Assembly (NCBI RefSeq): GCF_022227765.1
Contig: NZ_JAJMLZ010000006.1
Location: 62,001 to 126,000 of the forward strand
Length of the DNA: 64,000 nt
Origin: Ectothiorhodospira shaposhnikovii
Lineage (GTDB): Bacteria; Pseudomonadota; Gammaproteobacteria; Ectothiorhodospirales; Ectothiorhodospiraceae
Direction: 5' to 3'
Under the pieces are notes generated by a model that was given only the letters and a program-made list of their open reading frames with translations, searched no databases and was not told the DNA's origin. Position 1 is the stretch's first letter. Every line of letters begins with the position of its first letter. The position numbers were made by a program, and so were the translations under genes. Below are positions 1 through 64,000 of this stretch, piece by piece.

Positions 1-361
1 TGGCCAGCCGGTAGAGTCCGTGTTCGTCGGCACCGTCGGCCAGGGCACGGCTGAAGGTGTGATCGCCGAAATCCTCCAGCAGCAGAAAGCCCTGCCCGGT
101 ATCCAGGCCATGGATGCGCGGGGCGCTCAGTCCCAGTTCAAGCAGGATCCCGGCGATGCGCGCGAAGTCGCCGGCGGACTCCCGATCCGGTGGGGCGTCC
201 ATGATCACCCAGCTCCGGTTGTATTCCCAGCTCCGGTAATAGCGGCGGAAGCTGGCGTCGGCGGACAGCAGCCGGGGCATGGGCGTGTCTTCCCCGATCA
301 TCCCCCGCAGCCAGGCGTGCAGGTCGGCGCGTCGGGTATTGGGAGCGGCACTGGTTTTCAT
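1..361 (-). CDS. amgK: AmgK-like sugar kinase, N-terminal part (runs off the left edge)
   Basis: The first 120 codons of a cytosolic kinase of the aminoglycoside phosphotransferase fold are visible; the rest lies outside the window. The N-terminal helix ([11 protein letters not shown]), the nucleotide-loop segment [11 protein letters not shown], the following strand [11 protein letters not shown] and the hinge [13 protein letters not shown] match AmgK. AmgK phosphorylates C1 of N-acetylmuramate and N-acetylglucosamine in peptidoglycan recycling. Its usual partner MurU would lie to the left, which cannot be checked here. The gene diverges from glgX across about 160 bases. The catalytic HxD and DFG-like motifs are not visible, so another APH-family kinase remains possible. 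Confidence 0.72.
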
Positions 362-436
362 GGTTCGGCGGCACGGTTTCCGGAGGAGCCATCCATTATT
401 GCATGCCTGTCGGCTTCGCCAAGTCAGGGTTCGCGA

Positions 437-466
437 TTGCGGAGGGTTTCCGCCGGACCCTATACT
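437..466 (+). promoter_or_regulatory. Candidate sigma-70 promoter for glgX
   Basis: TTGCGG at 437-442 is separated by 18 bases from TATACT at 461-466. This predicts a transcript start near 473 and a leader of about 50 bases before the glgX start. The -10 matches consensus in five of six positions. It is a sequence match only. Confidence 0.4.
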
Positions 467-525
467 GCAGGGCAATATCCGTACGTTTCAAGCGCGCACC
501 CGGCTGGGTGCGGAAGGTATGCTGC

Positions 526-2685
526 ATGCCCCATTCCAACTGGGCGATCTGGCCCGGGAGTCCTTATCCGCTCGGGGCCACCTGGGACGGTGAAGGGGTG
601 AATTTCGCCCTGTTTTCGGAACACGCTGAAAAGGTGGAGCTGTGTCTGTTCGACCCCAACGGTCGGCGGGAGCTGGAGCGCATCGAGATGCGCTGGCAGA
701 CGGATCTGGTCTTTCATTGCTACCTCCCCGAAGCCCGCCCCGGGCTGCTCTACGGATATCGGGTCCATGGCCCCTATGAGCCGGAGGCGGGACATCGCTT
801 CAATCCCAACAAGCTGCTGCTGGACCCCTATGCCAAGGCGTTTCACGGTCAGGTGCGCTGGAGCGATGCCCTGTTCGGTTACCGCATCGGTTCGAGCCGG
901 GAGGATCTGCTTATGGATCGCCGCGACTCGGCCACCGGCATGCCCAAGTGCCAGGTCATCGATACCGCCTTTACCTGGGGCGACGACAAGCCGCCCCGTA
1001 CCCCCTGGCACGAGACGGTGATCTATGAACTGCATGTGAAGGGCTTCACCGCGTTGCACCCCCATGTCCACACCGCCCTGCGGGGGACCTATGCCGGCCT
1101 GGCCACGGCACCGGTCATTTCCTATCTGCAGCGTCTGGGGGTGACGGCGGTGGAGATCATGCCGGTACATGCCTTTCTGGATGATCGGCATCTGGTGGAA
1201 AAGGGCCTTCGCAACTACTGGGGTTACAACTCCATGGGGTTCTTTGCCCCGGACATGCGTTACTGCGCCTCCGGTCATGTGAACGAATTCAAGACCATGG
1301 TGAAGACCCTCCATACGGCGGGTATCGAGGTGATCCTGGACGTGGTCTACAACCACACCGCCGAGGGCAGTCATCTGGGGCCGACCCTGTCCTTCCGCGG
1401 CATCGACAACAGCGCCTATTACCGCCTGGTGCCGGAAGATCGCCGCTATTACATGGATTACACCGGGTGCGGCAATACCCTCAACATGCGCCATCCCCGG
1501 GTGCTGCAGCTCATCATGGATTCTCTGCGCTACTGGGTGCAGGAGATGCATGTGGACGGCTTCCGCTTCGATCTGGCCTCCGCGCTGGCCCGCGAACTGC
1601 ACGAGGTGGACCGGCTGGGGGCCTTCTTCGACATCATCCACCAGGACCCTGTCCTGTCCCAGGTGAAGCTGATCGCGGAGCCCTGGGATCTGGGCGAGGG
1701 CGGCTATCAGGTGGGTAACTTTCCGGTGGGCTGGACCGAATGGAACGGCCGCTATCGGGATACCGTGCGGGCGTTCTGGAAGGGCGAACACGGACTGATC
1801 GGGGACATGGCCTATCGCCTCACGGGTTCATCGGACCTTTACGAATCCAATGGTCGTCGCCCCTATGCCAGTGTCAATTTCGTCACTTGCCATGACGGCT
1901 TCACCCTGGAAGACCTGGTGAGTTACAACCACAAGCACAACGAGGCCAATGGGGAAGACAACCGGGACGGTGAAAATCACAATTTGTCCTGGAATTGCGG
2001 CGCGGAAGGGCCCACGGATGACAAGGAGGTGCTGGATCTGCGGGCGCGGCAGAAGCGCAACATGCTGGCCACCCTGTTCCTGTCCCAGGGCATCCCCATG
2101 TTGCTGGCGGGGGATGAGCGCGGGCGTACCCAGCGTGGCAACAACAACGCCTACTGCCAGGATGCGCCCCTGTCCTGGGTGGACTGGGAACTGGACGAGC
2201 ATGCCCGGGACCTGATCCCGTTTGTGCAGTATCTGATCAGGCTGCGCAAGGATCATCCCGCCCTGCGTCGGCGACATTTCTTCCAGGGGCGCCCCATCAT
2301 GGGGGCCGGGGTGAAGGATCTGGCCTGGCTGCGCCCCGACGGCGAGGAGATGAAGGAAGAGGATTGGCAGCAGGGCTTTGCCCGCAGCCTGGGCATGTTC
2401 ATCGCCGGTGACCTGTTCGAGGAGTATGACGAACGCGGGCGCCGGGTGCGGGATACGGACATGATCCTGCTGTTCAACGCCGGGCATGAGCCGATCTCGT
2501 TCCGGCTGCCGCCGGAACCCGCCCGTACCCGCTGGGAAGTGATGCTGGATACGGTCTATCCCCGTGGGCCGCGGCCGGATCACCGGATGTTCCACAGCCA
2601 CGAGGTCTATCCCCTGCAGGCGCGTTCGGTGGTGCTGATGCTCAATGCCAGTCGGCCGGTAAGACGGCAGAACGGCAGCGACTGA
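526..2685 (+). CDS. glgX: Glycogen debranching enzyme GlgX
   Basis: GlgX hydrolyses alpha-1,6 branches of phosphorylase-trimmed glycogen in the cytosol. The 719-residue length fits the family. An N-terminal CBM48-type domain begins [20 protein letters not shown]. The GH13 catalytic regions are all present: DVVYNHT near residue 271, FRFDLAS with the nucleophile Asp near 347, AEPWDLG with the acid/base Glu near 384, and TCHDGF near 455. The start at 526 is chosen because GGAAGG lies at 512-517 and CBM48 begins directly after it; an upstream in-frame extension to 403 has no family match. It is convergent with cpdA, leaving only about 14 bases between the stops. Confidence 0.93.
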
Positions 2686-2699
2686 AGCGCGCCGCCGGA

Positions 2700-3551
2700 T
2701 CAGGCCATGCTGATCCGGTCCGGTGACTTTTCCCGGGATGGTGTCGGGCGGGCCTCGCTGTCGGCGTCGTCCTCGGTGAAGGCGTAGACCACTTCCGTGT
2801 CGATGCGTCCGTCCGCGTGCAGCTGCAGGCGCCGGTAGGCCGGCGGCAGGATGTCGAGCTGGACATTGCGGGTGCGGGGAGCGAACTGCACGCAGGTGGA
2901 GGGGGTGCCCATGAGGCGGACCCCGTTGCGGACTTGATCCACCTGCTGGTGCACGTGCCCGAACAGCACGCCGCGCACCTGCAGGTGGCGGTCAAGGACC
3001 TGAAAGAAGGCCTCGGTGTTGCGCAGGTTGATGGCATCCATCCACGGGCTGCCCACGAACACCACCGGATGATGGAGCGAGATCAGGGCATTACGGGCGG
3101 GGTGTCGGGTCAGGACTTCGTCCAGGAAGGCCAGTTCGCCTTCATCCAGCAGACCATGGGGCGCACCTTCCACGACACTGCAAAGGCTGACGAACAGCCA
3201 TTCGCCCCGGGACACGGCCTTGCGGCAGCTGAGATTGTCCTTGCACAGCACGTCTTCCATGAGCTGGGGGTCATCATGGTTGCCGGCCAGACACTGGATG
3301 GGCCAGGGCAGGGGGTTGAGCAGGGTGCGCAGCCGGCGATAGGCGGCGGGAACCGGGTCATGCGCCAGGTCTCCCGTGGCCAGCATGAGGTCCGGTGCCT
3401 TTTCCAGACGCCGGATCTGTTCCAGTACCTGCCGCAGGCTATGATCCGTGTTGACGCCGGAGTTCATGACGTCTCCGGGGTGTTCGCACAGATGCAGGTC
3501 GGTGATCTGAATCACGCGCTGCGGTCTGGCAAAGGGTCCATTCAGGCTCAT
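2700..3551 (-). CDS. cpdA: CpdA-type cyclic-AMP phosphodiesterase (calcineurin-like)
   Basis: This is a class III metallophosphoesterase that hydrolyses 3',5'-cAMP. All metal-binding blocks are intact: ITDLHL (DxH), TGDLAHD, GNHDDP, SLHHPVV and GHVHQ. Length (283 residues) and the PWPIQCLAGNHDD context match CpdA better than other phosphoesterases. The start MSLNGP is chosen because GGAGAA sits eight bases upstream; a longer frame adds twelve residues without a good ribosome site. It is transcribed divergently from the methyltransferase gene. A generic calcineurin-like phosphatase role cannot be excluded from sequence alone. Confidence 0.85.
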   Translation of the reverse strand: MSLNGPFARPQRVIQITDLHLCEHPGDVMNSGVNTDHSLRQVLEQIRRLEKAPDLMLATGDLAHDPVPAAYRRLRTLLNPLPWPIQCLAGNHDDPQLMEDVLCKDNLSCRKAVSRGEWLFVSLCSVVEGAPHGLLDEGELAFLDEVLTRHPARNALISLHHPVVFVGSPWMDAINLRNTEAFFQVLDRHLQVRGVLFGHVHQQVDQVRNGVRLMGTPSTCVQFAPRTRNVQLDILPPAYRRLQLHADGRIDTEVVYAFTEDDADSEARPTPSREKSPDRISMA

Positions 3552-3698
3552 AAGCGACTTCTCCTTGACCCAAACGGGTTCCATCAATACTCAGGCAATT
3601 TGATGCATATACGGCAGGTTGGTTTCCGAGTATAACGGAACAGTTTGACGCTGCCTTGACAGGCTGCATGGAACTTGGCTTTTTGGAGAAGAATGAGC

Positions 3699-4361
3699 AT
3701 GTCCAATCTCACCACGGAGCTGGATCATCGCCTGCAGGCCTATCTCCGCTCGGTTTCCCTGCGTGAACCCTCGTTGTATCAGCGTCTGCGGGAGGAAACG
3801 GCCCGTCTGCCCGAACACAACTTTCAGATCGCGCCGGAACAGGGGCAGTTCCTGGCCCTGCTGGTGGAGCTGATGGGGGCCCGGCGGATTCTGGAGATCG
3901 GTAGTTTTACCGGTTACAGCGCCCTGTGGATGGCGGGGGCGATGCCGGAGGACGGCCGCATGCTCTGTTGCGACGTCAATTCGGCCTGGACTGGAATCGC
4001 CCGCCGTTACTGGAACGAGGCGGGACTGGGGGATCGCATCGAGCTGCGCCTGGCGCCGGCCATGGATACCCTGGATGGCCTGCTGGCGGACGGGGCGTGC
4101 GGCACCTTCGATCTGGCCTTCATCGATGCGGATAAGGCCAATTACGTTCACTACTATCGGCGCTGTCTGCGGCTGGTGCGCCAGGGCGGGCTGATCTGTC
4201 TGGACAATACCCTGTGGTCCGGCCGGGTGGCGGACCCGGATGATCATGCCCCGGAAACCGAGGCGATCAGGGCCTTCAACGCGCTGGTCCATGAGGACCC
4301 GGCCGTGACCCTGAGCCTGGTGCCCATCGGGGACGGGCTCACGCTGGTCAGGAAACGCTGA
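3699..4361 (+). CDS. Class I SAM-dependent O-methyltransferase (caffeoyl-CoA OMT-like family 3)
   Basis: This is a soluble methyltransferase of about 220 residues. The SAM-binding motif I is ILEIGSFTGYSALWMA. The DxxxxDK-type metal/substrate segment FDLAFIDADKANY and the following LICLDNTLWSGRV strand are typical of cation-dependent family 3 O-methyltransferases. The natural substrate of bacterial members is usually unknown. GGAGA at 3685-3689 is well spaced for the ATG at 3699; the ATG at 3693 is four bases from it and less likely. dksA follows in the same direction after about 80 bases with a possible hairpin (4370-4389). Confidence 0.88.
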   Translation: MSNLTTELDHRLQAYLRSVSLREPSLYQRLREETARLPEHNFQIAPEQGQFLALLVELMGARRILEIGSFTGYSALWMAGAMPEDGRMLCCDVNSAWTGIARRYWNEAGLGDRIELRLAPAMDTLDGLLADGACGTFDLAFIDADKANYVHYYRRCLRLVRQGGLICLDNTLWSGRVADPDDHAPETEAIRAFNALVHEDPAVTLSLVPIGDGLTLVRKR

Positions 4362-4441
4362 AGTCTTTTCCCCCGTCGGGAAATGGGGGATATACTTGAT
4401 CCCTTGACCATTTCCGGTCTTGTCGGCAGCGAGGATCCGTG

Positions 4442-4849
4442 ATGAACGTCGATCTGCCCGAGGGGTATCGCCCCGGTGAGGACGAGCCCTACATGTGTCC
4501 CCGACATCTGGCCTATTTTCGTCGTCAGTTGCTGCAGTGGCGCGATGCGTTGCTGGAGGAGTCGGAACAGACCATCCGTAACCTGCAGGAGGAGCAGTGG
4601 CGGGAGCCGGATCCCAACGACCGGGCCAGCCGCGAAAGCGATGCCAGTCTGGAACTGCGCACCCGGGACCGTTATCGCAAGCTGCTCGGCAAGATCGATG
4701 CCGCCCTGCGGCGCATCGATGACGGCAGCTACGGGTATTGCGATGAAACCGGCGAGCCCATCGGCCTGCGTCGTCTGGAGGCCCGTCCCATTGCCACCCT
4801 GTGCATCGAGGCTCAGGAGCGGCATGAACGGGACGAGCGCTTCTCCTGA
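4442..4849 (+). CDS. dksA: DksA/TraR-family RNA polymerase-binding regulator, cysteine-poor (DksA2-like)
   Basis: DksA binds the secondary channel of RNA polymerase and works with ppGpp on rRNA and amino-acid promoters. The coiled-coil region (residues about 18-80, including LLQWRDALLEES and DPNDRASRESDASLELRTRDR) carries the Asp-containing tip. The zinc-finger region reads YCDETGEPIG and LCIEAQ. It therefore keeps only one Cys of each CxxC pair (CxxT, 17 residues, CxxA), as in the zinc-independent DksA2 of Pseudomonas. The start ATG at 4442 has GAGGA at 4431-4435; a GTG three bases upstream is also possible. Its stop abuts the convergent argA stop. Confidence 0.88.
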   Translation: MNVDLPEGYRPGEDEPYMCPRHLAYFRRQLLQWRDALLEESEQTIRNLQEEQWREPDPNDRASRESDASLELRTRDRYRKLLGKIDAALRRIDDGSYGYCDETGEPIGLRRLEARPIATLCIEAQERHERDERFS

Positions 4850-6193
4850 TCAGCCCGGTTTGCGTCGGGCCGCCGGCAGCGGCTTGATGAAGATCTTGGA
4901 ATTGCGCTGATAGTTGTACATCTGCTGCCGGCTGATGGGCAGGGCCTTGAGTTCACCCGGCTCGAATCCCCGCTCACGGAACCAGTGCGCGGTGCGCGTG
5001 GTGAGGACGAACAGCCGGGTAATGCCCAGGGCCCGGGCCCGGGTCTCCAGATACTCCGCCAGCATCTCGGCACGACCGCCCCCCCGATAGTCCGCGTGGA
5101 CCGCCACGCAGGCCAGTTCACCCACCTGCTCCTCCGGAAACGGGTACAGGGCCGCGCAAGCCAGGATCATGCCGTCCTGCTCGATCACGGCAAACCGTTC
5201 GATCTCCAGTTCCAGCTGTTCCCGGGAGCGACGCACCAGGATGCCCTCCGCCTCCAGCGGGTGGATGAGTTCCAGGATGCCGCCCACATCTTCGATCTGG
5301 GCCGGGCGTAGCCGTTCGTAGCGCTCGCCGGTGACCAGGGTGCCGGCGCCTTCCCGGGTATACAGTTCCATCAACAGGGCGCCGTCCTGGCGCCGGTCGA
5401 CGATGTGCACCCGTTCCACCGTCTGACGGCAGGCCGTGATGGCGCTGCGCAGGTGGGCGGCCAGCTCATCGGGAATGGCGCGGGGTCCCTGGAGCAGGGT
5501 TTCCGCCTGATCCGCCGTGAGGTGGGTGATGGGTGTCTGATCCTCGTCCCGCAGGTCCTGGGTGTCGCTGAAAAAGATCAGTTTGTCCGCCTTGAGTGCA
5601 ACCGCGGCGGCGATGGCCACGTCCTCGGCGCTGAGGTTGAAGATCTCGCCGGTGGGGGAGTAGCCCATGGGCGGCAGCAGGACCATTTCGCCGGACTGCA
5701 GATGGCGTCGCAGGCCCTCCGTATCCACCCGGCGTACCTCGCCGGTGTGTTGGTAGTCCACCCCATCACGTACCCCCAGGGGGCGGGCGGTGACGAAATT
5801 GCCGGAGGAGACCCGTACCCGGACCCCGGACATGGGGGTATTGGCCAACCCCATGGACAGCAGGGCCTCGATCTCCACCCGCAGGGAACCGGCGGCATCC
5901 TTCACCGCCCGCAGGGCCTGTTCATCGGTGATCCGCAGGCCGTTGACGTAGCGGATTTCCGCCCCCCGGGCCCGCAGGCGTTCCTCGATCTGAGGGCGGG
6001 CGCCATGGACCAGGACCAGCCGGACCCCCAGGGTCTGCAGGATGGCGATGTCATGGAGCAGGGCGGCGAATCCCGGCTGCAGCGCCGCCTCGCCGCCGAA
6101 GGCGATCACGAAGGTGCGATCCCGATGGGCGTTGATATAGGGGGCGGCGTCGCGGAACCAGGCGACATGGGGGGCGATGGGGGTGTGTTTCAA
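4850..6193 (-). CDS. argA: N-acetylglutamate synthase ArgA
   Basis: ArgA acetylates glutamate as the first step of arginine synthesis and is feedback-inhibited by arginine. It has an N-terminal amino-acid-kinase domain (FVIAFGGEAALQPGF, LVLVHGARPQIEERL, residues about 20-280) and a C-terminal GNAT domain (GGILELIHPLEAEGILVRRS and LFVLTTRTAHWFRERGFEPG), 447 residues in all. The only usable start is TTG at 6193: an in-frame TAG lies just upstream, no early ATG exists, AGGA sits about ten bases before it, and the N-terminus AAPYINAHRDRTFVI aligns with E. coli ArgA. It is divergent from the GNAT-C39 gene and convergent with dksA. Confidence 0.95.
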   Translation of the reverse strand: MKHTPIAPHVAWFRDAAPYINAHRDRTFVIAFGGEAALQPGFAALLHDIAILQTLGVRLVLVHGARPQIEERLRARGAEIRYVNGLRITDEQALRAVKDAAGSLRVEIEALLSMGLANTPMSGVRVRVSSGNFVTARPLGVRDGVDYQHTGEVRRVDTEGLRRHLQSGEMVLLPPMGYSPTGEIFNLSAEDVAIAAAVALKADKLIFFSDTQDLRDEDQTPITHLTADQAETLLQGPRAIPDELAAHLRSAITACRQTVERVHIVDRRQDGALLMELYTREGAGTLVTGERYERLRPAQIEDVGGILELIHPLEAEGILVRRSREQLELEIERFAVIEQDGMILACAALYPFPEEQVGELACVAVHADYRGGGRAEMLAEYLETRARALGITRLFVLTTRTAHWFRERGFEPGELKALPISRQQMYNYQRNSKIFIKPLPAARRKPG

Positions 6194-6371
6194 TACCTTG
6201 ACGTCCTAAAAAGCGCATTGGAAAGGGCCATATCCTAATGGAAGCCCCTTTGGCCCGACATCCCCCGGCGGCGGCGAAACCGGGTCGATCCTGTGTTTTG
6301 CGGTCAAGGGGTGTAGAATTCACGCTGTCCCTTCCCGCCTTTTTCGGCCCCTCTGCCCTGGTCCTCCTCCC

Positions 6372-7466
6372 GTGATCCGCCCCGCCCGGCTTTCCGACAT
6401 CCCCGCCCTGCTGGCGATCGAGCAACGCTGCTTTGCCAGTGACCGGCTCTCCCGCCGCCAGTTTCGCTACCTGCTGACCAAGGGCAAGGCCCATACCCTG
6501 GTGTTTGACGAAGGCGAAGGGATTCTGGGATATGTGCTGCTGCTGTTCAGTCGCGGCACGTCCATGGCCCGCCTGTATTCCATTGCCGTGGATGATGAGG
6601 CCCGCGGACGGCGCGTCGGCCGGCAACTGGTGGAGGCCGCCGAGGCGGAAGCCCGGGAGCGGGACTGTGCCTATCTGCGCCTGGAGATCCGCAAGGACAA
6701 TCAGGCCTCCATCCGTCTGTTCGAGTCCCTGGAGTATCGCCGTTTCGGCGAGTACGGGGATTATTACGAAGACCACATGGATGCCTGGCGCTACGAAAAA
6801 TCCCTGGCACCTCACCTGCGTCCGGACATGGTGCGGGTGCCTTTCTACGAACAGACCCTGGATTTCACCTGCGGGCCATCCTCGCTGATGATGGCCATGA
6901 AGGCGCTGGATGCGTCCATGGCCATGGACCGGCGTCTGGAATTGCGCCTGTGGCGGGAGGCCACCACCATTTTCATGACCGCGGGACACGGCGGCTGTGG
7001 CCCGTTCGGGCTGGCGCTTTCCGCCGCCCATCGCGGCTTCGGCGTGGAACTGACCCTGAGCGATGAGCGCATGCCCCTGCTGGACTCCGTGCGCAGCGAG
7101 GAAAAGAAGGAGGTCATGCGACTGGTGCAGGAGGACATGCTGGACGAGCTGAGGGAGCGATGCGTGCCGCTCCGCTACGGCACCCTGAGCGCGGCGGACC
7201 TGCGGGCCCGTTTCGAGGCCGGCGGCATTCCGGTGGTGCTGATCAGTTCCTACCAGATCTACGGCGAGAAGTTTCCCCACTGGGTGGTGGTGACCGGGTT
7301 TGATGATCACTTCATCTATGTGCACGATCCCTTCGTGGATTACGACAACGGTGAAACCCCCACGGATTCCATCAACATGCCCATCCTGCAGCGGGATTTC
7401 GAGCGCATGGCCCGCTACGGCAAGGCCGGGCTCAAGGCCGTGCTGGTGGTCTATCCTCGTTCCTGA
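6372..7466 (+). CDS. GNAT acetyltransferase fused to a C39-like (papain-fold) peptidase domain
   Basis: Residues 1-150 form a RimI-like GNAT domain (LYSIAVDDEARGRRVGRQLV is the acetyl-CoA loop). Residues about 158-364 form a cytosolic C39/papain-like domain with DFTCGPSSLMM (nucleophile Cys near 167), FPHWVVVTGF (His near 301) and VHDPF (Asp near 319). There is no signal peptide. Immediately downstream, after about 33 bases, is an RLAN/RimK-type ATP-grasp ligase. This pairing is known from comparative genomics as a predicted peptide-ligation and modification module with no established substrate. The start is a GTG without a clear ribosome site; the acetyltransferase fold begins at once, so it is likely correct. 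Confidence 0.88.
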   Translation: MIRPARLSDIPALLAIEQRCFASDRLSRRQFRYLLTKGKAHTLVFDEGEGILGYVLLLFSRGTSMARLYSIAVDDEARGRRVGRQLVEAAEAEARERDCAYLRLEIRKDNQASIRLFESLEYRRFGEYGDYYEDHMDAWRYEKSLAPHLRPDMVRVPFYEQTLDFTCGPSSLMMAMKALDASMAMDRRLELRLWREATTIFMTAGHGGCGPFGLALSAAHRGFGVELTLSDERMPLLDSVRSEEKKEVMRLVQEDMLDELRERCVPLRYGTLSAADLRARFEAGGIPVVLISSYQIYGEKFPHWVVVTGFDDHFIYVHDPFVDYDNGETPTDSINMPILQRDFERMARYGKAGLKAVLVVYPRS

Positions 7467-7499
7467 GCCTCCCCCTCACTCATAAGGAGAACATTATTC

Positions 7500-8972
7500 A
7501 TGTCGGATCACGTCCTGCTCATCGAGCAGCCGGGGGACTGGAAGCCCCATTTCCCCGAATACCCCGTGGTGGTGGCCGAGGACTACCTCACCAATCCCAG
7601 GTATTCCAGTCATACCCGTTTGCGAGTCATCAACCTGTGCCGTAGCCACCGCTACCTGAGCGAGGGGTATTACTGCTCTCTGCTGGCGGAGGCCCGTCAG
7701 CACAAGGTGGTGCCCACGGTGCGCACCCTGCAGGATCTGTCCAGGAAATCCATCTACAGCCTGGATACCGAGGACATCGATCGCAAGGTGGCCCGGGTGC
7801 TGGGTCGCAAGCGCGTCGGCCTGCAGCCCACCGCCTTCGAAATGACGGTCTTCTTCGGCCAGTGTGCGCCCAAGGAAATGCACGAGATCGGCCAGCAGTT
7901 GTTCTCCATTTTTCGGGCGCCCCTGTTCAAGGTGGAATTCAGGCTGGTCGGCCAGTGGCGCATCGATGCCATCAAGCCCCTGGCCCTGAACAGTCTGACC
8001 CCGGAGCAGGAAACGGCCTTTTTCGAGGCCCTGGACAACTACCTCAAGCGCCCCTGGCGCAAGCCCAGGGGGCCGCGCAACTTCAAGTACGATCTGGCCA
8101 TCCTGCAGAACCCGGACGAGGACCTGCCGCCGTCGAACCGGGCGGCCCTGAACCAGTTCGTTCGCCAGGGCAAGGCCCTGGGTCTGGAGGTGGATCTGAT
8201 CGACCGCAAGGATTTCGGTCGGCTGGCCGAGTACGACGCCCTGTTCATCCGCGAGACCACCCGGATCGACCATTACACCTACCGCTTCGCCCGCAAGGCG
8301 GACAGCGAGGGGATGGTGGTGATCGATGATCCGGATTCCATCCTCAAGTGCACCAACAAGGTCTACCTGGCGGAACTGCTGGCGGGACAGAAGGTGCCGA
8401 CGCCCAAGACCCTGATCCTGCGCAAGGAAAATATCCTGGCGGCCGAGGAGGTGATCGGTTATCCGGTGGTGCTGAAGATTCCCGACGGGTCCTTTTCCCG
8501 TGGGGTGTTCAAGGCGGAGGACCGGGCGGAGCTGGAAGATATCAGCAAGCGCCTGTTCAAGGAGTCGGACCTGATCCTGGCCCAGGAATTCGTCTACACG
8601 GAATTTGACTGGCGGGTGGGGATACTGAACAAGCAGCCCCTGTATGTGTGCCAGTACCTGATGTCCAAGAAACACTGGCAGATCGTCAACCACCAGGCCA
8701 AGGGCAACCTGCGTCAGGGGGGCTTTCGTACCCTGCCGGTGGATCAGGCTCCCCCCTTGGTGGTGAAGACGGCCCTCAAGGCCGCCAATCTGATCGGTGA
8801 CGGCCTGTACGGGGTGGATATCAAGCAGACCGACCGCGGCGTCATGGTGATCGAGGTGAACGATAACCCCAGTCTGGATGCGGGCGTGGAAGATGAGGTA
8901 CTCAAGGAGGGGTTGTATCAGGCCATCATGAAGGACTTCGTGCGACGTCTGGACCTGATGCGTCGACGGTGA
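7500..8972 (+). CDS. RimK-family ATP-grasp ligase with N-terminal RLAN domain
   Basis: This 490-residue protein has an N-terminal RimK-like (RLAN) domain (VVVAEDYLTNPRYSSHTRLR onward). A C-terminal ATP-grasp domain includes YPVVLKIPDGSFSRGVFK (ATP-binding lysine and glycine-rich loop) and VMVIEVNDNPSLDAGVED (metal-binding Glu/Asn/Asp). ATP-grasp ligases of this type add amino acids, often glutamate, to protein or peptide termini; the substrate here is unknown. AAGGAG at 7484-7489 fixes the start. It almost certainly forms an operon with the GNAT-C39 gene upstream. The sigma-54-driven amyloid gene starts 287 bases after its stop. Confidence 0.88.
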   Translation: MSDHVLLIEQPGDWKPHFPEYPVVVAEDYLTNPRYSSHTRLRVINLCRSHRYLSEGYYCSLLAEARQHKVVPTVRTLQDLSRKSIYSLDTEDIDRKVARVLGRKRVGLQPTAFEMTVFFGQCAPKEMHEIGQQLFSIFRAPLFKVEFRLVGQWRIDAIKPLALNSLTPEQETAFFEALDNYLKRPWRKPRGPRNFKYDLAILQNPDEDLPPSNRAALNQFVRQGKALGLEVDLIDRKDFGRLAEYDALFIRETTRIDHYTYRFARKADSEGMVVIDDPDSILKCTNKVYLAELLAGQKVPTPKTLILRKENILAAEEVIGYPVVLKIPDGSFSRGVFKAEDRAELEDISKRLFKESDLILAQEFVYTEFDWRVGILNKQPLYVCQYLMSKKHWQIVNHQAKGNLRQGGFRTLPVDQAPPLVVKTALKAANLIGDGLYGVDIKQTDRGVMVIEVNDNPSLDAGVEDEVLKEGLYQAIMKDFVRRLDLMRRR

Positions 8973-8982
8973 TGTATCGTGG

Positions 8983-9073
8983 CTGTTACACCCGGCCCGA
9001 AGACGCGGAAAGCGGCATGAACAGAGGCTTTACCGCTGCATCACCGTGCTGACGGGATGTCAGGGTGTAACAG
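8983..9073. promoter_or_regulatory. Widely spaced 11-bp perfect inverted repeat, candidate activator sites
   Basis: CTGTTACACCC at 8983-8993 is the exact reverse complement of GGGTGTAACAG at 9063-9073. The arms lie about 130 and 210 bases upstream of the transcript start predicted from the sigma-54 promoter at 9170-9185. That is the usual distance for enhancer-binding activator sites. The VpsR-like activator gene at 13541-14926 is the natural candidate to bind them. This is inference from position and symmetry. Confidence 0.45.
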
Positions 9074-9169
9074 TATAGAGACGGTTCTTGTAGAGAAAAT
9101 CGGTACTGTCCCTCAAAACCGTATGGGGTGGTTTCTTAAGTCGCTATTAATCCTGGTGTTTTGCTTTTC

Positions 9170-9185
9170 TGGCTCGGTCCTTGCT
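9170..9185 (+). promoter_or_regulatory. Sigma-54 (RpoN) promoter of the amyloid operon
   Basis: TGGCTCGGTCCTTGCT matches the sigma-54 consensus TGGCACG-N4-TTGCW with a single mismatch, and the GG and GC elements are correctly spaced. The predicted transcript start is near 9196, giving a leader of about 64 bases that contains the strong GAGGAGGAAC ribosome site at 9244-9253. A sigma-54 activator gene lies in the same locus, which supports the call. The 287-base gap before the gene holds this promoter, the inverted repeat and nothing else recognisable. Confidence 0.72.
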
Positions 9186-9259
9186 CTATGTGTCTCCGGG
9201 TATGGCAGGTCGTATGGATCTGCCTATCCATCCAAGCCCATGTGAGGAGGAACGATTTC

Positions 9260-10717
9260 ATGATGACTTTCAAAAAGACTGCGATTTCAGCCGCTGTTGC
9301 CCTGGCATTCGGCCTTTCCGGCGCTGCATGGGCGGATGTTGGTAATCCCGGTGACGGTGATGGCGACAGAAACGCACAGGGTGCTTACGATTCCTTCAAC
9401 GCCACTGCCACGGATTCCTTCAACAATACGGCATCGGATTCCGGCAACAACAGCTGGACGGATTCCGCCAACGACAGTTCCGATAACAGCATCAATACCA
9501 ACATTGCCGACTCCGGCAATAATCAGTCGGACAACTCGAACAATTCCGACAATAGCCTGAATACGAATATTGCCGATTCCGGCAACAATCAGTCCGACAA
9601 CAGCACCAACACCAACATTGCCGACTCCGGTAATAACATGTCGGACAACTCGAACAATTCCGATAATTCCAATAATTCGGACAACAGTCTGAATACGAAT
9701 ATTGCCGATTCCGGTAATAACCAGTCCGACAACAGCACCAACACCAATATTGCCGACTCCGGCAATAATCAGTCGGACAACAGCATCAATACCAGTATTA
9801 CCGACTCCGGCAACAGCCAAGCGGATAACAATTCCGACAACAGCACCAACACCAATATTGCCGATTCCGGCAATAACCAGTCGGATAACAGCGTCAATAC
9901 CAGCATTGCCGACTCCGGCAACAATCAGTCGGATAACAGCATCAACACCAGCATCGCCGACTCGGGCAACAGCCAGGCGGACAACAACTCCGACAACAGC
10001 ACCAACACCAATACCAGCATTGCCGACTCCGGCAACAATCAGTCCGACAACAGCACCAACACCAATATTGCCGACTCCGGCAACAATAACTCCGACAATA
10101 GTGTCAATACCAATATTGCCGACTCCGGCAACAACCAGTCGGACAATTCCAACAACTCCGACAACAGCACCAACACCAATATTGCCGATTCCGGCAACAA
10201 CCAGTCCGACAACAGCATCAATACCACCGTCAACACCAGCGTGGCTGACTCCGGTAACGATCAGTCGGATAACAGCGTGAACGACTCGTTCAATATTTCC
10301 GACTCCGGAAACAATCAGTCGGATAACTCCAATAACTCCGACAACAGTGTCAATGACTCCTTCAATACCAATATTGCCGATTCCGGCAATAACTCATCGG
10401 ATAATTCCAATAACTCCGACAACAGTGTCGTGACCACGACGACCATTGATAACAGTGTTGCCGATTCCTTCAATGTCAACATTGCCTCAATGGTGGTGTC
10501 GGAGAACGATCTGAGCGGTGCGGTGACCGATACCTATCTGTATATCGAAGGGGAAGCCAACTACACCGCTTCCAACATGATCGGCGACAGTGGCTTCAGC
10601 AACTCCGCGGGTATCACCCAAGTGGCGCAGAACGCCGGTACCAACAGCTTGGTGCAGCAGCAGGTGTCTGTTCAGGCGCATCTGGGTCTGCCGGGTAATG
10701 GTGGCGGCAGCAACTGA
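9260..10717 (+). CDS. Secreted Asn/Ser/Asp-rich repeat protein, putative major functional-amyloid subunit (Fap/curli-like)
   Basis: A signal peptide (residues 1 to about 24, ending GAAWA) precedes about 370 residues of near-perfect repeats built on NTNIADSGNNQSDNS. There are about sixteen DSGN cores, some separated by extra NNSDNS units. The repeats contain no Cys, Lys or Arg and almost no aromatics, so the protein is strongly acidic and low-complexity. The last 95 residues are non-repetitive and end NSLVQQQVSVQAHLG. This tail resembles the small protein encoded next. Low-complexity polar repeats plus an adjacent C39 peptidase and FapF-like barrel suggest an extracellular amyloid fibre subunit. 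The repeat does not resemble Pseudomonas FapC closely, so no symbol is given. Confidence 0.75.
   Translation: MMTFKKTAISAAVALAFGLSGAAWADVGNPGDGDGDRNAQGAYDSFNATATDSFNNTASDSGNNSWTDSANDSSDNSINTNIADSGNNQSDNSNNSDNSLNTNIADSGNNQSDNSTNTNIADSGNNMSDNSNNSDNSNNSDNSLNTNIADSGNNQSDNSTNTNIADSGNNQSDNSINTSITDSGNSQADNNSDNSTNTNIADSGNNQSDNSVNTSIADSGNNQSDNSINTSIADSGNSQADNNSDNSTNTNTSIADSGNNQSDNSTNTNIADSGNNNSDNSVNTNIADSGNNQSDNSNNSDNSTNTNIADSGNNQSDNSINTTVNTSVADSGNDQSDNSVNDSFNISDSGNNQSDNSNNSDNSVNDSFNTNIADSGNNSSDNSNNSDNSVVTTTTIDNSVADSFNVNIASMVVSENDLSGAVTDTYLYIEGEANYTASNMIGDSGFSNSAGITQVAQNAGTNSLVQQQVSVQAHLGLPGNGGGSN
9480..10430 (+). repeat. Coding tandem repeats, 45- to 63-bp units
   Basis: The central part of the repeat-protein gene is imperfect tandem DNA repeats. 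The core ATTGCCGACTCCGGCAA recurs with synonymous changes (GAT/GAC, TCC/TCG, AAT/AAC). The codon-level variation with strict protein conservation suggests selection on the protein rather than very recent DNA duplication. Such arrays can expand or contract by slippage or recombination, and assembly copy number should be treated with care. Confidence 0.9.
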
Positions 10718-10752
10718 GAGACTGACCTGAGCCCTCAATGACTCAGGTGCTG

Positions 10753-10785
10753 CGTGAACGGCGGGCTTCATGTCCGCCGTTCGCG
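10753..10785 (+). promoter_or_regulatory. Intercistronic hairpin between the major and minor amyloid genes
   Basis: A 12-bp stem with one G-U pair (arms 10753-10764 and 10774-10785, core GAACGGCGG/CCGCCGTTC) and a 9-base loop lies 35 bases after the repeat-protein stop. There is no T-run, so it is not a typical terminator. Its position fits an RNA processing or stability element giving more major than minor subunit, as known for other fibre operons. The function is inferred. Confidence 0.5.
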
Positions 10786-10821
10786 GCTGAAAACAGATCC
10801 CAGAGTGTGGAGGTAGACGGG

Positions 10822-11181
10822 ATGTTCGGGTACGGAAGGTCAAGAACAGTCCATGCGGGGACCGCCTTGCTGCTGATGGCGGGTGCAGCCATGCTCCTGC
10901 CTGCCCACGCGGATGATTTTTCCTTGCCTGCCGCGGTGGATGTGGGCACGCTGGAAATGCAAAGGGCCAAACAGGATATTGCGACCCTGCAACTGAGCAA
11001 TATGACGTCCAATGCCGGTCTGTCCAACACCACCATGGAGGGTGTCTTTTCCAGTGGCGATAATATTCTCAACATGGGTGTGCTGGAACATGCCCACGGT
11101 ATCAATTCGATCATTCAGAATACAGGGCACAATGTCATCATTCAGGAGTCGTTGATCCTGAATGTCAACGTGTCACCCTGA
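10822..11181 (+). CDS. Small secreted protein resembling the C-terminus of the repeat protein, putative minor or nucleator amyloid subunit
   Basis: This 119-residue protein has a signal peptide ending LLPAHA before DDF. Its C-terminus (GINSIIQNTGHNVIIQESLI) aligns with the C-terminal tail of the upstream protein (GITQVAQNAGTNSLVQQQVS). The shared pattern is G-I-x2-[VI]-x-QN-x-G-x-N-x-[LI]-[VI]-Q. A fibre operon with one large and one small related subunit resembles FapC/FapB or CsgA/CsgB. GGAGG at 10809-10813 supports the start at 10822. Its stop is five bases before the preferred start of the C39 peptidase gene. Confidence 0.7.
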   Translation: MFGYGRSRTVHAGTALLLMAGAAMLLPAHADDFSLPAAVDVGTLEMQRAKQDIATLQLSNMTSNAGLSNTTMEGVFSSGDNILNMGVLEHAHGINSIIQNTGHNVIIQESLILNVNVSP

Positions 11182-11185
11182 TCTC

Positions 11186-11893
11186 ATGACGGCGAGGCTT
11201 CTTTTTTTTGTCATGCTGGTCGGTGGGGGTGTGCTGACATGGCCCATGGGTCTGCAGGCATCCGGGGTGGTGCATGTGCCGGGCCTTGTGGGAAGTCACC
11301 CAGTGAGCGTGACCAGCCTGCAGGGCATGCGTTTCAAGACGGTCGTTCGCCAGCGCTATGATTTCAGTTGCGGATCGGCGGCACTGGCAACCTTGCTGAC
11401 CTATCACTATGGTCGGCCTGTTTCAGAACAGGATACGTTCAACGCCATGTTTGAAATGGGAGATCAGGAGCGCATCAGACAGCAGGGATTTTCCATGCTT
11501 GACATGAAGCGTTATCTACAGACGCGTCAAGGCCTGGGTTCGGATGGGTTTCGTCTACCACTGGAAAAACTGGAGGAGTTGGGGGTTCCCGCCATTGCCC
11601 TGGTGAATATCGATGGGTATCGGCATTTCGTCGTGATCAAGGGGATTCGTGATGAACGAGTGCTGTTGGGTGACCCCGCCTTGGGTATTCGGGATTACTC
11701 CAAGGCCGGATTCAAGGAGATCTGGAGCAACGACATTCTATTCCTGATTCGTGACGAGGTGAGTCGCGGTCGTGAGCAGTTCAATGCACCGGTGTCCTGG
11801 GAAGCACTCACGAAACCGCCCTACGGGACAGCACTGGCACGCGATGGGCTGTCCAATTTCCTACTGTCCCTGCCCAGGGCTTCCGACTGGTAG
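11186..11893 (+). CDS. fapD: Exported C39-family cysteine peptidase, FapD-like
   Basis: This is a periplasmic papain-fold peptidase of 235 residues. A signal peptide (MTARLLFFVMLVGGGVLTWP) precedes the catalytic segment RQRYDFSCGSAALATLL (nucleophile Cys), the histidine in GYRHFVVIKG and the aspartate in LLGDPALG. C39 domains cleave after double glycines, and FapD-type stand-alone versions belong to functional-amyloid operons. The start at 11186 gives a clean signal peptide; an ATG at 11162 overlapping the previous gene is an alternative. A recognisable double-glycine-like site lies in the next gene's product. Confidence 0.82.
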   Translation: MTARLLFFVMLVGGGVLTWPMGLQASGVVHVPGLVGSHPVSVTSLQGMRFKTVVRQRYDFSCGSAALATLLTYHYGRPVSEQDTFNAMFEMGDQERIRQQGFSMLDMKRYLQTRQGLGSDGFRLPLEKLEELGVPAIALVNIDGYRHFVVIKGIRDERVLLGDPALGIRDYSKAGFKEIWSNDILFLIRDEVSRGREQFNAPVSWEALTKPPYGTALARDGLSNFLLSLPRASDW

Positions 11894-11906
11894 TTGAGGA
11901 GGGCAT

Positions 11907-12404
11907 ATGGGTGACGTGCTGCATGGCATGGTTGGAAGAATGGCCGTCTTACTGTGGGTGGCGGCAACGCCATTCGCCCCCCTCAAGGCGGATCCTTCTT
12001 CCTTCCTGGATACTCTTGAATGGGCACGGGTACCTGATGTTGAACTGGCAGAGCAGCGCGGGGGGCTTGTACGGCGAGGTGGTTTTGAGCTGACACTGGG
12101 TCTGGAGCGCATCACCGCCATCAATGGAGAGGTGGTGGCGCATACGGTACTGCTCGATTCGGCCGGCACACGAGTGGGCCTTGAGGCCTTGGGTGGTCTC
12201 CATGTCATGACCGGGCTGGACGGCATGCGGATCGAGCAGCTTTCAGGGGCCGGATGGGCCACCGTGATCCAGAATACCCTCAATGAGCAGATGATCGCCA
12301 ATCACACCATCATGAATATCGGTCTGACAGGCATGGACCTGTCCCGGATGGAATTGCAGCGTGTCATGGATGCCGGCTTGATTCAGGGGTTGCGAGGCTA
12401 TTGA
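11907..12404 (+). CDS. Exported protein in FapE position with double-glycine-like processing site
   Basis: This is a 165-residue protein with an N-terminal hydrophobic export signal (MAVLLWVAATPFAPLKA). Residues about 43-54 read VPDVELAEQRGG. This fits the C39 recognition pattern, with Glu at -8, Leu at -7 and Gly-Gly at -2/-1 of the presumed cut. The C-terminus ATVIQNTLNEQMIANHTIMN recalls the QN-containing tails of the two upstream amyloid proteins. It starts 13 bases after the C39 peptidase stop. It sits where FapE would be, but no direct family match can be claimed. Export and cleavage are predictions. Confidence 0.6.
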   Translation: MGDVLHGMVGRMAVLLWVAATPFAPLKADPSSFLDTLEWARVPDVELAEQRGGLVRRGGFELTLGLERITAINGEVVAHTVLLDSAGTRVGLEALGGLHVMTGLDGMRIEQLSGAGWATVIQNTLNEQMIANHTIMNIGLTGMDLSRMELQRVMDAGLIQGLRGY

Positions 12405-12438
12405 GGATCTGCCTGTCCGGGATCTTTTCCGGTGATCG

Positions 12439-13494
12439 TCAGAATCGCATTGGAAAACGCAGGGATACCTGAGTGTCCGGTGCCGCCGAGGTGGCTCCGA
12501 TCCCCACCGAGACATTCATGCTGGTCCGGTCCGACAGGCGGTGTGACAGCCCCCAGAGGAAGGTCCCGACCTGAATACGGTCGAAAGCCGGATCCAGAGG
12601 TTCCCCGATTTCCCGCTTGGTCTTGAAGACCATGCTGTGGTCATAGCCGAAACTGACGGAAGTCCGGTTGTTGAGCGCGATGCCGACACCCATGCTCAAT
12701 CCCAGAGCGTCACCGGGATCGATCTTGCCCTGACCACCACCGACGTCCCTCTCCACGTTCCAGAGATAGCTGATATTGCCATAGATCACGGCCGGGTCCG
12801 TGGGGTAGATCATGGTCAGGCTCGGCTGCACGGCCCAGAAACCAGAGCCGGTGGGCTGCTCCACGAAGACTTCGGTGATCCGTTCACCTTCTTCATTGGT
12901 GATCTCCCTGCGTTCCACGTCAAACGGTGATGTCCCGGTGGTGCTCTTGACCCGCAGATTGCCGATGAAGAAGGGTTTGCCGGTGACGGCGCGGTTGAAT
13001 TGATAGTGCAGGCCCAGTTCCACGTCGCCCAGGCCGCTGCCGTCGGAGCCGGCTATCTGATCGCCGGAAGTACCCACCAAAATCTCCCGACGCCGCAGGG
13101 ACTCATCCCGCCAGACATAGGGGATCCGCAAGCCCACTTCGATCCGGTCGGTCAGGCCATACCGCAGGGCGATGGCCGCCGTGAGGGTATCCCTTTGCAC
13201 TTCGCTGACGTCGATGAGCCCGATGGCGATGGCCGGCAGGATGGTGAAGCCGTCGATGGCCACGGTGGTGGATGAACTGTGCACGTACTGCAGCGAGGGT
13301 TCCATGACCCATTGGCCTTTGGGCGTGAGCAGGCCCCGTTCTTCAAAGACCGCCGCCACGTCCGCCTGTCGCTGATCTTCGGGAGGGCGTTCACCGACGG
13401 CTTCCGGGGTCTGGGCCCAGGCCGCGGAGGAGGCGAGGTAAACGGAAAGGAGCGGAGCGGCGACTGACAAGACGCATTTTACGGACTTTGACAT
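12439..13494 (-). CDS. fapF: FapF-like outer-membrane beta-barrel (amyloid secretion pore)
   Basis: This 351-residue protein has a signal peptide ending SSAAWAQ and a short helical segment (RQADVAAVFEERG). The segments LTPKGQWVMEPSLQYVHSSS, AIAIGLIDVSEVQRDTLTAA, GLTDRIEVGLRIPYVWRDE and GSGLGDVELGLHYQFN strongly recall FapF, the trimeric pore that exports fap amyloid subunits. The C-terminal residue is Phe (RFPMRF), as in outer-membrane barrels. AGGA about eight bases upstream supports the start at 13494; a longer frame would overlap the regulator gene. It is convergent with the amyloid operon, 34 bases from it, and lies 46 bases downstream of the regulator gene. Confidence 0.82.
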   Translation of the reverse strand: MSKSVKCVLSVAAPLLSVYLASSAAWAQTPEAVGERPPEDQRQADVAAVFEERGLLTPKGQWVMEPSLQYVHSSSTTVAIDGFTILPAIAIGLIDVSEVQRDTLTAAIALRYGLTDRIEVGLRIPYVWRDESLRRREILVGTSGDQIAGSDGSGLGDVELGLHYQFNRAVTGKPFFIGNLRVKSTTGTSPFDVERREITNEEGERITEVFVEQPTGSGFWAVQPSLTMIYPTDPAVIYGNISYLWNVERDVGGGQGKIDPGDALGLSMGVGIALNNRTSVSFGYDHSMVFKTKREIGEPLDPAFDRIQVGTFLWGLSHRLSDRTSMNVSVGIGATSAAPDTQVSLRFPMRF

Positions 13495-13540
13495 GCAGAC
13501 ATTCCTGTGGCGGCGAGTGGCGCTTGCATGGCTGGGTGAT

Positions 13541-14926
13541 TCAGGGGTGGCTTGACATGGATTCCCGCGTGGGTTCCTGTCCCGATAGCGGGATGTCGTG
13601 ACGGCGGGCCAGTCGGTAGAGCGTGATGCGCGAGACGCCGAGCCGGCGGGCGGCGGCGGAGACGTTGCCTTCGCAGAGCTGCAGGGCGTCCTGAATGGCC
13701 TGGCGTTCCGCGTCTGCACGAATGGCTTCAAGACTGACATGCCTGGAGGCGGTGACCAGGACATCCTCCAGTCCCAGGTCCGAGGGCTGGATGAAGCGAT
13801 GTTCACAGAGCACCAGGGCCCGTCGGACGCGGTTGATCAGCTCGCGAACATTGCCCGGCCAGCGATGGTCGCGGATGGCCTCCAGGGAGGCAGCGCTGAA
13901 CCCCTTCACCGGTCTGGCCCGGTCGGTGGAAAACTTGCGGAAGAAATGCCTGGCCATCAGTACGGCGTCGCAGCCCCGCTCCCGCAGCGGGGGCATTTCG
14001 AAACGGAGTACGTCCAGCCGGTAGTAGAGGTCTTCCCGAAAACGCCCGGAGTGAACCGCGGCCTCCAGGTCCACGTGGGTGGCGGCAACCACCCGGACAT
14101 CCACCTTTTCCTCATGGTCGCTGCCCACTTTCTGAACCGTCTGGTTTTGCAGGAATCGCAGCAGGGCTGCCTGGACTTCCAACGGCAGATCACCGATTTC
14201 GTCAAGAAACAGCGTGCCGCCATTGGCTGCCTGCACCCGGCCCGCGCGGGCCTTGTGCGCTCCGGTGAAGGCGCCGCGTTCGTGACCGAAAAGTTCCGAC
14301 TGGATCAGGGAAGCGGGAACGGCGGCGCAGTTGATGGCCTCAAAGGGGCCGTCAGCCCGAGGGGATTGGTCATGGACCGCTCGGGCCGCCAGCTCCTTAC
14401 CGGTCCCGCTCTCCCCGGTGATGAGTACCGGGGCGCTGACCCTTGCCACTTTGGCAATGGTGCGCATCACCTGAAGCATGGCCGGGCTTTCGCCGATCAA
14501 GGGGCTGTCTTTGAGCTTGACGGAGATGGGAGGGGGGGTGTGGAGCAGCTGGGCCATCCCGGCGGCATGACCCAGGACGACTTGCAGGCGATAAGGGTCG
14601 ATGGGTAGAGAGTGAAAATCATGGCAGCAATGACGCAGCAGTTCCCTCACTCGGGTTTCCCACAGCAGGGTGGGTTCCACCAAGGCGACCCATTCGGTGT
14701 CGCTGTGGCGGCGCAGAAATGCCTCCAGGTCCGGCAGGAGCGCCTGGGTGGATGCCTGCAGAAGGAATGCGCCGACCGGGACATGCTCCTGAGTCAGAAA
14801 CGCCTCTGCCTCTGCCACGGTGGTGGCTGCCAGCACGCACCAGTGACTGCCCAGCGGCGGTGGGCTTGGGGCATGGGAACAATCGATCCAGAGCAGCCGG
14901 TGATGGGATTCTCGGCCTGAGTCCAT
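13541..14926 (-). CDS. VpsR-like sigma-54-dependent transcriptional activator
   Basis: This is a bacterial enhancer-binding protein of 461 residues. The N-terminal region (1-140) is an atypical, receiver-like VpsR-type domain without a clear phospho-acceptor pattern. The central AAA+ domain has Walker A GESGTGKE at 171-178, the sigma-54-contacting loop GAFTGA near 218-223, Walker [14 protein letters not shown] and the arginine-finger region. A Fis-type helix-turn-helix ([19 protein letters not shown]) closes the protein. VpsR and FleQ relatives respond to cyclic di-GMP and control matrix genes. Its position next to a sigma-54 promoter for an amyloid gene makes that its probable target. Confidence 0.88.
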
Positions 14927-14985
14927 AATGGTACTCCCCCGCTATGTCCCTTTCCGTGGCGTATGATGACAGATACAGCCCTGTT

Positions 14986-15000
14986 AACTATGCAATAGTT
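14986..15000. promoter_or_regulatory. Small palindrome upstream of the sigma-54 activator gene
   Basis: AACTAT-GCA-ATAGTT is a perfect 6-bp inverted repeat 60 bases upstream of the activator start, in an AT-rich stretch (14986-15040) that stands out from the GC-rich surroundings. It could be an operator or part of the activator's promoter region. No regulator can be assigned. Confidence 0.3.
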
Positions 15001-15042
15001 GAGCCATTTATTAAATTTTATTCATTACAACGACTTATAGTG

Positions 15043-15068
15043 CCGCCTTGGGAGGTGGTTCTTTTTTT
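15043..15068 (+). terminator. Rho-independent terminator-like hairpin
   Basis: CCGCCT (15043-15048), loop TGGG and AGGTGG (15053-15058) form a 6-bp stem followed by TTCTTTTTTT. On the plus strand this is a good intrinsic terminator, yet no plus-strand gene precedes it for several kilobases. It could end a short plus-strand RNA from 14927-15040. Alternatively its reverse complement follows the minus-strand DUF192 gene. Confidence 0.4.
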
Positions 15069-15095
15069 GTAAAGTTTTACGACGGTTTTGGCCGA

Positions 15096-15563
15096 TCAAC
15101 GGGGCAATTCGGCCACGGCCTGCCCGGGGTGAATCCCGCGATCCTCGAACCATCCCTGCCGCATCTCCAGGGCATAGCGGACCGGGCCGGCGGAATGGTG
15201 CAGGGTTCGACTGTGGGGCTGCATTCGGGCGATGTTCAATATCCGCCCTTGCTCGTCGATGAAGGCGACCGACAGCGGCAGGGGCGTGTTGAGCATCCAC
15301 ATGGCCACCGGCTCGGGCTGTTCCCAGACGAAGAGCATGCCGTGGTCCGGGGGCAGGGACTCCCGGAACATGAGTCCGCGGGCGCGCAGGGGGGCGGTGT
15401 CGGCCACTTCGGCGGTCAAGGGATGGTCGCCGATGCGCAGGGAAATGACGGCCGGGTTGGCCGATGCCGCCGCCCCGTGCCCGTCCTGCTCCTGGGCGGG
15501 CAGGCAGGCGGTGATCAGTAGCAGTGTCGACAGCAGCGCCAGGAGTCGCTGGGACATGTTCAT
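15096..15563 (-). CDS. DUF192 family lipoprotein
   Basis: This is a predicted lipoprotein of 155 residues. The lipobox LLLITAC lies near residue 20. The DUF192 domain includes LRARGLMFRESLPPDHGMLF and the core AFIDEQGRILNIARMQPHS. DUF192 proteins are small beta-barrel-like envelope proteins of unsettled function. The ATG at 15563 overlaps the stop of the upstream HMA gene (ATGA), which indicates translational coupling and fixes the start. It ends just before the hairpin at 15043-15068. Confidence 0.88.
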   Translation of the reverse strand: MNMSQRLLALLSTLLLITACLPAQEQDGHGAAASANPAVISLRIGDHPLTAEVADTAPLRARGLMFRESLPPDHGMLFVWEQPEPVAMWMLNTPLPLSVAFIDEQGRILNIARMQPHSRTLHHSAGPVRYALEMRQGWFEDRGIHPGQAVAELPR

Positions 15564-15763
15564 CCGTTTTTTTCCGGGAACCCCAGTTCGGTCAGTCGCT
15601 CGACCAGGGTGTCCCGCAAGGCCGGGTCGGCGTCCACGGTGACGGCGCCCGTGGCCACGTCCACGTCCACCTGTCCGACGCCGGGCAGTTGTCCCAGGCC
15701 CTTTTTGATGCTGTTGGCGCAGGCGCCGCACTGGATGTTGCCGAGAGTGAGGGTGATGCTCAT
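15560..15763 (-). CDS. Heavy-metal-associated (HMA) domain protein, CopZ-like copper chaperone
   Basis: This is a 67-residue single-domain ferredoxin-like protein with the metal-binding loop GNIQCGACANSIKKGLG (CxxC). It also has the conserved second half PGVGQVDVDVATGAVTVDAD and ends LTELGFPEKNG. Such proteins bind Cu(I) or another soft metal and pass it to P-type ATPases or sensors; none is nearby. It is translationally coupled to the DUF192 lipoprotein. The usual first motif residue Met (MxCxxC) is replaced by Ile (IQCGAC), which is seen in some relatives. Confidence 0.87.
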   Translation of the reverse strand: MSITLTLGNIQCGACANSIKKGLGQLPGVGQVDVDVATGAVTVDADPALRDTLVERLTELGFPEKNG

Positions 15764-15869
15764 GGGGTGGATCTCCCTAATTGGATGGTGCGGGATTTGG
15801 GGGATGTGTCTGAACAGGTCATTGCCTTGTTTAACAGGATATCGCCTGGTTTGAAAAGGTTCCCCCCGT

Positions 15870-15980
15870 GGGTCATTCCCCCTCTATGGGTCATTCCTCT
15901 CTATGGGTCATTCCCGCGAAAGCGGGAATCCAGCAGTGCTAAGGACACCCTCTGGACTCCCGCTTTCGCGGGAGTGACGG
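15870..15980. repeat. REPIN-like paired palindromes with GGGTCATTCC direct repeats
   Basis: Two hairpins of one family face each other. The first is ATTCCCGC-GAAA-GCGGGAAT at 15910-15929, and the second is ACTCCCGC-TTTC-GCGGGAGT at 15956-15975. The 74-bp unit begins GTCA and ends TGAC, and its inner parts (CCAG / CTGG) also pair. Upstream, GGGTCATTCC occurs three times (15870-15879, 15888-15897, 15905-15914). With the tandem array that follows, this fills most of the 323-base gap between the HMA gene and ilvD. Confidence 0.85.
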
Positions 15981-16037
15981 GTAAACGGGAGTGACGGGTA
16001 AGCGGGAGTGACGGGTAAGCGGGAGTGACGGATAGGT
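15970..16037. repeat. 17-bp tandem repeat, four copies
   Basis: GGGAGTGACGGGTAAGC-type units occupy 15970-15986, 15987-16003, 16004-16020 and 16021-16037, with the middle two identical. The array begins within the right end of the REPIN-like element and looks like repeated duplication of that end. It ends 49 bases before ilvD. Confidence 0.9.
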
Positions 16038-16086
16038 CAGTGGAAGGTGTAAACTGTACGGTCTTGGCAGCACTTCGGAGTTCACC

Positions 16087-17943
16087 ATGCCCCAGTACAG
16101 ATCCCGTACCTCCACCCATGGTCGCAACATGGCCGGCGCCCGCGCCCTGTGGCGCGCCACCGGCATGAAGGACGGCGACTTCGGCAAGCCCATCATCGCC
16201 ATCGCCAACTCGTTCACCCAGTTCGTCCCCGGTCATGTGCATCTCAAGGACCTTGGGCAACTGGTGGCCCGCGAGATCGAGAAGGCCGGCGGCGTGGCCA
16301 AGGAATTCAACACCATCGCCGTGGACGACGGCATCGCCATGGGCCACGGCGGCATGCTCTATTCCCTGCCGTCCCGGGAGTTGATTGCCGACGCGGTGGA
16401 GTACATGGTCAATGCCCATTGCGCCGATGCCCTGGTGTGCATCTCCAATTGCGACAAGATCACCCCCGGCATGCTCAATGCCGCCATGCGGCTGAACATC
16501 CCGGTGGTATTCGTCTCCGGCGGCCCCATGGAGGCGGGCAAGGTGACCCGGGGCGAACAGGTCATCAGTCTGGACCTGGTGGACGCCATGGTGGCCGCCG
16601 CCAACCCCCAGGAGAGCGACGAAACCGTGATGGAGTACGAGCGCTCCGCCTGCCCCACCTGCGGTTCCTGTTCCGGCATGTTCACCGCCAATTCCATGAA
16701 CTGTCTCACCGAGGCCCTGGGTCTGTCCCTGCCCGGCAACGGCTCCTTGCTGGCGACCCATGCCGGGCGCCGGGAGTTGTTCCTGGAGGCGGGGCGCCTG
16801 GTGGTGGATCTGGCCCGGCGTTACTACGAGCAGGATGATACCTCCGTGTTGCCCCGCGCCATCGCCACCCGTGAGGCCTTCGAGAATGCCATGAGCCTGG
16901 ACATCGCCATGGGGGGCTCCACCAACACCGTGCTGCACCTGCTGGCGGCGGCACAGGAAGGGGAGGTGGATTTCACCATGGCGGACATCGACCGCCTCTC
17001 CCGCAAGGTGCCCAACATCTGCAAGGTGGCCCCGGCCACCCAGCAGTATCACATGGAGGACGTGCACCGGGCCGGCGGCGTGCTGGCCATCCTGGGGGAA
17101 CTGGATCAAGTGGGGCTGCTGCATCGGGACGTGGCCACCGTCCATAGTCCCACCCTGGCCGATGCCCTGGCACGCTGGGATGTGGCCCGCAGCGATGCCG
17201 CCGAGGCCCATGAGCGTTTCCTGGCCGCCCCCGGCGGTGTGCCCACCCAGGAGGCCTTTTCCCAGTCCCGGCGTTGGGACGCCCTGGATCTGGACCGGAC
17301 GGGTGGGTGCATTCGTTCAGTGGCCCATGCCTATTCCCAGGATGGCGGGCTGGCGGTGCTCTACGGCAATCTGGCCCCGGAGGGCTGTATCGTCAAGACC
17401 GCCGGCGTGGACGAGAGCATTCTGAAGTTCTCCGGTCCTGCCCGGGTGTTCGAAAGTCAGGACGATGCCGTAGCGGCGATCCTGGGGGATCAGGTGAAGG
17501 CGGGGGATGTGGTGATCATCCGTTATGAAGGCCCCCGCGGCGGGCCGGGGATGCAGGAGATGCTTTACCCCACCAGTTACCTGAAATCCAAGGGGCTGGG
17601 CAAGGCCTGTGCCCTGGTGACGGACGGCCGTTTTTCCGGTGGCACCTCGGGTCTGTCCATCGGGCACGTGTCGCCGGAAGCCGCCGAGGGCGGCAACATC
17701 GGTCTGGTGGAGGAGGGGGATATCATCGAGATCGATATCCCGGCGCGGGTGATCCGCATTGCCGTGGAGGATGCGGAGCTTGAGCGTCGGCGGGTCGCCA
17801 TGGAGCAGCGGGGCGGAAAGGCCTGGCAGCCGGCGGATCGGCAGCGGGTGGTGAGCCAGGCACTCAAGGCCTATGCCCTGATGGCCACTTCCGCGGCCCG
17901 GGGGGCGGTGCGGGACATTTCCCAGTTGCAGGTGAAGCGGTAG
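16087..17943 (+). CDS. ilvD: Dihydroxy-acid dehydratase IlvD
   Basis: IlvD dehydrates 2,3-dihydroxy-isovalerate and its homologue in valine, leucine and isoleucine synthesis. The 618-residue length fits the long IlvD form. Iron-sulphur ligands are visible in [12 protein letters not shown] and [20 protein letters not shown]. The ATG at 16087 gives the canonical N-terminus [20 protein letters not shown]. It is a single gene: upstream is repeat DNA and downstream is the convergent MBL-fold gene. ilvE lies 24 kb away in the window. Confidence 0.97.
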
Positions 17944-17994
17944 GTTTGGGAGAGAAGGGTCGGGGATGGGGGGCGGACCCAGCCCCTCCCCCGG

Positions 17995-19395
17995 CTAAAG
18001 GGTGATCGTTTCCTCGTACTCCGGTACCCGGGCATCGATGCCATGCGCCTTGCGCAGCAACTCGGCCAGGGCATCCCGGGCCTGGGGTTCTCCGTGAACC
18101 ATGTAGAACACCGGTTTGCCCTTGAAGCCCTTGGCCCAGCCCACCAGCTGACTCTGCCCGGCATGGGCGGAAAAACCGCCCAGGGTGTGTATCCGGGCCT
18201 TGACCGCCACGTCGCTGCCCAGCAGCTTGACCCGCTCCACGCCGTCCACCAACATGCGTCCCAGGCTGCCCCGGGCCTGGAAGCCCACGATCACCACGTG
18301 GTTCTGCTTGCGCCACAGGTTGTACTTGAGATGGTGGCGGATACGCCCGCCGGTGCACATGCCGGCACCGGCGATGATGATGGCCCCGGACTTGATCCGG
18401 TTGATGGCCATGGACTCTTCCACCCGACGGGTGAACTGAAGGATCGGCAGTGACGCTTCCAGGGGTTCCCCGGAAGCCTGACGGAGTTTCTTGAGATCCT
18501 TGCCGTTGAGGGCGTTGCGGCGCCTGGCATAGAGCTCCGTGACCTGAATGCCCATGGGGCTGTCCAGAAAGACCTTCTGCTGGGGCAGGCGGCCCTGGTG
18601 GTAGAGCATGCCCAGGTGGTAGAGGATTTCCTGGGTGCGTCCCACGGCAAAGGCGGGGATCAGTACGTTGCCGCCATCCCGGTCCGCCTGGGCCAGGATC
18701 TGTGCCAGTTCCTCCAGGGTATCCGCCAGCGGACGGTGATCCCGATCACCGTAGGTACTCTCCATGAGCACCACGTCGGCATGTTCCGGTTGGGCCGGTG
18801 TGTGCATCAGTGCCGAGTCCGGGTTGCCCAGATCTCCGGAAAATACCAGGTGCCGCTTGCGTCCACCGTCATCCAGGATCAATTCCACAATGGCCGAGCC
18901 GAGTATGTGACCCGCGTCGCGGAAGGTCAGCTGCACGTTCGGGGTCACGGACTCCGCGCGACCGTAGGGCTGGGGCCGGCAGAGTGCCAGGGTGGCGTCC
19001 ACGTCATCCTGGGTGTAAACGGGTTCAAGCAGGGGCTTGCCTGCCCGTTCCCGCCACTTGTTCTCCCATTCGATGTCCTTGGACATGACGTGAGCGGCGT
19101 CCCTGAGCATGATTTCCAGCAGTTCCAGGGTCGAATCGGTGCAGTGGATGGAGCCCTGAAAGCCGTCCCGTACCAGCTTGGGCAGCAGGCCGGCGTGGTC
19201 CAGGTGTCCGTGGGAGAGAATCACGGCATCCAGGGTCCCGGCCAGGTGAGCGAGGGAGCGGCGGTTGGCCTTGTCGGCCTCGGCACCGCCCTGCTGAATG
19301 CCGCACTCCAGCAGCAGGCGGTTTTGCCCGACTTCCAGCAGATAGCGCGAACCGGTGACTTCGCCGGTGGCGCCCAGGAAGGTCAGCTTGGACAT
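17995..19395 (-). CDS. MBL-fold/beta-CASP RNA-processing-type hydrolase
   Basis: This 466-residue metallo-beta-lactamase protein has the zinc motif SHGHLDHAGLLPKL, downstream ligands (FRDAGHILGS, VFSGDLGN), a central beta-CASP domain (LIPAFAVGRTQEILYHL) and a C-terminal RMMBL motif (LGGFSAHAGQSQLVGW). The family (YSH1-like, COG1236) contains RNA endo/exonucleases, and the bacterial members are poorly characterised. All metal residues are intact, so it should be active. It is convergent with ilvD and lies downstream of tamB in the same direction, with a 48-base gap. Confidence 0.92.
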   Translation of the reverse strand: MSKLTFLGATGEVTGSRYLLEVGQNRLLLECGIQQGGAEADKANRRSLAHLAGTLDAVILSHGHLDHAGLLPKLVRDGFQGSIHCTDSTLELLEIMLRDAAHVMSKDIEWENKWRERAGKPLLEPVYTQDDVDATLALCRPQPYGRAESVTPNVQLTFRDAGHILGSAIVELILDDGGRKRHLVFSGDLGNPDSALMHTPAQPEHADVVLMESTYGDRDHRPLADTLEELAQILAQADRDGGNVLIPAFAVGRTQEILYHLGMLYHQGRLPQQKVFLDSPMGIQVTELYARRRNALNGKDLKKLRQASGEPLEASLPILQFTRRVEESMAINRIKSGAIIIAGAGMCTGGRIRHHLKYNLWRKQNHVVIVGFQARGSLGRMLVDGVERVKLLGSDVAVKARIHTLGGFSAHAGQSQLVGWAKGFKGKPVFYMVHGEPQARDALAELLRKAHGIDARVPEYEETITL

Positions 19396-19443
19396 ATTTT
19401 CGGATTCCCGTGGTGTTGGTGGATCGAGGCTGCGCCGGCCGGC

Positions 19444-22400
19444 TCACCGCTCCCGGCGAAAGATCAGGTCCATGCTCTGGGAGTCGGTGCTGGATCTGGT
19501 TTCCAGGCTCAGGGTCCGGGAGAGCTGATAATTGAGCATCACTGTGGAGCTCTGTTGGAACAACCCCATCGCATAGCGCAGATACAGCCTGGGGGAGAGA
19601 TAGCGTCCCATCATCAGGGCGGCATCATCCAGGTCCGTGCCGGTGTCCACCGCGAATTCGTCCAGGCCCAGTTGCCGGCCGATACGGTCGGTGATGAAGG
19701 CGCCCCGTTCGATACCGAACATGGCAATGGCCGAGGCAATGGCGCCGGCGTCCGTCTCGCTGCCACCGGACAGGGGGCGACCGGTGACCAGAAAGGCGAG
19801 GGCTTCGCTGTCTTCCATCGTCGGATCGGAGAAGACCCGTGAACGGGGTTCCTCCAGGGTGCCGATGATTTCGATGCCCACCAACACGTCATGAACCGGT
19901 ATGCGACGGGAGGCCCTTAGATTAAGGCCGGGGTTTTCCGGTGGTCCCTGGAACAGGAGCACCCCGCGCTCCACGGTCAGATCCTGGCCATAGGCCCTGT
20001 AGCGCCCTTCATCCACCCGCACTTCACCGATCAGTCGTGTGGACATCCCCGGCGTCTCCTGAACCATCATGTTGCCGCTGAGTCGCGCCTCCAGGCCGAA
20101 GCCGCTGATGCGAACCTGGTCACCCAGGATCAGGCGTACCCGGGCGATCACCTGAAGGGGCAGAGTTTCCTCGGCATCGGTATCGAGGATGATCTCGTCC
20201 CGGGACACCGAGACCGCCTGCTGAGGCAGCTCCAGCAGGGTGAGGGTGGCCTCGGGAATGGTCAGGTCGCCCCGGACGATGACCCGTTCACCCAGCACGG
20301 TGACGCGGAGGTCCGGGCTGATCAGCAGGTCCACGTCGGGACGGCGCGCCGCCTGGAAGCGATCACCCCGGATGTTCAGGTTGACCGGGTAACGGTTGTC
20401 AGGGTCCAGTTGGACATGGCCGTCCAGGGTCAGGCGCCCGGGGCCGGAGCGCACGCTGCCATCCAGTACCAGGCGTTCCGTTCCGTCGTTGCGGGCGGTG
20501 AGGGTCAGTTCATCCAGGGTGATGCCCAGGTCCGGAACGTCCATGCGGCCATCGCTCAGGGTGATCCGGCCATCGATCAAGGGATTGGACAGGGTGCCGG
20601 CCAGGTCCACGTCCGCGCCGATCCGGCCCGCCGGTTCCCGGATCTGGGGTGCCAGCATCTCCAGCCAGCGCAGTTCCGTCAGGTCTGCCCGGGCATTGCC
20701 CGCCAGGGTCAGTTCTCCGTCCGCCCGGGGCCGGGCAGCGACTTGGGCGCTGACGGTGCCCCCCTCCAGAAAGCCGAACTGCAGGGCGGCCTCGACGTCC
20801 CGGTCTTCGATCCGCAGATCCACCCGGGCCTGCTGGTAGGGGATGATCTGCTCATCCCCCTCCAGGCCCAGTACACGAAGATTGCCGTCGCCGGGCAGGA
20901 TCCGGGCCTCCAGTTGCAGCTGTTGATCCAGGCGCAGGTCGGCCCGGGCATCCAGGTAGCCGTCCAGCCGCAGATTCGGCGGCAGTAGCGGCGCCAGACC
21001 ATCCAGGGCCAGATCCGACAGGGTCAGTTGGCCCCGGCCACCGTCGCGGTCGGACCAGGTGCCGTCCAGACAGAGGCGGGCCTCGTCCTGCAGCAGGCAG
21101 AGCTGTCCCAGGGCGGCGTTGCTTGCCGAAGCCTGCAAGGGGACGGGGGCTTCCAGCTGCCAGGCGCCCGCCAGAGGCTGATCCAGGTTGAGACGGGTGA
21201 GGCGGCCACGCCAGTCCAACGGGTCAGTGGCCGTCAGACTGCCTGCCAGGCTCAGGCCCAGTCTGCCCTGATCCGCATCCAGATCCAGACGGATCCGGTG
21301 GTCATCACCCCGACCCTCACCCGCCAGGGTCAGGCGTGTCAGGTTCAGGGCCTCACCCAGGCGCAGGGCCTCGACGCTCAGGTTCAGTGCCAGGGGGCTT
21401 TGCGGTGAAAGGCCGGCCCGCAGGTCCAGGTCCATCCGGCCCAGGGCCAGATCGTGGTAACCCATGCCCTGGCCCTGGGCCGTGGCGGTGATCCGCGGAC
21501 TGTCCAGCGGACCCTGGACCTGGCCGCGGGCCTGCAAGCGGCCGGTGAGTCCGGGCCACAGGCCCGGCAGGTCCGGTGCCTGCAGATCAAAGGCCAGGTC
21601 CAGACGCTCGGCGACCTCGCCCCTGGCATCGAGACGGTTATCTCCCACAGCCAGTTGCAGGCCCGGGGATGTCAGACGGTTGCCGGCGACGTCGATCCGG
21701 CCCTGACCGCGCACGGGGAACTCCCGCAGGGTGCCGGACAGCTCCCGCAGGTCCACCCGGGTCACGACGCCCAGGGTGTCGTCCAGGCGGCCTTCGCTGC
21801 CCAGTGCCAGCTGCAGCCGGCCTGGCAGATCGGCGACAAACCGGCCGGGCTCCAGGTTCCGGCCCCGAAGATCCAGGACCCAGGACAGGCCCTCGTGCCA
21901 GTCGATCCGGCCGCTCAGGTCCAGGTCACCGGCTTCGCTGCGAATTGAGAGCGGCGCCGGGCGCAGGGTTCGGGTATCCCCTTCGGCGTTCAGGGTCAGG
22001 GCCAGGGAGGGCCATGGGTCCAGGGTGACGGCGGTGTCCAGGTCCAGGACATAGGCATCGGGTCGGCCCCGGGTCACCAGTCGGCCTTCCGCCACGGACA
22101 GGATCTGGTCTTGCGCCAGGGTGACCGTGAGGGCCTGCCAGTGGTGGGTCAGGTCCAGGACCAGGTCGGTGACGGGATCGTGGATATCACCCTCGGTGAC
22201 CAGGCTCAAGGGGGCAAAGACCTGGTGGCGGAGTGTCAGTCGGGCCAGGTCTCCCTGGGTGACGAGTTGCCCCCGGGCCTGATCGGCGTCGGGCAGGAAC
22301 TCACCGGCAGCCTCGGGCAGGGGCAGATGCCAGTCCACCCCCAGTTCCATCGGGTAGGGCAGGGCCAGTCCGATGTGACCCGCGGCCAGGATGTTGGCGA

Positions 22401-22932
22401 GGGGGCTGTCCACGGCCAGGCGGCGGATCAGTACCCGCGCCTGATCCAGATGCAGGGACAGGCGCAGGCTGTCCACGATCAGCGGTTCGGCCTCGGGGTC
22501 GGTGCGAAACCGGATCTGCCGGATGTGGCCATCGGACAGGTTCACCACCACCGGCATGGGGATCGAGTCGGGCAGGCTGAAAGGCGCGTCGGCGGGCGGG
22601 GCATCCGGGTCCGGGGTGAGGGTCAGGTCCAGCTCCGCCGCCTGCAGCGTGAGAACCTCGACTCGCAGTCCGGTCAGCGGCAACAGGGCCACCCGGGCCT
22701 CCAGGTGGGCCAGCTCGGCGGTGAGGGCGTCGTGACGATACCGGACATCCCGGGCGGTCAGACCCTTGAGCAGATTGCCTTCCAGGTGCCCGATTTCCAG
22801 TTCTCCGGGGATGAAGCCGCCACCCACCTGCGCCAGTAGCCGGGCGCCGGAACCGGTGCCCACCAGAAAGGTGAACAGGGTGAACAGCAGCAGAACGATC
22901 AGCAACAGTGCCGCAAGAAGACGCCGGATCAC
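19444..22932 (-). CDS. tamB: Translocation and assembly module subunit TamB
   Basis: This is a large inner-membrane-anchored periplasmic protein of 1162 residues. It has an N-terminal membrane anchor (LLAALLLIVLLLFTLFTFLV), a long beta-taco region and a C-terminal DUF490 domain ending near LSLETRSSTDSQSMDLIFRR. TamB works with TamA in moving proteins and phospholipids to the outer membrane. It starts with GTG, whose last two bases form part of the tamA stop (GTGA overlap), so the two are translationally coupled. Confidence 0.95.
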   Translation of the reverse strand: MIRRLLAALLLIVLLLFTLFTFLVGTGSGARLLAQVGGGFIPGELEIGHLEGNLLKGLTARDVRYRHDALTAELAHLEARVALLPLTGLRVEVLTLQAAELDLTLTPDPDAPPADAPFSLPDSIPMPVVVNLSDGHIRQIRFRTDPEAEPLIVDSLRLSLHLDQARVLIRRLAVDSPLANILAAGHIGLALPYPMELGVDWHLPLPEAAGEFLPDADQARGQLVTQGDLARLTLRHQVFAPLSLVTEGDIHDPVTDLVLDLTHHWQALTVTLAQDQILSVAEGRLVTRGRPDAYVLDLDTAVTLDPWPSLALTLNAEGDTRTLRPAPLSIRSEAGDLDLSGRIDWHEGLSWVLDLRGRNLEPGRFVADLPGRLQLALGSEGRLDDTLGVVTRVDLRELSGTLREFPVRGQGRIDVAGNRLTSPGLQLAVGDNRLDARGEVAERLDLAFDLQAPDLPGLWPGLTGRLQARGQVQGPLDSPRITATAQGQGMGYHDLALGRMDLDLRAGLSPQSPLALNLSVEALRLGEALNLTRLTLAGEGRGDDHRIRLDLDADQGRLGLSLAGSLTATDPLDWRGRLTRLNLDQPLAGAWQLEAPVPLQASASNAALGQLCLLQDEARLCLDGTWSDRDGGRGQLTLSDLALDGLAPLLPPNLRLDGYLDARADLRLDQQLQLEARILPGDGNLRVLGLEGDEQIIPYQQARVDLRIEDRDVEAALQFGFLEGGTVSAQVAARPRADGELTLAGNARADLTELRWLEMLAPQIREPAGRIGADVDLAGTLSNPLIDGRITLSDGRMDVPDLGITLDELTLTARNDGTERLVLDGSVRSGPGRLTLDGHVQLDPDNRYPVNLNIRGDRFQAARRPDVDLLISPDLRVTVLGERVIVRGDLTIPEATLTLLELPQQAVSVSRDEIILDTDAEETLPLQVIARVRLILGDQVRISGFGLEARLSGNMMVQETPGMSTRLIGEVRVDEGRYRAYGQDLTVERGVLLFQGPPENPGLNLRASRRIPVHDVLVGIEIIGTLEEPRSRVFSDPTMEDSEALAFLVTGRPLSGGSETDAGAIASAIAMFGIERGAFITDRIGRQLGLDEFAVDTGTDLDDAALMMGRYLSPRLYLRYAMGLFQQSSTVMLNYQLSRTLSLETRSSTDSQSMDLIFRRER

Positions 22933-24692
22933 AGATCCATTCCCATGGTCAGGTGTAGACGGAAGTTGTCATCGCCGTCGATGGGATGGGCGATGTCCAC
23001 CCGGATGGGGCCGATGGGGGAGCGCCAGCGTACCCCGGCACCGATCCCGTAGCGGGCATTCCATTCATTGAGATCATTGAATGCGTTGCCGCCGTCGGCA
23101 AACACGGCCACGCTCCATTGTTCCGCGAACGGGTAGTCCATCTCGATGCTGCCGCTGGCCATGTGGCGGCCGCCGATGATGTCGCCGTCGTCGTTGGTGG
23201 GACCCAGTTTCTGGTAGCCGTAGCCGCGCACACTGTTGTCGCCGCCGGCGAAGAAACGAAGGGAAGCGGGCAATTTGGCGAAGTCCTGTACGGCGGTGGT
23301 GCCGGCATCGGCCCGTAGCAGCAGGCGTCCTTCTCCCAGGGGCATGATATACCTGGCGCGGCCGGTAGCCTGGGCGAAGCTGATCGAGGACAGTAGATCC
23401 TCGGAAGCACCTCTGAGACTGAAATTCAGGCGCCAGCCCTGGCGAGGGAAGATGGGATGATCCGCCTGGACACGGGACATCTGGAATCCGGGCATCAGCA
23501 GGGTGGTGCTGTCGCGAACGTCTGCTACTTCATAGTCTTCGCGCTCGAATGTCAGGGACCGGGTCTGGATCCAGCCGGAGGGGAGTTGTCGCAGATGGGC
23601 GATGCCCAGACTATAGATGTCGCTCTCGGAGGTGTCGGTGTTTTCGCTCTGATAGCCGGCGGTCAGGTTGATGCGTTCCCGGGCCGGGTCACCCAAGGGG
23701 ATCTCATAGCCGATCCCTACCTGGGTATTCACCGATGAGACTTCCAGTTCGGCGTGATAGCGGTGGCCGGCGCGGTTGGCGCGATGGTTTTCCACCCCCA
23801 GGCGCACGCGCGGTCCCTTGTCGGTGCTGGCCCCGACCCCTGCCAGGTAAGACCACTTGTTGCGTGGGGTCAGGGTGACGTGAATGGGGACCTCCAGGTC
23901 CTCTGCCTCATCGGTGCGGGGGTCCACGCGCACGTCGCTGAAATAGCCGCTGTTCATGAAGGCCTGCTGCATACTGATCAGGCGGCGACTGTCATAGACA
24001 TCCCCCTGTTCGAACGGGATGAACCTGCGCACCAGCCGGTCATGAAAGGTGTCCTGCTCCAGCGTGACCGGGCCCAGGAAATAGCGGGGGCCGCTCTCCA
24101 GATGGATCACCAGATCCGCTGCCTGTTCCCGGATGTCCACCCGCATCTGACTGGTGGTGATGCGGGCATCCAGATAGCCCCGTGCCGCCGCGTGGCGGTT
24201 GAGATTGCCCTTGATCTGCTCGTAGCGGTCGTGGCGCAGACGGTCGCCGGGACGGATGGGAGGAGATTGGACCAGGTCGGCGAAGGTGGGATCCTGTTCC
24301 GCCTCGCCGATGATGCGGATGTCCAGGTTGCGGACCCGTACCGGGGGACCGGGTTCCAGCTCCACGTCCAGAGACCAGCAGGCCTCGTCGCGACGGAAGT
24401 CCAGGCTGAAGCGGGGCTCGTAATAGCCCAGGGCTCGCAGGGCGCCGCGGATTTCCCGGTCGGCGGCGCGCAGCAGGGGGCGTTCCCGCCATTCGGGAAG
24501 ATCGCATCCCTCCCGGGCCAGGCCCAGATGGGCGCGAATGTTGTCCGTGATCTCGTCACCCACATCGGAGATGCGGATGCGGGGCTCAGCCCCCAGGACC
24601 AGGCCGGGGAGCAGGCCCAGCAGGAGGATGAGGGCGGACAGCGGGCGCCTGATCGGGGCATGGCATCGGGCAGGCGGGTGATGGGCAGTCAT
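22929..24692 (-). CDS. tamA: Autotransporter assembly factor TamA (Omp85 family)
   Basis: This is an outer-membrane Omp85-type protein of 587 residues. After a signal peptide (LSALILLLGLLPGLVLGAE) come three POTRA domains (residues about 35-270). A 16-strand surface-antigen barrel follows, with FFAGGDNSVRGYGYQKLGP, which contains the family's VRGY/F motif. It forms the TAM complex with TamB, encoded directly downstream with overlapping stop and start. The ATG at 24692 is preferred; a TTG lies one codon upstream. Confidence 0.95.
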   Translation of the reverse strand: MTAHHPPARCHAPIRRPLSALILLLGLLPGLVLGAEPRIRISDVGDEITDNIRAHLGLAREGCDLPEWRERPLLRAADREIRGALRALGYYEPRFSLDFRRDEACWSLDVELEPGPPVRVRNLDIRIIGEAEQDPTFADLVQSPPIRPGDRLRHDRYEQIKGNLNRHAAARGYLDARITTSQMRVDIREQAADLVIHLESGPRYFLGPVTLEQDTFHDRLVRRFIPFEQGDVYDSRRLISMQQAFMNSGYFSDVRVDPRTDEAEDLEVPIHVTLTPRNKWSYLAGVGASTDKGPRVRLGVENHRANRAGHRYHAELEVSSVNTQVGIGYEIPLGDPARERINLTAGYQSENTDTSESDIYSLGIAHLRQLPSGWIQTRSLTFEREDYEVADVRDSTTLLMPGFQMSRVQADHPIFPRQGWRLNFSLRGASEDLLSSISFAQATGRARYIMPLGEGRLLLRADAGTTAVQDFAKLPASLRFFAGGDNSVRGYGYQKLGPTNDDGDIIGGRHMASGSIEMDYPFAEQWSVAVFADGGNAFNDLNEWNARYGIGAGVRWRSPIGPIRVDIAHPIDGDDNFRLHLTMGMDL

Positions 24693-24765
24693 CAATGACG
24701 GCGTCCTGAGTCTTGTTTCCCTATCAGGTTAGCCGCAAAGGTCGCCGTTCGGGAAGGGGCTGGGT

Positions 24766-25671
24766 TCAGCCTTTGCCTCGGGTGCGGGTCCTGTGGGGCT
24801 TGCCGTTCTGCTCAATGAACTGGATGATGCGGCCGGCCACATCGATGCCCGAGGCGGTTTCGATCCCCTCCAGGCCCGGACTGGCGTTGATCTCGATCAC
24901 CACCGGGCCGCGGTCGGAGCGCAGGATGTCCACACCGCAGACATTGAGGCCGACGATCTTCGCCGCCCGTACCGCCGTGGCCCGTTCCTGGGGGGTGAGT
25001 TTCACCGGTTCCGGGGTACCGCCCCGGTGCAGGTTGGAACGGAATTCCCCCTCCTTGGCCCGGCGCATCATGGACGCGACCACCTTGCCGCCCACCACGA
25101 AACAGCGCAGGTCGGTGCCGCCGGCCTCCTTGATGAACTCCTGCACCAGGATGTTCTGGCGCAGGCCCATGAAGGCCTGGATGACGCTCTCGGCGGCCTT
25201 GCGGGTTTCCGCCAGCACCACCCCCACCCCCTGGGTGCCTTCCAGCAGCTTGATCACCAGCGGTGCGCCTTCCACCTCCCGCAGCAGGTCGTCGATGTCG
25301 TCCGGGGAATGGGCAAAGCCGGTGACCGGCAGGCCGATCCCTTCCCGGGACAGCAGTTGCAGGCAGCGCAGTTTGTCCCGGGCGCGGCTGATGGCCACGG
25401 ATTCGTTCACCGGAAACACCCCCATCATCTCGAACTGGCGCAGCACGGCGGTGCCGTAGAAGGTGATGGAGGCGCCGATGCGGGGGATCACGGCATCAAA
25501 ACCGGTCAGCTCGCACCCCTTGTAGTGGATGCTGGGCTTGTCGGAGGTGATATTCATGTAGCAGCGCAGGGGGTCCAGAACCTGGACCTGATGTCCCTGG
25601 GCCTTGGCGGCCTCGACCAGCCGGCGGGTGGAATACAGGCGGGAGTTTCGCGAGAGAATGGCAATTTTCAT
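24766..25671 (-). CDS. rimK: Ribosomal protein S6-L-glutamate ligase RimK
   Basis: This 301-residue ATP-grasp ligase is close to E. coli RimK over its length. It begins [18 protein letters not shown]. It contains ATP-binding [18 protein letters not shown] and the metal-binding end [17 protein letters not shown]. RimK adds glutamates to the C-terminus of ribosomal protein S6 and tunes translation and lifestyle in Pseudomonas. The start at 25671 matches E. coli and rejects a 20-residue upstream extension. The upstream minus-strand genes encode an unknown 125-residue protein and a RimB-like protease, so this may be a RimK-regulation group. Confidence 0.94.
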
Positions 25672-25741
25672 GCAGGGCTTCAGGCTTGGAAAAGGCGGGC
25701 CAAGCTTGAGGCTTTGCACGGGCTTGGGCAAGGGGGGAAAG

Positions 25742-25770
25742 GCCCTTCTTCCCCGACGGGGAAGAAGGGC
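25742..25770. terminator. Perfect 13-bp hairpin between rimK and the upstream unknown gene
   Basis: GCCCTTCTTCCCC, loop GAC, GGGGAAGAAGGGC. On the minus strand it follows the 125-residue-protein gene and precedes rimK. The T-run is weak (CCTTTCC), so it may slow or process transcripts rather than terminate fully. Near-identical hairpins occur at 32152-32181 and, with a longer loop, at 46067-46127. Confidence 0.5.
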
Positions 25771-25779
25771 GGGACAACA

Positions 25780-26157
25780 TCAGCCCATGGCCTGCTGCCG
25801 GGGGGAGCGGCTGCGGCGGTGGTTCAGGATGACCACCACGCCCTGCCGCTTCACTTCCGGCAGGGACTGCACGATGGCCCGGCCCAGGGGGCGGGGGAGC
25901 TGTTCGAACAGGCGGGCCACCGTATAGGTGGGCAGCCCCCCGGCCAGACGAATCGCATCCTTTTGCGAGATATCCAGCAGCACCCGGATCTGGGACTGTT
26001 CAGCCAGCTTCAGAAACCGCAGGCGCGCCGCGCCGTATTCTCCCATCCGCACCGCCGTACCCACCGTCTCCAAGGCCGCATCGGTCCACGGCAGGGCGTG
26101 GATGGCGTCGTTGGCCGCTTCGAAGGGGGTGGCTGCGTTGTTCATCAGATTGTTCAT
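25780..26157 (-). CDS. Unknown 125-residue helical protein in the rimK group
   Basis: I do not recognise this protein. It is soluble and predicted helical, with no signal peptide, no membrane segment and no Cys. The segment GLPTYTVARLFEQLPRPLGR recalls the helical repeat pattern of MgtE-N or FliG-N domains (xxLFEQLPxxxxxxIxxxLP), but only weakly. The C-terminus is basic (NHRRSRSPRQQ). GGAAGGAA 9-16 bases upstream supports the ATG at 26157. Its location between a RimB-like protease and rimK, all on the minus strand, suggests a part in RimK regulation or an accessory role; this is guilt by association only. Confidence 0.6.
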   Translation of the reverse strand: MNNLMNNAATPFEAANDAIHALPWTDAALETVGTAVRMGEYGAARLRFLKLAEQSQIRVLLDISQKDAIRLAGGLPTYTVARLFEQLPRPLGRAIVQSLPEVKRQGVVVILNHRRSRSPRQQAMG

Positions 26158-26273
26158 GTCTACTTTTCCTTCCTGCCCCCGGGGGCATGCTGCAAGGGTA
26201 TCCGGTTGGGTTCGTGAACCGGTTTCGGGTGGAAGTCATGACACGACGGGAAGAAAAGCCGCATGAACCCCTA

Positions 26274-26298
26274 ACGAAAAACACCGCCCTGGTGGCGG
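26274..26298 (-). terminator. Rho-independent terminator (minus strand)
   Basis: On the minus strand CCGCC, loop ACCAG, GGCGG is followed by TGTTTTTT. This 5-bp GC stem with a T-run is a good intrinsic terminator. It lies upstream of the 125-residue-protein gene and downstream of the structured region. Confidence 0.6.
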
Positions 26299-26380
26299 CT
26301 GTGATTCATGCGTAAGTTGGGGGGCTCCCGTACGTGCCCTGGATGGGGTTCGGCGCGTCGGGACCGGGAGCCCCGGACGG

Positions 26381-26485
26381 TCAGATGACCGTGGCGGGGA
26401 ACTCGTCTCGACGGACGCTGCACCACACCCATGCCGGACCCGAAATGGTCGTCACGCGTGTGCAAGTTGTACAGCAACTGTCCAT
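26381..26485 (-). CDS. Possible 34-residue Cys-rich leader peptide
   Basis: An ATG frame encodes MDSCCTTCTRVTT followed by ISGPAWVWCSVRRDEFPATVI, with four cysteines in the first 22 residues. AGAGGA lies 11 bases upstream. It overlaps the hairpin ACGGTC/GACCGT, so translation could affect folding, as in attenuators. It may equally be a chance frame across an RNA gene. Confidence 0.2.
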   Translation of the reverse strand: MDSCCTTCTRVTTISGPAWVWCSVRRDEFPATVI

Positions 26486-26575
26486 ACGAACACGAAGTCC
26501 TCTGTGGCCTGACATGTGCCCCCGGACACGGCCGGGAACGGGCGCAAAGATACCCCTTCGGCAGCGATTTTTAAA

Positions 26576-26595
26576 GCCCTTCGGGGCGCATTTTT
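26576..26595. terminator. GCCC-TTCG-GGGC hairpin after the RimB-like gene
   Basis: GCCC, UUCG-type tetraloop, GGGC with T-rich flanks on both sides (GCATTTTTAC on plus, TTTAAAAATC on minus). It lies 12-31 bases beyond the RimB-like stop and could terminate transcription from that gene. Confidence 0.4.
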
Positions 26596-26606
26596 ACAGT
26601 TTTATT

Positions 26607-27089
26607 TCATGGGGGCCGATCGGCCCCGGCACGGGGCTCGCCGGCCAGCCAGGAGGCGGTGGAATCCACCAGATAGGCGGCGCATTGCAGGGCGTTGCGG
26701 CCCAGCAGCATGCGAAAGCTCATGGTATCCCGGTTGGTGAGGGTGATTTCCACCGCATGGGTCCGTTCGCCGATGATGATCGGGGTGCGGATCACATAGC
26801 GTTGCTGGCGGTGACCGCCGGAGTCGGTGACCACCCGCCGGTCCGCCACCGGGGCCTGGCAGTCCACCACCACGTCCCGCCGTCGTCGCAGGGGATGCAC
26901 GCCGAAACGCACCCAGGGCTGTCCGTCCCGCGTAAAGGGTTCCACGTAAAAGGCGTGCAGGGCGCAGGTGCGGGCGCCGGTATCCACCTTGCAGGTGATG
27001 CCGGCCAGCCCCAGATCGGGGAGGGCGATGCGTTCCCGCCAGCCCAGGCGGGGTTGTGCATCGGTGGGAGGACTCGGGGTGTTCATCAT
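26607..27089 (-). CDS. rimB: RimB-like retropepsin-fold aspartic protease
   Basis: This 160-residue protein has a retroviral-type aspartic protease fold. CKVDTGARTCALHAF holds the catalytic D-T-G-A, and FRMLLGRNALQ is the second-half hallmark (usually LLGR). The family was annotated as putative ATP-dependent zinc protease and includes RimB, which modulates RimK in Pseudomonas fluorescens. Two adjacent ATGs (27089, 27086) are possible, with no strong ribosome site. rimK lies downstream on the same strand beyond the unknown gene, which supports the assignment. Confidence 0.75.
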   Translation of the reverse strand: MMNTPSPPTDAQPRLGWRERIALPDLGLAGITCKVDTGARTCALHAFYVEPFTRDGQPWVRFGVHPLRRRRDVVVDCQAPVADRRVVTDSGGHRQQRYVIRTPIIIGERTHAVEITLTNRDTMSFRMLLGRNALQCAAYLVDSTASWLAGEPRAGADRPP

Positions 27090-27175
27090 TTTGCGCGAAG
27101 TCGGTTGATCCGGTGATGCGTTCAGGAGGATCATACAACGCAATGCCCGTCCCATCGTCGGCAAGGAGGCTGACC

Positions 27176-29212
27176 ATGTCCAGAGCCTTACCCTGTCTGC
27201 CTGTCCAGGCCCGTCTCGTCATTGCCGGTCGATCCCTGCCGGTGATGTCGCTGCGGGGTTCGGAATCCCTCAGCGGGGTCTGGCGGGTGTTGCTGGAGGT
27301 CATCGGGCCCGGTGTCGAGTATCCGGGCAGGCTGGGTGCCCCTGCCCGCCTGGAAGTGTCCGATGCACACGGCGCCCGCAAGGTGTTCGACGGCATCCTG
27401 TGTGCGTGTGGTCCCGTCCCAGGGTTGGATGTCACCTGGGCTGCCCCCCATCGTTTTCGCGTGCTGCTGCGCTCCCGCCTTTACCGGCTTGCCCTGACTC
27501 GGCGCACCCGCCTGTTCAGCGATCTGAGTCCGCCCGATCTGGCGGAACGCCTGTTGGCGGCGGCGGGAGTTCGCCTGCAGAGTGAACGGCTGATGCATGC
27601 CTACCCCCGTCGCGCCGGCATCCTGCAGGCCGACGAGTCGGATCTGAGCCTGTTGAATCGGGTGCTGGCCAGAGCGGGCATCCATTGGCATGTCACTTCG
27701 GGACATGGCCTGGAAACGCTGGTGCTGGTGGATGATCCGGCCGGGCTGACGCCGGCTGCACCCACGGAGTGGACCTGGCGGGGTCAGTCCGGCGGTTGGA
27801 GCCGGCAGCCGCCCGGCGTGCTGTCCGTCCATGAACGGATCCGTCCGGTGCCGGGCTGTTTCACCGTCACCGGACGACTGGCGGACGGCCGTGCCTACCG
27901 TGCCTCGGCACTGACCGGCCGCGGAGAGGGGGTGCAGGACCGGATCGGGTATGGGCTGCATACGGTGGAGGCGCTGGACCACCGCGCCCGGTTACTGGCG
28001 GAGCGGGCGTGTTGCCGGCATCGCACCCTGGCGCTGGAGACCACGGTTCTGGGGCCCGGGGCGGGCGAATGGGGCAGGCTCGGGGATATCCCCGGCCGTT
28101 CCGCCCTCGAGGGGGCCTGGCTGGTGACGGCCGTGCAGCATCATGCCATCGCCGGGGACGACGGTCGGCTCAACTATCTGGGCCGGATGGCACTGGCACC
28201 CCGGGATCTGCCCTGGCGGCCACCGGAGCCCAGGCGTTCCTGGACGGTGCCGGATCTGTTGCCGGTGGAGGTGGCGGGCGGCCCGGGGCCGGTCGCCGGG
28301 CCGCGGCTGGATGGCGTCGGGCGCTACAGGGTACGGCTGGAGGCGGAAACCGATCCGGTGTCCGTGACGCCGTGGCTGGATCGCATGATCCCTTACGCGG
28401 CCCCACCCGGGACCACGGGATCCGCCGGCGGCTGGCATGCCCCCTGGCATCCCGGGCAGCGGTTGATGCTGGTCTGTCTGGGAGGGGATCCCGATGGCTT
28501 TGCGGTCCTGGACGGGGCCTTCCCGGATGCCCGCCATCCCTCGCCCGTCAATGGGGAATACCCGGCCGCCCATCGTTATCAAACCCCGGGCGGGCTGACT
28601 CTGTTGATGGATGATCACCGGGATGCGCCGGTGCTGCGCCTGCATACGGCGGGTGAACGGCACTGGCTGTCACTGGAGGCGGGGACGGAAGGGCACTTGC
28701 TGTCCCTGGTCTGTCGGGAGGGCGCTCTGATCATCCGCGCCGGGCGCTGTCTGCATGTGCGCGGTGGTGGCGACATGAACACCCGCATCGGTGGCGGGCA
28801 AGTGGAGCAGGTCCGTGGTTCCGTGCTGCGGCAAGGCGATGGGCACATGCAGGTCCGGTCCGCGAAGGGGTTGCGGGCCTCGGCCGGGGGAAATCTCTCG
28901 ATGACGGCCCGGAAGGATCTTCGCGTTCGGGCGGGCAGGGAGGTGCGCCTGCTGGCCGGAGGGGATCTGGTGCTGCATGTGGCCCATGGCGGGCTGCAAT
29001 GGCGAGTGGCGGGGGATCTGCGGGTCATGGCTGGCCGGGGACTCAGGATCGAGCCCCTGGGCACGGCACCGATCCGGATTCGGACCGGTGGCGGCGGCAT
29101 CACCCTCCTGCCGGGCGCGGGGCAGGTGCTGATCCACGGTCGGGGCGTTCGCCTGAGCGGGCGCAAGCTGGATCTGTGGGGCACCGTGGATACCCGGGTG
29201 TCAGGGGCATGA
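27176..29212 (+). CDS. VgrG/phage-baseplate spike-like protein (orphan)
   Basis: This 678-residue protein has a VgrG N-terminal gp27-like part: PGRLGAPARLEVSDAHGARK, LFSDLSPPDLAERLLAAAGV, and ILQADESDLSLLNRVLARAG near residues 135-185. A gp5-OB region follows, then a long C-terminal beta-helix needle of short G-rich repeats (LRVRAGREVRLLAGGDLVLH). Such proteins form type VI secretion or tail spikes. No other T6SS or phage gene, chaperone or effector is nearby; downstream lies a convergent ABC transporter. AGGAGG at 27164-27169 fixes the start. Several family positions are altered, so it is a divergent member. Confidence 0.78.
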   Translation: MSRALPCLPVQARLVIAGRSLPVMSLRGSESLSGVWRVLLEVIGPGVEYPGRLGAPARLEVSDAHGARKVFDGILCACGPVPGLDVTWAAPHRFRVLLRSRLYRLALTRRTRLFSDLSPPDLAERLLAAAGVRLQSERLMHAYPRRAGILQADESDLSLLNRVLARAGIHWHVTSGHGLETLVLVDDPAGLTPAAPTEWTWRGQSGGWSRQPPGVLSVHERIRPVPGCFTVTGRLADGRAYRASALTGRGEGVQDRIGYGLHTVEALDHRARLLAERACCRHRTLALETTVLGPGAGEWGRLGDIPGRSALEGAWLVTAVQHHAIAGDDGRLNYLGRMALAPRDLPWRPPEPRRSWTVPDLLPVEVAGGPGPVAGPRLDGVGRYRVRLEAETDPVSVTPWLDRMIPYAAPPGTTGSAGGWHAPWHPGQRLMLVCLGGDPDGFAVLDGAFPDARHPSPVNGEYPAAHRYQTPGGLTLLMDDHRDAPVLRLHTAGERHWLSLEAGTEGHLLSLVCREGALIIRAGRCLHVRGGGDMNTRIGGGQVEQVRGSVLRQGDGHMQVRSAKGLRASAGGNLSMTARKDLRVRAGREVRLLAGGDLVLHVAHGGLQWRVAGDLRVMAGRGLRIEPLGTAPIRIRTGGGGITLLPGAGQVLIHGRGVRLSGRKLDLWGTVDTRVSGA

Positions 29213-29218
29213 CCCGGT

Positions 29219-30262
29219 TCAGCGGGGAAAGATCACCAGGTGATTGAAACCCAGCTTGAGGGGAATGCGTTCTCCCAGGGCGTAGTTCTCGTGGGAGGGG
29301 GCCAGGCACAGTACGGTGTCGCCGCTGCCCAGACGCAGGGTGTAGAGGAAATTGGCGCCGCGGAAGGCCTTGTCGGTGACCTCGCCGAAGATCCTGCTGC
29401 CGTCATCGGGCAGGATGTCGTCGGGGCGGACCAGCACGTCCACCGGATCGCCGGGTCGGCAGGCCTCCGGGATCATGCCGGTGATGGCCCCCAGCTCGGT
29501 CTCCACCTCGTGCTCGTTGAGTACGGTCCCCGTCAGCATCTTGCCCTGACCGATGAAATCCGCCACGAACCGGGCCGCGGGCTTGTGGTAGAGGTTGTAG
29601 GCGGTGTCCCATTGCAGCACCCGGCCGGCGTTGATGACGGCGATGCGGTCGGCAAAGGCAAAGGCCTCGTTCTGGTCATGGGTGACCAGCATGGCGGTGA
29701 TGTCTTCCTGCTTGAGGATGGCGCGGACCTCCCGGGCCAGGCCCTCGCGCAGTTCCACGTCCATGTTGGAAAAGGGCTCGTCCAGCAACAGCAGCCTGGG
29801 TCTGGGCGCCATGGCGCGGGCCACGGCGATGCGCTGCTGCTGCCCGCCGGACAGGGCGTGGGGGTAGGCCGGGCCGTAGTCCGGCAGGCCGATGAGCCGC
29901 AGCAGCTCCGTGACCCGCTCCCGCCGGGCCCGGCTGGACTGGCCGCGGATGCCGAAAGCGATGTTTTCCGCCACCGTCAGATGGGGAAACAGGGCGAAAT
30001 CCTGGAACACCATGCCCACCTGACGCCGCTCCGGGGGCAGAGTCCAGCCAGCCTGGCTCACCACCCGGCCGTCCAGCAGCACCTGCCCCGCACTCGCCGG
30101 CTCGAAACCGGCGATGGTGCGCAGCAACGTGGTCTTGCCGCAGCCGCTGGGGCCCAGCAGGCAGCCGATGACCCCCTTGTTCAGGGCGAGGCTGACGTCG
30201 TGGACAACGGTGGTACCGTCATAGCCCACGCTGACGTGGTCGATTTCAAGCAGGCGTGTCAT
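29219..30262 (-). CDS. fbpC: Ferric iron ABC transporter ATP-binding protein (FbpC type)
   Basis: This is the cytosolic ATPase of an iron(III) importer, 347 residues. Walker A LGPSGCGKTTLL, signature LSGGQQQRIAVARA, Walker B LLLLDEPFSNMD and the switch His in LVTHDQNEAF are intact. The C-terminal TOBE domain (residues about 240-347) is typical of FbpC/PotA relatives. It overlaps the permease gene by 17 bases, indicating coupled translation. Substrate assignment rests on the neighbouring FbpA-like protein. Confidence 0.9.
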   Translation of the reverse strand: MTRLLEIDHVSVGYDGTTVVHDVSLALNKGVIGCLLGPSGCGKTTLLRTIAGFEPASAGQVLLDGRVVSQAGWTLPPERRQVGMVFQDFALFPHLTVAENIAFGIRGQSSRARRERVTELLRLIGLPDYGPAYPHALSGGQQQRIAVARAMAPRPRLLLLDEPFSNMDVELREGLAREVRAILKQEDITAMLVTHDQNEAFAFADRIAVINAGRVLQWDTAYNLYHKPAARFVADFIGQGKMLTGTVLNEHEVETELGAITGMIPEACRPGDPVDVLVRPDDILPDDGSRIFGEVTDKAFRGANFLYTLRLGSGDTVLCLAPSHENYALGERIPLKLGFNHLVIFPR

Positions 30263-31937
30263 GTCCGGGTCTGGAACGGCTGATGGTGCGGCTGATGAGG
30301 ATCACCGGGATGATCCCCGCCAGGACGATGGCCAGGGCCGCGCTGGCGGAATCCGCCAGCCTCTCGTCCGAGGCCAGCTCGAAGGCGCGCACCGCCAGGG
30401 TGTTGAAGTTGAAGGGGCGCAGTATCAGGGTGGCCGGCAGTTCTTTCAAGACGTCCACGAACACCAGCAGGAGCGCGGTGAGCAGGCTGCCCCGCATGAT
30501 GGGCATGTGGATCTTGCTCAGGACCTGCCGGGGTGGGGTGCCCAGGGAGCGGGCGGCATCATCCATGGACGGCTTGATCTTGGCCAGGCCCGCCTCCACC
30601 GTCTGCAGGGAGACGGCCAGAAAACGCACGCAGTAGGAGAACACCAGGGCCACCAGGGTGCCGGAGAGGATCAGGCCGGTGGAGATGCCGAAGGCATCCC
30701 GCATCCAGCCGTCGATGGTGTTGTCGATCCAGGCAAAGGGCAGCATCACCCCCACGGCAATGACCGTGCCGGGGATGGCGTAGCCCATTCCGGCCACCCG
30801 CACCGCGCCGTTCACCGGCAGGGAGGGGCGCAGCCGCTTGCCGTAGGCCAGCACCAGGGCCAGGGCCACCGCCAGCACGGCGGCGATGGCGGCCAGGGAG
30901 ACGCTGTTCCACACCAGGCCCAGGAACTCCGGCCGCATCCACATGTGCGGGGTGCGCAAGGCCCACTGCAGCAACTGTCCGGACGGAATCACGAAGCCCA
31001 GGATGATGGGCAGGGCGCAGACCACCAGGGCGCCGGCCAGGTGCACGCCCCGCAGCCGGTAGCGAGGCAGACGGGAATAGCGGGCACTGGTGTGGTGGAA
31101 ACGGGCGCGGCGTCGGGAATAGCGCTCCAGCACGATCAACACCAGCACGAAGGTCATCATGATGCCGGCCAGCTGGGCGGCGGCGCCCGGGTCACCCAGG
31201 CCGAACCAGGTGCGGAAGATGCCGGTGGTGAAGGTGGGAATGCCGAAATACTGCACCGTGCCGTAGTCTGCCAGGGTCTCCATCAGGGCCAGGGACAGGC
31301 CGGTGATGATGGCCGGTCGGGCCAGGGGCAGGGCCACGCGACGAAAGCCCGCCCAGGGGCCGGCGCCCAGGGTGCGGGAGACCTCCAGCACGCAGACGGA
31401 CTGTTCCAGGAAGGCGGCGCGGCTGAGCAGGTAGACGTAGGGGTAGAGCACCAGGGACAACATGATGATGGCCCCCGGCAGGGAACGGATCTGGGGGAAC
31501 CAGTAGTCGCCCCAGCCCCAGCCGGTCCACTCCCGCAGCTGGGTCTGTACCGGGCCGGCGAAATCGAGCATGCCGGTGTAGGTGTAGGCGATGATGTAGG
31601 CCGGCATGGCCAGGGGCAGCAGCAGTGCCCACTCGAACAGACGTCGACCGGGGAAATCGCACATGCTCACCAGCCAGGCGGTGGGGATGCCGATCAGAAG
31701 GACCCCCACCCCCACCCCCGCCATCAGGATCAGGGAATTGGTGACGTAGTCCTGCAGCACGGTCTGGCGCAGATGCAGCCAGACGTCGGAGGCCGGGATG
31801 AAGACATGGGCAAAGATCACCAGCACCGGCAGGGCCAGGATGGCGGCGATCAGGGGGACGCCCAGGCTCCAGGCATCGGGACGCTTGAGACGGCTTGACG
31901 AGAACCACCCTTGTCGGGATACCGGGTCAGTCCTCAT
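30246..31937 (-). CDS. fbpB: Ferric iron ABC transporter permease (FbpB type)
   Basis: This is a fused double permease with two BPD_transp_1 halves and about twelve membrane segments (for example LIAAILALPVLVIFAHVFIP, LAAIAAVLAVALALVLAYG). Each half carries the EAA-type loop for the ATPase (AGPWAGFRRVALPLARPAI, GTPPRQVLSKIHMPIMRGSL). The ATG at 31937 is chosen; an upstream TTG frame is not supported. It is separated from the binding-protein gene by 248 bases containing a hairpin and a REP palindrome. Confidence 0.9.
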   Translation of the reverse strand: MRTDPVSRQGWFSSSRLKRPDAWSLGVPLIAAILALPVLVIFAHVFIPASDVWLHLRQTVLQDYVTNSLILMAGVGVGVLLIGIPTAWLVSMCDFPGRRLFEWALLLPLAMPAYIIAYTYTGMLDFAGPVQTQLREWTGWGWGDYWFPQIRSLPGAIIMLSLVLYPYVYLLSRAAFLEQSVCVLEVSRTLGAGPWAGFRRVALPLARPAIITGLSLALMETLADYGTVQYFGIPTFTTGIFRTWFGLGDPGAAAQLAGIMMTFVLVLIVLERYSRRRARFHHTSARYSRLPRYRLRGVHLAGALVVCALPIILGFVIPSGQLLQWALRTPHMWMRPEFLGLVWNSVSLAAIAAVLAVALALVLAYGKRLRPSLPVNGAVRVAGMGYAIPGTVIAVGVMLPFAWIDNTIDGWMRDAFGISTGLILSGTLVALVFSYCVRFLAVSLQTVEAGLAKIKPSMDDAARSLGTPPRQVLSKIHMPIMRGSLLTALLLVFVDVLKELPATLILRPFNFNTLAVRAFELASDERLADSASAALAIVLAGIIPVILISRTISRSRPGHDTPA

Positions 31938-32100
31938 GGGGTCGTCGGGTGGCTGGTCATGGCGTGGCAACGATGGGTCGGCGCTTCGGAAGGGGCATAG
32001 TCTACTGGGTATTGGCCGAATGACAAATGATCCTCGGACTGATTCCCACTTAGGGGGTATTCCGGGGCGGTCATTGCCTCAAAACTGTTAAAGCCCTGGG

Positions 32101-32124
32101 CTCCCGCTTTCGCGGGAGTGACGG
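32101..32124. repeat. Single REP-type palindrome
   Basis: CTCCCGC-TTTC-GCGGGAG followed by TGACGG, the same family as the paired elements at 15907-15980 and 42649-42717. It sits in the gap between fbpA and fbpB. Confidence 0.8.
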
Positions 32125-32151
32125 AATGGGAGGTGTCGGGCATTCCTTGAA

Positions 32152-32181
32152 TACCCTTCTCCCCGTGAGGGGAGAAGGGTA
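32152..32181. terminator. Perfect 13-bp hairpin after fbpA
   Basis: TACCCTTCTCCCC, loop GTGA, GGGGAGAAGGGTA. It begins four bases beyond the fbpA stop on the minus strand. It is probably a transcription-attenuating or 3'-end-protecting structure that lets the binding protein be made in excess over the permease. The T-run is weak. Confidence 0.55.
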
Positions 32182-32185
32182 CGAC

Positions 32186-33223
32186 TCAGCGCCAGCCGGC
32201 CCGGTCCATCAGCCGCACGGCGGCGGCGTTGAAGTCACCCAGCATGCCCAGGTTGACCGCGTCGGCCTGGAATTCACCCAGTTCCGTCAGGGTGCCGCTC
32301 CATTCCACGCCGGGCTTGACCGGGTATTCCTGGTTGGCTTCCGCATACCAGCGCTGGGCACTGTCGCTGGCCATGAACTCGATCAGTCTGACGGCGTTGT
32401 CGGTATTGCGGGAATGGGTCACCACGCCGGCACCGCTCACGTTCACGTGTACGCCCCGGTCATCCTGGTTTGGCCAGAACACGCCGATGGACTGCGCGGC
32501 AGTGCGCTCTGCGTTATCATCGGAATTGAGCATCTGACCAAGATAGTAGGTATTGGCGATGGCCAGGTCGCACTGTCCCGCCGCCGCTGCCCGGATCTGA
32601 TCCCGGTCGCCGCCCATGGGCGGACGGGCCATGTTGGCCACCAGGCCCCGTGCCCAGCTTTCCGTCTCGGCTTCGCCGTTGGCGATGATCATGGAAGCGG
32701 TCATGGACTGGTTGTACACGTTACTGGAGGAACGGATGCAGATGCTGCGGCGCCACTTTTCGTCCGCCAGGGCCTCGTAGGTGGACAGGTCGGCCGGATC
32801 CACCTTGCCCTTGACGTACATGATGGGGCGGGCGCGCATGGACAGGCCGTACCAGTAGCCCTCCGCGTCACGGTAGCTTTCGGGAATGGCCTCGTTGAGC
32901 ACCGCCGACTCGATGGGGCGCAGGACGCCGGCGGCCTTGGCGCTGTTCAGGTTGCCCGCATCCACGGTGATGAGCACGTCGGCCGGGGTATTGCGGCCCT
33001 CGCTGCGCAGGCGCTGCAGCAGGGCGTCGGCCTGGGCGCTGACGATGTTGACGCGAATGCCGGTCTGTTCGGTGAACTCGTCCATCAGGGGTTTGATGAG
33101 TGCTTCCTGACGGGCGGAGTAGACGTTGACCTCACCCTGGGCCAGGGCCGGCGCGGGCAGGGTGAATGCCAGCGCACAGGCCACGAACAGGGCAGCCGGC
33201 TTTTGGAAGGTTGCTTTGACCAT
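32186..33223 (-). CDS. fbpA: Periplasmic ferric iron-binding protein (FbpA type)
   Basis: This is a type-2 periplasmic binding protein of 345 residues with a signal peptide (LFVACALAFTLPAPALAQ). The iron-coordinating adjacent tyrosines are in AIANTYYLGQML, and EVNVYSARQEALIKPLMDEF is the typical start of mature FbpA proteins. It delivers Fe(III) to the FbpB/FbpC permease encoded downstream. The ATG at 33223 has AAGGAG about 12 bases upstream. No convincing Fur box was found in the upstream 285-base gap (33224-33508), which holds mainly the divergent promoter space. Confidence 0.92.
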   Translation of the reverse strand: MVKATFQKPAALFVACALAFTLPAPALAQGEVNVYSARQEALIKPLMDEFTEQTGIRVNIVSAQADALLQRLRSEGRNTPADVLITVDAGNLNSAKAAGVLRPIESAVLNEAIPESYRDAEGYWYGLSMRARPIMYVKGKVDPADLSTYEALADEKWRRSICIRSSSNVYNQSMTASMIIANGEAETESWARGLVANMARPPMGGDRDQIRAAAAGQCDLAIANTYYLGQMLNSDDNAERTAAQSIGVFWPNQDDRGVHVNVSGAGVVTHSRNTDNAVRLIEFMASDSAQRWYAEANQEYPVKPGVEWSGTLTELGEFQADAVNLGMLGDFNAAAVRLMDRAGWR

Positions 33224-33508
33224 GGGGTGAATCACTCCTTGGGTAGTGATGGGCAAGGGATGCTGGGCCGAGACTGGAAGGAAGTCCGGTAAGCGGACTG
33301 CAAACAAGAACGAGTGTCATTTGTTTCACGAGTGCTGTCAAGATGCTCCCATGGCCGAGTTATTGCGATCTTGTTAACAGACGTGGGATTCCAGGCGGCC
33401 GGCGGTGAAAAAAAAGCGGGTGATTGCTGCATACTGACCCATTATCCCGTGGGGATGGTCGGCGGCGGCGCGGCCTTTTCGGAGCGCCCCTGATATTCTG
33501 GAGACATG

Positions 33509-34006
33509 ATGGCTAGCGATGCTCTGAAAATCCCTAAAAAACGCATTCCGGTGAAGGTCTGGGTACACCCGGATGGTTTGGTTCTGGGAGAGATCTTCGT
33601 TCACTTGCAAAGCAGCCGGCACGACGGCGAGGAAGAACCGGCGGAAATGCTGAACGGCAGTGATGCCTTCTTCGTGATGCGTAGCCGATCCGGTGAACTG
33701 CGTTTCTACAACAAGCATGCCGTGGTCCGTCTGGAATATTCGGCACAAGTTGCCCGGCTTGAAGCCGGTTGTGCCTCCTGTCTGCAGGCTCGCCTTCATC
33801 TCATGGACGGTTCCTGCCTGGAAGGTACCATCCAGGAGGTTCTGCCCCCGGGTAATGCCCGTCTGTACGATTACATCAACATCTTCGATCAGCGCTTCGT
33901 GCGGCTTTTCCTGCCCGATGAGACCGTGGCACTCGTCAGCAAGGCCTATATCGTGCGGGTGGAAGAGCTGACGGCGGATGATGCGTCCCATGAGTTTTCT
34001 GGCTGA
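33509..34006 (+). CDS. Hypothetical protein with two similar beta-rich halves
   Basis: I do not recognise the family. The 165-residue protein appears to contain an internal duplication. Residues about 13-75 (KVWVHPDGLVLGEIFVHL with LNGSDAFF and YNKHAVVRLE) parallel residues about 90-160 (RLHLMDGSCLEGTIQEVL, YDYINIFDQRF, SKAYIVRVEE). The pattern of strand, D-G, strand, G, then N-x(3-4)-F and a final I/V-V-R strand suggests small LSm-like or PilZ-like barrels, which is a weak analogy. CASC supplies a CxxC. GGAG at 33500-33503 favours the ATG at 33509. It overlaps the HEAT-kinase gene, so the two are coupled. Confidence 0.65.
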   Translation: MASDALKIPKKRIPVKVWVHPDGLVLGEIFVHLQSSRHDGEEEPAEMLNGSDAFFVMRSRSGELRFYNKHAVVRLEYSAQVARLEAGCASCLQARLHLMDGSCLEGTIQEVLPPGNARLYDYINIFDQRFVRLFLPDETVALVSKAYIVRVEELTADDASHEFSG

Positions 34007-36398
34007 TTTTCGTGCGGAGCGGCTGATTGCGCGGCTGCTGCAGGCAAGGGATCTGGACAGCACGGACGCGTTGCACCTGCGGAACAAGCTCAAGGCTCTG
34101 GGCGTGCCCGCCGTGGAGCGTCTGGTACCCATGCTGCTGAGTGCGGATGACGCCGGAGTCAGAGCCATTGAATGGATGCTCGACGGCTTGCTGGACCCGT
34201 CAACCCTGCCCGTGCTCCTGTCCCGTCTGACGGATGCGGGTCCCCGCGGAACGGCGCGGATCACGCACCTGCTCAGCCATGGTCGAGGTTACGACCCTCA
34301 TCTTCTGGCCGAGGCCTTCAACGACCCCGCATTGCCCAAGGCGCCGCTGATCCAGGCCCTCACCGCCCAGCAGGACCGCCTGGACGGCGGCGTCCTGCTG
34401 CGCATTGCCCACCAGCTGCAGCCGGCGGCACGCAATGCCCTGTTCCAGGTCATCGAGGCGGTGGCCGAGCCGGCCATGATCCCCGAGTTGGTCAACCGTG
34501 CCTCGGGCAAGGATCCGGCGATGCGACGGCTGGTGGTGAAGGTGTTGGGCCGCTTTGATGTGCCACAGGCCCGCAAGGCCCTGGAGCACGCCCTGCACGA
34601 CGCCGACAAGGGCGTGCGTCAGGCCGCGCTGGCAGCCCTGGTGGAACGGGGCGTCAGCGTGGACCTGGCGCTCCTGTGCGGTCTTTTGCGGGACCCGGAC
34701 CTGGGTATTCAGGAGCAGGCCGTGGACGCGGTGATTCGCCGTCATGATCCCGATACCATCACCCACTTGCTGCCGGTTCTTCGGGATGAGTCCGAATATG
34801 CCCGTCGGGCCGGGGTGGAAGTCCTCAACAGCATCGGTAGCACCCGTGACGTGAAGCTGTTGCTGAACTCGGTGAAGGATGAGGACTGGTGGGTGAGGGC
34901 GCGGGCCGCCGATGCCCTGGCCAGGATCGGCGGCCCGCGGGTGGTCAGGGCGGTGGTGGAACTGTTGCGGGATGATGATGAGTTCATTCGCCGCTCCGCC
35001 GTGGAGATCCTCAATGCCACCCGTGACGAGGGGGCGCTGGGGCATCTCATGTCGGCCCTGGATGATTCGGACTGGTGGGTGAGGGAGCGGGCGGTGGATG
35101 CCCTGGGGGATATGGGGCACCAGACGGCGGTACCGGCGCTGATCGATCTGATGGAACGGGATACCAGGGCGGCGCCCGCCGTCATCCGTGCCCTGGCCAA
35201 GCTCAAGGATGACCGTGCCGTGGAGCCGTTGCTCAAACAGCTGGCCGTGGCCAGTGATGCCATCCGCCTGGACGCGGTCCAGGCCCTGGAGGCGCTGGCG
35301 GATTCTTCCAATGTGCAGCGCATTCTGCAGGCGATAACACGGCATGCCTCGGGGACCGAGGGCGAACTGGAAATCACCGGCCGGGATGTCTCGACCCGTC
35401 TGAGCAACCGGTTTGCCCTCAACGGCAATGGGGGCGCCGTGATGGAGCGGACCCTGCTCACGGATGAGGTCACCTCCATGCTGGGAGACGATACAGGGAG
35501 CCGTGTCACCGGGACGGTGCGCCAGATGGCCCGCCCGGCAAGGGCCGCGGGGCAGTCCGCCCTGGATCTGAATGCCCTGGAACCCGGAGACCTGCTGGGG
35601 GATCGCTATCGCTTCGTCCGCCGGGTCGGCAAGGGGGCGTTCGGAACCGTCCTGCTCATGGAAGACACCATGATCTCGGAAACCATCATTCTCAAGGTGA
35701 TGAATCCCCAACTGGCCGCCGACGAGGAGATGATCAAACGCTTCATTCAGGAGTTGCGTCTGTCGCGCAAGATTACCCACGAGAACGTCATCCGCATCCA
35801 TGATTTCCTGGTGGTACAGGGTGCCCTGGCCATTTCCATGGAGTATTTTCCCTCTTCCACCCTGGGGGCCATTCTGCAGAAAACCAGTCCGCTGCCGGTG
35901 TCCCGCGCCCTGCGCTATGCGGAAGATATCGCGGCCGGCATGTCCGCGGCCCACGAGGTGGGTGTCATACATCGGGACCTCAAGCCGGGCAACGTGCTTA
36001 TCAACGGTCGGGACATCCTCAAGATCGTGGACTTTGGGGTGGCCGCGGTCACCGGGGCGGGCGATACCCGCCTGACTCGAACCGGCATCCTCATCGGGAC
36101 ACCCAAGTACATGGCCCCGGAACAGGTCCTGGGGCAGCCGGTGTCGACGCGCTCGGATATCTATGCCCTGGGGGTGATGCTCTACGAGATGCTGGCGGGA
36201 CGCCCGCCCTACCTGGGGGAGGACCAGGTATCGATCATGTATCAGCATGTCCAGGGAAAGGCGACGTCCCTGTCAGAGCTGAACTCCGCGATAGACCCCG
36301 GGTTGGCCGAGGTGGTGGCGCGGATGATGGCGGTGGACCCGGAGGCACGTTACCAGACCATGGTTCAGGTGCGCGAGGTACTGCATGCCCAGAATTGA
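33978..36398 (+). CDS. HEAT-repeat protein fused to a Ser/Thr protein kinase
   Basis: This is an 806-residue soluble fusion. Residues about 1-470 are HEAT/armadillo repeats, including the near-duplicate DEDWWVRARAADALARIGG and DSDWWVRERAVDALGDMG. A linker (about 470-535) is rich in Thr. Residues about 540-805 are a complete Hanks-type kinase: glycine loop VGKGAFGTV, catalytic Lys in ILKVMNP, VIHRDLKPGNVLI, VDFGV and MAPEQV. All catalytic residues are present, so it should be active. It overlaps the upstream hypothetical gene and, by 14 bases, the first PilT-type gene. This suggests that phosphorylation or scaffolding controls pilus retraction. Confidence 0.88.
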   Translation: MMRPMSFLADFRAERLIARLLQARDLDSTDALHLRNKLKALGVPAVERLVPMLLSADDAGVRAIEWMLDGLLDPSTLPVLLSRLTDAGPRGTARITHLLSHGRGYDPHLLAEAFNDPALPKAPLIQALTAQQDRLDGGVLLRIAHQLQPAARNALFQVIEAVAEPAMIPELVNRASGKDPAMRRLVVKVLGRFDVPQARKALEHALHDADKGVRQAALAALVERGVSVDLALLCGLLRDPDLGIQEQAVDAVIRRHDPDTITHLLPVLRDESEYARRAGVEVLNSIGSTRDVKLLLNSVKDEDWWVRARAADALARIGGPRVVRAVVELLRDDDEFIRRSAVEILNATRDEGALGHLMSALDDSDWWVRERAVDALGDMGHQTAVPALIDLMERDTRAAPAVIRALAKLKDDRAVEPLLKQLAVASDAIRLDAVQALEALADSSNVQRILQAITRHASGTEGELEITGRDVSTRLSNRFALNGNGGAVMERTLLTDEVTSMLGDDTGSRVTGTVRQMARPARAAGQSALDLNALEPGDLLGDRYRFVRRVGKGAFGTVLLMEDTMISETIILKVMNPQLAADEEMIKRFIQELRLSRKITHENVIRIHDFLVVQGALAISMEYFPSSTLGAILQKTSPLPVSRALRYAEDIAAGMSAAHEVGVIHRDLKPGNVLINGRDILKIVDFGVAAVTGAGDTRLTRTGILIGTPKYMAPEQVLGQPVSTRSDIYALGVMLYEMLAGRPPYLGEDQVSIMYQHVQGKATSLSELNSAIDPGLAEVVARMMAVDPEARYQTMVQVREVLHAQN

Positions 36399-37479
36399 TG
36401 CCTTTCTCAAGCTGGCCCGCGAGCAGGGGTGCTCGGACCTTCATCTGGCGGTGGGATTGCCGCCGTTGCTGCGCATGAACGGGGACATCATGCCCATCCG
36501 TTTTCGCGACCTGGCGGCCCGGGAGCTGGAAACCTACATCATGGAGATCCTCACGCCGGCCCAGAAACAGCGTTTCAGCGAGGGCGATGATCTGGACTTC
36601 TCCTACGTGACGGAGGAGGTGGGGCGTTTCCGTGCCAATCTCTTCCGCAAGGCAACCGGCATCGGCGCCACCTTTCGCCATATCCCCGCGCAGGCCCCGG
36701 ATCTGGACAGCCTGGGGTTGCCTTCGGTGGTCAAGCAGCTGATCGAACATCATCAGGGCATGGTGCTGGTCACCGGCTCCACCGGTACCGGCAAGTCCAC
36801 CACCCTGGCGGCCATCATCGACTACATCAATACCCATCGGGCAGTCAACATCATCAGCCTGGAGGACCCGGTGGAGTTCGTGCACCGGAGCAAGCGCGCC
36901 CAGGTGATCCAGCGCGAGGTGGGGAATCATGTCCCCAGCTACGCCCACGGGCTGCGCAATGCCCTGCGCGAGGACCCGGACGTGATCCTGGTGGGGGAAC
37001 TGCGGGACGTGGACTCCATGATCATGGCCATGATCGCGGCGGAAACCGGGCACCTGGTGTTGGGCACCATGCATACCACATCGGCCGTGAAGACCATCGA
37101 CCGGATCCTGGACAGCCTGCCCCTGGAGCAGCGGGAACAGGGCAAAACCTTCCTGTCCCAGAACCTGCACGGGGTGATCACCCAGACCCTGGTCAAGTCC
37201 GCCGACGGGCGTGGCCGCCGGGCGGTGGTGGAGACCTTGGTGATCAACCGGGCCATCGCCAAGATGATCATGACCGACAAGGTGCACCAGATCCCGACAC
37301 AGATGCAGACCGGGCGCACCCAGGGCATGCAGTTGCTGGATCAGGCATTGCTGGAGGCCGTGCAGCGCAATGAGATCGATCCGGATGATGCCTACCAGTT
37401 CGCGCTGGACAAGAAGAGTCTGCAGCGTTTCGTGACCGATGCGAGCCTGCTGCCCAAGATCGATCTGGCGGGAGGCTGA
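36385..37479 (+). CDS. PilT-type twitching motility ATPase, first copy
   Basis: This is a type IV pilus retraction ATPase of 364 residues. Walker A TGSTGTGKSTTLAAI, Asp box IISLEDPVEF, Walker B LREDPDVILVGELRD and His box GTMHTTSAVKTIDRI are intact. The sequence follows PilT rather than PilU (whose Walker B reads APDVIMIGEVRS), but it diverges from PilT at the C-terminus. Its start lies inside the end of the kinase gene, and a second PilT-type gene follows after five bases. It probably acts with, or instead of, PilT for particular surface responses. Confidence 0.88.
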   Translation: MPRIDAFLKLAREQGCSDLHLAVGLPPLLRMNGDIMPIRFRDLAARELETYIMEILTPAQKQRFSEGDDLDFSYVTEEVGRFRANLFRKATGIGATFRHIPAQAPDLDSLGLPSVVKQLIEHHQGMVLVTGSTGTGKSTTLAAIIDYINTHRAVNIISLEDPVEFVHRSKRAQVIQREVGNHVPSYAHGLRNALREDPDVILVGELRDVDSMIMAMIAAETGHLVLGTMHTTSAVKTIDRILDSLPLEQREQGKTFLSQNLHGVITQTLVKSADGRGRRAVVETLVINRAIAKMIMTDKVHQIPTQMQTGRTQGMQLLDQALLEAVQRNEIDPDDAYQFALDKKSLQRFVTDASLLPKIDLAGG

Positions 37480-37484
37480 GGCCC

Positions 37485-38546
37485 ATGCATCATGTGGATG
37501 ATTATCTCGGCAAACTCATCGCGGCGGAGGGGTCCGACCTGCATCTGGTGTCCGGTGACCCGCCGCGGATGCGGGTGAACGGCGATCTGCAGGTCATCGA
37601 GTCCACCCCATTGACCCGGCAGGCGCTGAACGACTTCATGGCCGAGATCCTGCCTCCCGGCGCCCGCGAGATCTTCGAGCGGGATGACGGGGTGGATTTT
37701 GCCTATGCCGTGGAGGGTCTGGCCCGTTTTCGTGTCAACCTGTTCCGGCATGTGGGCGGACTGGCCGCCGTCTTTCGCGCCATTCCCTCCAAGTCCCTGA
37801 CCCTGTCCCAGTTGGGCATGCCGCCGGTGATCAACAGCCTGGGCATGCATCGCCATGGACTGATCCTGGTCACCGGCAAGACCGGTTCGGGGAAATCCAC
37901 CACCCTGGCCGCCATCGTCAATGACATCAACGAACGGCGGCGCGGACACATCATCACCATCGAGGATCCCATCGAATTCGTCCATGAACGCAAGCGCTGT
38001 CTGATCAGTCAGCGTCAGGTGGGGCTGCACACCAAGGGGTTTGCCGCCGCCCTGCGTTCCGCCCTGCGCGAGGACCCGGACGTCATCCTGGTGGGTGAAA
38101 TGCGGGATCTGGAAACCATCTCGCTGGCCGTCACGGCGGCGGAAACCGGCATCCTGGTGCTGGGGACCCTGCACACCAATGGTGCCGCCGCCACCGTGGA
38201 CCGCATCATCAATGCCTTTCCCGCCATGAAGCAGGCCCAGATCCGGACCATGCTGTCCACCTCCCTGCGCGGTGTGGTGTCCCAGCAACTGGTGCGGCGA
38301 CAGGATGGCCGGGGTCGCCTGGCGGCGGTGGAGATCCTGGTCAATACCCCGGCGGTGGCCAATCTGCTGCGGGAGGGCAAGACCGAACAACTGGTCGGCA
38401 CCATGCAGTCCGGTGCCCTGGTGGGCATGCAGACCATGGATGGCGCCCTGCGACGCCTGCTGGACGCCGGTCGGATCAGTGGCCGGGAGGCCTATCTGCA
38501 GTCCATCGGCAAGGCCGAGTTCGAAGCCGTCCGGGAACAGGATTGA
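37485..38546 (+). CDS. PilT-type twitching motility ATPase, second copy
   Basis: This is a second retraction-type ATPase of 353 residues with Walker A TGKTGSGKSTTLAAI, Asp box IITIEDPIEF, Walker B LREDPDVILVGEMRDLETI and His box GTLHTNGAAATVDRI. The GEMRDLETI string is identical to Pseudomonas PilT, while the His box departs (TNGAAATV for TTSAAKTI). It follows the first copy after five bases. Two PilT-like proteins may form mixed or alternate retraction motors. No pilin or assembly gene is in the window. Confidence 0.87.
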   Translation: MHHVDDYLGKLIAAEGSDLHLVSGDPPRMRVNGDLQVIESTPLTRQALNDFMAEILPPGAREIFERDDGVDFAYAVEGLARFRVNLFRHVGGLAAVFRAIPSKSLTLSQLGMPPVINSLGMHRHGLILVTGKTGSGKSTTLAAIVNDINERRRGHIITIEDPIEFVHERKRCLISQRQVGLHTKGFAAALRSALREDPDVILVGEMRDLETISLAVTAAETGILVLGTLHTNGAAATVDRIINAFPAMKQAQIRTMLSTSLRGVVSQQLVRRQDGRGRLAAVEILVNTPAVANLLREGKTEQLVGTMQSGALVGMQTMDGALRRLLDAGRISGREAYLQSIGKAEFEAVREQD

Positions 38547-38602
38547 TACCGTTCCGAGGCAACAAAATTGAACCCTCGACTCCCATCTCGTAAGCTGGCC
38601 GG

Positions 38603-41509
38603 ATGACCACGCCCACCCCTCAAGACCTGTGCCTGGACGGTATCCCCCAGGCGGCCCGGCCGGGCATGCTCAATCTGGCCGAAGACTACCTGTCCGCCTG
38701 CCGTGGCCAGGGCTTGAGTCCCGGTCCCTGGCCCGAGGCCCTGGCCCGGGTCTGGTACTACAGCGACTTCGTCGCACGCACGGCCATCCGCCGCCCGGAT
38801 CGGTTCCTGGCCCTGCTGGCGTCCGGGGATCTGGAGCGGACTTATGGTGACGGGGACATGTGCCGTCGGGTCGGGGACACCCTGGCGACGGCCGAGGACG
38901 ACGCCGACCTGATGCGTCTCTTGCGCCAGGCGCGCAACCGGGAGATGGTGCGCATCGCCTGGCGTGACCTGACCGGGACGGCCACCCTGAACGAAACCCT
39001 GGATGACCTCTCCACCCTGGCGGATCACCTCATCGACGGCGCCCTCGACTGGCTTCACCGGGACATGGCGCGCCGTCACGGCGAGCCACGGGATGCCGGC
39101 GGCCGGCCCCAGCGCCTGGTGGTATTGGGCATGGGCAAGCTGGGGGGGCATGAACTCAACTTCTCCTCCGATATCGACCTCATCTTCGCTTATCCCCGGC
39201 CCGGTCAAACCGACGGGGAACGCTGCCTGGACAACCAGCAGTTCTTCATCCGCCTGGGCCAGCGCCTGATCAAGGTGCTCAACGAAAAGACCTCCGACGG
39301 CTTCGTCTTCCGGGTGGACATGCGCCTGCGACCCTTCGGCGACACCGGCCCCCTGGTGATGAGCTTCGATGCCCTGGAGGATTACTACGAGAGCCATGGT
39401 CGGGAATGGGAACGCTACGCCCTGATCAAGGCTCGCGCCGTGGCCGGTGATCGAGACAGCGCCGAGCAGCTCCATGCACTGCTGCGCCCCTTCATCTACC
39501 GCCGCTATCTGGACTTCGGTGCCTTCGGCTCCCTGCGGGACATGAAGGCCCTGATCAACCGCGAGGCGGCGCGCAAAGGCAAGGATCAGGACATCAAGCT
39601 GGGGGAGGGCGGCATCCGGGAGGTGGAGTTCGTCGGCCAGGCCTTCCAGCTCATTCGTGCCGGCCGTGATCCTTCCCTGCAGTTACGGGGCATCCGGCCC
39701 GTGCTGGAGCGACTGGCGGCGCAGGATCTGATGCCCGCCTATGCGGTGCGCCATCTGCTGGAGGCCTATGACTTCCTGCGCCGTACCGAGAACCGCCTGC
39801 AGATGGTGGCGGATCAGCAGACCCACCGGCTGCCCCGGGAGGACCAGGACCGCCTGCGTCTGGCCCTGTCCATGGGCTTCGAGGATTGGGACAGCTTCGA
39901 GGCGGCCCTGGATCGACACATGCGTCGGGTGCATGGTCAGTTCGAACAGGTCTTCGCCGCCCCCCAGCGGGCCGACGACGACGGCGAACAGGCCGCTCAG
40001 CCCGAGGCCCAGCGGGATCTGGCGGCCCTGTGGTTGGGTTCCCTGGACCGGGATCGCGGTCTGGTTGTGCTGGGGGAATTGGGCCTGACCGACCCGGACA
40101 CTGCCCTGGCGGGCCTGGAACACCTGCGCGACAGCAGCGCCTGTCGTAATCTCACCGCCACCGGGCGCGAGCGCCTGGACCGGCTCATGCCCCTGATGCT
40201 GGGTGTTCTCAGCGGCCTGAAGGCCCCCGACGCCACCCTGGAACGCCTGCTGCGGCTGGTGCAGACCATCGCCCGGCGATCCGTCTATCTCTCCCTGCTG
40301 GTGGAGAACCCCCTGGCCCTGTCCCAGTTGGCCCGGTTGTGCGAGGCCAGTCCCTGGATCGCCGACCACCTGACCCGCTATCCCCTGCTGTTGGACGAGC
40401 TGCTGGACCCCCGCAGCCTCTATGCGCCCCCCGGTCGCCAGGGATTGATGGATGCCCTCAACGACGAGCTGGTGCAGGTCCCACAGGATGACCTGGAACA
40501 GGTCATGGACCGGCTGCGCATGTTCAAGCAGGTTCAGGTCCTCAAGGTGGCCGCCGCCGACATCATGGACGTGCTGCCGGTGATGAAGGTCAGCGACCAC
40601 CTGACCTGGATCGCCGAAGTGGTCCTGGAGCGGGTACTGAGCCTGGTGCTGGAGCAGCTGATCGCCAAACACGGTCGTCCCCGCTGCCTCGTCGACGGTG
40701 AACCCTATGAGCCGGGCTTTGCCGTGGTGGGCTACGGCAAGTTGGGCGGACTGGAGCTGGGCTACGGTTCGGACCTGGACATCGTGTTCCTGCACGACAG
40801 CCGGGGCGAACAGGCCATGACCGACGGCGAACGCCCGCTGGACAACAGTGAATTCTTTGCCCGGGTCGGCCAGCGGGTGCTGCACTTCCTGGGGGTCTTC
40901 ACCGGAGCGGGGCGGCTTTACGAGGTGGATACCCGGCTGCGCCCCAGTGGCGCCTCCGGCCTGTTGGTGACCAGCGTGACCGCCTTCGAGGACTATCAGC
41001 TTGGTTCCGCCTGGACCTGGGAACATCAGGCCCTGGTGCGTGCCCGTCCGGTGGCCGGGGATGCCCGCATCGCCGAGGCCTTCCAGGCCATGCGTGCCCG
41101 CGTGTTGCAACAGCCCCGGGACGAGGTCGCCCTGCGGGGGGAGGTGCGGGAGATGCGGGGAAAGATGTGGAAGGAGCACGCCACCCGCGATCCCGCGTGG
41201 TTCGACCTCAAGAGAGACCCCGGCGGTATCGCGGATATTGAATTTATGGTGCAATATCTGGTTCTGGCCCATGCCGCCCGGCATCCCCAGCTCACGACCT
41301 GGCCCGACAACATCCGCATCCTGGAGTCTCTGATCGAGACCGGCTTGATGCCCAGGGATGACGCCCTGTTCCTGATGGACACCTACCGGAGTTTCAGGGA
41401 CCGGATTCACGAGCTGACCCTGCAGGAATTGCCCGCCAGGGTGCCGGCCTCGGACTGGGCACGGGAACGCGAACAGGTGCGCGCCTTCTGGCAACGCCTG
41501 ATGACATAG
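38603..41509 (+). CDS. glnE: Glutamine synthetase adenylyltransferase/adenylyl-removing enzyme GlnE
   Basis: GlnE is a bifunctional regulator that adenylylates and de-adenylylates glutamine synthetase under control of PII. The 968-residue length is canonical. Two nucleotidyltransferase domains are visible: FSSDIDLIFAYP near residue 187 (removase) and GYGSDLDIVFLHD near 720 (transferase). The linker region and the C-terminal HD-like helical part (KRDPGGIADIEFMVQYLVL) are intact. It starts 57 bases after the pilus ATPase operon and probably has its own promoter. ilvE follows after a 90-base gap. Confidence 0.97.
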   Translation: MTTPTPQDLCLDGIPQAARPGMLNLAEDYLSACRGQGLSPGPWPEALARVWYYSDFVARTAIRRPDRFLALLASGDLERTYGDGDMCRRVGDTLATAEDDADLMRLLRQARNREMVRIAWRDLTGTATLNETLDDLSTLADHLIDGALDWLHRDMARRHGEPRDAGGRPQRLVVLGMGKLGGHELNFSSDIDLIFAYPRPGQTDGERCLDNQQFFIRLGQRLIKVLNEKTSDGFVFRVDMRLRPFGDTGPLVMSFDALEDYYESHGREWERYALIKARAVAGDRDSAEQLHALLRPFIYRRYLDFGAFGSLRDMKALINREAARKGKDQDIKLGEGGIREVEFVGQAFQLIRAGRDPSLQLRGIRPVLERLAAQDLMPAYAVRHLLEAYDFLRRTENRLQMVADQQTHRLPREDQDRLRLALSMGFEDWDSFEAALDRHMRRVHGQFEQVFAAPQRADDDGEQAAQPEAQRDLAALWLGSLDRDRGLVVLGELGLTDPDTALAGLEHLRDSSACRNLTATGRERLDRLMPLMLGVLSGLKAPDATLERLLRLVQTIARRSVYLSLLVENPLALSQLARLCEASPWIADHLTRYPLLLDELLDPRSLYAPPGRQGLMDALNDELVQVPQDDLEQVMDRLRMFKQVQVLKVAAADIMDVLPVMKVSDHLTWIAEVVLERVLSLVLEQLIAKHGRPRCLVDGEPYEPGFAVVGYGKLGGLELGYGSDLDIVFLHDSRGEQAMTDGERPLDNSEFFARVGQRVLHFLGVFTGAGRLYEVDTRLRPSGASGLLVTSVTAFEDYQLGSAWTWEHQALVRARPVAGDARIAEAFQAMRARVLQQPRDEVALRGEVREMRGKMWKEHATRDPAWFDLKRDPGGIADIEFMVQYLVLAHAARHPQLTTWPDNIRILESLIETGLMPRDDALFLMDTYRSFRDRIHELTLQELPARVPASDWAREREQVRAFWQRLMT

Positions 41510-41599
41510 CAGTGATCATGAAGGGTGCGCGCGCCGGGTTCCGTGCCGCCCCATGCCTGACCCGGGAACCCCATATCGAAATTCGAGAGGAAACGTTTC

Positions 41600-42523
41600 A
41601 TGTCCACCATGGCCGAACGCGATGGTCTGATCTGGTACGACGGCGAGATGGTGCCCTGGCGCGAGGCCAAGACCCATGTACTCACCCACACCCTTCACTA
41701 CGGCATGGGGGTCTTCGAAGGGGTACGCGCCTACCAGACGGAGCGTGGCCCGGCCATCTTCCGGCTGGAAGAGCATACCCGCCGGCTGTTCCGTTCCGCC
41801 CACATCCTGGGCATGACCATCCCCTATACCCCCGCCGAACTCAACGCCGCCCAGGTGGCCGCGGTGCGCGATAACGGGCTCAAGAGTGCTTACCTGCGGC
41901 CCATGTGCTTCTTTGGCGCCGAGGGCATGGGGCTGCGCGCCGACAACCTCCAGGTGCACGTCATCGTGGCTGCCTGGGAGTGGGGCGCCTACCTGGGCGC
42001 GGAAAACATGGAGCGGGGGATCCGGGTCAAGACTTCCTCCTACAACCGTCATCACGTCAACGTGACCATGTGCAAGGCCAAGGCCAACGGCAATTACATG
42101 AACTCCATGATGGCCCTGCAGGAGGCCCTGGCCTGCGGCTGTGACGAAGCCCTGTTGCTGGACACCGAAGGCTATGTGGCCGAGGGTAGCGGCGAGAACT
42201 TCTTCCTGGTCAGCGGCGGCGTGATCTACACCCCCGAGCTCACTTCCGCCCTGGACGGCATCACCCGTCGCACCATCATGACCCTGGCCGAGGAATGCGG
42301 CATTCCGGTGCGGGAAAAGCGCATCACCCGCGACGAGGTCTATGCCGCCGACGAGGCGTTCTTCACCGGCACGGCGGCGGAAGTCACGCCCATCCGCCAG
42401 CTGGATGGCCGCAGCATCGGCCATGGCGGTCGTGGACCCATCACCGAGAAGCTGCAGGCCCTGTATTTCGACGTGGTCAAGGGCCGTCATCCCAAGCACG
42501 AAGGCTGGCTGACCTACGTCTAG
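41600..42523 (+). CDS. ilvE: Branched-chain amino acid aminotransferase IlvE
   Basis: IlvE is a PLP-dependent fold-type IV transaminase that interconverts branched-chain amino and keto acids (307 residues). The N-terminus IWYDGEMVPWREAKTHVLTH and HYGMGVFEGVRAY are typical. The PLP lysine lies in CKAKANGNYMNS, and the phosphate-binding Glu in GYVAEGSGENFFLV. GAGAGGAAAC a few bases upstream supports the start. It completes, with ilvD, two steps of branched-chain synthesis within the window. Confidence 0.96.
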   Translation: MSTMAERDGLIWYDGEMVPWREAKTHVLTHTLHYGMGVFEGVRAYQTERGPAIFRLEEHTRRLFRSAHILGMTIPYTPAELNAAQVAAVRDNGLKSAYLRPMCFFGAEGMGLRADNLQVHVIVAAWEWGAYLGAENMERGIRVKTSSYNRHHVNVTMCKAKANGNYMNSMMALQEALACGCDEALLLDTEGYVAEGSGENFFLVSGGVIYTPELTSALDGITRRTIMTLAEECGIPVREKRITRDEVYAADEAFFTGTAAEVTPIRQLDGRSIGHGGRGPITEKLQALYFDVVKGRHPKHEGWLTYV

Positions 42524-42590
42524 GGGAAGCGCCGGGCGGCCCCTGCCGTCACGCCGGGAGCCCTGGCGCCACGCCGTGAATGTCGTCCTC

Positions 42591-42636
42591 ACCGCAGTGA
42601 GTTTTGCTGTCCTGCAGTGAGTTTTGCTGTCTTTCA
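42591..42636. repeat. 20-bp tandem repeat, two full copies and a partial
   Basis: GCAGTGAGTTTTGCTGT recurs with period 20 (42591-42610, 42611-42630, partial from 42631). It is the first of three repeat blocks in the 338-base gap between ilvE and the zinc-finger gene (42524-42861); nothing else is seen in that gap. Confidence 0.85.
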
Positions 42637-42648
42637 GTGAGCACCACC

Positions 42649-42717
42649 GTCACTCCCGCGAAAGCGGGAGTCCATGGTCGCAGCCCGTGAATGGATTCCC
42701 GCCTGCGCGGGAATGAC
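42649..42717. repeat. Paired REP palindromes (REPIN-like)
   Basis: ACTCCCGC-GAAA-GCGGGAGT (42652-42671) and ATTCCCGC-CTGC-GCGGGAAT (42695-42714) face each other. The 69-bp element begins GTCA and ends TGAC, and its inner TCCATGG/ATGGA also pair. The plan is the same as in the element at 15907-15980. Confidence 0.85.
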
Positions 42718-42719
42718 GG

Positions 42720-42796
42720 CTTCGCAAAGCCCATAAGGGAGTGACAGTTTCGCAAAGCCCATAAGGGAGTGACAGCTTCGGAAAGCCTATAAAACG
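42720..42796. repeat. 28-bp tandem repeat, two copies and a degenerate third
   Basis: TTCGCAAAGCCCATAAGGGA plus GTGACAG recurs at 42720-42747 and 42748-42775, and again in degenerate form to 42796. It directly follows the paired palindromes, just as the 17-bp array follows the first element. Confidence 0.85.
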
Positions 42797-42861
42797 ATAA
42801 CAAAAGGTTCCTTCCCTCCGGTTCTGTCAGCCTTCATCCTCATCACCCAAAGGAGCCCGTC

Positions 42862-43080
42862 ATGCCGAACCCTCAGACCGCACTGAACCAGGATGCCTAC
42901 CCGACGGCCAACACCCAGGCCGCCGTCAGCGTCAGTCGCCGTGATCTGCCCCTGCACTGTCCCGCGCCGGGCACGGCCCTGTGGGCCTCTCATCCCCGGG
43001 TTTACCTGCCGATCCAGGACGCCCGGGACGGGCGCATCGTGTGCCCTTACTGCAGCACGGTCTATACCCTGGAAGACTGA
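42862..43080 (+). CDS. Small zinc-finger domain protein (COG4391/NDUFS6-like)
   Basis: This 72-residue protein has conserved ligands near its end: LHCPAPG, SHPRVYLPI and RIVCPYCSTVYTLED, giving a likely CHCC-type zinc site. Homologues are often found in proteobacteria near lipopolysaccharide or central-metabolism genes, and their function is unknown. AAGGAG at 42850-42855 fixes the start. It lies between the repeats and a further REP palindrome (43119-43144), 168 bases before cysD. Confidence 0.88.
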   Translation: MPNPQTALNQDAYPTANTQAAVSVSRRDLPLHCPAPGTALWASHPRVYLPIQDARDGRIVCPYCSTVYTLED

Positions 43081-43118
43081 TCTTCGGCTCTGGTCTCCCT
43101 CCGGCATGTCCTGACCCC

Positions 43119-43144
43119 GTCATTCCCGCTTGCGCGGGAATCCG
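43119..43144. repeat. Single REP-type palindrome
   Basis: GTC then ATTCCCGC-TTGC-GCGGGAAT (43122-43141), the same family as elsewhere in the window. It sits between the zinc-finger gene and cysD. Confidence 0.8.
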
Positions 43145-43248
43145 GCAGGTGACTGAAACTCCTGTTTGATGAAGCATTCATCTCCCGAAGGGAAAGCAGC
43201 ATCCTGTTTACAGCCCATTCAACCAAGGCCAGAGAACCACACCAGCCC

Positions 43249-44148
43249 ATGACCCTGACCCACCTGCAACGCCTGGAAGCGGAAAGCATTCACATCATGC
43301 GGGAAGTGGCCGCCGAGGCCGACAACCCGGTGATGCTCTACTCCGTCGGCAAGGACAGCGCCGTGATGCTGCACCTGGCCATGAAGGCCTTTCATCCCTC
43401 CGTGCCGCCGTTCCCCCTGCTGCACGTGGACACCCGCTGGAAATTCCGCGAGATGTACGCCTTCCGCGACCGCATGGCGAGGGAACTGGGGCTGGACCTG
43501 CTGGTGCACATCAACCCGGACGGCGTGGAGAAGGACATCAACCCCTTCACCCACGGTTCCGCCATCCACACCGACATCATGAAGACCGAGGCCCTCAAGC
43601 AGGCCCTGACCCACTACGGCTTCGACGTGGCCTTCGGTGGTGCCCGGCGTGACGAGGAAAAGTCCCGGGCCAAGGAGCGGGTGTTCTCCTTCCGCACCGC
43701 CCAGCATCGCTGGGACCCCAAGAACCAGCGCCCGGAACTGTGGAAGCTCTACAACGCCCGCAAGCACCCGGGGGAGTCCATCCGCGTCTTCCCCCTGTCC
43801 AACTGGACCGAGCTGGACATCTGGCAGTACATCCACCTGGAGAACATCCCCATCGTCCCGCTGTATTTTTCCGCCATGCGTCCGGTGGTGGAGCGCAACG
43901 GCACCCTCATCATGGTGGATGACGACCGCATGCCCCTGAACCCGGGCGAGACCCCCATGCTGCGCAGCGTGCGCTTCCGCACCCTGGGTTGCTACCCCCT
44001 CACCGGGGCCGTGGAGTCCACCGCCGATACCCTGCCGGCCATCATCCAGGAGATGTTGCTCACCCGCACCTCCGAACGCCAGGGCCGGGTCATCGACCAC
44101 GACAGCGCCGCCTCCATGGAAAAGAAGAAACAGGAGGGTTACTTCTGA
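43249..44148 (+). CDS. cysD: Sulfate adenylyltransferase subunit 2 CysD
   Basis: CysD is the catalytic ATP-sulfurylase subunit that forms APS from sulfate and ATP. The 299-residue protein has the PP-loop [18 protein letters not shown], the [17 protein letters not shown] segment and [20 protein letters not shown]. Its stop shares a base with the start of cysNC (TGATG), indicating coupled translation of the heterodimer. Confidence 0.97.
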
Positions 44149-46055
44149 TGGCTCACGTTTCCGATCTGATTGCCGACGACATCGAGCAATACCTGCACCT
44201 GCACCAGCACAAGGGGCTGCTGCGCTTCATCACCTGCGGCAGCGTGGACGACGGCAAGAGCACCCTCATCGGGCGCCTGCTGTATGAATCCCAGATGCTG
44301 TTCGAGGATCACCTGGCCGCCCTGCAGGCCGACTCCCGCCGCTGGGGCACCCAGGGGGAGGAGATCGACTTCGCCCTCTTGGTGGACGGCCTGGCGGCGG
44401 AACGGGAGCAGGGCATCACCATCGACGTGGCCTACCGCTTCTTCTCCACCGACCGGCGCAAGTTCATCGTCGCCGACACCCCGGGGCACGAGCAGTACAC
44501 CCGCAACATGGTCACCGGCGCCTCCACCGCCGATGTCGCCATCCTGATGGTGGACGCCCGCAAGGGCATCCTCACCCAGACCCGGCGCCACAGCTATCTG
44601 GTGTCCCTGCTGGGCATCCGCGCCATCGTGGTGGCCATCAACAAGATGGATCTGGTGGACTATTCCGAGCCGGTCTATCGCCGCATCCGCGAGGACTACG
44701 AGGCCTTCGCCCGACAGATCGGCGTGGAGGCGGTGACCTTCATCCCGGTCTCCGCCTTCAAGGGCGACAACATCGTCAGCCCCAGCCCGAACATGGACTG
44801 GTATCGCGGCCCCACCCTCATGGGCTATCTGGAAACGGTGGAGATCGACGAGGACCGCATGCAAGCGGCACCCTTGCGCCTGCCGGTGCAATGGGTCAAC
44901 CGTCCCAACCTGGATTTTCGCGGCTATGCCGGCACCCTGGCCGGCGGCGTGGTGCGTCCCGGCGACCGCATCCGGGTCCAGCCCTCGGGCAAGGAGAGCA
45001 CCGTGGCCCGCATCGTCACCCGGGACGGTGACCTGGAACAGGCGGTGGCCGGTCAGTCCGTGACCCTTACCCTCACCGACGAGATCGACATCTCCCGGGG
45101 CGACATGATTTCCGCCGCCCGGGAACCGGCGGGGACGGCGGACCAGTTCGAGACCACCCTGATCTGGATGCACGACGAACCCCTGTTGCCGGGTCGCCAG
45201 TATCTGCTCAAGCTGGGTACCCGCACCGTCACCGCCTCGGTTACCACCATCAAGTATCAGGTCAACGTGAACACCCTGGAACACACGGCGGCGAAGAAGC
45301 TGGAACTCAACGCCATCGGGGTCTGCAACATCAGCCTGGACCGGCCGGTGGCCTTTGACCCCTACACGGACAATCGGGACACCGGCGGTTTCATCCTCAT
45401 CGATCGCCTGAGCAACAACACCGTGGCGGCGGGGCTGATCCACTTTGCCCTGCGCCGTTCCCAGAACATCCATCTGCAGCCGGTGGACATCAATCAGGAG
45501 GCCCATGCCCGACTCAAGGGGCAGCGGCCCTGCGTGCTCTGGTTCACCGGCCTGTCGGGGGCGGGCAAGTCCACCATCGCCAACCTGGTGGAGAAGAAGC
45601 TGCACGCGGAAGGGCGCCATACCTACCTGCTGGACGGAGACAATATCCGTCACGGCCTGAACAAGGATCTGGGTTTCACCGATGCGGACCGGGTGGAGAA
45701 CATCCGCCGGGTGGGGGAGGTGGCCCGTCTGATGGTGGACGCGGGCCTGATCGTGCTCACCGCCTTCATCTCCCCCTTCCGCTCGGAACGGCAGATGGCC
45801 CGGGAACTGCTCAAGGACGGCGAGTTCCTGGAAATCTTCGTGGACACCCCCCTGGAAGCAGCGGAGGCCCGGGACCCCAAGGGGCTTTATCGCAAGGCCC
45901 GGCGGGGAGAGCTGAAGAACTTCACCGGCATCGACTCGCCCTATGAACGCCCCGAGTCACCGGAGATCCATGTGGACACCACCCGCATGACCCCGGAGGC
46001 GGCGGCGGACCTGATCGTGGAGCATATTCGCAACGGGGGCTATCTGGCGCCGTAA
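44148..46055 (+). CDS. cysN: Sulfate adenylyltransferase subunit 1 fused to APS kinase (CysNC)
   Basis: This is a 635-residue bifunctional protein. Residues about 1-440 are the CysN GTPase ([35 protein letters not shown]) that drives APS formation with CysD. Residues about 447-635 are the APS kinase CysC ([17 protein letters not shown] at about 467), which makes PAPS. PAPS feeds sulfate assimilation and sulfotransferases; one such enzyme is encoded at 49467-50123. A long hairpin lies beyond the stop. Confidence 0.96.
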
Positions 46056-46066
46056 GATCCGGTTAC

Positions 46067-46127
46067 TCTCCTTCCTCCCCGTGGAGAAACGGTGCCTGTC
46101 ACCCTTCTCCCGCCGGGAGGAAGGAGA
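46067..46127. terminator. 13-bp perfect inverted repeat after cysNC
   Basis: TCTCCTTCCTCCC (46067-46079) pairs with GGGAGGAAGGAGA (46115-46127) around a 35-base loop that contains CCCTTCTCCCG. It may end the cysDNC transcript or be a divergent relative of the hairpins at 25742 and 32152. There is no T-run. Confidence 0.35.
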
Positions 46128-46151
46128 CCGCGTAGCCATCTGGATGCCGCC

Positions 46152-47231
46152 ATGTCCGCACCCCCTCTTGATCGCCTGTCCCGCCTCTTTGAAAAGCGGC
46201 GTCTGCGGGCCTTTGCCTCCCTGTTCATCCTCTTCACCCTGGCCGGGGCCGGGCTGGTCTACCTCCTTTTCGACGATACCCCCGTACAGCTGGATCCCCG
46301 GCTGCTTTCCCCGCAGATCCTGGCCTTTTGCACGCTTTTGCTGTTTTTATACTTTTTGACCGACGGCCTGCGGCTCTATTTCACCGTTCGCGCCCTGGGT
46401 TACCGGCCGGGGTTCGGGTGCATGACCCGCCTGGTGTTCGTGAACCTCTTTGTCTCCAATATCACGCCCCTGGCCACCGGCGGGGGCTTTGTGCAGGTAC
46501 TGTATCTGCGGCAGGCGGGCATGCCTCTGGGTACCGCCACCGCCGCCACCACCATCCGCACCACCCTGGCCATGGTGATGATCTTTGCGGCGGTTCCCCT
46601 GGTCCTGATGGCGGTCCCCTCGGTGGCCGACAAGGTGGCCTGGAGTACTGCGCTGGCCCTCGCCCTGGGGGTGTTCATCTTCCTCTACCTGGGCTTCCTG
46701 TGGATCTGCATTTTTCACACCCGGCTGCTGGCCCGCCCCCTGGATGCCCTGCTGGGGCTACTGGCGACCGGTGGTCTCATCCAGCCGGGCAGGCAGCGGC
46801 GCTGGCACTATCGGATGCGCCGCGAACTGATCCGTCTGCGCCATGGTTTCCGGGGCTTTCTGGCGCGAGGCCGCCGTTTTCCCCTGATGGCGGTGTTCAG
46901 CACCCTGGTCTTTCTGGTGGTGCTGTTTTCGTTTCCCGTCATCCTGCTCCATGCCCTGGGTTACGAAGTGGACTACCTTCAGGTGCTGGCCATTCAGGTG
47001 GTGACCACATTCATCAGCTACTTCGCCCCCACGCCGGGGGCGTCGGGGATCGCCGAAGGCAGTTTCGGGCACTTTTTCTCCGGACTGGTGGCGGGTGGGC
47101 ACCTGCTGCTGGTGGTTCTGGCCTGGCGCTTTCTCACCATCTATCTGGGCATGATCGTCGGTCTGATCATCCTTCACCGGGATCTGCTGCACCTGTTCCG
47201 CAAGGATCTTTCCCGCCGTGAACCCACGTAA
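46152..47231 (+). CDS. Lysylphosphatidylglycerol synthase-like integral membrane (flippase) protein
   Basis: This 359-residue polytopic protein of the LPG_synthase_TM/UPF0104 family has about eight membrane segments (AFASLFILFTLAGAGLVYLL, LAMVMIFAAVPLVLMAVP, VFSTLVFLVVLFSFPVILL). It has the signature stretch VFVNLFVSNITPLATGGGF and the later SYFAPTPGASGIAEGSF. Family members transport or flip lipids or glycolipids. The stop overlaps the start of the next gene by 14 bases, so the two probably work together on a glycolipid. The ATG at 46152 is chosen over an upstream frame lacking homology. Confidence 0.85.
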   Translation: MSAPPLDRLSRLFEKRRLRAFASLFILFTLAGAGLVYLLFDDTPVQLDPRLLSPQILAFCTLLLFLYFLTDGLRLYFTVRALGYRPGFGCMTRLVFVNLFVSNITPLATGGGFVQVLYLRQAGMPLGTATAATTIRTTLAMVMIFAAVPLVLMAVPSVADKVAWSTALALALGVFIFLYLGFLWICIFHTRLLARPLDALLGLLATGGLIQPGRQRRWHYRMRRELIRLRHGFRGFLARGRRFPLMAVFSTLVFLVVLFSFPVILLHALGYEVDYLQVLAIQVVTTFISYFAPTPGASGIAEGSFGHFFSGLVAGGHLLLVVLAWRFLTIYLGMIVGLIILHRDLLHLFRKDLSRREPT

Positions 47232-49449
47232 GCGCACCCTCGGCATCGCCTTTTTCATCGTTCTGTGCCTGCTCATCCTGCTGGTGGGCTACAAGCTCTA
47301 TCTGAGTTTTTTCAAGGCCGGTTTCGAGGCCCTTCATGTGGAGCAACTGGAGCGAATCGAGGCCACCCTGGCCGGACGGGAGGCCTTCAGCTTCGCCGTG
47401 GTGGGAAACATCAACAACTCCATCGGGTTGTTCGAGCGGCGCATGATCCCCGTGCTCAACCGTTCCGATCTACAGTTCATGATTTCGGCGGGCAATGCGG
47501 TCGGCGGCGGCGGAGAAGACAACTACCAGGCCCTGTACGGCACCCTGGGGCGGTTACAGATCCCCTATCTGCTGACCTTCGGCGAGGCCGAACACAGTGA
47601 GTTCGGCAGTTTCCGTTTCTATGACTACTTCGGCCCCTACTTTTTCTCCTTTTCCGTGGGCGAGGCCGGTTTCATCTTCCTGGACGTGACCGGCAAGACC
47701 CCCCATTCCTGGCAGCGGCGCTGGCTGGAAGGGGAACTGGAGAGTTTGTCGCGGACGGTGCGGCACCTGTTCGTCTTCCTGGGCGAGCCCGTCCTGCCCG
47801 AGCAGATCATGCACGACCCCGATGCCTTCAATCTCTCCGAACACCCAGCGTTCAGGTCGGACCTGTTGCGCCTGTTCGAGCGCTATGGGGTGGATGCGGT
47901 GTTTTCGGCTTCGCTGCCCGTCTATGACCGCCGGTTCCGTGATGGCACCCAGTTCGTGGTGACCGGGGGCGGCGGCGGCCTGTTGTCCGGCGGCGAAGCC
48001 AGCTACCACCATTTCGTGCGGGTGGATGTGGGGCCCGAAGGGGTGGACATCAGGGCGGTCCCCGTGGACCCGGTGCAGAACCAGGCCCTGCGCCTGCTGG
48101 AAAACCTCTGGTTCATCATCCATTCCCTGTTCTATGTGGGCTATGTCAATTTCCTGCTGCTGGTGTGCGTGGTGATCCTGGTGGCGATCCGGCTCTACCG
48201 GGCCATCTTCGTGGAGAAAAATTACTACCGGGATTTCGAGCTGGAGGATGTGCCGCCTGCCACCCGGCCTCCGCGGGTGATGATGTTCACCAATAATTAT
48301 CTGCCCTTCATCGGTGGGGTGCCCATCTCCATTCAGCGCCTGGTGGACGGTCTGACCCGGGGCGGTGCCCAGGTGAGGGTGGTGGCCCCCCGGTACGGGG
48401 AGGGGGTGGAGACGGACCCCCGGGTGCTGCGGGTATCGACGTTGCTGGCCTGGGGCGAGGGCGGATCTTTCCGGCTGGCGAATCTCCTGTCGCCCCGGCT
48501 GTTCCGTGAAGCGAGGGCCTTCAGACCGGACATCATCCATGTCCACCATCCCTTCTGGCTGGGGTCCCTGGGGTTGTGGCTGGGGCGGAGGCTGAAGGTG
48601 CCCGTGGTCTACACCTACCATACCCGCCTGGAGCATTTCGCCCACTATGTGCCGGTGCCGGGGATGCTGTTCAGGAACCTCATTTCCCACTATCTGGTGG
48701 AACGGTTCGGCAGTAAGTGCGACGGCGTGATCGTGCCCACCCTGTCCGCGGAAGAATATCTGCACGTGATCGGAGTGCGTTCACAGATCCTGGTGAAGCC
48801 CACCGGCGTGGATGTGAAGGCCCTGCAGACGGTGGACAAAGACCGGGTGGACCGGCTGCGCCGCCGCCATGCCCCGGCGGATGAATTGCTGCTGGTGACC
48901 GTGTCCCGCCTGAGCAAGGAGAAGAACATTGATTTCCTGCTTCAGGGCGTGGCCTGGGTGCGCCGCCATTCGACGATCCCCTTCCGCCTCCTGATCATCG
49001 GAGAAGGACCCGAGCGGGGCCATCTGGAGCAGCGCTGCCGGGAACTGGGCCTGTCGGACACCGTGACCCTGGTGGGCGCCGTGCCCCCCGGCGCGGTGGC
49101 CGATTACTACCATCTGGCCGATGTCTTCGTCTTTGCCTCCCAGGCGGAGACCCAGGGCATGGTGATCCTGGAGGCCATGGCCGCCGGTCTGCCGGTGGTG
49201 GCGTTGCGCTCCAGCGGGATCGACGACGTGGTGCAGAACGACATCAACGGCTACAAGACCGGCGAGCATCCCGCTGAATGGGGTGGGCGGTTGCAGGCGC
49301 TACTGGAGGACTCGGTGCTGCGGGCCCGGCTGTCGGCCCAGGCCCGCCGGTTTGCCCGCCAGTACGACGTGGACCGCATCAGCGAGGACGTTGCCCTGTT
49401 CTACCGGCGCCTGATCATGCTGGCGGAGCGCCGGCGCAATGTGGCCTGA
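47218..49449 (+). CDS. Membrane protein: degenerate calcineurin-like phosphoesterase domain fused to a GT4 glycosyltransferase
   Basis: This is a 743-residue fusion with a GTG start. A membrane segment (TLGIAFFIVLCLLILLVGYK) precedes a phosphoesterase-like domain (about 45-300). A second membrane segment (YVNFLLLVCVVILVAIRLYR) is followed by a cytosolic GT4 domain (about 355-735) with FTNNYLPFIGGVPISIQRLV, TVSRLSKEKNIDFLLQGV and ETQGMVILEAMAAGLPVVAL. The topology puts the first domain in the periplasm. The phosphoesterase metal motifs are degenerate: GNINN for GDxH, AGN for GD and FGEAEH for GNHE. It is probably a pseudoenzyme or sugar-binding module. It is co-translated with the flippase-like gene. 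Confidence 0.85.
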   Translation: MNPRKRTLGIAFFIVLCLLILLVGYKLYLSFFKAGFEALHVEQLERIEATLAGREAFSFAVVGNINNSIGLFERRMIPVLNRSDLQFMISAGNAVGGGGEDNYQALYGTLGRLQIPYLLTFGEAEHSEFGSFRFYDYFGPYFFSFSVGEAGFIFLDVTGKTPHSWQRRWLEGELESLSRTVRHLFVFLGEPVLPEQIMHDPDAFNLSEHPAFRSDLLRLFERYGVDAVFSASLPVYDRRFRDGTQFVVTGGGGGLLSGGEASYHHFVRVDVGPEGVDIRAVPVDPVQNQALRLLENLWFIIHSLFYVGYVNFLLLVCVVILVAIRLYRAIFVEKNYYRDFELEDVPPATRPPRVMMFTNNYLPFIGGVPISIQRLVDGLTRGGAQVRVVAPRYGEGVETDPRVLRVSTLLAWGEGGSFRLANLLSPRLFREARAFRPDIIHVHHPFWLGSLGLWLGRRLKVPVVYTYHTRLEHFAHYVPVPGMLFRNLISHYLVERFGSKCDGVIVPTLSAEEYLHVIGVRSQILVKPTGVDVKALQTVDKDRVDRLRRRHAPADELLLVTVSRLSKEKNIDFLLQGVAWVRRHSTIPFRLLIIGEGPERGHLEQRCRELGLSDTVTLVGAVPPGAVADYYHLADVFVFASQAETQGMVILEAMAAGLPVVALRSSGIDDVVQNDINGYKTGEHPAEWGGRLQALLEDSVLRARLSAQARRFARQYDVDRISEDVALFYRRLIMLAERRRNVA

Positions 49450-49466
49450 GGGAAAACTGCCCGTAT

Positions 49467-50123
49467 TCAGCCATCGAACCGGTAGCCGAACATCTCGATA
49501 TCCTCCCGGTAGTGTTCCCCCACCATCCGGGCCGTCTCGTCGGTGTAGTAGCGACGGAAGTCGTCCCGCCCCTCCGCCTTGCGCCGATGGGGCAGGGCGA
49601 CCCGGGGGATGCCGATGCGGTCGCAGATGGTGTCGAAATCCTCCTGCAGGGACTCGTAATGGCCGATGAAGTCCACGATCCGGTTCCCCCGCAGATCCAC
49701 CACATAATCCCGCTGCAGTTCCCGTGACGTGTCCAGCATGTAGTTCCAGGGGCGCTCCGGATCGAATTTCAGCCTGACAAATTGCTCGAAGGTCTCCACC
49801 CCTTCCAGCACATGGGGCCGTTCCTTGCGGATATGAAAGAATGAGCTCACCTGCAGGTCCCAGGGGTTGCGCACGAACACGAACTTGAACAGCCCGTCAT
49901 AGAGCTCTGCCGGCAGCATTTCCCGGGCGGCAATGGCCTTGGCATGACGGGGAAACTTGGCGCCGATGCGATGCCCGGAGATCTGGTCCAGCTTGTTGGC
50001 GAGGAACATGGGCACGCCCCAGGGACCCTGATAGCGGTATTTCGACAGGGTCGCCCGCACGCTGGTGCCGCCCGTCTTGGCGATGTGGATGAACAGGAAG
50101 TTGTGTTTCAGGGACAGAAGCAT
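49467..50123 (-). CDS. PAPS-dependent sulfotransferase (sulfotransferase family 2-like)
   Basis: This 218-residue protein has the PAPS 5'-phosphosulfate loop FIHIAKTGGTSVRATLSKYR and the 3'-phosphate-binding strand FVFVRNPWDLQVSSF. These mark the Sulfotransfer_2 family, which sulfates polysaccharides or lipids. It converges with the glycosyltransferase fusion and ends the minus-strand polysaccharide operon. The GC-rich composition matches the host. PAPS can come from cysDNC about 4 kb away. Acceptor unknown. Confidence 0.85.
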   Translation of the reverse strand: MLLSLKHNFLFIHIAKTGGTSVRATLSKYRYQGPWGVPMFLANKLDQISGHRIGAKFPRHAKAIAAREMLPAELYDGLFKFVFVRNPWDLQVSSFFHIRKERPHVLEGVETFEQFVRLKFDPERPWNYMLDTSRELQRDYVVDLRGNRIVDFIGHYESLQEDFDTICDRIGIPRVALPHRRKAEGRDDFRRYYTDETARMVGEHYREDIEMFGYRFDG

Positions 50124-50180
50124 GGGGAATGAAAGTCCGGGTTTGTGTCTGAAATTATGAAAAAGTCTGTTGCCATTCGG

Positions 50181-51293
50181 TCAAGGCGCCTCCAGCCCCA
50201 TGACCGCCAGATAGCGCTCGGCACTCACCTGTGCCCGATATTCCGCCACTGCCGCCCGCATCTCATCGGCCGGCAACGGCGCTTCCAGCGTCCTGACCAT
50301 GGCGTCCTCCAGGGCGGTCACATCCGCCACCGGCACCAACGGCCCGTATCGCCCGTCCCGCAGGATCTCCCGCGGTCCGCTGCGACAATCCGTGGACACC
50401 ACCGGCAGCCCCAGTGCCATGGCCTCGGTGAGGGCGTTGGGAGAACCTTCCCAGGCCGACGACAGTACGAACAGGCGCGCTCGACTCAGCCAGGCATAGG
50501 GGTTGGCGGCAAAACCGGGCATCATTACCCGATCCGCCACACCCAGTGAACGGCTCAGGGCCGTCAGGGCTTCCCGATCCCCGCCTTCCCCCAGGATGAT
50601 CAGGCGCGCCGTCCGACGCGCCTGCATCCCGGCAAAGGCCCGCAGCAGGGTGGGAAAGTCTTTTTGCCGGGTGAGTCGCCCCATGCCGATGATCACCGGA
50701 TCACCCCCATCCTCCAGCCAGGGATGAGGGGCGGGCTCGGCGGCCAGGGTTTCCAGGTCGGGGGTGATCACCGGATTGCGCACCACATGCACCTTCTCTT
50801 CGGGCAGGCCGGTAATCCCGCGCACATCATCGGCCACACCCCGGGACACCGCAATGATGCCGTCCGCCAGGGGATAGAGCCGACGCATGGGGCGGTAACG
50901 CATCCATTTTCTCAATCCCGAACGCCCCTCCAGTGCCTCCGACAGGGTGGTACCCAGGCGAATGAAGATGCGAGTGTCCACGCCGGCCAGCCGTCGGGCC
51001 TTGAGCGCCGCCCGACCGGCCCGATCCTTGGCGGCCAACAGCAGGGCCGGGCGGTGTTCCCGCAGGTAGCGGGCCAGGGGGGCGATGCTCAGGGCGCTGT
51101 GGCGGGTGCCCAGGCGGATGATGTTGACGTTGGATGGAAGTTCAGCTAGGTGGCGACTTTCTTCTCTTATCAGCAAAAGATCGATGGCGAATTTTTTGTC
51201 ACTTATTGCGCGTATTAAGTTCAACACCATTCGTTCTACGCCACCTTCTCCCGAAAGTGAAATCAAGATGGCTAGATGGGCTGTTTTGGGCAT
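50181..51293 (-). CDS. GT4 glycosyltransferase, compositionally chimeric gene
   Basis: This 370-residue GT-B enzyme has the family-4 motifs GEGGVERMVLNLIRAI, IIAVSRGVADDV, IIGMGRLTRQKDF and EGSPNALTEAMALGLPVVST (E-x7-E). It is paralogous to the enzyme at 53202-54335, most closely in the C-terminal half. About the first 57 codons (51121-51293) are AT-rich, while the remainder is GC-rich, so a composition boundary crosses the gene. This suggests recombination joined an acquired island to a resident gene without breaking the frame. Substrate unknown. Confidence 0.88.
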   Translation of the reverse strand: MPKTAHLAILISLSGEGGVERMVLNLIRAISDKKFAIDLLLIREESRHLAELPSNVNIIRLGTRHSALSIAPLARYLREHRPALLLAAKDRAGRAALKARRLAGVDTRIFIRLGTTLSEALEGRSGLRKWMRYRPMRRLYPLADGIIAVSRGVADDVRGITGLPEEKVHVVRNPVITPDLETLAAEPAPHPWLEDGGDPVIIGMGRLTRQKDFPTLLRAFAGMQARRTARLIILGEGGDREALTALSRSLGVADRVMMPGFAANPYAWLSRARLFVLSSAWEGSPNALTEAMALGLPVVSTDCRSGPREILRDGRYGPLVPVADVTALEDAMVRTLEAPLPADEMRAAVAEYRAQVSAERYLAVMGLEAP

Positions 51294-51348
51294 TGAAATT
51301 TTACCGGCTGGGTCTTGAGTGAAATTTTCATGACATGAGAGTTAGGCT

Positions 51349-53163
51349 TCATATCCAATCCATGGGGTCCGAATCCATGGCTGGGTTAGCTCCATCGTTT
51401 TCAATAAATATGTGATGCCAAATTGCAAATTGAAGCAAAGAAAATACTTCTCTGGTTGCGTTTTTACGTTTTTTTTGTGAGTGTATTAGCCGCTTGACTT
51501 CTTCAGGTGAAAACCATTCCTGAATGCCTGGATTTTTAGGTAGTAAGATTTCCAGTCGATCCAGCAAAGTATTGTTGAGCCATTCCGAAACAGGTACATG
51601 AAAGCCACGTTTTTTTTCGTAAAGGTGATCATTTGGTATGTATCTTTCAGCCCACTTTTTAAGGAGGACCTTACCTGTTGCTTTGCTGCATTTTAAATTA
51701 TCGGGGAGTGATAATCCAAATTCAACTATGCGATGATCGAGAAAGGGTGTTCGGCCTTCTATTGATGAAGCCATGAGTATACGGTCCGCCTTGACAAGAA
51801 GGTTGTCAGGGAGTGCGGTTGTAATGTCGACGTACTGCTTTTTTGAAAGTGCTGACCAATGTGAAGGCGCAGAACTCCAAGCCCTTTGAAATGGTTCTCT
51901 AGCAGCATTCGATGCTTGCATCAAGGTTTTTGAGAATATTTTATTTGGGGCGGGGTTTCGCCATTGGCCGCGTGTTCGAAAACCACCGCTACCTGGATTG
52001 ATAAGGTTTTTGAGTGAAGATAGCAGAGGGTTTTCACGGTATCTCCCGTAACCTCCAAAAACCTCGTCTCCTCCTTCGCCGCTGAAAATGACTTTTAATT
52101 CTTGCCCCGCATTTTCTGCAAGTATTGATGTTGGAAGGGTTGCGTAGTCCCTCATTAGATCATCTGTTGCCCATGTTGCAAAAGGTAGGCGTGAAAAAAC
52201 CTGGCCACAATCAATTTCTATTTCTGAGTGATCGGAGTTAAATAGTTTTGCCATTCTTTGCGCCCCGGCTAGTTCGCTCTTTAGGCTTGAGTTTTTATAG
52301 CCTATTGAGAAGGTTCGGAGTGGGCGGCTTTGTTTTTCCTGAATCAGAGACAAAAGAACAGCGGAATCCACGCCACCGGAAAGAAATAAGCCATATGGTA
52401 CATCAGATCTGATGTGCTCATTGATGACTAAATCCATAAGTGGGGTGAATATTTCGCAAGCCTCATTCTGCGTAATTTTTCTTGTTTTTATCGAAGATGG
52501 GCTCCAGTATTTTATTGGATGTATATTCAATTTTTTGTCTATGGTGATGATCTCTCCTGGGAGCGCTCTTTTGATTCCGGAGAAGATTGTATCTCTTCCT
52601 GTATTGAATTGGTTTTGCAAATACTGGATGAGTGAATTCTCGTTTATTTTTACGTTATTTCCGAGTAGTGGCCTGAGGGCTTTTAATTCAGATGCGAAGG
52701 CGATCCCTTCAGGTAGTTCAGCATAATATAAAGGTTTCATTCCGAGTCGATCTCGAGCAAGGATCAGTCGAGATTCTTTGTGATCATATATGGCGAAAGA
52801 GAACATCCCGTGCAGCTGATTTATTCCGTTTGTTCCATGTCTCAAATATGTCTGCAGGATGGTTTCTGAATCGGAGTTTGTGGTGAATTGTATGCCTTCT
52901 CTGGATAGGTTTTCTTTGATTTCAATATAGTTGTATATCTCGCCATTTGCGACTACGGCGGCGCGATTGTCCGGTGTGGCAATGGGCTGATGTCCTGATT
53001 CAAGGTCAATAATCGCAAGTCTGGTATGACCCAATGTGATATTATCGGAGGACCATGTTCCTCTGTCATCAGGTCCTCTGTGATTCAGTCGGTCAAGAAT
53101 TTGATTGGTTTTAGATTTGCTGATATTTCTTGATCTTGAAATAAAGCCTGCAATGCCGCACAT
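51349..53163 (-). CDS. asnB: Asparagine synthase, glutamine-hydrolysing (AsnB type)
   Basis: This 604-residue two-domain enzyme starts MCGIAGFIS with Cys2 as the glutaminase nucleophile, which fixes the start at 53163 (a TTG lies one codon upstream). The synthetase domain has GLFLSGGVDSAVLLSLI and VIFSGEGGDEVFGGYGRY. In polysaccharide clusters such proteins often amidate uronic acids rather than make asparagine. The surrounding glycosyltransferases favour that role, but the sequence alone does not decide. AT-rich codon use marks it as part of the island. Confidence 0.9.
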   Translation of the reverse strand: MCGIAGFISRSRNISKSKTNQILDRLNHRGPDDRGTWSSDNITLGHTRLAIIDLESGHQPIATPDNRAAVVANGEIYNYIEIKENLSREGIQFTTNSDSETILQTYLRHGTNGINQLHGMFSFAIYDHKESRLILARDRLGMKPLYYAELPEGIAFASELKALRPLLGNNVKINENSLIQYLQNQFNTGRDTIFSGIKRALPGEIITIDKKLNIHPIKYWSPSSIKTRKITQNEACEIFTPLMDLVINEHIRSDVPYGLFLSGGVDSAVLLSLIQEKQSRPLRTFSIGYKNSSLKSELAGAQRMAKLFNSDHSEIEIDCGQVFSRLPFATWATDDLMRDYATLPTSILAENAGQELKVIFSGEGGDEVFGGYGRYRENPLLSSLKNLINPGSGGFRTRGQWRNPAPNKIFSKTLMQASNAAREPFQRAWSSAPSHWSALSKKQYVDITTALPDNLLVKADRILMASSIEGRTPFLDHRIVEFGLSLPDNLKCSKATGKVLLKKWAERYIPNDHLYEKKRGFHVPVSEWLNNTLLDRLEILLPKNPGIQEWFSPEEVKRLIHSQKKRKNATREVFSLLQFAIWHHIFIENDGANPAMDSDPMDWI

Positions 53164-53201
53164 CAAATTTTCCTTCTAGCTTGAAATTTATCGCGTAAGT
53201 A

Positions 53202-54335
53202 TCATGTGTCACTATGTATTTTTGATGGGTTCAGTTTCATGATTCTCATGTAGTTGTTGACGCTATTCTCCAAGGTGTAATTCTCTACAGCTTTTTGTAG
53301 GTCTTCGGCTTTGATCGGTTTGTCTAAGGTATTGATTATGGCATGGCTCATATAATCTATGTCATTTATAGGTATGAGCATTCCATATTTTCCATTGCCC
53401 AATAATTCACTGGGGCCTGATGGGCAGTCTGTTGAAATGACTGGTATGCCTAATGCCATTGCTTCGGTAAGTACATTAGGCGACCCTTCCCATAGAGAGG
53501 AAAGCACAAATAAGTCGGCACGGGATATCCATGCATAAGGGTTTTTTACAAAGCCGGGTAAAAAAACGTCATTAGCAATACCTAGTTCTTCTGCTTGCTT
53601 AAGTAGGCGTTCACGCCTTCTGCCGTCTCCTAATATGATTAAACGCATTGGGCGTTTTGCGCGTGCATTTGCAAAAGCGGAAATAAGCATGGAGAAGTTT
53701 TTCTGGCGACCTAATCGGCCTGCGCCAAGAATTACCGGTTTATCATGGTTTGTTAACCAAGGGTGATCTAATTCTTCCTGGGCTTTTTTGAATAAATCCG
53801 AGGTAATGACTGGGTTCGGTGCAACGTGAATGCGTTCAATATTTGGTTTTGAAATTTTATAAATATCATCTGCCACTCCCCTGGATACAGCAATTATTCC
53901 GTCAGCATTCCGATATATTGTTCGTGATATCCAGGCAGACCAGTAGCGCCGTATAATATTGCGATACATCATTTGTTGGGTTGTGTTCACTACGGCACGA
54001 ATGTAAAGCTTTGACTGTTTGCCCGATCTTTTCCATGCGTGCGTAGCTATTATGTCGCAATCTTCTTTTGCGCTAAGTATGGCTTTTGGTTGTGTATTAA
54101 TTATATATTTTGTGAAGGATTTTATGATTTTAATTTTGTTTTTCTCTTGAAGTTTTATAAGCTTAATGGGTTCAGTTAAGTCTTTAAGGAATTCTGAATG
54201 GCTGTGATTGACGATAAAATCAACGGGTATCCCTCGCTTACTTAGTCCGCACGCAAGGTTAACCAGCATTCGTTCTACTCCGCCATTGTCGAAGTAAGGT
54301 GCGAATATTGCGACTTTATTATTTATGTTATGCAA
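53202..54335 (-). CDS. GT4 glycosyltransferase, paralogue of the gene at 50181
   Basis: This 377-residue GT-B enzyme has DNGGVERMLVNLACGLSKRG, GIIAVSRGVADDI, ILGAGRLGRQKNFSMLISAF and EGSPNVLTEAMALGIPVIST. The last third shares long near-identical strings with the product of 50181-51293 (NPYAW, LFVLSS, WEGSPN). The start is a TTG with GAGAAA upstream; no ATG is closer. Codon use is AT-rich. It probably transfers a sugar to the same growing oligosaccharide. Confidence 0.86.
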   Translation of the reverse strand: MHNINNKVAIFAPYFDNGGVERMLVNLACGLSKRGIPVDFIVNHSHSEFLKDLTEPIKLIKLQEKNKIKIIKSFTKYIINTQPKAILSAKEDCDIIATHAWKRSGKQSKLYIRAVVNTTQQMMYRNIIRRYWSAWISRTIYRNADGIIAVSRGVADDIYKISKPNIERIHVAPNPVITSDLFKKAQEELDHPWLTNHDKPVILGAGRLGRQKNFSMLISAFANARAKRPMRLIILGDGRRRERLLKQAEELGIANDVFLPGFVKNPYAWISRADLFVLSSLWEGSPNVLTEAMALGIPVISTDCPSGPSELLGNGKYGMLIPINDIDYMSHAIINTLDKPIKAEDLQKAVENYTLENSVNNYMRIMKLNPSKIHSDT

Positions 54336-54362
54336 GATTTTTCTCGAAAAATTATTATATCT

Positions 54363-55511
54363 TTAGGTTTTCTGATGTTTATTTTTTAATGCTGAGTTTA
54401 TTGCATTTTCCCACATGCTGTATATTATTTTTGGGTTGAATTTTTTTTTAGTTTTTTGTTTTGCATTGTGAGAAAGCTGTTTGCGTAACTCCTCGCTTTT
54501 TATTAGTTTTTCAATGTTTTTGGCTAGATCTGAATAGCTTTCCTGTTTTATTAATAGTCCGTTGATTTTGTGGTCAATAATGTCTCTAGGGCCGGTTTCG
54601 CAATCAGTTGCAATGCATGCACAGCCCGCAGTCATTGCTTCTAGTAAGGCGTTAGGAAACCCTTCATAGCGTGAGCTTAATATGAATATTTCAGCTCGGA
54701 GATACCATTCGCCGATATTTCCCACTGGACCAGGTAGGTGTATTCTATTCTCAGATTGTAGGTTGAGTATGATTTCTTCAATTTTAATCCTGTGCTTGTT
54801 TTTTTTTTCTTTAGGCTTGTATCCTAGGATTACTAAATCCCACTCAGGGTGTCTTTGCGATATTTTTTGGAATGCTTCAAGTAATATATCGAGTCCTTTT
54901 TGATGTGTTTTTGACCCTACAGCTAGAAGTAGTTTTCGAGATTTTGGGATTATCCTGTCAGGATGTATGATTGGTTCAAACGTATCTGGAGGCCAATGTA
55001 CGGCATTTGGTATGACGTGAATATTTTTGGCGCCCGTGTTTTTTTCTATCCATATCTTGCCTTTGTATGTTTGAGCTATATGCGCATCAGCGAATCTATA
55101 TAGTAATTTTCTAAGTATCCCCCATCGGATTGATAATTTCTTTCTCCCTGGGAAATTTCTTTCAGATACTATTGTGGCAACTGGAAGGCCTGCTGCACTA
55201 ATTATTGCCATGATTGATGGTTTTGACATCATTCCAATAATGAAGTCAGGTTTCTCTTTTTTTAGCTGCTTTCGTAAGAATATAATCCTTCTTATTTCTT
55301 TAAATGTTTTTATTCTTTTTAATGATTCTTCAATCCAGATTCTTTTGATGCATGGGTCTACGGTGTACAGGTCTTTTTGGGGTTGGTCTACTGTAATTAA
55401 TAGTATATTATAATTTAGTTTTATTAGGTGTTTGGTTAGGTTAGTAGTGACTCTCTCCGCCCCCCCTGGTGCTAGGTTATTTATCAGTATGGCTGCTGTT
55501 TTTTTTTGCAT
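54363..55511 (-). CDS. GT4 glycosyltransferase
   Basis: This 382-residue GT-B enzyme has INNLAPGGAERVTTNLTKHL at the N-terminus, an acceptor-domain loop SERNFPGRKKL, LLLAVGSKTHQKGLDILLEA and SSRYEGFPNALLEAMTAGCA carrying the E-x7-E motif. It resembles GalNAc or glucosyl transferases of O-antigen clusters, but the sugar cannot be told. It is lysine-rich and AT-rich like its neighbours. The next minus-strand gene starts 27 bases beyond its stop. Confidence 0.86.
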   Translation of the reverse strand: MQKKTAAILINNLAPGGAERVTTNLTKHLIKLNYNILLITVDQPQKDLYTVDPCIKRIWIEESLKRIKTFKEIRRIIFLRKQLKKEKPDFIIGMMSKPSIMAIISAAGLPVATIVSERNFPGRKKLSIRWGILRKLLYRFADAHIAQTYKGKIWIEKNTGAKNIHVIPNAVHWPPDTFEPIIHPDRIIPKSRKLLLAVGSKTHQKGLDILLEAFQKISQRHPEWDLVILGYKPKEKKNKHRIKIEEIILNLQSENRIHLPGPVGNIGEWYLRAEIFILSSRYEGFPNALLEAMTAGCACIATDCETGPRDIIDHKINGLLIKQESYSDLAKNIEKLIKSEELRKQLSHNAKQKTKKKFNPKIIYSMWENAINSALKNKHQKT

Positions 55512-55583
55512 ATTTATTTGATCTGAATTGTTTTGATTTGTTGAAATATATGTTTATATTTTGTGCTGGAGTTTTTAATTATT

Positions 55584-56513
55584 TTATTTTATTTTATTTG
55601 CCGTCTCTTGGTGGCTTTTTCTGTCTAGAGGTATGAGGCGCCCAAGAGTTGCTTGTCCCTCCCCTTTGTAGTTTCCGTTTCTTGGGTAAAATGTTAGTTC
55701 TCCAAATTTTATCTTATTGTCAATTGAATAAAGGTCTACTCTTACATATTTAAATCCGGTTGATAATGTTTTGGCAATGTATAGCATTTCTTCCCAATGC
55801 TTGGGCTTTGAAAATCTGTCTCCGGGTTGAAAGTGATTGCTTAACTGTATTTTTGTTGCGCATCCATTAGGGTCTATTATTTGTTCATAGGCTGTACGAT
55901 GCTTTCTGTTGTATATATATTGCAAAAAAATAACATTTCCATCGCTGCAGTGAAACTTGTAATCGTCAACGCTGCTTGTGGGGTCACCTAATAGTTTTTC
56001 GGCAAATGCCTGTGGCTGTATGTGCTGGTAACACCACTCACCCTTGTTGATTCCATACTTTCTATTGAGGCTTTTTGAAATCTCTATTCGTGTTTTTTCT
56101 AGATCAAAAGAGTTGCGATCGTGAATAATCCACACTGATCCAGAGTCATGGTTGGTTTTAATGACAAATTGATCTGGTAGGATTGAAAAGTCAATGTCCC
56201 TGGAGTTGTTCCAAGTTGCATAAATAGGCGTGAGGTATGATTCGCCAATTTTTTTAGCAATAAATTCCCGCACCGCGAGTTTGTCTGAACATGTAATGAT
56301 TTTTGGTTGTTGATCAAAAATCATCAGCCATTTTATTTTGTTGTTGAAGTCTTCTCCCTCGAAAATATTAGGAGGGCAACCCAGTGTATCCCATGTTTTT
56401 TTGAAAATTGATTTGTAATTTTTTAGTTGTTGTGGCGGTATTCTTAAGCGATCCTTGTGAAAATGCCAGAGGCAGTTATGAATTATGCTGTTGATTGGTC
56501 TTTTGATGTGCAT
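55584..56513 (-). CDS. TupA-like ATP-grasp protein of polysaccharide biosynthesis
   Basis: This 309-residue protein begins with a helical N-terminus. It has the TupA hallmarks TCSDKLAVREFIAKKIG, PDQFVIKTNHDSGSVWI and SSVDDYKFHCSDGNVIFLQ, and a metal-binding end FGELTFYPRNGNYKG. TupA-type ATP-grasp enzymes are linked to teichuronopeptide and glycan synthesis, probably ligating an amino acid to a sugar acid. The surrounding AsnB and glycosyltransferases fit that role. An AT-rich 72-base spacer separates it from the GT4 gene. Confidence 0.82.
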   Translation of the reverse strand: MHIKRPINSIIHNCLWHFHKDRLRIPPQQLKNYKSIFKKTWDTLGCPPNIFEGEDFNNKIKWLMIFDQQPKIITCSDKLAVREFIAKKIGESYLTPIYATWNNSRDIDFSILPDQFVIKTNHDSGSVWIIHDRNSFDLEKTRIEISKSLNRKYGINKGEWCYQHIQPQAFAEKLLGDPTSSVDDYKFHCSDGNVIFLQYIYNRKHRTAYEQIIDPNGCATKIQLSNHFQPGDRFSKPKHWEEMLYIAKTLSTGFKYVRVDLYSIDNKIKFGELTFYPRNGNYKGEGQATLGRLIPLDRKSHQETANKIK

Positions 56514-56601
56514 GATGGGTTTTGGTCTCTTGCTGTTTTTTTGGTCTCTTGCTGTTTGTGTTGTTATTGTTGAAATTTAAGGGTTGAGTGGTAGTGGTAA
56601 T

Positions 56602-58152
56602 TTATGGTGTAATTGCTTCGGTTGTTTTGGGGGGTGCCTGAATACAGTTTTCTTTGATCAAGTATGTTAGTTTTATTCTTTTTTCTATGGTCATTGTGGT
56701 CTGGGGTTTTGTTTTTTTTGTATTTAGTGGAAAGTCTTTTTCTATCGCGTCATGATCTTTTTCATGCCATGCAATAATGCAGGGGCTGCTGTGTCTTCCT
56801 GAGTTTTCTAGTTGCTTTAATGATGTTGGGTAATGAGGGGTTGCAGCAATTGTGTCTGGTAGATATCTGGTGATCTGTGCGGGTGGCAGATATCTGTGAT
56901 GGGAGAGTACAATTAGGCTGCCTCCTCCTGAGTAACCCGCTTCCAGCATTGATTCTGCATATTCTGCGTATGGGAGGAATTCGCTGCATCTTCTTTCACT
57001 GCAATCTGTGTTGTTTGATTTGTAAATCGCCCTTGGTCCAAAGCTGGCCGCTGATATTGCTGTGATTATTGTCGTGGCAATGATGAATTTTTTTGCGGCA
57101 GCTGTTGTATTTTTGGATTTGGGTAGTCTGCAGATAAGCCATACGGGTAATAGACACAAGAAAAATAAGTGGTGTGGTGCTATACGGGTAGCTTGTGTTG
57201 CTAATATGTATATTATGATTAAGGTCAGTGCAATGCCGATAGTGTTTCGTATTAATGTCAGGTGGTCGTTGCAATGGCTGTTATCTGAGTATTTTTTCTG
57301 TGGTTTTATCAGCGTTGGGCCGAATGTTAGGAGTGCGAGTAGGCCAAATGGGAAAATAATAACGCTAATGGTTGACTGAGAGAGGTTTTTTAGCCCATCT
57401 AATATTGGGTGAGTTGATGCGGTATCGCCCCCAAACCCAATCCTTTCATCCAGTTTTTCTGAAATTATATGGGTGTTATCTAGGATCCATGTAAAGTGAG
57501 GGATGCTTAAGATTAATGGGATGAGTATTGTCAGTAGTATGTGTGGTTTGAAAAGTAGTGATCTGTAGGTTTTGTTTATCAGGGCAGCAATGAGCAGGGA
57601 TGTCGTAAATACTGCAAAAGTATACTTGCTATGTAGTCCGGCTGTGATTAGTATGCCTAGGTAGATATAGCTGCTGATATCTTTTTTTCTACTGATTTGG
57701 ATTATGCAGATCATGACCCATGGATATATGGCGCCAGCCATTAGCGTATGGGTCAGGTCAGAGATCGCATACCAGTGTAAATGAAGGAACGAAAGTGGGG
57801 CTAGGCCAGCAGCAAGCGCAAGCCAGCTATTTCCTTTTATCATTAAGGATAGCTGATATGTCCCTAATACCATAAGAAATAGAAAAGTCATCCTTAGCCC
57901 AAATACTATACTGGGGTTGCCATCCCCGAAAATTCTTGCTCCTATCCATGTCAACCAGTAGAACAGAGGCGGGTTATGCCCGTCATATCCAAGAGCAAGG
58001 TGCTGCCCCATAAGCAATGCTTCACTATCATCGCTTCTCCCTCCCGGAGTGAATATCATCAATTGTAATAGCATGATGATAAAGTAAGTAATAAGGAAGA
58101 TAGCGATGTATTGTTTTTGGGGTGGGTTTTTTATGGTGTTTGTGAGGTTCAT
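56602..58152 (-). CDS. GT39-like membrane glycosyltransferase (ArnT/PMT fold)
   Basis: This integral membrane protein of about 516 residues has a dozen membrane segments. The first extracytoplasmic loop GGRSDDSEALLMGQHLALGY carries the acidic pair expected for polyprenyl-phosphate-sugar transferases, and SKYTFAVFTTSLLIAALI lies further on. It is homologous to the enzyme at 60985-62469 (shared WYAISDLTHT / WESQRDLTHS, SKY, PH). The ATG at 58152 begins just before the first helix; a longer frame has no homology. As the first gene of the island on this strand, it may begin the operon transcript. Confidence 0.82.
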   Translation of the reverse strand: MNLTNTIKNPPQKQYIAIFLITYFIIMLLQLMIFTPGGRSDDSEALLMGQHLALGYDGHNPPLFYWLTWIGARIFGDGNPSIVFGLRMTFLFLMVLGTYQLSLMIKGNSWLALAAGLAPLSFLHLHWYAISDLTHTLMAGAIYPWVMICIIQISRKKDISSYIYLGILITAGLHSKYTFAVFTTSLLIAALINKTYRSLLFKPHILLTILIPLILSIPHFTWILDNTHIISEKLDERIGFGGDTASTHPILDGLKNLSQSTISVIIFPFGLLALLTFGPTLIKPQKKYSDNSHCNDHLTLIRNTIGIALTLIIIYILATQATRIAPHHLFFLCLLPVWLICRLPKSKNTTAAAKKFIIATTIITAISAASFGPRAIYKSNNTDCSERRCSEFLPYAEYAESMLEAGYSGGGSLIVLSHHRYLPPAQITRYLPDTIAATPHYPTSLKQLENSGRHSSPCIIAWHEKDHDAIEKDFPLNTKKTKPQTTMTIEKRIKLTYLIKENCIQAPPKTTEAITP

Positions 58153-58289
58153 GTGTGGGGTTTTACATGTCCTAAGGATATGATGCTTGTCGTATATTTT
58201 TCTGTATAATTTTTTCTGCTGCTGAAAGCAGAGCGGCTGATCATCTCCGCCCTCGGATGGCAATCATTTTCTGTCAGTGCGGTGTCTGA

Positions 58290-58594
58290 TCAAATGTCTC
58301 GGGCTGTCTCATGCGCAAACCCCACCACCTGCCTTCGCTCTCTGGAAAACTCCACCCCCACCAAGTGAATGGGCTTGCCCCGGCCTCGATACCATGTCCG
58401 CATAGCCCCGGTCACTGAGTTGTTACAGGGCCTCGGGCACCGGCTCCACCACGATGTCCAGTCCCAGGGTCGCCAGATGGCTGTAGAACATGCTGGCGTC
58501 ATGGCCCTCGTAGCGGGCGATGGGGTTGTTGCGATACCAGTCATGGGGCAGGGCGGCATACAGGGTGCGCAGATGGGGTTCCAGGGTGGTCGCT
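58290..58594 (-). pseudogene. Remnant of an AAA-ATPase/PD-(D/E)XK (PDDEXK_9) protein
   Basis: Two fragments in different frames resemble the C-terminal nuclease part of the AAA family with PDDEXK_9 domain. One reads LYAALPHDWYRNNPIARYEG then GHDASMFYSHLATLGLDIVV, and ends in an in-frame TAA at 58423-58425 where Gln is expected, followed by QLSDRGYAD. The other, one frame over, reads RGRGKPIHLVGVEFSRERRQ and VVGF. The stretch holding the catalytic D/E-x-K is deleted, and a REP palindrome (58597-58616) interrupts the 5' side. The gene is therefore dead. It marks the GC-rich side of the island boundary. Confidence 0.72.
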
Positions 58595-58596
58595 GG

Positions 58597-58619
58597 ATTC
58601 CCGCTTTCGCGGGAATGAC
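58597..58619. repeat. Single REP-type palindrome
   Basis: ATTCCCGC-TTTC-GCGGGAAT followed by GAC, inserted at the 5' break of the pseudogene. The remaining space to 58839 shows only short imperfect copies of TTCACGGGAA-type sequence and no gene. Confidence 0.8.
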
Positions 58620-58839
58620 GAGACGTATTTCACGGGAACGGCGCAATGACGCGATGTGATTCACGGGGATGAGGTGGCGTAGTTCAAATAACGCGACGTA
58701 ATCCACCGGAATAGTGTGCTCAGGGCGCCTGTGAGGATCGTAGCACAATCCTCGCCCCCCCTTGTCGGCACGCCACCCCGGGAAAACACCATCCCCGCGG
58801 CTGGGGTAAAATGCCGTCGCTCCCATTTTGGAATCTTCG

Positions 58840-59892
58840 ATGCAGTCCCTGCTGATCATTCGTCTCTCCGCCATCGGCGACGTGGTGATGGCCTCGCCGT
58901 TGCCGGCCGTGTTCCGCGCCGCCTGGCCCGATGTGCGCATCACCTGGTTGGTGGAGCCCCAGGTGGCGGGACTGGTGTCCCGGCATCCCCAGGTGGACCG
59001 GGTGGTGGTCTGGCCCAAGGCTCAGTGGCGCTCCCTGTTCCGCCGCTTGCGTTGGATCCGTCTGGGGCGGGAGGTGGTCCGATTTGTCCGGGAACTGCGG
59101 GCCGAGCCTTACGATATGGCGGTGGATCTGCAAGGGCTTTTGAAAAGCGGTCTGCTCACCCGCCTGTCGGGGGCGCAGGAGCGGGTGGGATTGGGGTCCC
59201 GGGAGGGCAGCAGGGTGTTCATGACCCGGGTGGTGCCCCGGGGCGGCGACCCCCGTCGCATCGGTTCGGAATACCGGTATCTGACCCAGGCGCTGGGGCT
59301 TGAGCCGGGTGCCTTCTTCATGCAGGTGGGGCTGCGCCCGGAGGATGAGGCCGTGGGGTGCCAGGTGGCCGAGGCCCAGGGTGTCCGGGGCTATGTGGTG
59401 GGCTGTCCGTTCACCACCCGGCCACAGAAACACTGGGTGGAGGCCGCCTGGGCGGAACTGGCCCGGCGCATTCATCAGGCACTGGGACAGCCCATGGTGT
59501 TGTTGGGGGGGCCCGATGACCGGGAGGCCGCCGACAGGATTCAGGCCCTGGCCGGCGCGGCGGTGGACAACCGGGTGGGGCAGACCTCCCTGACCCAGGC
59601 AGCGGCCGTGATCCGCCGGGCCGGGCTGCTGGTGGGGGTGGACACGGGGCTGACCCACATGGGACCGGCCTTCGACGTCCCCACGGTGGCCCTGTTCGGG
59701 TCCACCTGTCCCTACCTGGACACCGGGCGGGACAACACCGTGGTGATCTACCACGACCTGCCCTGTGCCCCCTGCCGACGCAATCCCACTTGCGACGGGC
59801 GTTTTGATTGCCTGACGGGCATCTCGGTGGATGAAGTCATGGTAGAGGTGGAGCGGTTGTTGCCGACAACGCCGATCAAGGAGTCGTCCTGA
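58840..59892 (+). CDS. GT9 heptosyltransferase (WaaC/WaaF/WaaQ family)
   Basis: This 350-residue GT-B enzyme begins SLLIIRLSAIGDVVMASPLP, the GT9 hallmark. It has AVDLQGLLKSGLLTRLSGA, and a nucleotide-site region LLVGVDTGLTHMGPAFDVPT with FGSTCPYL. It transfers heptose, or a related sugar, to the LPS core at the inner face of the inner membrane. GGA seven bases upstream supports the start at 58840. It overlaps the next glycosyltransferase gene (TGATG), so it begins an LPS-core operon with hldE at the far end of the window. Confidence 0.9.
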   Translation: MQSLLIIRLSAIGDVVMASPLPAVFRAAWPDVRITWLVEPQVAGLVSRHPQVDRVVVWPKAQWRSLFRRLRWIRLGREVVRFVRELRAEPYDMAVDLQGLLKSGLLTRLSGAQERVGLGSREGSRVFMTRVVPRGGDPRRIGSEYRYLTQALGLEPGAFFMQVGLRPEDEAVGCQVAEAQGVRGYVVGCPFTTRPQKHWVEAAWAELARRIHQALGQPMVLLGGPDDREAADRIQALAGAAVDNRVGQTSLTQAAAVIRRAGLLVGVDTGLTHMGPAFDVPTVALFGSTCPYLDTGRDNTVVIYHDLPCAPCRRNPTCDGRFDCLTGISVDEVMVEVERLLPTTPIKESS

Positions 59893-60977
59893 TGCGTATC
59901 CTGCATGTGGAGACCGGCCGCCATCTGTATGGCGGCGCGCTGCAGGTCCGTTACCTGCTGGAAGGGCTGTCGGCCCGGGGTGTCGCCAACGTGCTGGTGT
60001 GCCCTTCGGGGGCGGCCATTGCCGAGGCCTCGGCGGTGTTTTGCGAGGCGGTCCATGAGGTACCCATGGGGGGGGATCTGGATCTGGGTTTCGTGGGTCG
60101 CTTGAAGCGCGTGATCCGGGAGACCCGGCCGGATCTGGTGCATCTGCACAGTCGTCGTGGCGCGGACGTGCTGGGGGGGATCGCGGCCCGGCGGGTCGGG
60201 GTGCCGGTGGTGCTGTCCCGGCGGGTGGATAATCCGGAGCCGGTCCCGTGGGCGCGGTTGAAGTACCGTCTGTTCGACCGGGTCATCACCATCTCGGAAG
60301 CGATCCGGCAAGTGCTGCTGGCGGAAGGCGTGCCCCCTGAACGGGTGGTCTGCGTGCCCAGCGCGGTGGATATGAATGCCTGGCAGGGGACGTGTGACCG
60401 GGAAGGGTTCCAGGCCGCCTGCGGCCTTGCGCCCGGCGAGCGGGCGGTGGGGGTGATTGCCCAGTTGATTACCCGCAAGGGGCATCGTCATCTGTTGACG
60501 GCGGCGCCGGCGATCCTGGCGGCCCATCCCGAGGTGCGGCTGCTGCTATTCGGTCAGGGGCCGCTGGAAGCCCAGCTCAGGGCGCGGATCGAGGATATGG
60601 GGCTGGCGGGGCAGGTGCGTCTGATGGGGTTCCGGGATGACCTGGAACGCATCCTGCCCTGTCTGGATCTGGTGGTGCATCCGGCGGACATGGAGGGGCT
60701 GGGGGTCTCCCTGCTGCAGGCCGCCGCCGCGGGGGTGCCCCTGGTGGGGACCCGGGCGGGCGGCGTGCCCGAGATCATCGGCGATGACGAGGCCGGTGTG
60801 CTGGTGCCGCCGGGGGATGCCCCGGCCCTGGCGCGGGCGGTGATTGATCTGCTCGGGGATCGCTCTGCCTTGCGGCGCCTGGGGGAGGCCGGTCGCCGTC
60901 GGGTGGCGGCGCGGTTCTCCGTGGAGGCCATGGTGGCCGGGAATCTGGCGGTCTATCAGGAACTGGTGCATGGATAA
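59892..60977 (+). CDS. GT4 glycosyltransferase of LPS core
   Basis: This 361-residue GT-B enzyme has ETGRHLYGGALQVRYLLEGL, LVHLHSRRGADVLGGIAARR, VIAQLITRKGHRHLL and DMEGLGVSLLQAAAAGVPLV with the acidic E-x7 pattern partly altered (E to Q). It is GC-rich like the flanks, so it belongs to the resident core locus. Start and stop overlap both neighbours. Confidence 0.88.
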   Translation: MRILHVETGRHLYGGALQVRYLLEGLSARGVANVLVCPSGAAIAEASAVFCEAVHEVPMGGDLDLGFVGRLKRVIRETRPDLVHLHSRRGADVLGGIAARRVGVPVVLSRRVDNPEPVPWARLKYRLFDRVITISEAIRQVLLAEGVPPERVVCVPSAVDMNAWQGTCDREGFQAACGLAPGERAVGVIAQLITRKGHRHLLTAAPAILAAHPEVRLLLFGQGPLEAQLRARIEDMGLAGQVRLMGFRDDLERILPCLDLVVHPADMEGLGVSLLQAAAAGVPLVGTRAGGVPEIIGDDEAGVLVPPGDAPALARAVIDLLGDRSALRRLGEAGRRRVAARFSVEAMVAGNLAVYQELVHG

Positions 60978-60984
60978 AGGCGCA

Positions 60985-62469
60985 ATGGGAGAACCACGCC
61001 GACACTGGGGCTTCTGGCTGCTACTGGGACTGGCGGTCTATTTCACCCTCCACGTGATCATCCGCGCCACCGGGTCCGCGGTGCTGGAGCTGGACGAGGC
61101 CGAGCAGGTCATTGTGACCCAGTGGTGGCTGGCCGGGTATTCCGGGCAGCCCCCCCTCTATGCCTGGCTGCAGGCCGTGGCGTTTCGGGTGCTGGGCATG
61201 GACCTGTGGGCCCTGAGCCTGGTCAAGAACACCTTGCTGTTTCTTACCTGGTTGTTCGTGTTCCTCTCCGCCCGGCGTCTGTTGGGGGATGTCCGACTGG
61301 CGGTGCTGGCCACCCTGTCCCTGTTCCTGATCCCCCAGGTGGCCTGGGAGTCCCAGCGGGATCTGACCCATTCGGTGATGGTGACCACGGTGGCGGCCGC
61401 ATCCTTTTACGCGATGCTGCGTTGGCTGGACCGGCCCCATGTGGGGCATTACCTGCTGATCGGCCTGCTGTTCGGGCTGGGGGTGTTGTCCAAGTACAAC
61501 TTTCTGGTGTTCGCCGCCGCCGCCGGGCTGGCCCTGCTGAGCTGTGCTCGGGGACGGTCCCTGCTGCTGCATCCGCGCATCCTGTGGAGTGCCCTGGTGG
61601 CGTTGCTGGTGATCCTGCCCCACGCCCTGTGGGTCTGGCACAGCCGGGATCTGGGCACCCAGTCCCTGGACAAGCTGGATTTCGGGGGTGGATTCTGGCC
61701 CTGGTCCGGGCTGGGTTCCCTGGTGCTGGCGGTACTGGGCTTCCTGGCATTGCTGCTGCTGGTCATGGGGGCGGTGTTCCGGCGGGATTTTTTCCGTGCC
61801 CTGCTCAAGCGCCGGGGCGGTCCGGCGGCTTTTCCCATCCACCGCTACCTCTGGATCCTGTTGGGTCTGCTGGTGCTGATGGCCCTGCTGGGGGTGTCCC
61901 ACTTCAAGGACCGCTGGATGCTGCCCCTGCTGCTGGTCTTTCCTCTGTTCGTGTTCGCCATGATGGGCACGGCGGCCCTGACCCGTGCCCGGGTGCGGAC
62001 GTATCTGTCGGTCTGTCTGCTGGTGCCCGTGCTGGTGCTGGTGGTGATGGCCTGGCGGGTGCAGACCTGGCCGGTGCTGGAGTCCCAGCATCGGCATGTC
62101 TACCCCTTTGACGAGCGGGTGAGCGAGATCCGGGATCTGGGCTTCAGCCAGGGTCTGATCGTGGGAGATCGGGCCTTTGTGGCGGGCAATCTGCGTTTTC
62201 GCCTGCCCCGGAGTCAGGCCGTGATCCCGGGGGTGAATCCCGGCGGGCTGCGGTGCAGACCCGGTGATGATCTGCTGGTGGCCTGGGACGCGGACCGACA
62301 GCGACAGATCCCCGCTCGGCTTGGGGACTGGCTCACGGCGGAACTGGGCCTGTCCACCGGGGACCTGATGCCCCGGTGGCTGGCATCCGGTGCTGGGGCA
62401 GGCCCGGTGATGGGCGTGGTGGTGTTGCCGGGGGTGCTGGAGGGGGATTGCCGGGTGAGTGCTCAATAG
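60985..62469 (+). CDS. GT39-like membrane glycosyltransferase (resident paralogue)
   Basis: This is a polytopic membrane protein of 494 residues with about eleven membrane segments. ELDEAEQVIVTQWWLAGY is the extracytoplasmic acidic loop, followed by QPPLYAWLQAV and SQRDLTHSVMVTTVAAASFY. It probably uses a polyprenyl-phosphate sugar donor on the periplasmic side to decorate lipid A or core. AAAGG six bases before 60985 favours that ATG; 60970 is possible but overlaps the previous stop. Its stop overlaps the convergent lpxL stop by seven bases. Confidence 0.84.
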   Translation: MGEPRRHWGFWLLLGLAVYFTLHVIIRATGSAVLELDEAEQVIVTQWWLAGYSGQPPLYAWLQAVAFRVLGMDLWALSLVKNTLLFLTWLFVFLSARRLLGDVRLAVLATLSLFLIPQVAWESQRDLTHSVMVTTVAAASFYAMLRWLDRPHVGHYLLIGLLFGLGVLSKYNFLVFAAAAGLALLSCARGRSLLLHPRILWSALVALLVILPHALWVWHSRDLGTQSLDKLDFGGGFWPWSGLGSLVLAVLGFLALLLLVMGAVFRRDFFRALLKRRGGPAAFPIHRYLWILLGLLVLMALLGVSHFKDRWMLPLLLVFPLFVFAMMGTAALTRARVRTYLSVCLLVPVLVLVVMAWRVQTWPVLESQHRHVYPFDERVSEIRDLGFSQGLIVGDRAFVAGNLRFRLPRSQAVIPGVNPGGLRCRPGDDLLVAWDADRQRQIPARLGDWLTAELGLSTGDLMPRWLASGAGAGPVMGVVVLPGVLEGDCRVSAQ

Positions 62470-63383
62470 TATTTCGGTAATCCCCAGCCGCGCTTGTACT
62501 TGAAGCGCCGGTGGGTCCAGAAATACTGTTCCGGCGCCACCCGGATGGCCGCCTCGATGACGGCGTTGATGCGTCGGGCGTCCTGGGCCGGATCCTCTCC
62601 GGGGAAGTCTTCAAGGGGCTCGCCGATCACCAGTCGGTAGCCCTGTCGGCCGGGCAGGCGGTAGCCGAAGAAGGGGATGACCGGGGCGCCGCTGATCTTC
62701 GCCAGGCGGGCGGTGGCCGGATTGGTGGCGGCGGGGACACCGAAGAAGGGGACGATCACCGCGTTGCCGTTCTTGAAGGCCTGGTCCGGGGCGTACCACA
62801 GGGCCTGGCCCTGCTTCAGGACGCGGATGGCGTCCCGGGCCTGGTCGCGGCGGATGGCCCGCAGATAATGGGTCTGCCGGTTCTGCCGGAAGCAGTGTTC
62901 CATCACCGGATTTTCGTGGGGGCGGTACATGACGGCAAAGTCCTGATGGGCGCAGAGCAGGCGTCCCGCCAGTTCCAGGGTGGTGAAGTGAGCCGATAGC
63001 AGCAGTGCCCCCTTGCCTTTTGCCAGTGTCCGTTGCAGGTGTTCCAGGCCTTCGATACGGGCCAGTCCCTCAAGCGCCCGGTCGCTGCCCCACCAGCTCA
63101 GGGGCGTCTCGAAGATGCCCGCGCCCATGGCGCGAAAATGGGCCTTGACCAGGGCCTTTTGCGTCGCCGGGTCCAGGTCGGGAAAACACAGCCCGACATT
63201 GACCTCGGCGATCCGCCGCCGCCGCCGGGCCAGCGGGTAGAGCAGGGCGCCCAGGGTCTCGCCGGTCCGGATCTGCCAGTGCCAGGGCAGCACCCGGACC
63301 AGGGTGCGGAACAGGGCCACGCCCAGCCACATGGGCCAGTGGACAGGGTGGTACAGGCGGGAGGGGGACTGTTTTCGGGCCAT
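62463..63383 (-). CDS. lpxL: Lipid A biosynthesis acyltransferase (LpxL/HtrB family)
   Basis: This is an inner-membrane late acyltransferase of 306 residues. The catalytic H-x4-E motif is in LLLSAHFTTLELAGR, followed by AVMYRPHENPVMEH and LWYAPDQAFKNGNAVIVPFF. It attaches a secondary acyl chain to lipid A. Sequence does not separate LpxL from LpxM/LpxP, but the general pattern is LpxL-like. It is transcribed against the core operon and divergently from hldE. Confidence 0.88.
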   Translation of the reverse strand: MARKQSPSRLYHPVHWPMWLGVALFRTLVRVLPWHWQIRTGETLGALLYPLARRRRRIAEVNVGLCFPDLDPATQKALVKAHFRAMGAGIFETPLSWWGSDRALEGLARIEGLEHLQRTLAKGKGALLLSAHFTTLELAGRLLCAHQDFAVMYRPHENPVMEHCFRQNRQTHYLRAIRRDQARDAIRVLKQGQALWYAPDQAFKNGNAVIVPFFGVPAATNPATARLAKISGAPVIPFFGYRLPGRQGYRLVIGEPLEDFPGEDPAQDARRINAVIEAAIRVAPEQYFWTHRRFKYKRGWGLPKYY

Positions 63384-63498
63384 GGGGATGTTTGCGGAGG
63401 ACTGGCCGCGGATTGTAGCAAATGGGTCCGTGTCCGCAGGGCGATGGAGCGCCCCATGGTAAGATCCTCCCCGGTTTCCTCTGCAAGGTAGTCAAGCC

Positions 63499-64000
63499 GT
63501 GAATCTGCACATGCCCGCCTTTGAACAGGCCCGGATCATGGTGGTGGGTGATCTCATGCTGGATCGCTACTGGTCCGGGGCCACCGCCCGCATCTCCCCC
63601 GAGGCCCCGGTGCCCGTGGTTCACGTGAACGAGGTCGAGGAACGTCCCGGCGGGGCGGCCAACGTGGCCGTCAACCTGGCCCGACTGGGGGTGCAGACCC
63701 GGCTGCTGGGTATTGTGGGCGAGGACGAGGCTGGCCATGCCCTGGAAGGGCTCCTGGCCCAGGCCCGGGTGAGCTGTGATTTCGCCCGCTCGTCCCGGGC
63801 GACCACCATCACCAAGCTGCGGGTCCTGAGCCGCCATCAGCAGTTGTTGCGCCTGGATTTCGAACAGCCCCTGGAGGCTGCGGATACCGCGTCCCTGCCG
63901 GATCGTCTGGCGGGGCATCTGGACGGGCAGGCGGTGGTGGTGCTGTCCGATTACGGCAAGGGGACCCTGACCGAGGTGGCGCGCATGATCCGCGCGGCCC
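63499..64000 (+). CDS. hldE: Bifunctional heptose-7-phosphate kinase/adenylyltransferase HldE, N-terminal part
   Basis: The first 167 codons of HldE are visible before the right edge. The PfkB-type kinase domain shows MVVGDLMLDRYWSGATARIS, EERPGGAANVAVNLARLG and TTITKLRVLSRHQQLLRLDF, very close to E. coli HldE. HldE makes ADP-heptose, the donor for the heptosyltransferase encoded nearby. The GTG at 63499 is preferred because its N-terminus (MNLHMPAFEQA) aligns with the E. coli start; an ATG at 63511 is possible. The adenylyltransferase domain would lie beyond the window. Confidence 0.95.
   Translation, partial: MNLHMPAFEQARIMVVGDLMLDRYWSGATARISPEAPVPVVHVNEVEERPGGAANVAVNLARLGVQTRLLGIVGEDEAGHALEGLLAQARVSCDFARSSRATTITKLRVLSRHQQLLRLDFEQPLEAADTASLPDRLAGHLDGQAVVVLSDYGKGTLTEVARMIRAA

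Follow-up and report, generated by a model that had tools for sequence, protein, structure and literature searches.

We think that the 64 kb stretch of Ectothiorhodospira shaposhnikovii DNA analysed here (the window) probably carries a Fap-like locus for the export and assembly of a biofilm surface fibre, in which a C39 peptidase would cut a tag on a partner protein. This tag, LxxxRGG, recurring in the proteins that we call E, B and F, is what is new here. The original prediction had described a six-gene locus within 6 kb, and each of the six reading frames is intact where the prediction placed it. On the forward strand lie REP (9260-10717), an exported Asn/Ser/Asp repeat protein of 485 aa that is the candidate major fibre subunit; B (10822-11181), a small exported subunit with the C-terminal motif of REP; a FapD-like C39 cysteine peptidase with an export signal (11186-11893); and E (11907-12404), an exported protein at the FapE position. 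The reverse strand encodes F (12439-13494), an outer-membrane barrel resembling FapF that has no periplasmic coiled coil, and ACT (13541-14926), a sigma-54 activator with a VpsR domain that is the first gene of the ACT-F unit. The export signals of the structural proteins were assigned by eye.

The cassette of six genes is found in identical order and orientation in 15 other genomes of two genera, Ectothiorhodospira and Thioalkalivibrio (as named for 6 of the 15), all of them with REP. Since 15 other loci keep the order and orientation of all six genes, the arrangement is not due to chance, and the conserved co-occurrence that had been predicted is borne out. A scan with the peptidase gave at least 596 pattern matches, at least 589 of which are relatives of the query, and the branch may be large. 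The best 80 of these relatives, ranked by likeness to the peptidase, were taken as a wider set, from which six loci duplicating cassette species (L040-L044 and L046) were excluded. In 67 of the 74 loci counted, which are the best peptidase relatives, B, C39 and E are consecutive on one strand. The GNAT/C39 and RimK-like genes directly upstream (6372-8972) were rejected as parts of the locus, being beside just 2 of the 15 related cassettes within the stretches retrieved.

The peptidase matches Pfam Peptidase_C39 (1.1e-20) and shows the anticipated similarity to the NCBIfam FapD family NF058616 (2e-41), its 142 bits being far below the equivalog cut-off of 330 bits; the 15 loci taken as canonical, with 197-284 bits, are under this cut-off too. 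Among these 15, L163 and L164 have neither a barrel beside the peptidase nor an activator, and L153 is without the repeat pattern. Cys62, His147 and Asp163, which we take to be the catalytic residues, are invariant in an alignment of 10 relatives. The C39 proteins of the branch are separate from canonical FapD with an SH-aLRT of 100, in agreement with the distinct branch that had been proposed, on trees obtained by quick searches with SH-aLRT only, midpoint-rooted and with long-branch warnings. The final tree omits six long-branch rows (L036-L039, L163 and L164) and contains five further branch loci (L165-L169) that are absent from the tag counts. Canonical Fap needs two changes on the tree with or without the six rows; in the final tree, the second arises from L110b, which is the canonical copy in a genome holding both systems. 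Both kinds of peptidase, branch and canonical, are present in one Halomonadaceae genome.

The barrel gives the second profile similarity that was expected, matching the FapF family NF058560 (1.4e-45, 156 bits; equivalog cut-off 700) and the FapF crystal structures 5o65, 5o67 and 5o68 (best 8.3e-33). Neither of the two outcomes that would have refuted the original prediction occurred. By a crude pattern measure, with the cassette sequences inspected by eye, F has 40-46 residues ahead of the barrel in 16/16 cassette loci, and it has no periplasmic coiled coil. The same stretch is of 106-126 residues in 7 of the 8 measurable canonical proteins and of 53 in the remaining one, 5/13 not being measurable by the pattern. 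In the wider set it is of 55 residues or fewer in 9 of 54 measurable proteins, with 17 more not measurable. The coiled coil of FapF is reported to be critical for FapC secretion, and its absence here is a point against the Fap-like reading.

In E the predicted C39 cleavage site is the RGG of LAEQRGG, at 12057-12065 on the forward strand. The RGG tag is present in 16/16 cassette E proteins, and an alignment of 23 E proteins has eight invariant columns, four of them the L, R, G and G of the tag. In the cassette and wider loci together, LxxxRGG was found in 80/83 E, 39/85 B and 19/87 F proteins, the reading frames having been called mechanically, with starts possibly too far upstream, and with 7/74 wider loci having no E call and 5/74 no B call. 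Among the controls it was found in 0/90 C39, 2/50 ACT and 0/47 REP proteins, and in 0.3-3% of shuffles. These counts are not independent, because the E proteins are mutually homologous and B and E have a common C-terminal motif; there are two independent tag carriers at best, B/E and F. One of the three tagless E proteins is a neighbouring canonical FapE, and the E belonging to that locus is tagged. All 19 tagged F proteins are in the wider set (11 from Cupriavidus), and their tags end a heptad-like stretch, an apparent coiled coil. The window's B carries a tag-like motif, LEMQRAK (10951-10971, forward strand), which reads RA and not GG, and LxxxRA[KRM] is present in 16/16 cassette B proteins.

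C39 peptidases cut double-glycine leaders, which LxxxRGG resembles. Judging from these motifs, LxxxRGG is the probable cleavage site of the FapD-like peptidase. The AlphaFold model of E (pLDDT 56.9) has a short helix at residues 44-50 that stops just before the RGG, which would fit a C39 leader with low confidence. The cassette F, in which LxxxRGG was not found, lacks the coiled coil as well, and the peptidase is retained; this favours E/B over F as the required target here, so that a natural deletion separates the two target hypotheses. In the portions of the literature available to us, the target of FapD "remains unclear" (PMC5557850) or is "yet to be determined" (PMC6173800). The locus suggests where a Fap-type protease cuts its partner proteins: the branch offers an exact, mutable candidate site for FapD-type cleavage, with B as a likely additional target. 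In 13/16 canonical loci, LxxxRG[RK] occurs close to the N-terminus of FapE, the pattern used being missing in the other 3/16, and an N-terminal LxxxRG tag in FapE is a feature found here rather than a published Fap criterion. In the part of a Pseudomonas mass spectrometry study that we could consult, no peptides come from the first ~70 residues of FapE (PMC5557850). Direct likeness of E to canonical FapE is weak, with a single match among 15 loci (4e-7).

Neither REP, B nor E matches a Pfam or NCBIfam family at E-values up to 1. REP has a 16-residue period and a conserved C-terminal motif, VVSENDLSG...AGITQVAQNAGTNSLVQQQVSVQAHL (10493-10684, forward strand), with invariant columns in the alignment, which is possibly one Fap-type repeat. 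This motif is homologous to the C-terminus of B (hhalign ~95%), so B is indeed akin to REP as predicted, with the kinship confined to this motif; B and E in turn have a roughly 30-residue C-terminal motif in common (72-93%). The triple GNIGVN-type repeat, three imperfect copies being usual in FapB and FapC, is found in neither REP nor B, each having at most one distant repeat-like motif, which upholds the view of a candidate major subunit with a repeat unlike that of FapC. The REP and B motifs reach hhalign probabilities of 31-71% against FapB-type Fap repeats (a profile of 8 repeats from 4 loci), and of 0.4% and 4.6%, respectively, against a FapC-repeat profile. The Fap-repeat profile scores above 5 bits in 22/85 B versus 21/1700 shuffles, and in 7/48 REP versus 8/960 shuffles.

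We propose that REP, B, E and the other structural proteins would leave the cytoplasm by Sec, according to the signals assigned by eye. Once in the periplasm, E would be cut after LAEQRGG by the stand-alone C39, and B probably at the degenerate LEMQRA. Cleavage may license export, by comparison with FapD, on whose catalytic Cys the secretion of FapC depends. REP, B and E would then pass through the F barrel, working here without a coiled coil. Outside, by analogy, REP could be the fibre body, B a nucleator or cap and E an anchor, the C-terminal motifs common to REP/B and to B/E being the likely sticking point; the product may also be amyloid, again by analogy. More tentatively, and with somewhat more doubt than belief, we would see in these loci a large third C39-plus-barrel secretion branch beside Fap and Fil, extending over Alpha-, Beta- and Gammaproteobacteria. 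Its exported C39 would cut LxxxRGG, a common address tag, in as many as three proteins (E, B and, provided that it has a coiled coil, the pore F), so that the pore is opened and fibre subunits with freely evolving bodies and a conserved amyloid-like cap motif are released.

The composition of REP also allows for a different exported product, which we consider rather unlikely: a non-amyloid adhesin, exported by F as a long acidic polymer, disordered or stiffened by calcium and retained through its C-terminal motif, that would serve attachment or hydration where the water is salty and alkaline rather than form a cross-beta fibre. Asn makes up 29% and Ser 22% of the middle of REP, and the protein has 58 Asp versus 3 Lys plus Arg. 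This middle is highly variable among relatives, being rich in Gly in the examples from Lysobacter, Variovorax and Paraburkholderia and in Thr in that from Crenobacter, and the C-terminal motif alone is kept. REP has no more than one Fap-like repeat where FapC has three, and its AlphaFold model (pLDDT 36.5) has no confident fold, so there is no indication of an ordered cross-beta core. However, amyloid proteins often defeat AlphaFold, the 16-residue period also suits stacked strands, and the motif common to B and REP is glutamine/asparagine-rich and weakly like the Fap amyloid repeats.

Returning to the Fap-like fibre, its nearest known relative might instead be the Fil system (FilABCDEF, a putative pilus of Acinetobacter), with the C39 and barrel in common and a different exported fibre. 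The peptidase scores almost equally against FilB (1.2e-40, 139.6 bits) and FapD (141.7 bits); in the Fil locus FilA, the C39 gene and a barrel-like protein are side by side, and FilA has a tag-like LSAATGQ (LxxxTGQ) following the signal. The Fil barrel and other proteins are nevertheless unlike those found here, as far as they were compared: F prefers FapF (1.4e-45) to FilC (1.5e-13), REP, B and E match no NCBIfam model, Fil models included insofar as the library has them, and the order B-C39-E is like that of Fap (B/C, D, E). A close relation to Fil thus seems improbable to us. Maturation of a bacteriocin or microcin-type peptide, suggested by a C39 peptidase (best match to PDB sequences of the exporter peptidase domains 9.5e-8) alongside double-glycine-type leaders as in PCAT/bacteriocin ABC exporters, is highly improbable, as the peptidase is stand-alone and exported, no ABC transporter is found among the six genes, the substrates have Sec-type signals by eye, and the locus has a Fap-type barrel and regulator.

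The locus has in common with Fap a C39 peptidase (FapD there), a protein E that carries an LxxxRG tag and takes the position of FapE, a FapF-type barrel, and a sigma-54 promoter with an adjacent sigma-54 activator. It differs from Fap in the large subunit gene preceding the small one, in REP and B without the three Fap repeats, in F without the coiled coil, in a tag that reads RGG instead of RG[RK], and in a C39 of a separate clade. It also has no FapA among the six genes, as the original prediction had noted. This absence and the pore on the opposite strand, both offered as departures from Fap, are real here and lose their force as such, because the consulted part of a published survey already reports fapA absent in 6/16 genera and fapF apart from the operon in 4/16 (PMC3792158). 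A GTDB survey demanded FapB/C repeat homologues (PMC12822426), and it probably missed the branch for this reason. Five further phyla are mentioned in the accessible portion of another work as having homologues of fapD and fapF at one locus (PMC6173800), and these may include relatives of the branch. A published description of the branch was not found in the titles and abstracts of open-licence literature.

Regarding control of the locus, a sigma-54 (-24/-12) promoter match, TGGCTCGGTCCTTGCT, lies at 9170-9185 on the forward strand with 11/12 specified positions, and 0/200 shuffles gave an equally good one. Such a match is present 74-88 bp upstream of the REP start codon in 16/16 cassette loci, confirming the near-consensus promoter predicted before the major-subunit gene, and rpoN was found in the genome. 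Further upstream are two candidate activator-binding inverted repeats on the forward strand, TGTATC-N6-GTTACA at 8973-8990 (12/12 consensus positions, the sole such place within 64 kb) and a second one at 9066-9083 (10/12), scored with a consensus derived from the same sequences. Both repeats are found in 13/16 cassette loci, the first 267-289 bp and the second 177-197 bp upstream of the REP start. A possible third repeat before ACT (14960-14977, reverse strand, 10/12) is not conserved, as nine relatives scanned at this place reach best scores of 7-9.

ACT has VpsR (4.2e-12), sigma-54 AAA+ (1.7e-71) and Fis-type helix-turn-helix (2e-11) domains by Pfam profile, which is the make-up of VpsR/BrfA-type activators. 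It would bind the two inverted repeats upstream of the promoter and turn on the REP-B-C39-E unit, being itself produced together with the pore F. According to the passages available of two reports on Pseudomonas fluorescens PF07, the -24/-12 promoter of fapA-E depends on RpoN, brfA lies next to fapA-F on its downstream side in reverse orientation, and its product is an RpoN-dependent activator that senses c-di-GMP (PMC9207406, PMC13101488). By analogy with BrfA, ACT is probably c-di-GMP-responsive. The place of ACT, reverse and downstream, is also that of BrfA, and ACT is like BerB of Burkholderia cenocepacia in being a sigma-54 activator encoded near its target; BerB, c-di-GMP-dependent and controlling biofilm matrix genes, acts instead via berA on exopolysaccharide genes, as far as the part of that work at hand describes (PMC5552954), and both likenesses are to published descriptions. 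Moreover, a sigma-54 activator is present within 11-15 kb in 13/15 canonical fap loci retrieved, one of the 13 being cut by a contig end, and a VpsR domain in the activators of 5/7 scanned. We therefore discarded the activator as a mark separating the branch from Fap: neither it nor sigma-54 control, already described for PF07, is the departure that the original prediction had seen in them.

Four plasmid records were consulted for gene names, two of them being without annotation at the locus. The record of a Croceicoccus plasmid has there a hypothetical protein, a C39 family peptidase and a transporter.

The six genes at 9260-14926 of the window are all free of disruption in their reading frames. 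The forward strand carries an exported repeat protein (REP), a small exported subunit (B) and a C39 peptidase (9260-11893), followed by an exported protein in the FapE position (E, 11907-12404), and the reverse strand carries a barrel or pore (F, 12439-13494) and a sigma-54 activator (ACT, 13541-14926). The likeness to FapD and FapF put forward in the original prediction was borne out by profile searches: the peptidase scored 2e-41 on FapD and 1.2e-40 on FilB, and F scored 1.4e-45 on FapF, 1.5e-13 on FilC and 8.3e-33 against FapF crystal structures. ACT combines VpsR, sigma-54 AAA+ and Fis-type helix-turn-helix domains. REP, B and E gave no family match in the profile searches. Homology links the C-terminus of B to that of REP (hhalign about 95%) and probably also to that of E (72-93%), and B and REP each distantly resemble single Fap repeats (hhalign 31-71%). 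The C-terminal motif of REP is kept while its body varies widely, from Asn/Ser/Asp repeats in the cassette and a Marinobacter to Gly-rich bodies in Lysobacter, Variovorax and Paraburkholderia examples and a Thr-rich one in Crenobacter.

The predicted co-occurrence of the six genes, with pore and activator opposite to the rest, holds in 16 genomes of two genera, the window's included; all carry the complete cassette in constant order and orientation. Among the relatives are Ectothiorhodospira lacustris, marina and mobilis (two strains) and two Thioalkalivibrio strains. Peptidase and pore have one match each (E up to 0.001) in their own 3.34 Mb genome. In a family search, the peptidase was matched at E up to 1e-15 in 17 of 47 genomes, its own counted, and found no match in 2 of the 10 genomes of the window's genus.

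Beyond these genera we considered 74 further loci, the best-ranked of a longer contig-scan list. B is present in 69, E in 67 and F in 71 of them; B, C39 and E are consecutive on one strand in 67, the REP motif is recognisable in 31 and an activator lies inside the stretch in 34. F is placed as in the window (downstream, on the opposite strand, with ACT alongside on its strand) in 18 of the 71 F-bearing loci and is on the same strand in 35. The hosts include Marinobacter, Lysobacter with its relatives, Massilia with its relatives, Cupriavidus, Variovorax, Paraburkholderia, Halomonadaceae, Woeseiaceae and some Alphaproteobacteria; in a sample of the phylum, E was matched in 14 of 398 genomes, its own counted. 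Two branch loci are on plasmids: in Photobacterium (L171, 2656-12469) B is flanked by two REP-like proteins and there are two sigma-54 activators, and the alphaproteobacterial locus of Croceicoccus marinus (L173, 5396-6403) encodes a large protein with nearly the window's VADSGNDNSDNS repeats.

In a quick tree built from 109 C39 sequences, canonical Fap (13 rows plus L110b) separates from the window's branch (95 rows) at SH-aLRT 100. Aidingimonas halophila has one peptidase of each kind inside the same 18.7 kb (the FapD profile gives them 131 and 284 bits), so these are different systems, able to coexist. There (L110, 8524-17507) the window-branch locus adjoins a canonical-type fapD/fapE pair, a ready test of cross-talk between both systems. 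We conclude that the window locus is a real, conserved Fap-like putative export locus, for a possibly amyloid product, on a separate branch, and that the novelty lies in this branch, which has a gene set of its own and shares a predicted processing tag. Other C39 loci occur in four relatives (L036, 6667-8564; L037, 6359-8256; L038, 1271-3383; L039, 7379-8083), being a second C39 locus in three of them; three have an adjoining F-like barrel but lack B, E and REP of the window's kind, and for the L036 peptidase FilB is a nearer match than FapD.

The tag, LxxxRGG, is a predicted C39 cleavage site and lies 22-42 residues past the signal core of E in the 16 cassette members. Among 23 aligned E proteins, the others being 19-93% identical to the window's, eight columns are invariant, and the tag's L, R, G and G make up half of them. 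Over 90 loci (the 16 cassettes and the 74 best-ranked further ones), it was found in E in 80/83, in B in 39/85 and in F in 19/87, against 0/90 for C39, 2/50 for ACT, 0/47 for REP and a chance level of 0.3-3% in shuffled sequences. Of the three E sequences without it, one is a canonical FapE from next door, in a locus whose own E is tagged. The E segment after the tag is steady in length (median 120, quartiles 116-130, n = 81) and that before it variable (quartiles 62-154, with uncurated starts), as expected for a propeptide. The presumed propeptide is unusually long in L097, L111, L118, L051 and L053, where several hundred residues precede RGG, again from uncurated starts. All 19 F tags, 11 of them from Cupriavidus, close a heptad-like stretch that by eye resembles a coiled coil, ahead of the barrel linker. 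In the window, E carries RGG and B carries LxxxRA[KRM], as do all 16 cassette B proteins. The window's F has neither coiled coil nor tag, and thus F cleavage at such a tag cannot explain retention of the peptidase there. Canonical FapE differs in having LxxxRG[RK] (13 of 16 loci), and Acinetobacter FilA has LSAATGQ. For Pseudomonas FapE, mass spectrometry is reported to have detected no peptides from the first ~70 residues (PMC5557850). The predicted shared tag makes the question of the FapD target testable.

The original prediction of a distinct branch with a dedicated regulator stands as to the branch; the regulation is of a known kind. A match to the proposed sigma-54 promoter was recovered in 16/16 cassettes, 74-88 bp upstream of the start; the shuffle p is at most 0.05 in 11 of them and 0.17 in the worst case. 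The genome also has rpoN. Two inverted repeats near -285 and -195 are both in matching positions at 13 of 16 loci (exceptions L026, L034 and L035), and their summed score was reached by at most 3 of 200 shuffles at any locus, a generous test since the consensus was taken from the scored sequences. Scores of 10 or more of 12 on this consensus occur at only four sites in 64 kb, three of them at the window locus. The precedent for this control is BrfA of P. fluorescens, described as reverse and downstream of fap, RpoN-dependent and sensing c-di-GMP (PMC9207406, PMC13101488).

Next to the cassette, 6372-8972 encodes a fusion of a GNAT acetyltransferase with a DUF3335 C39-like domain and then a RimK-like ATP-grasp ligase, a pair that adjoins it only in the window and 2 of the 15 relatives. 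On the other side, a hairpin element at 15861-16051, with 44-nt arms (80% complementary) and then 17-nt direct repeats, is probably a dispersed intergenic repeat.
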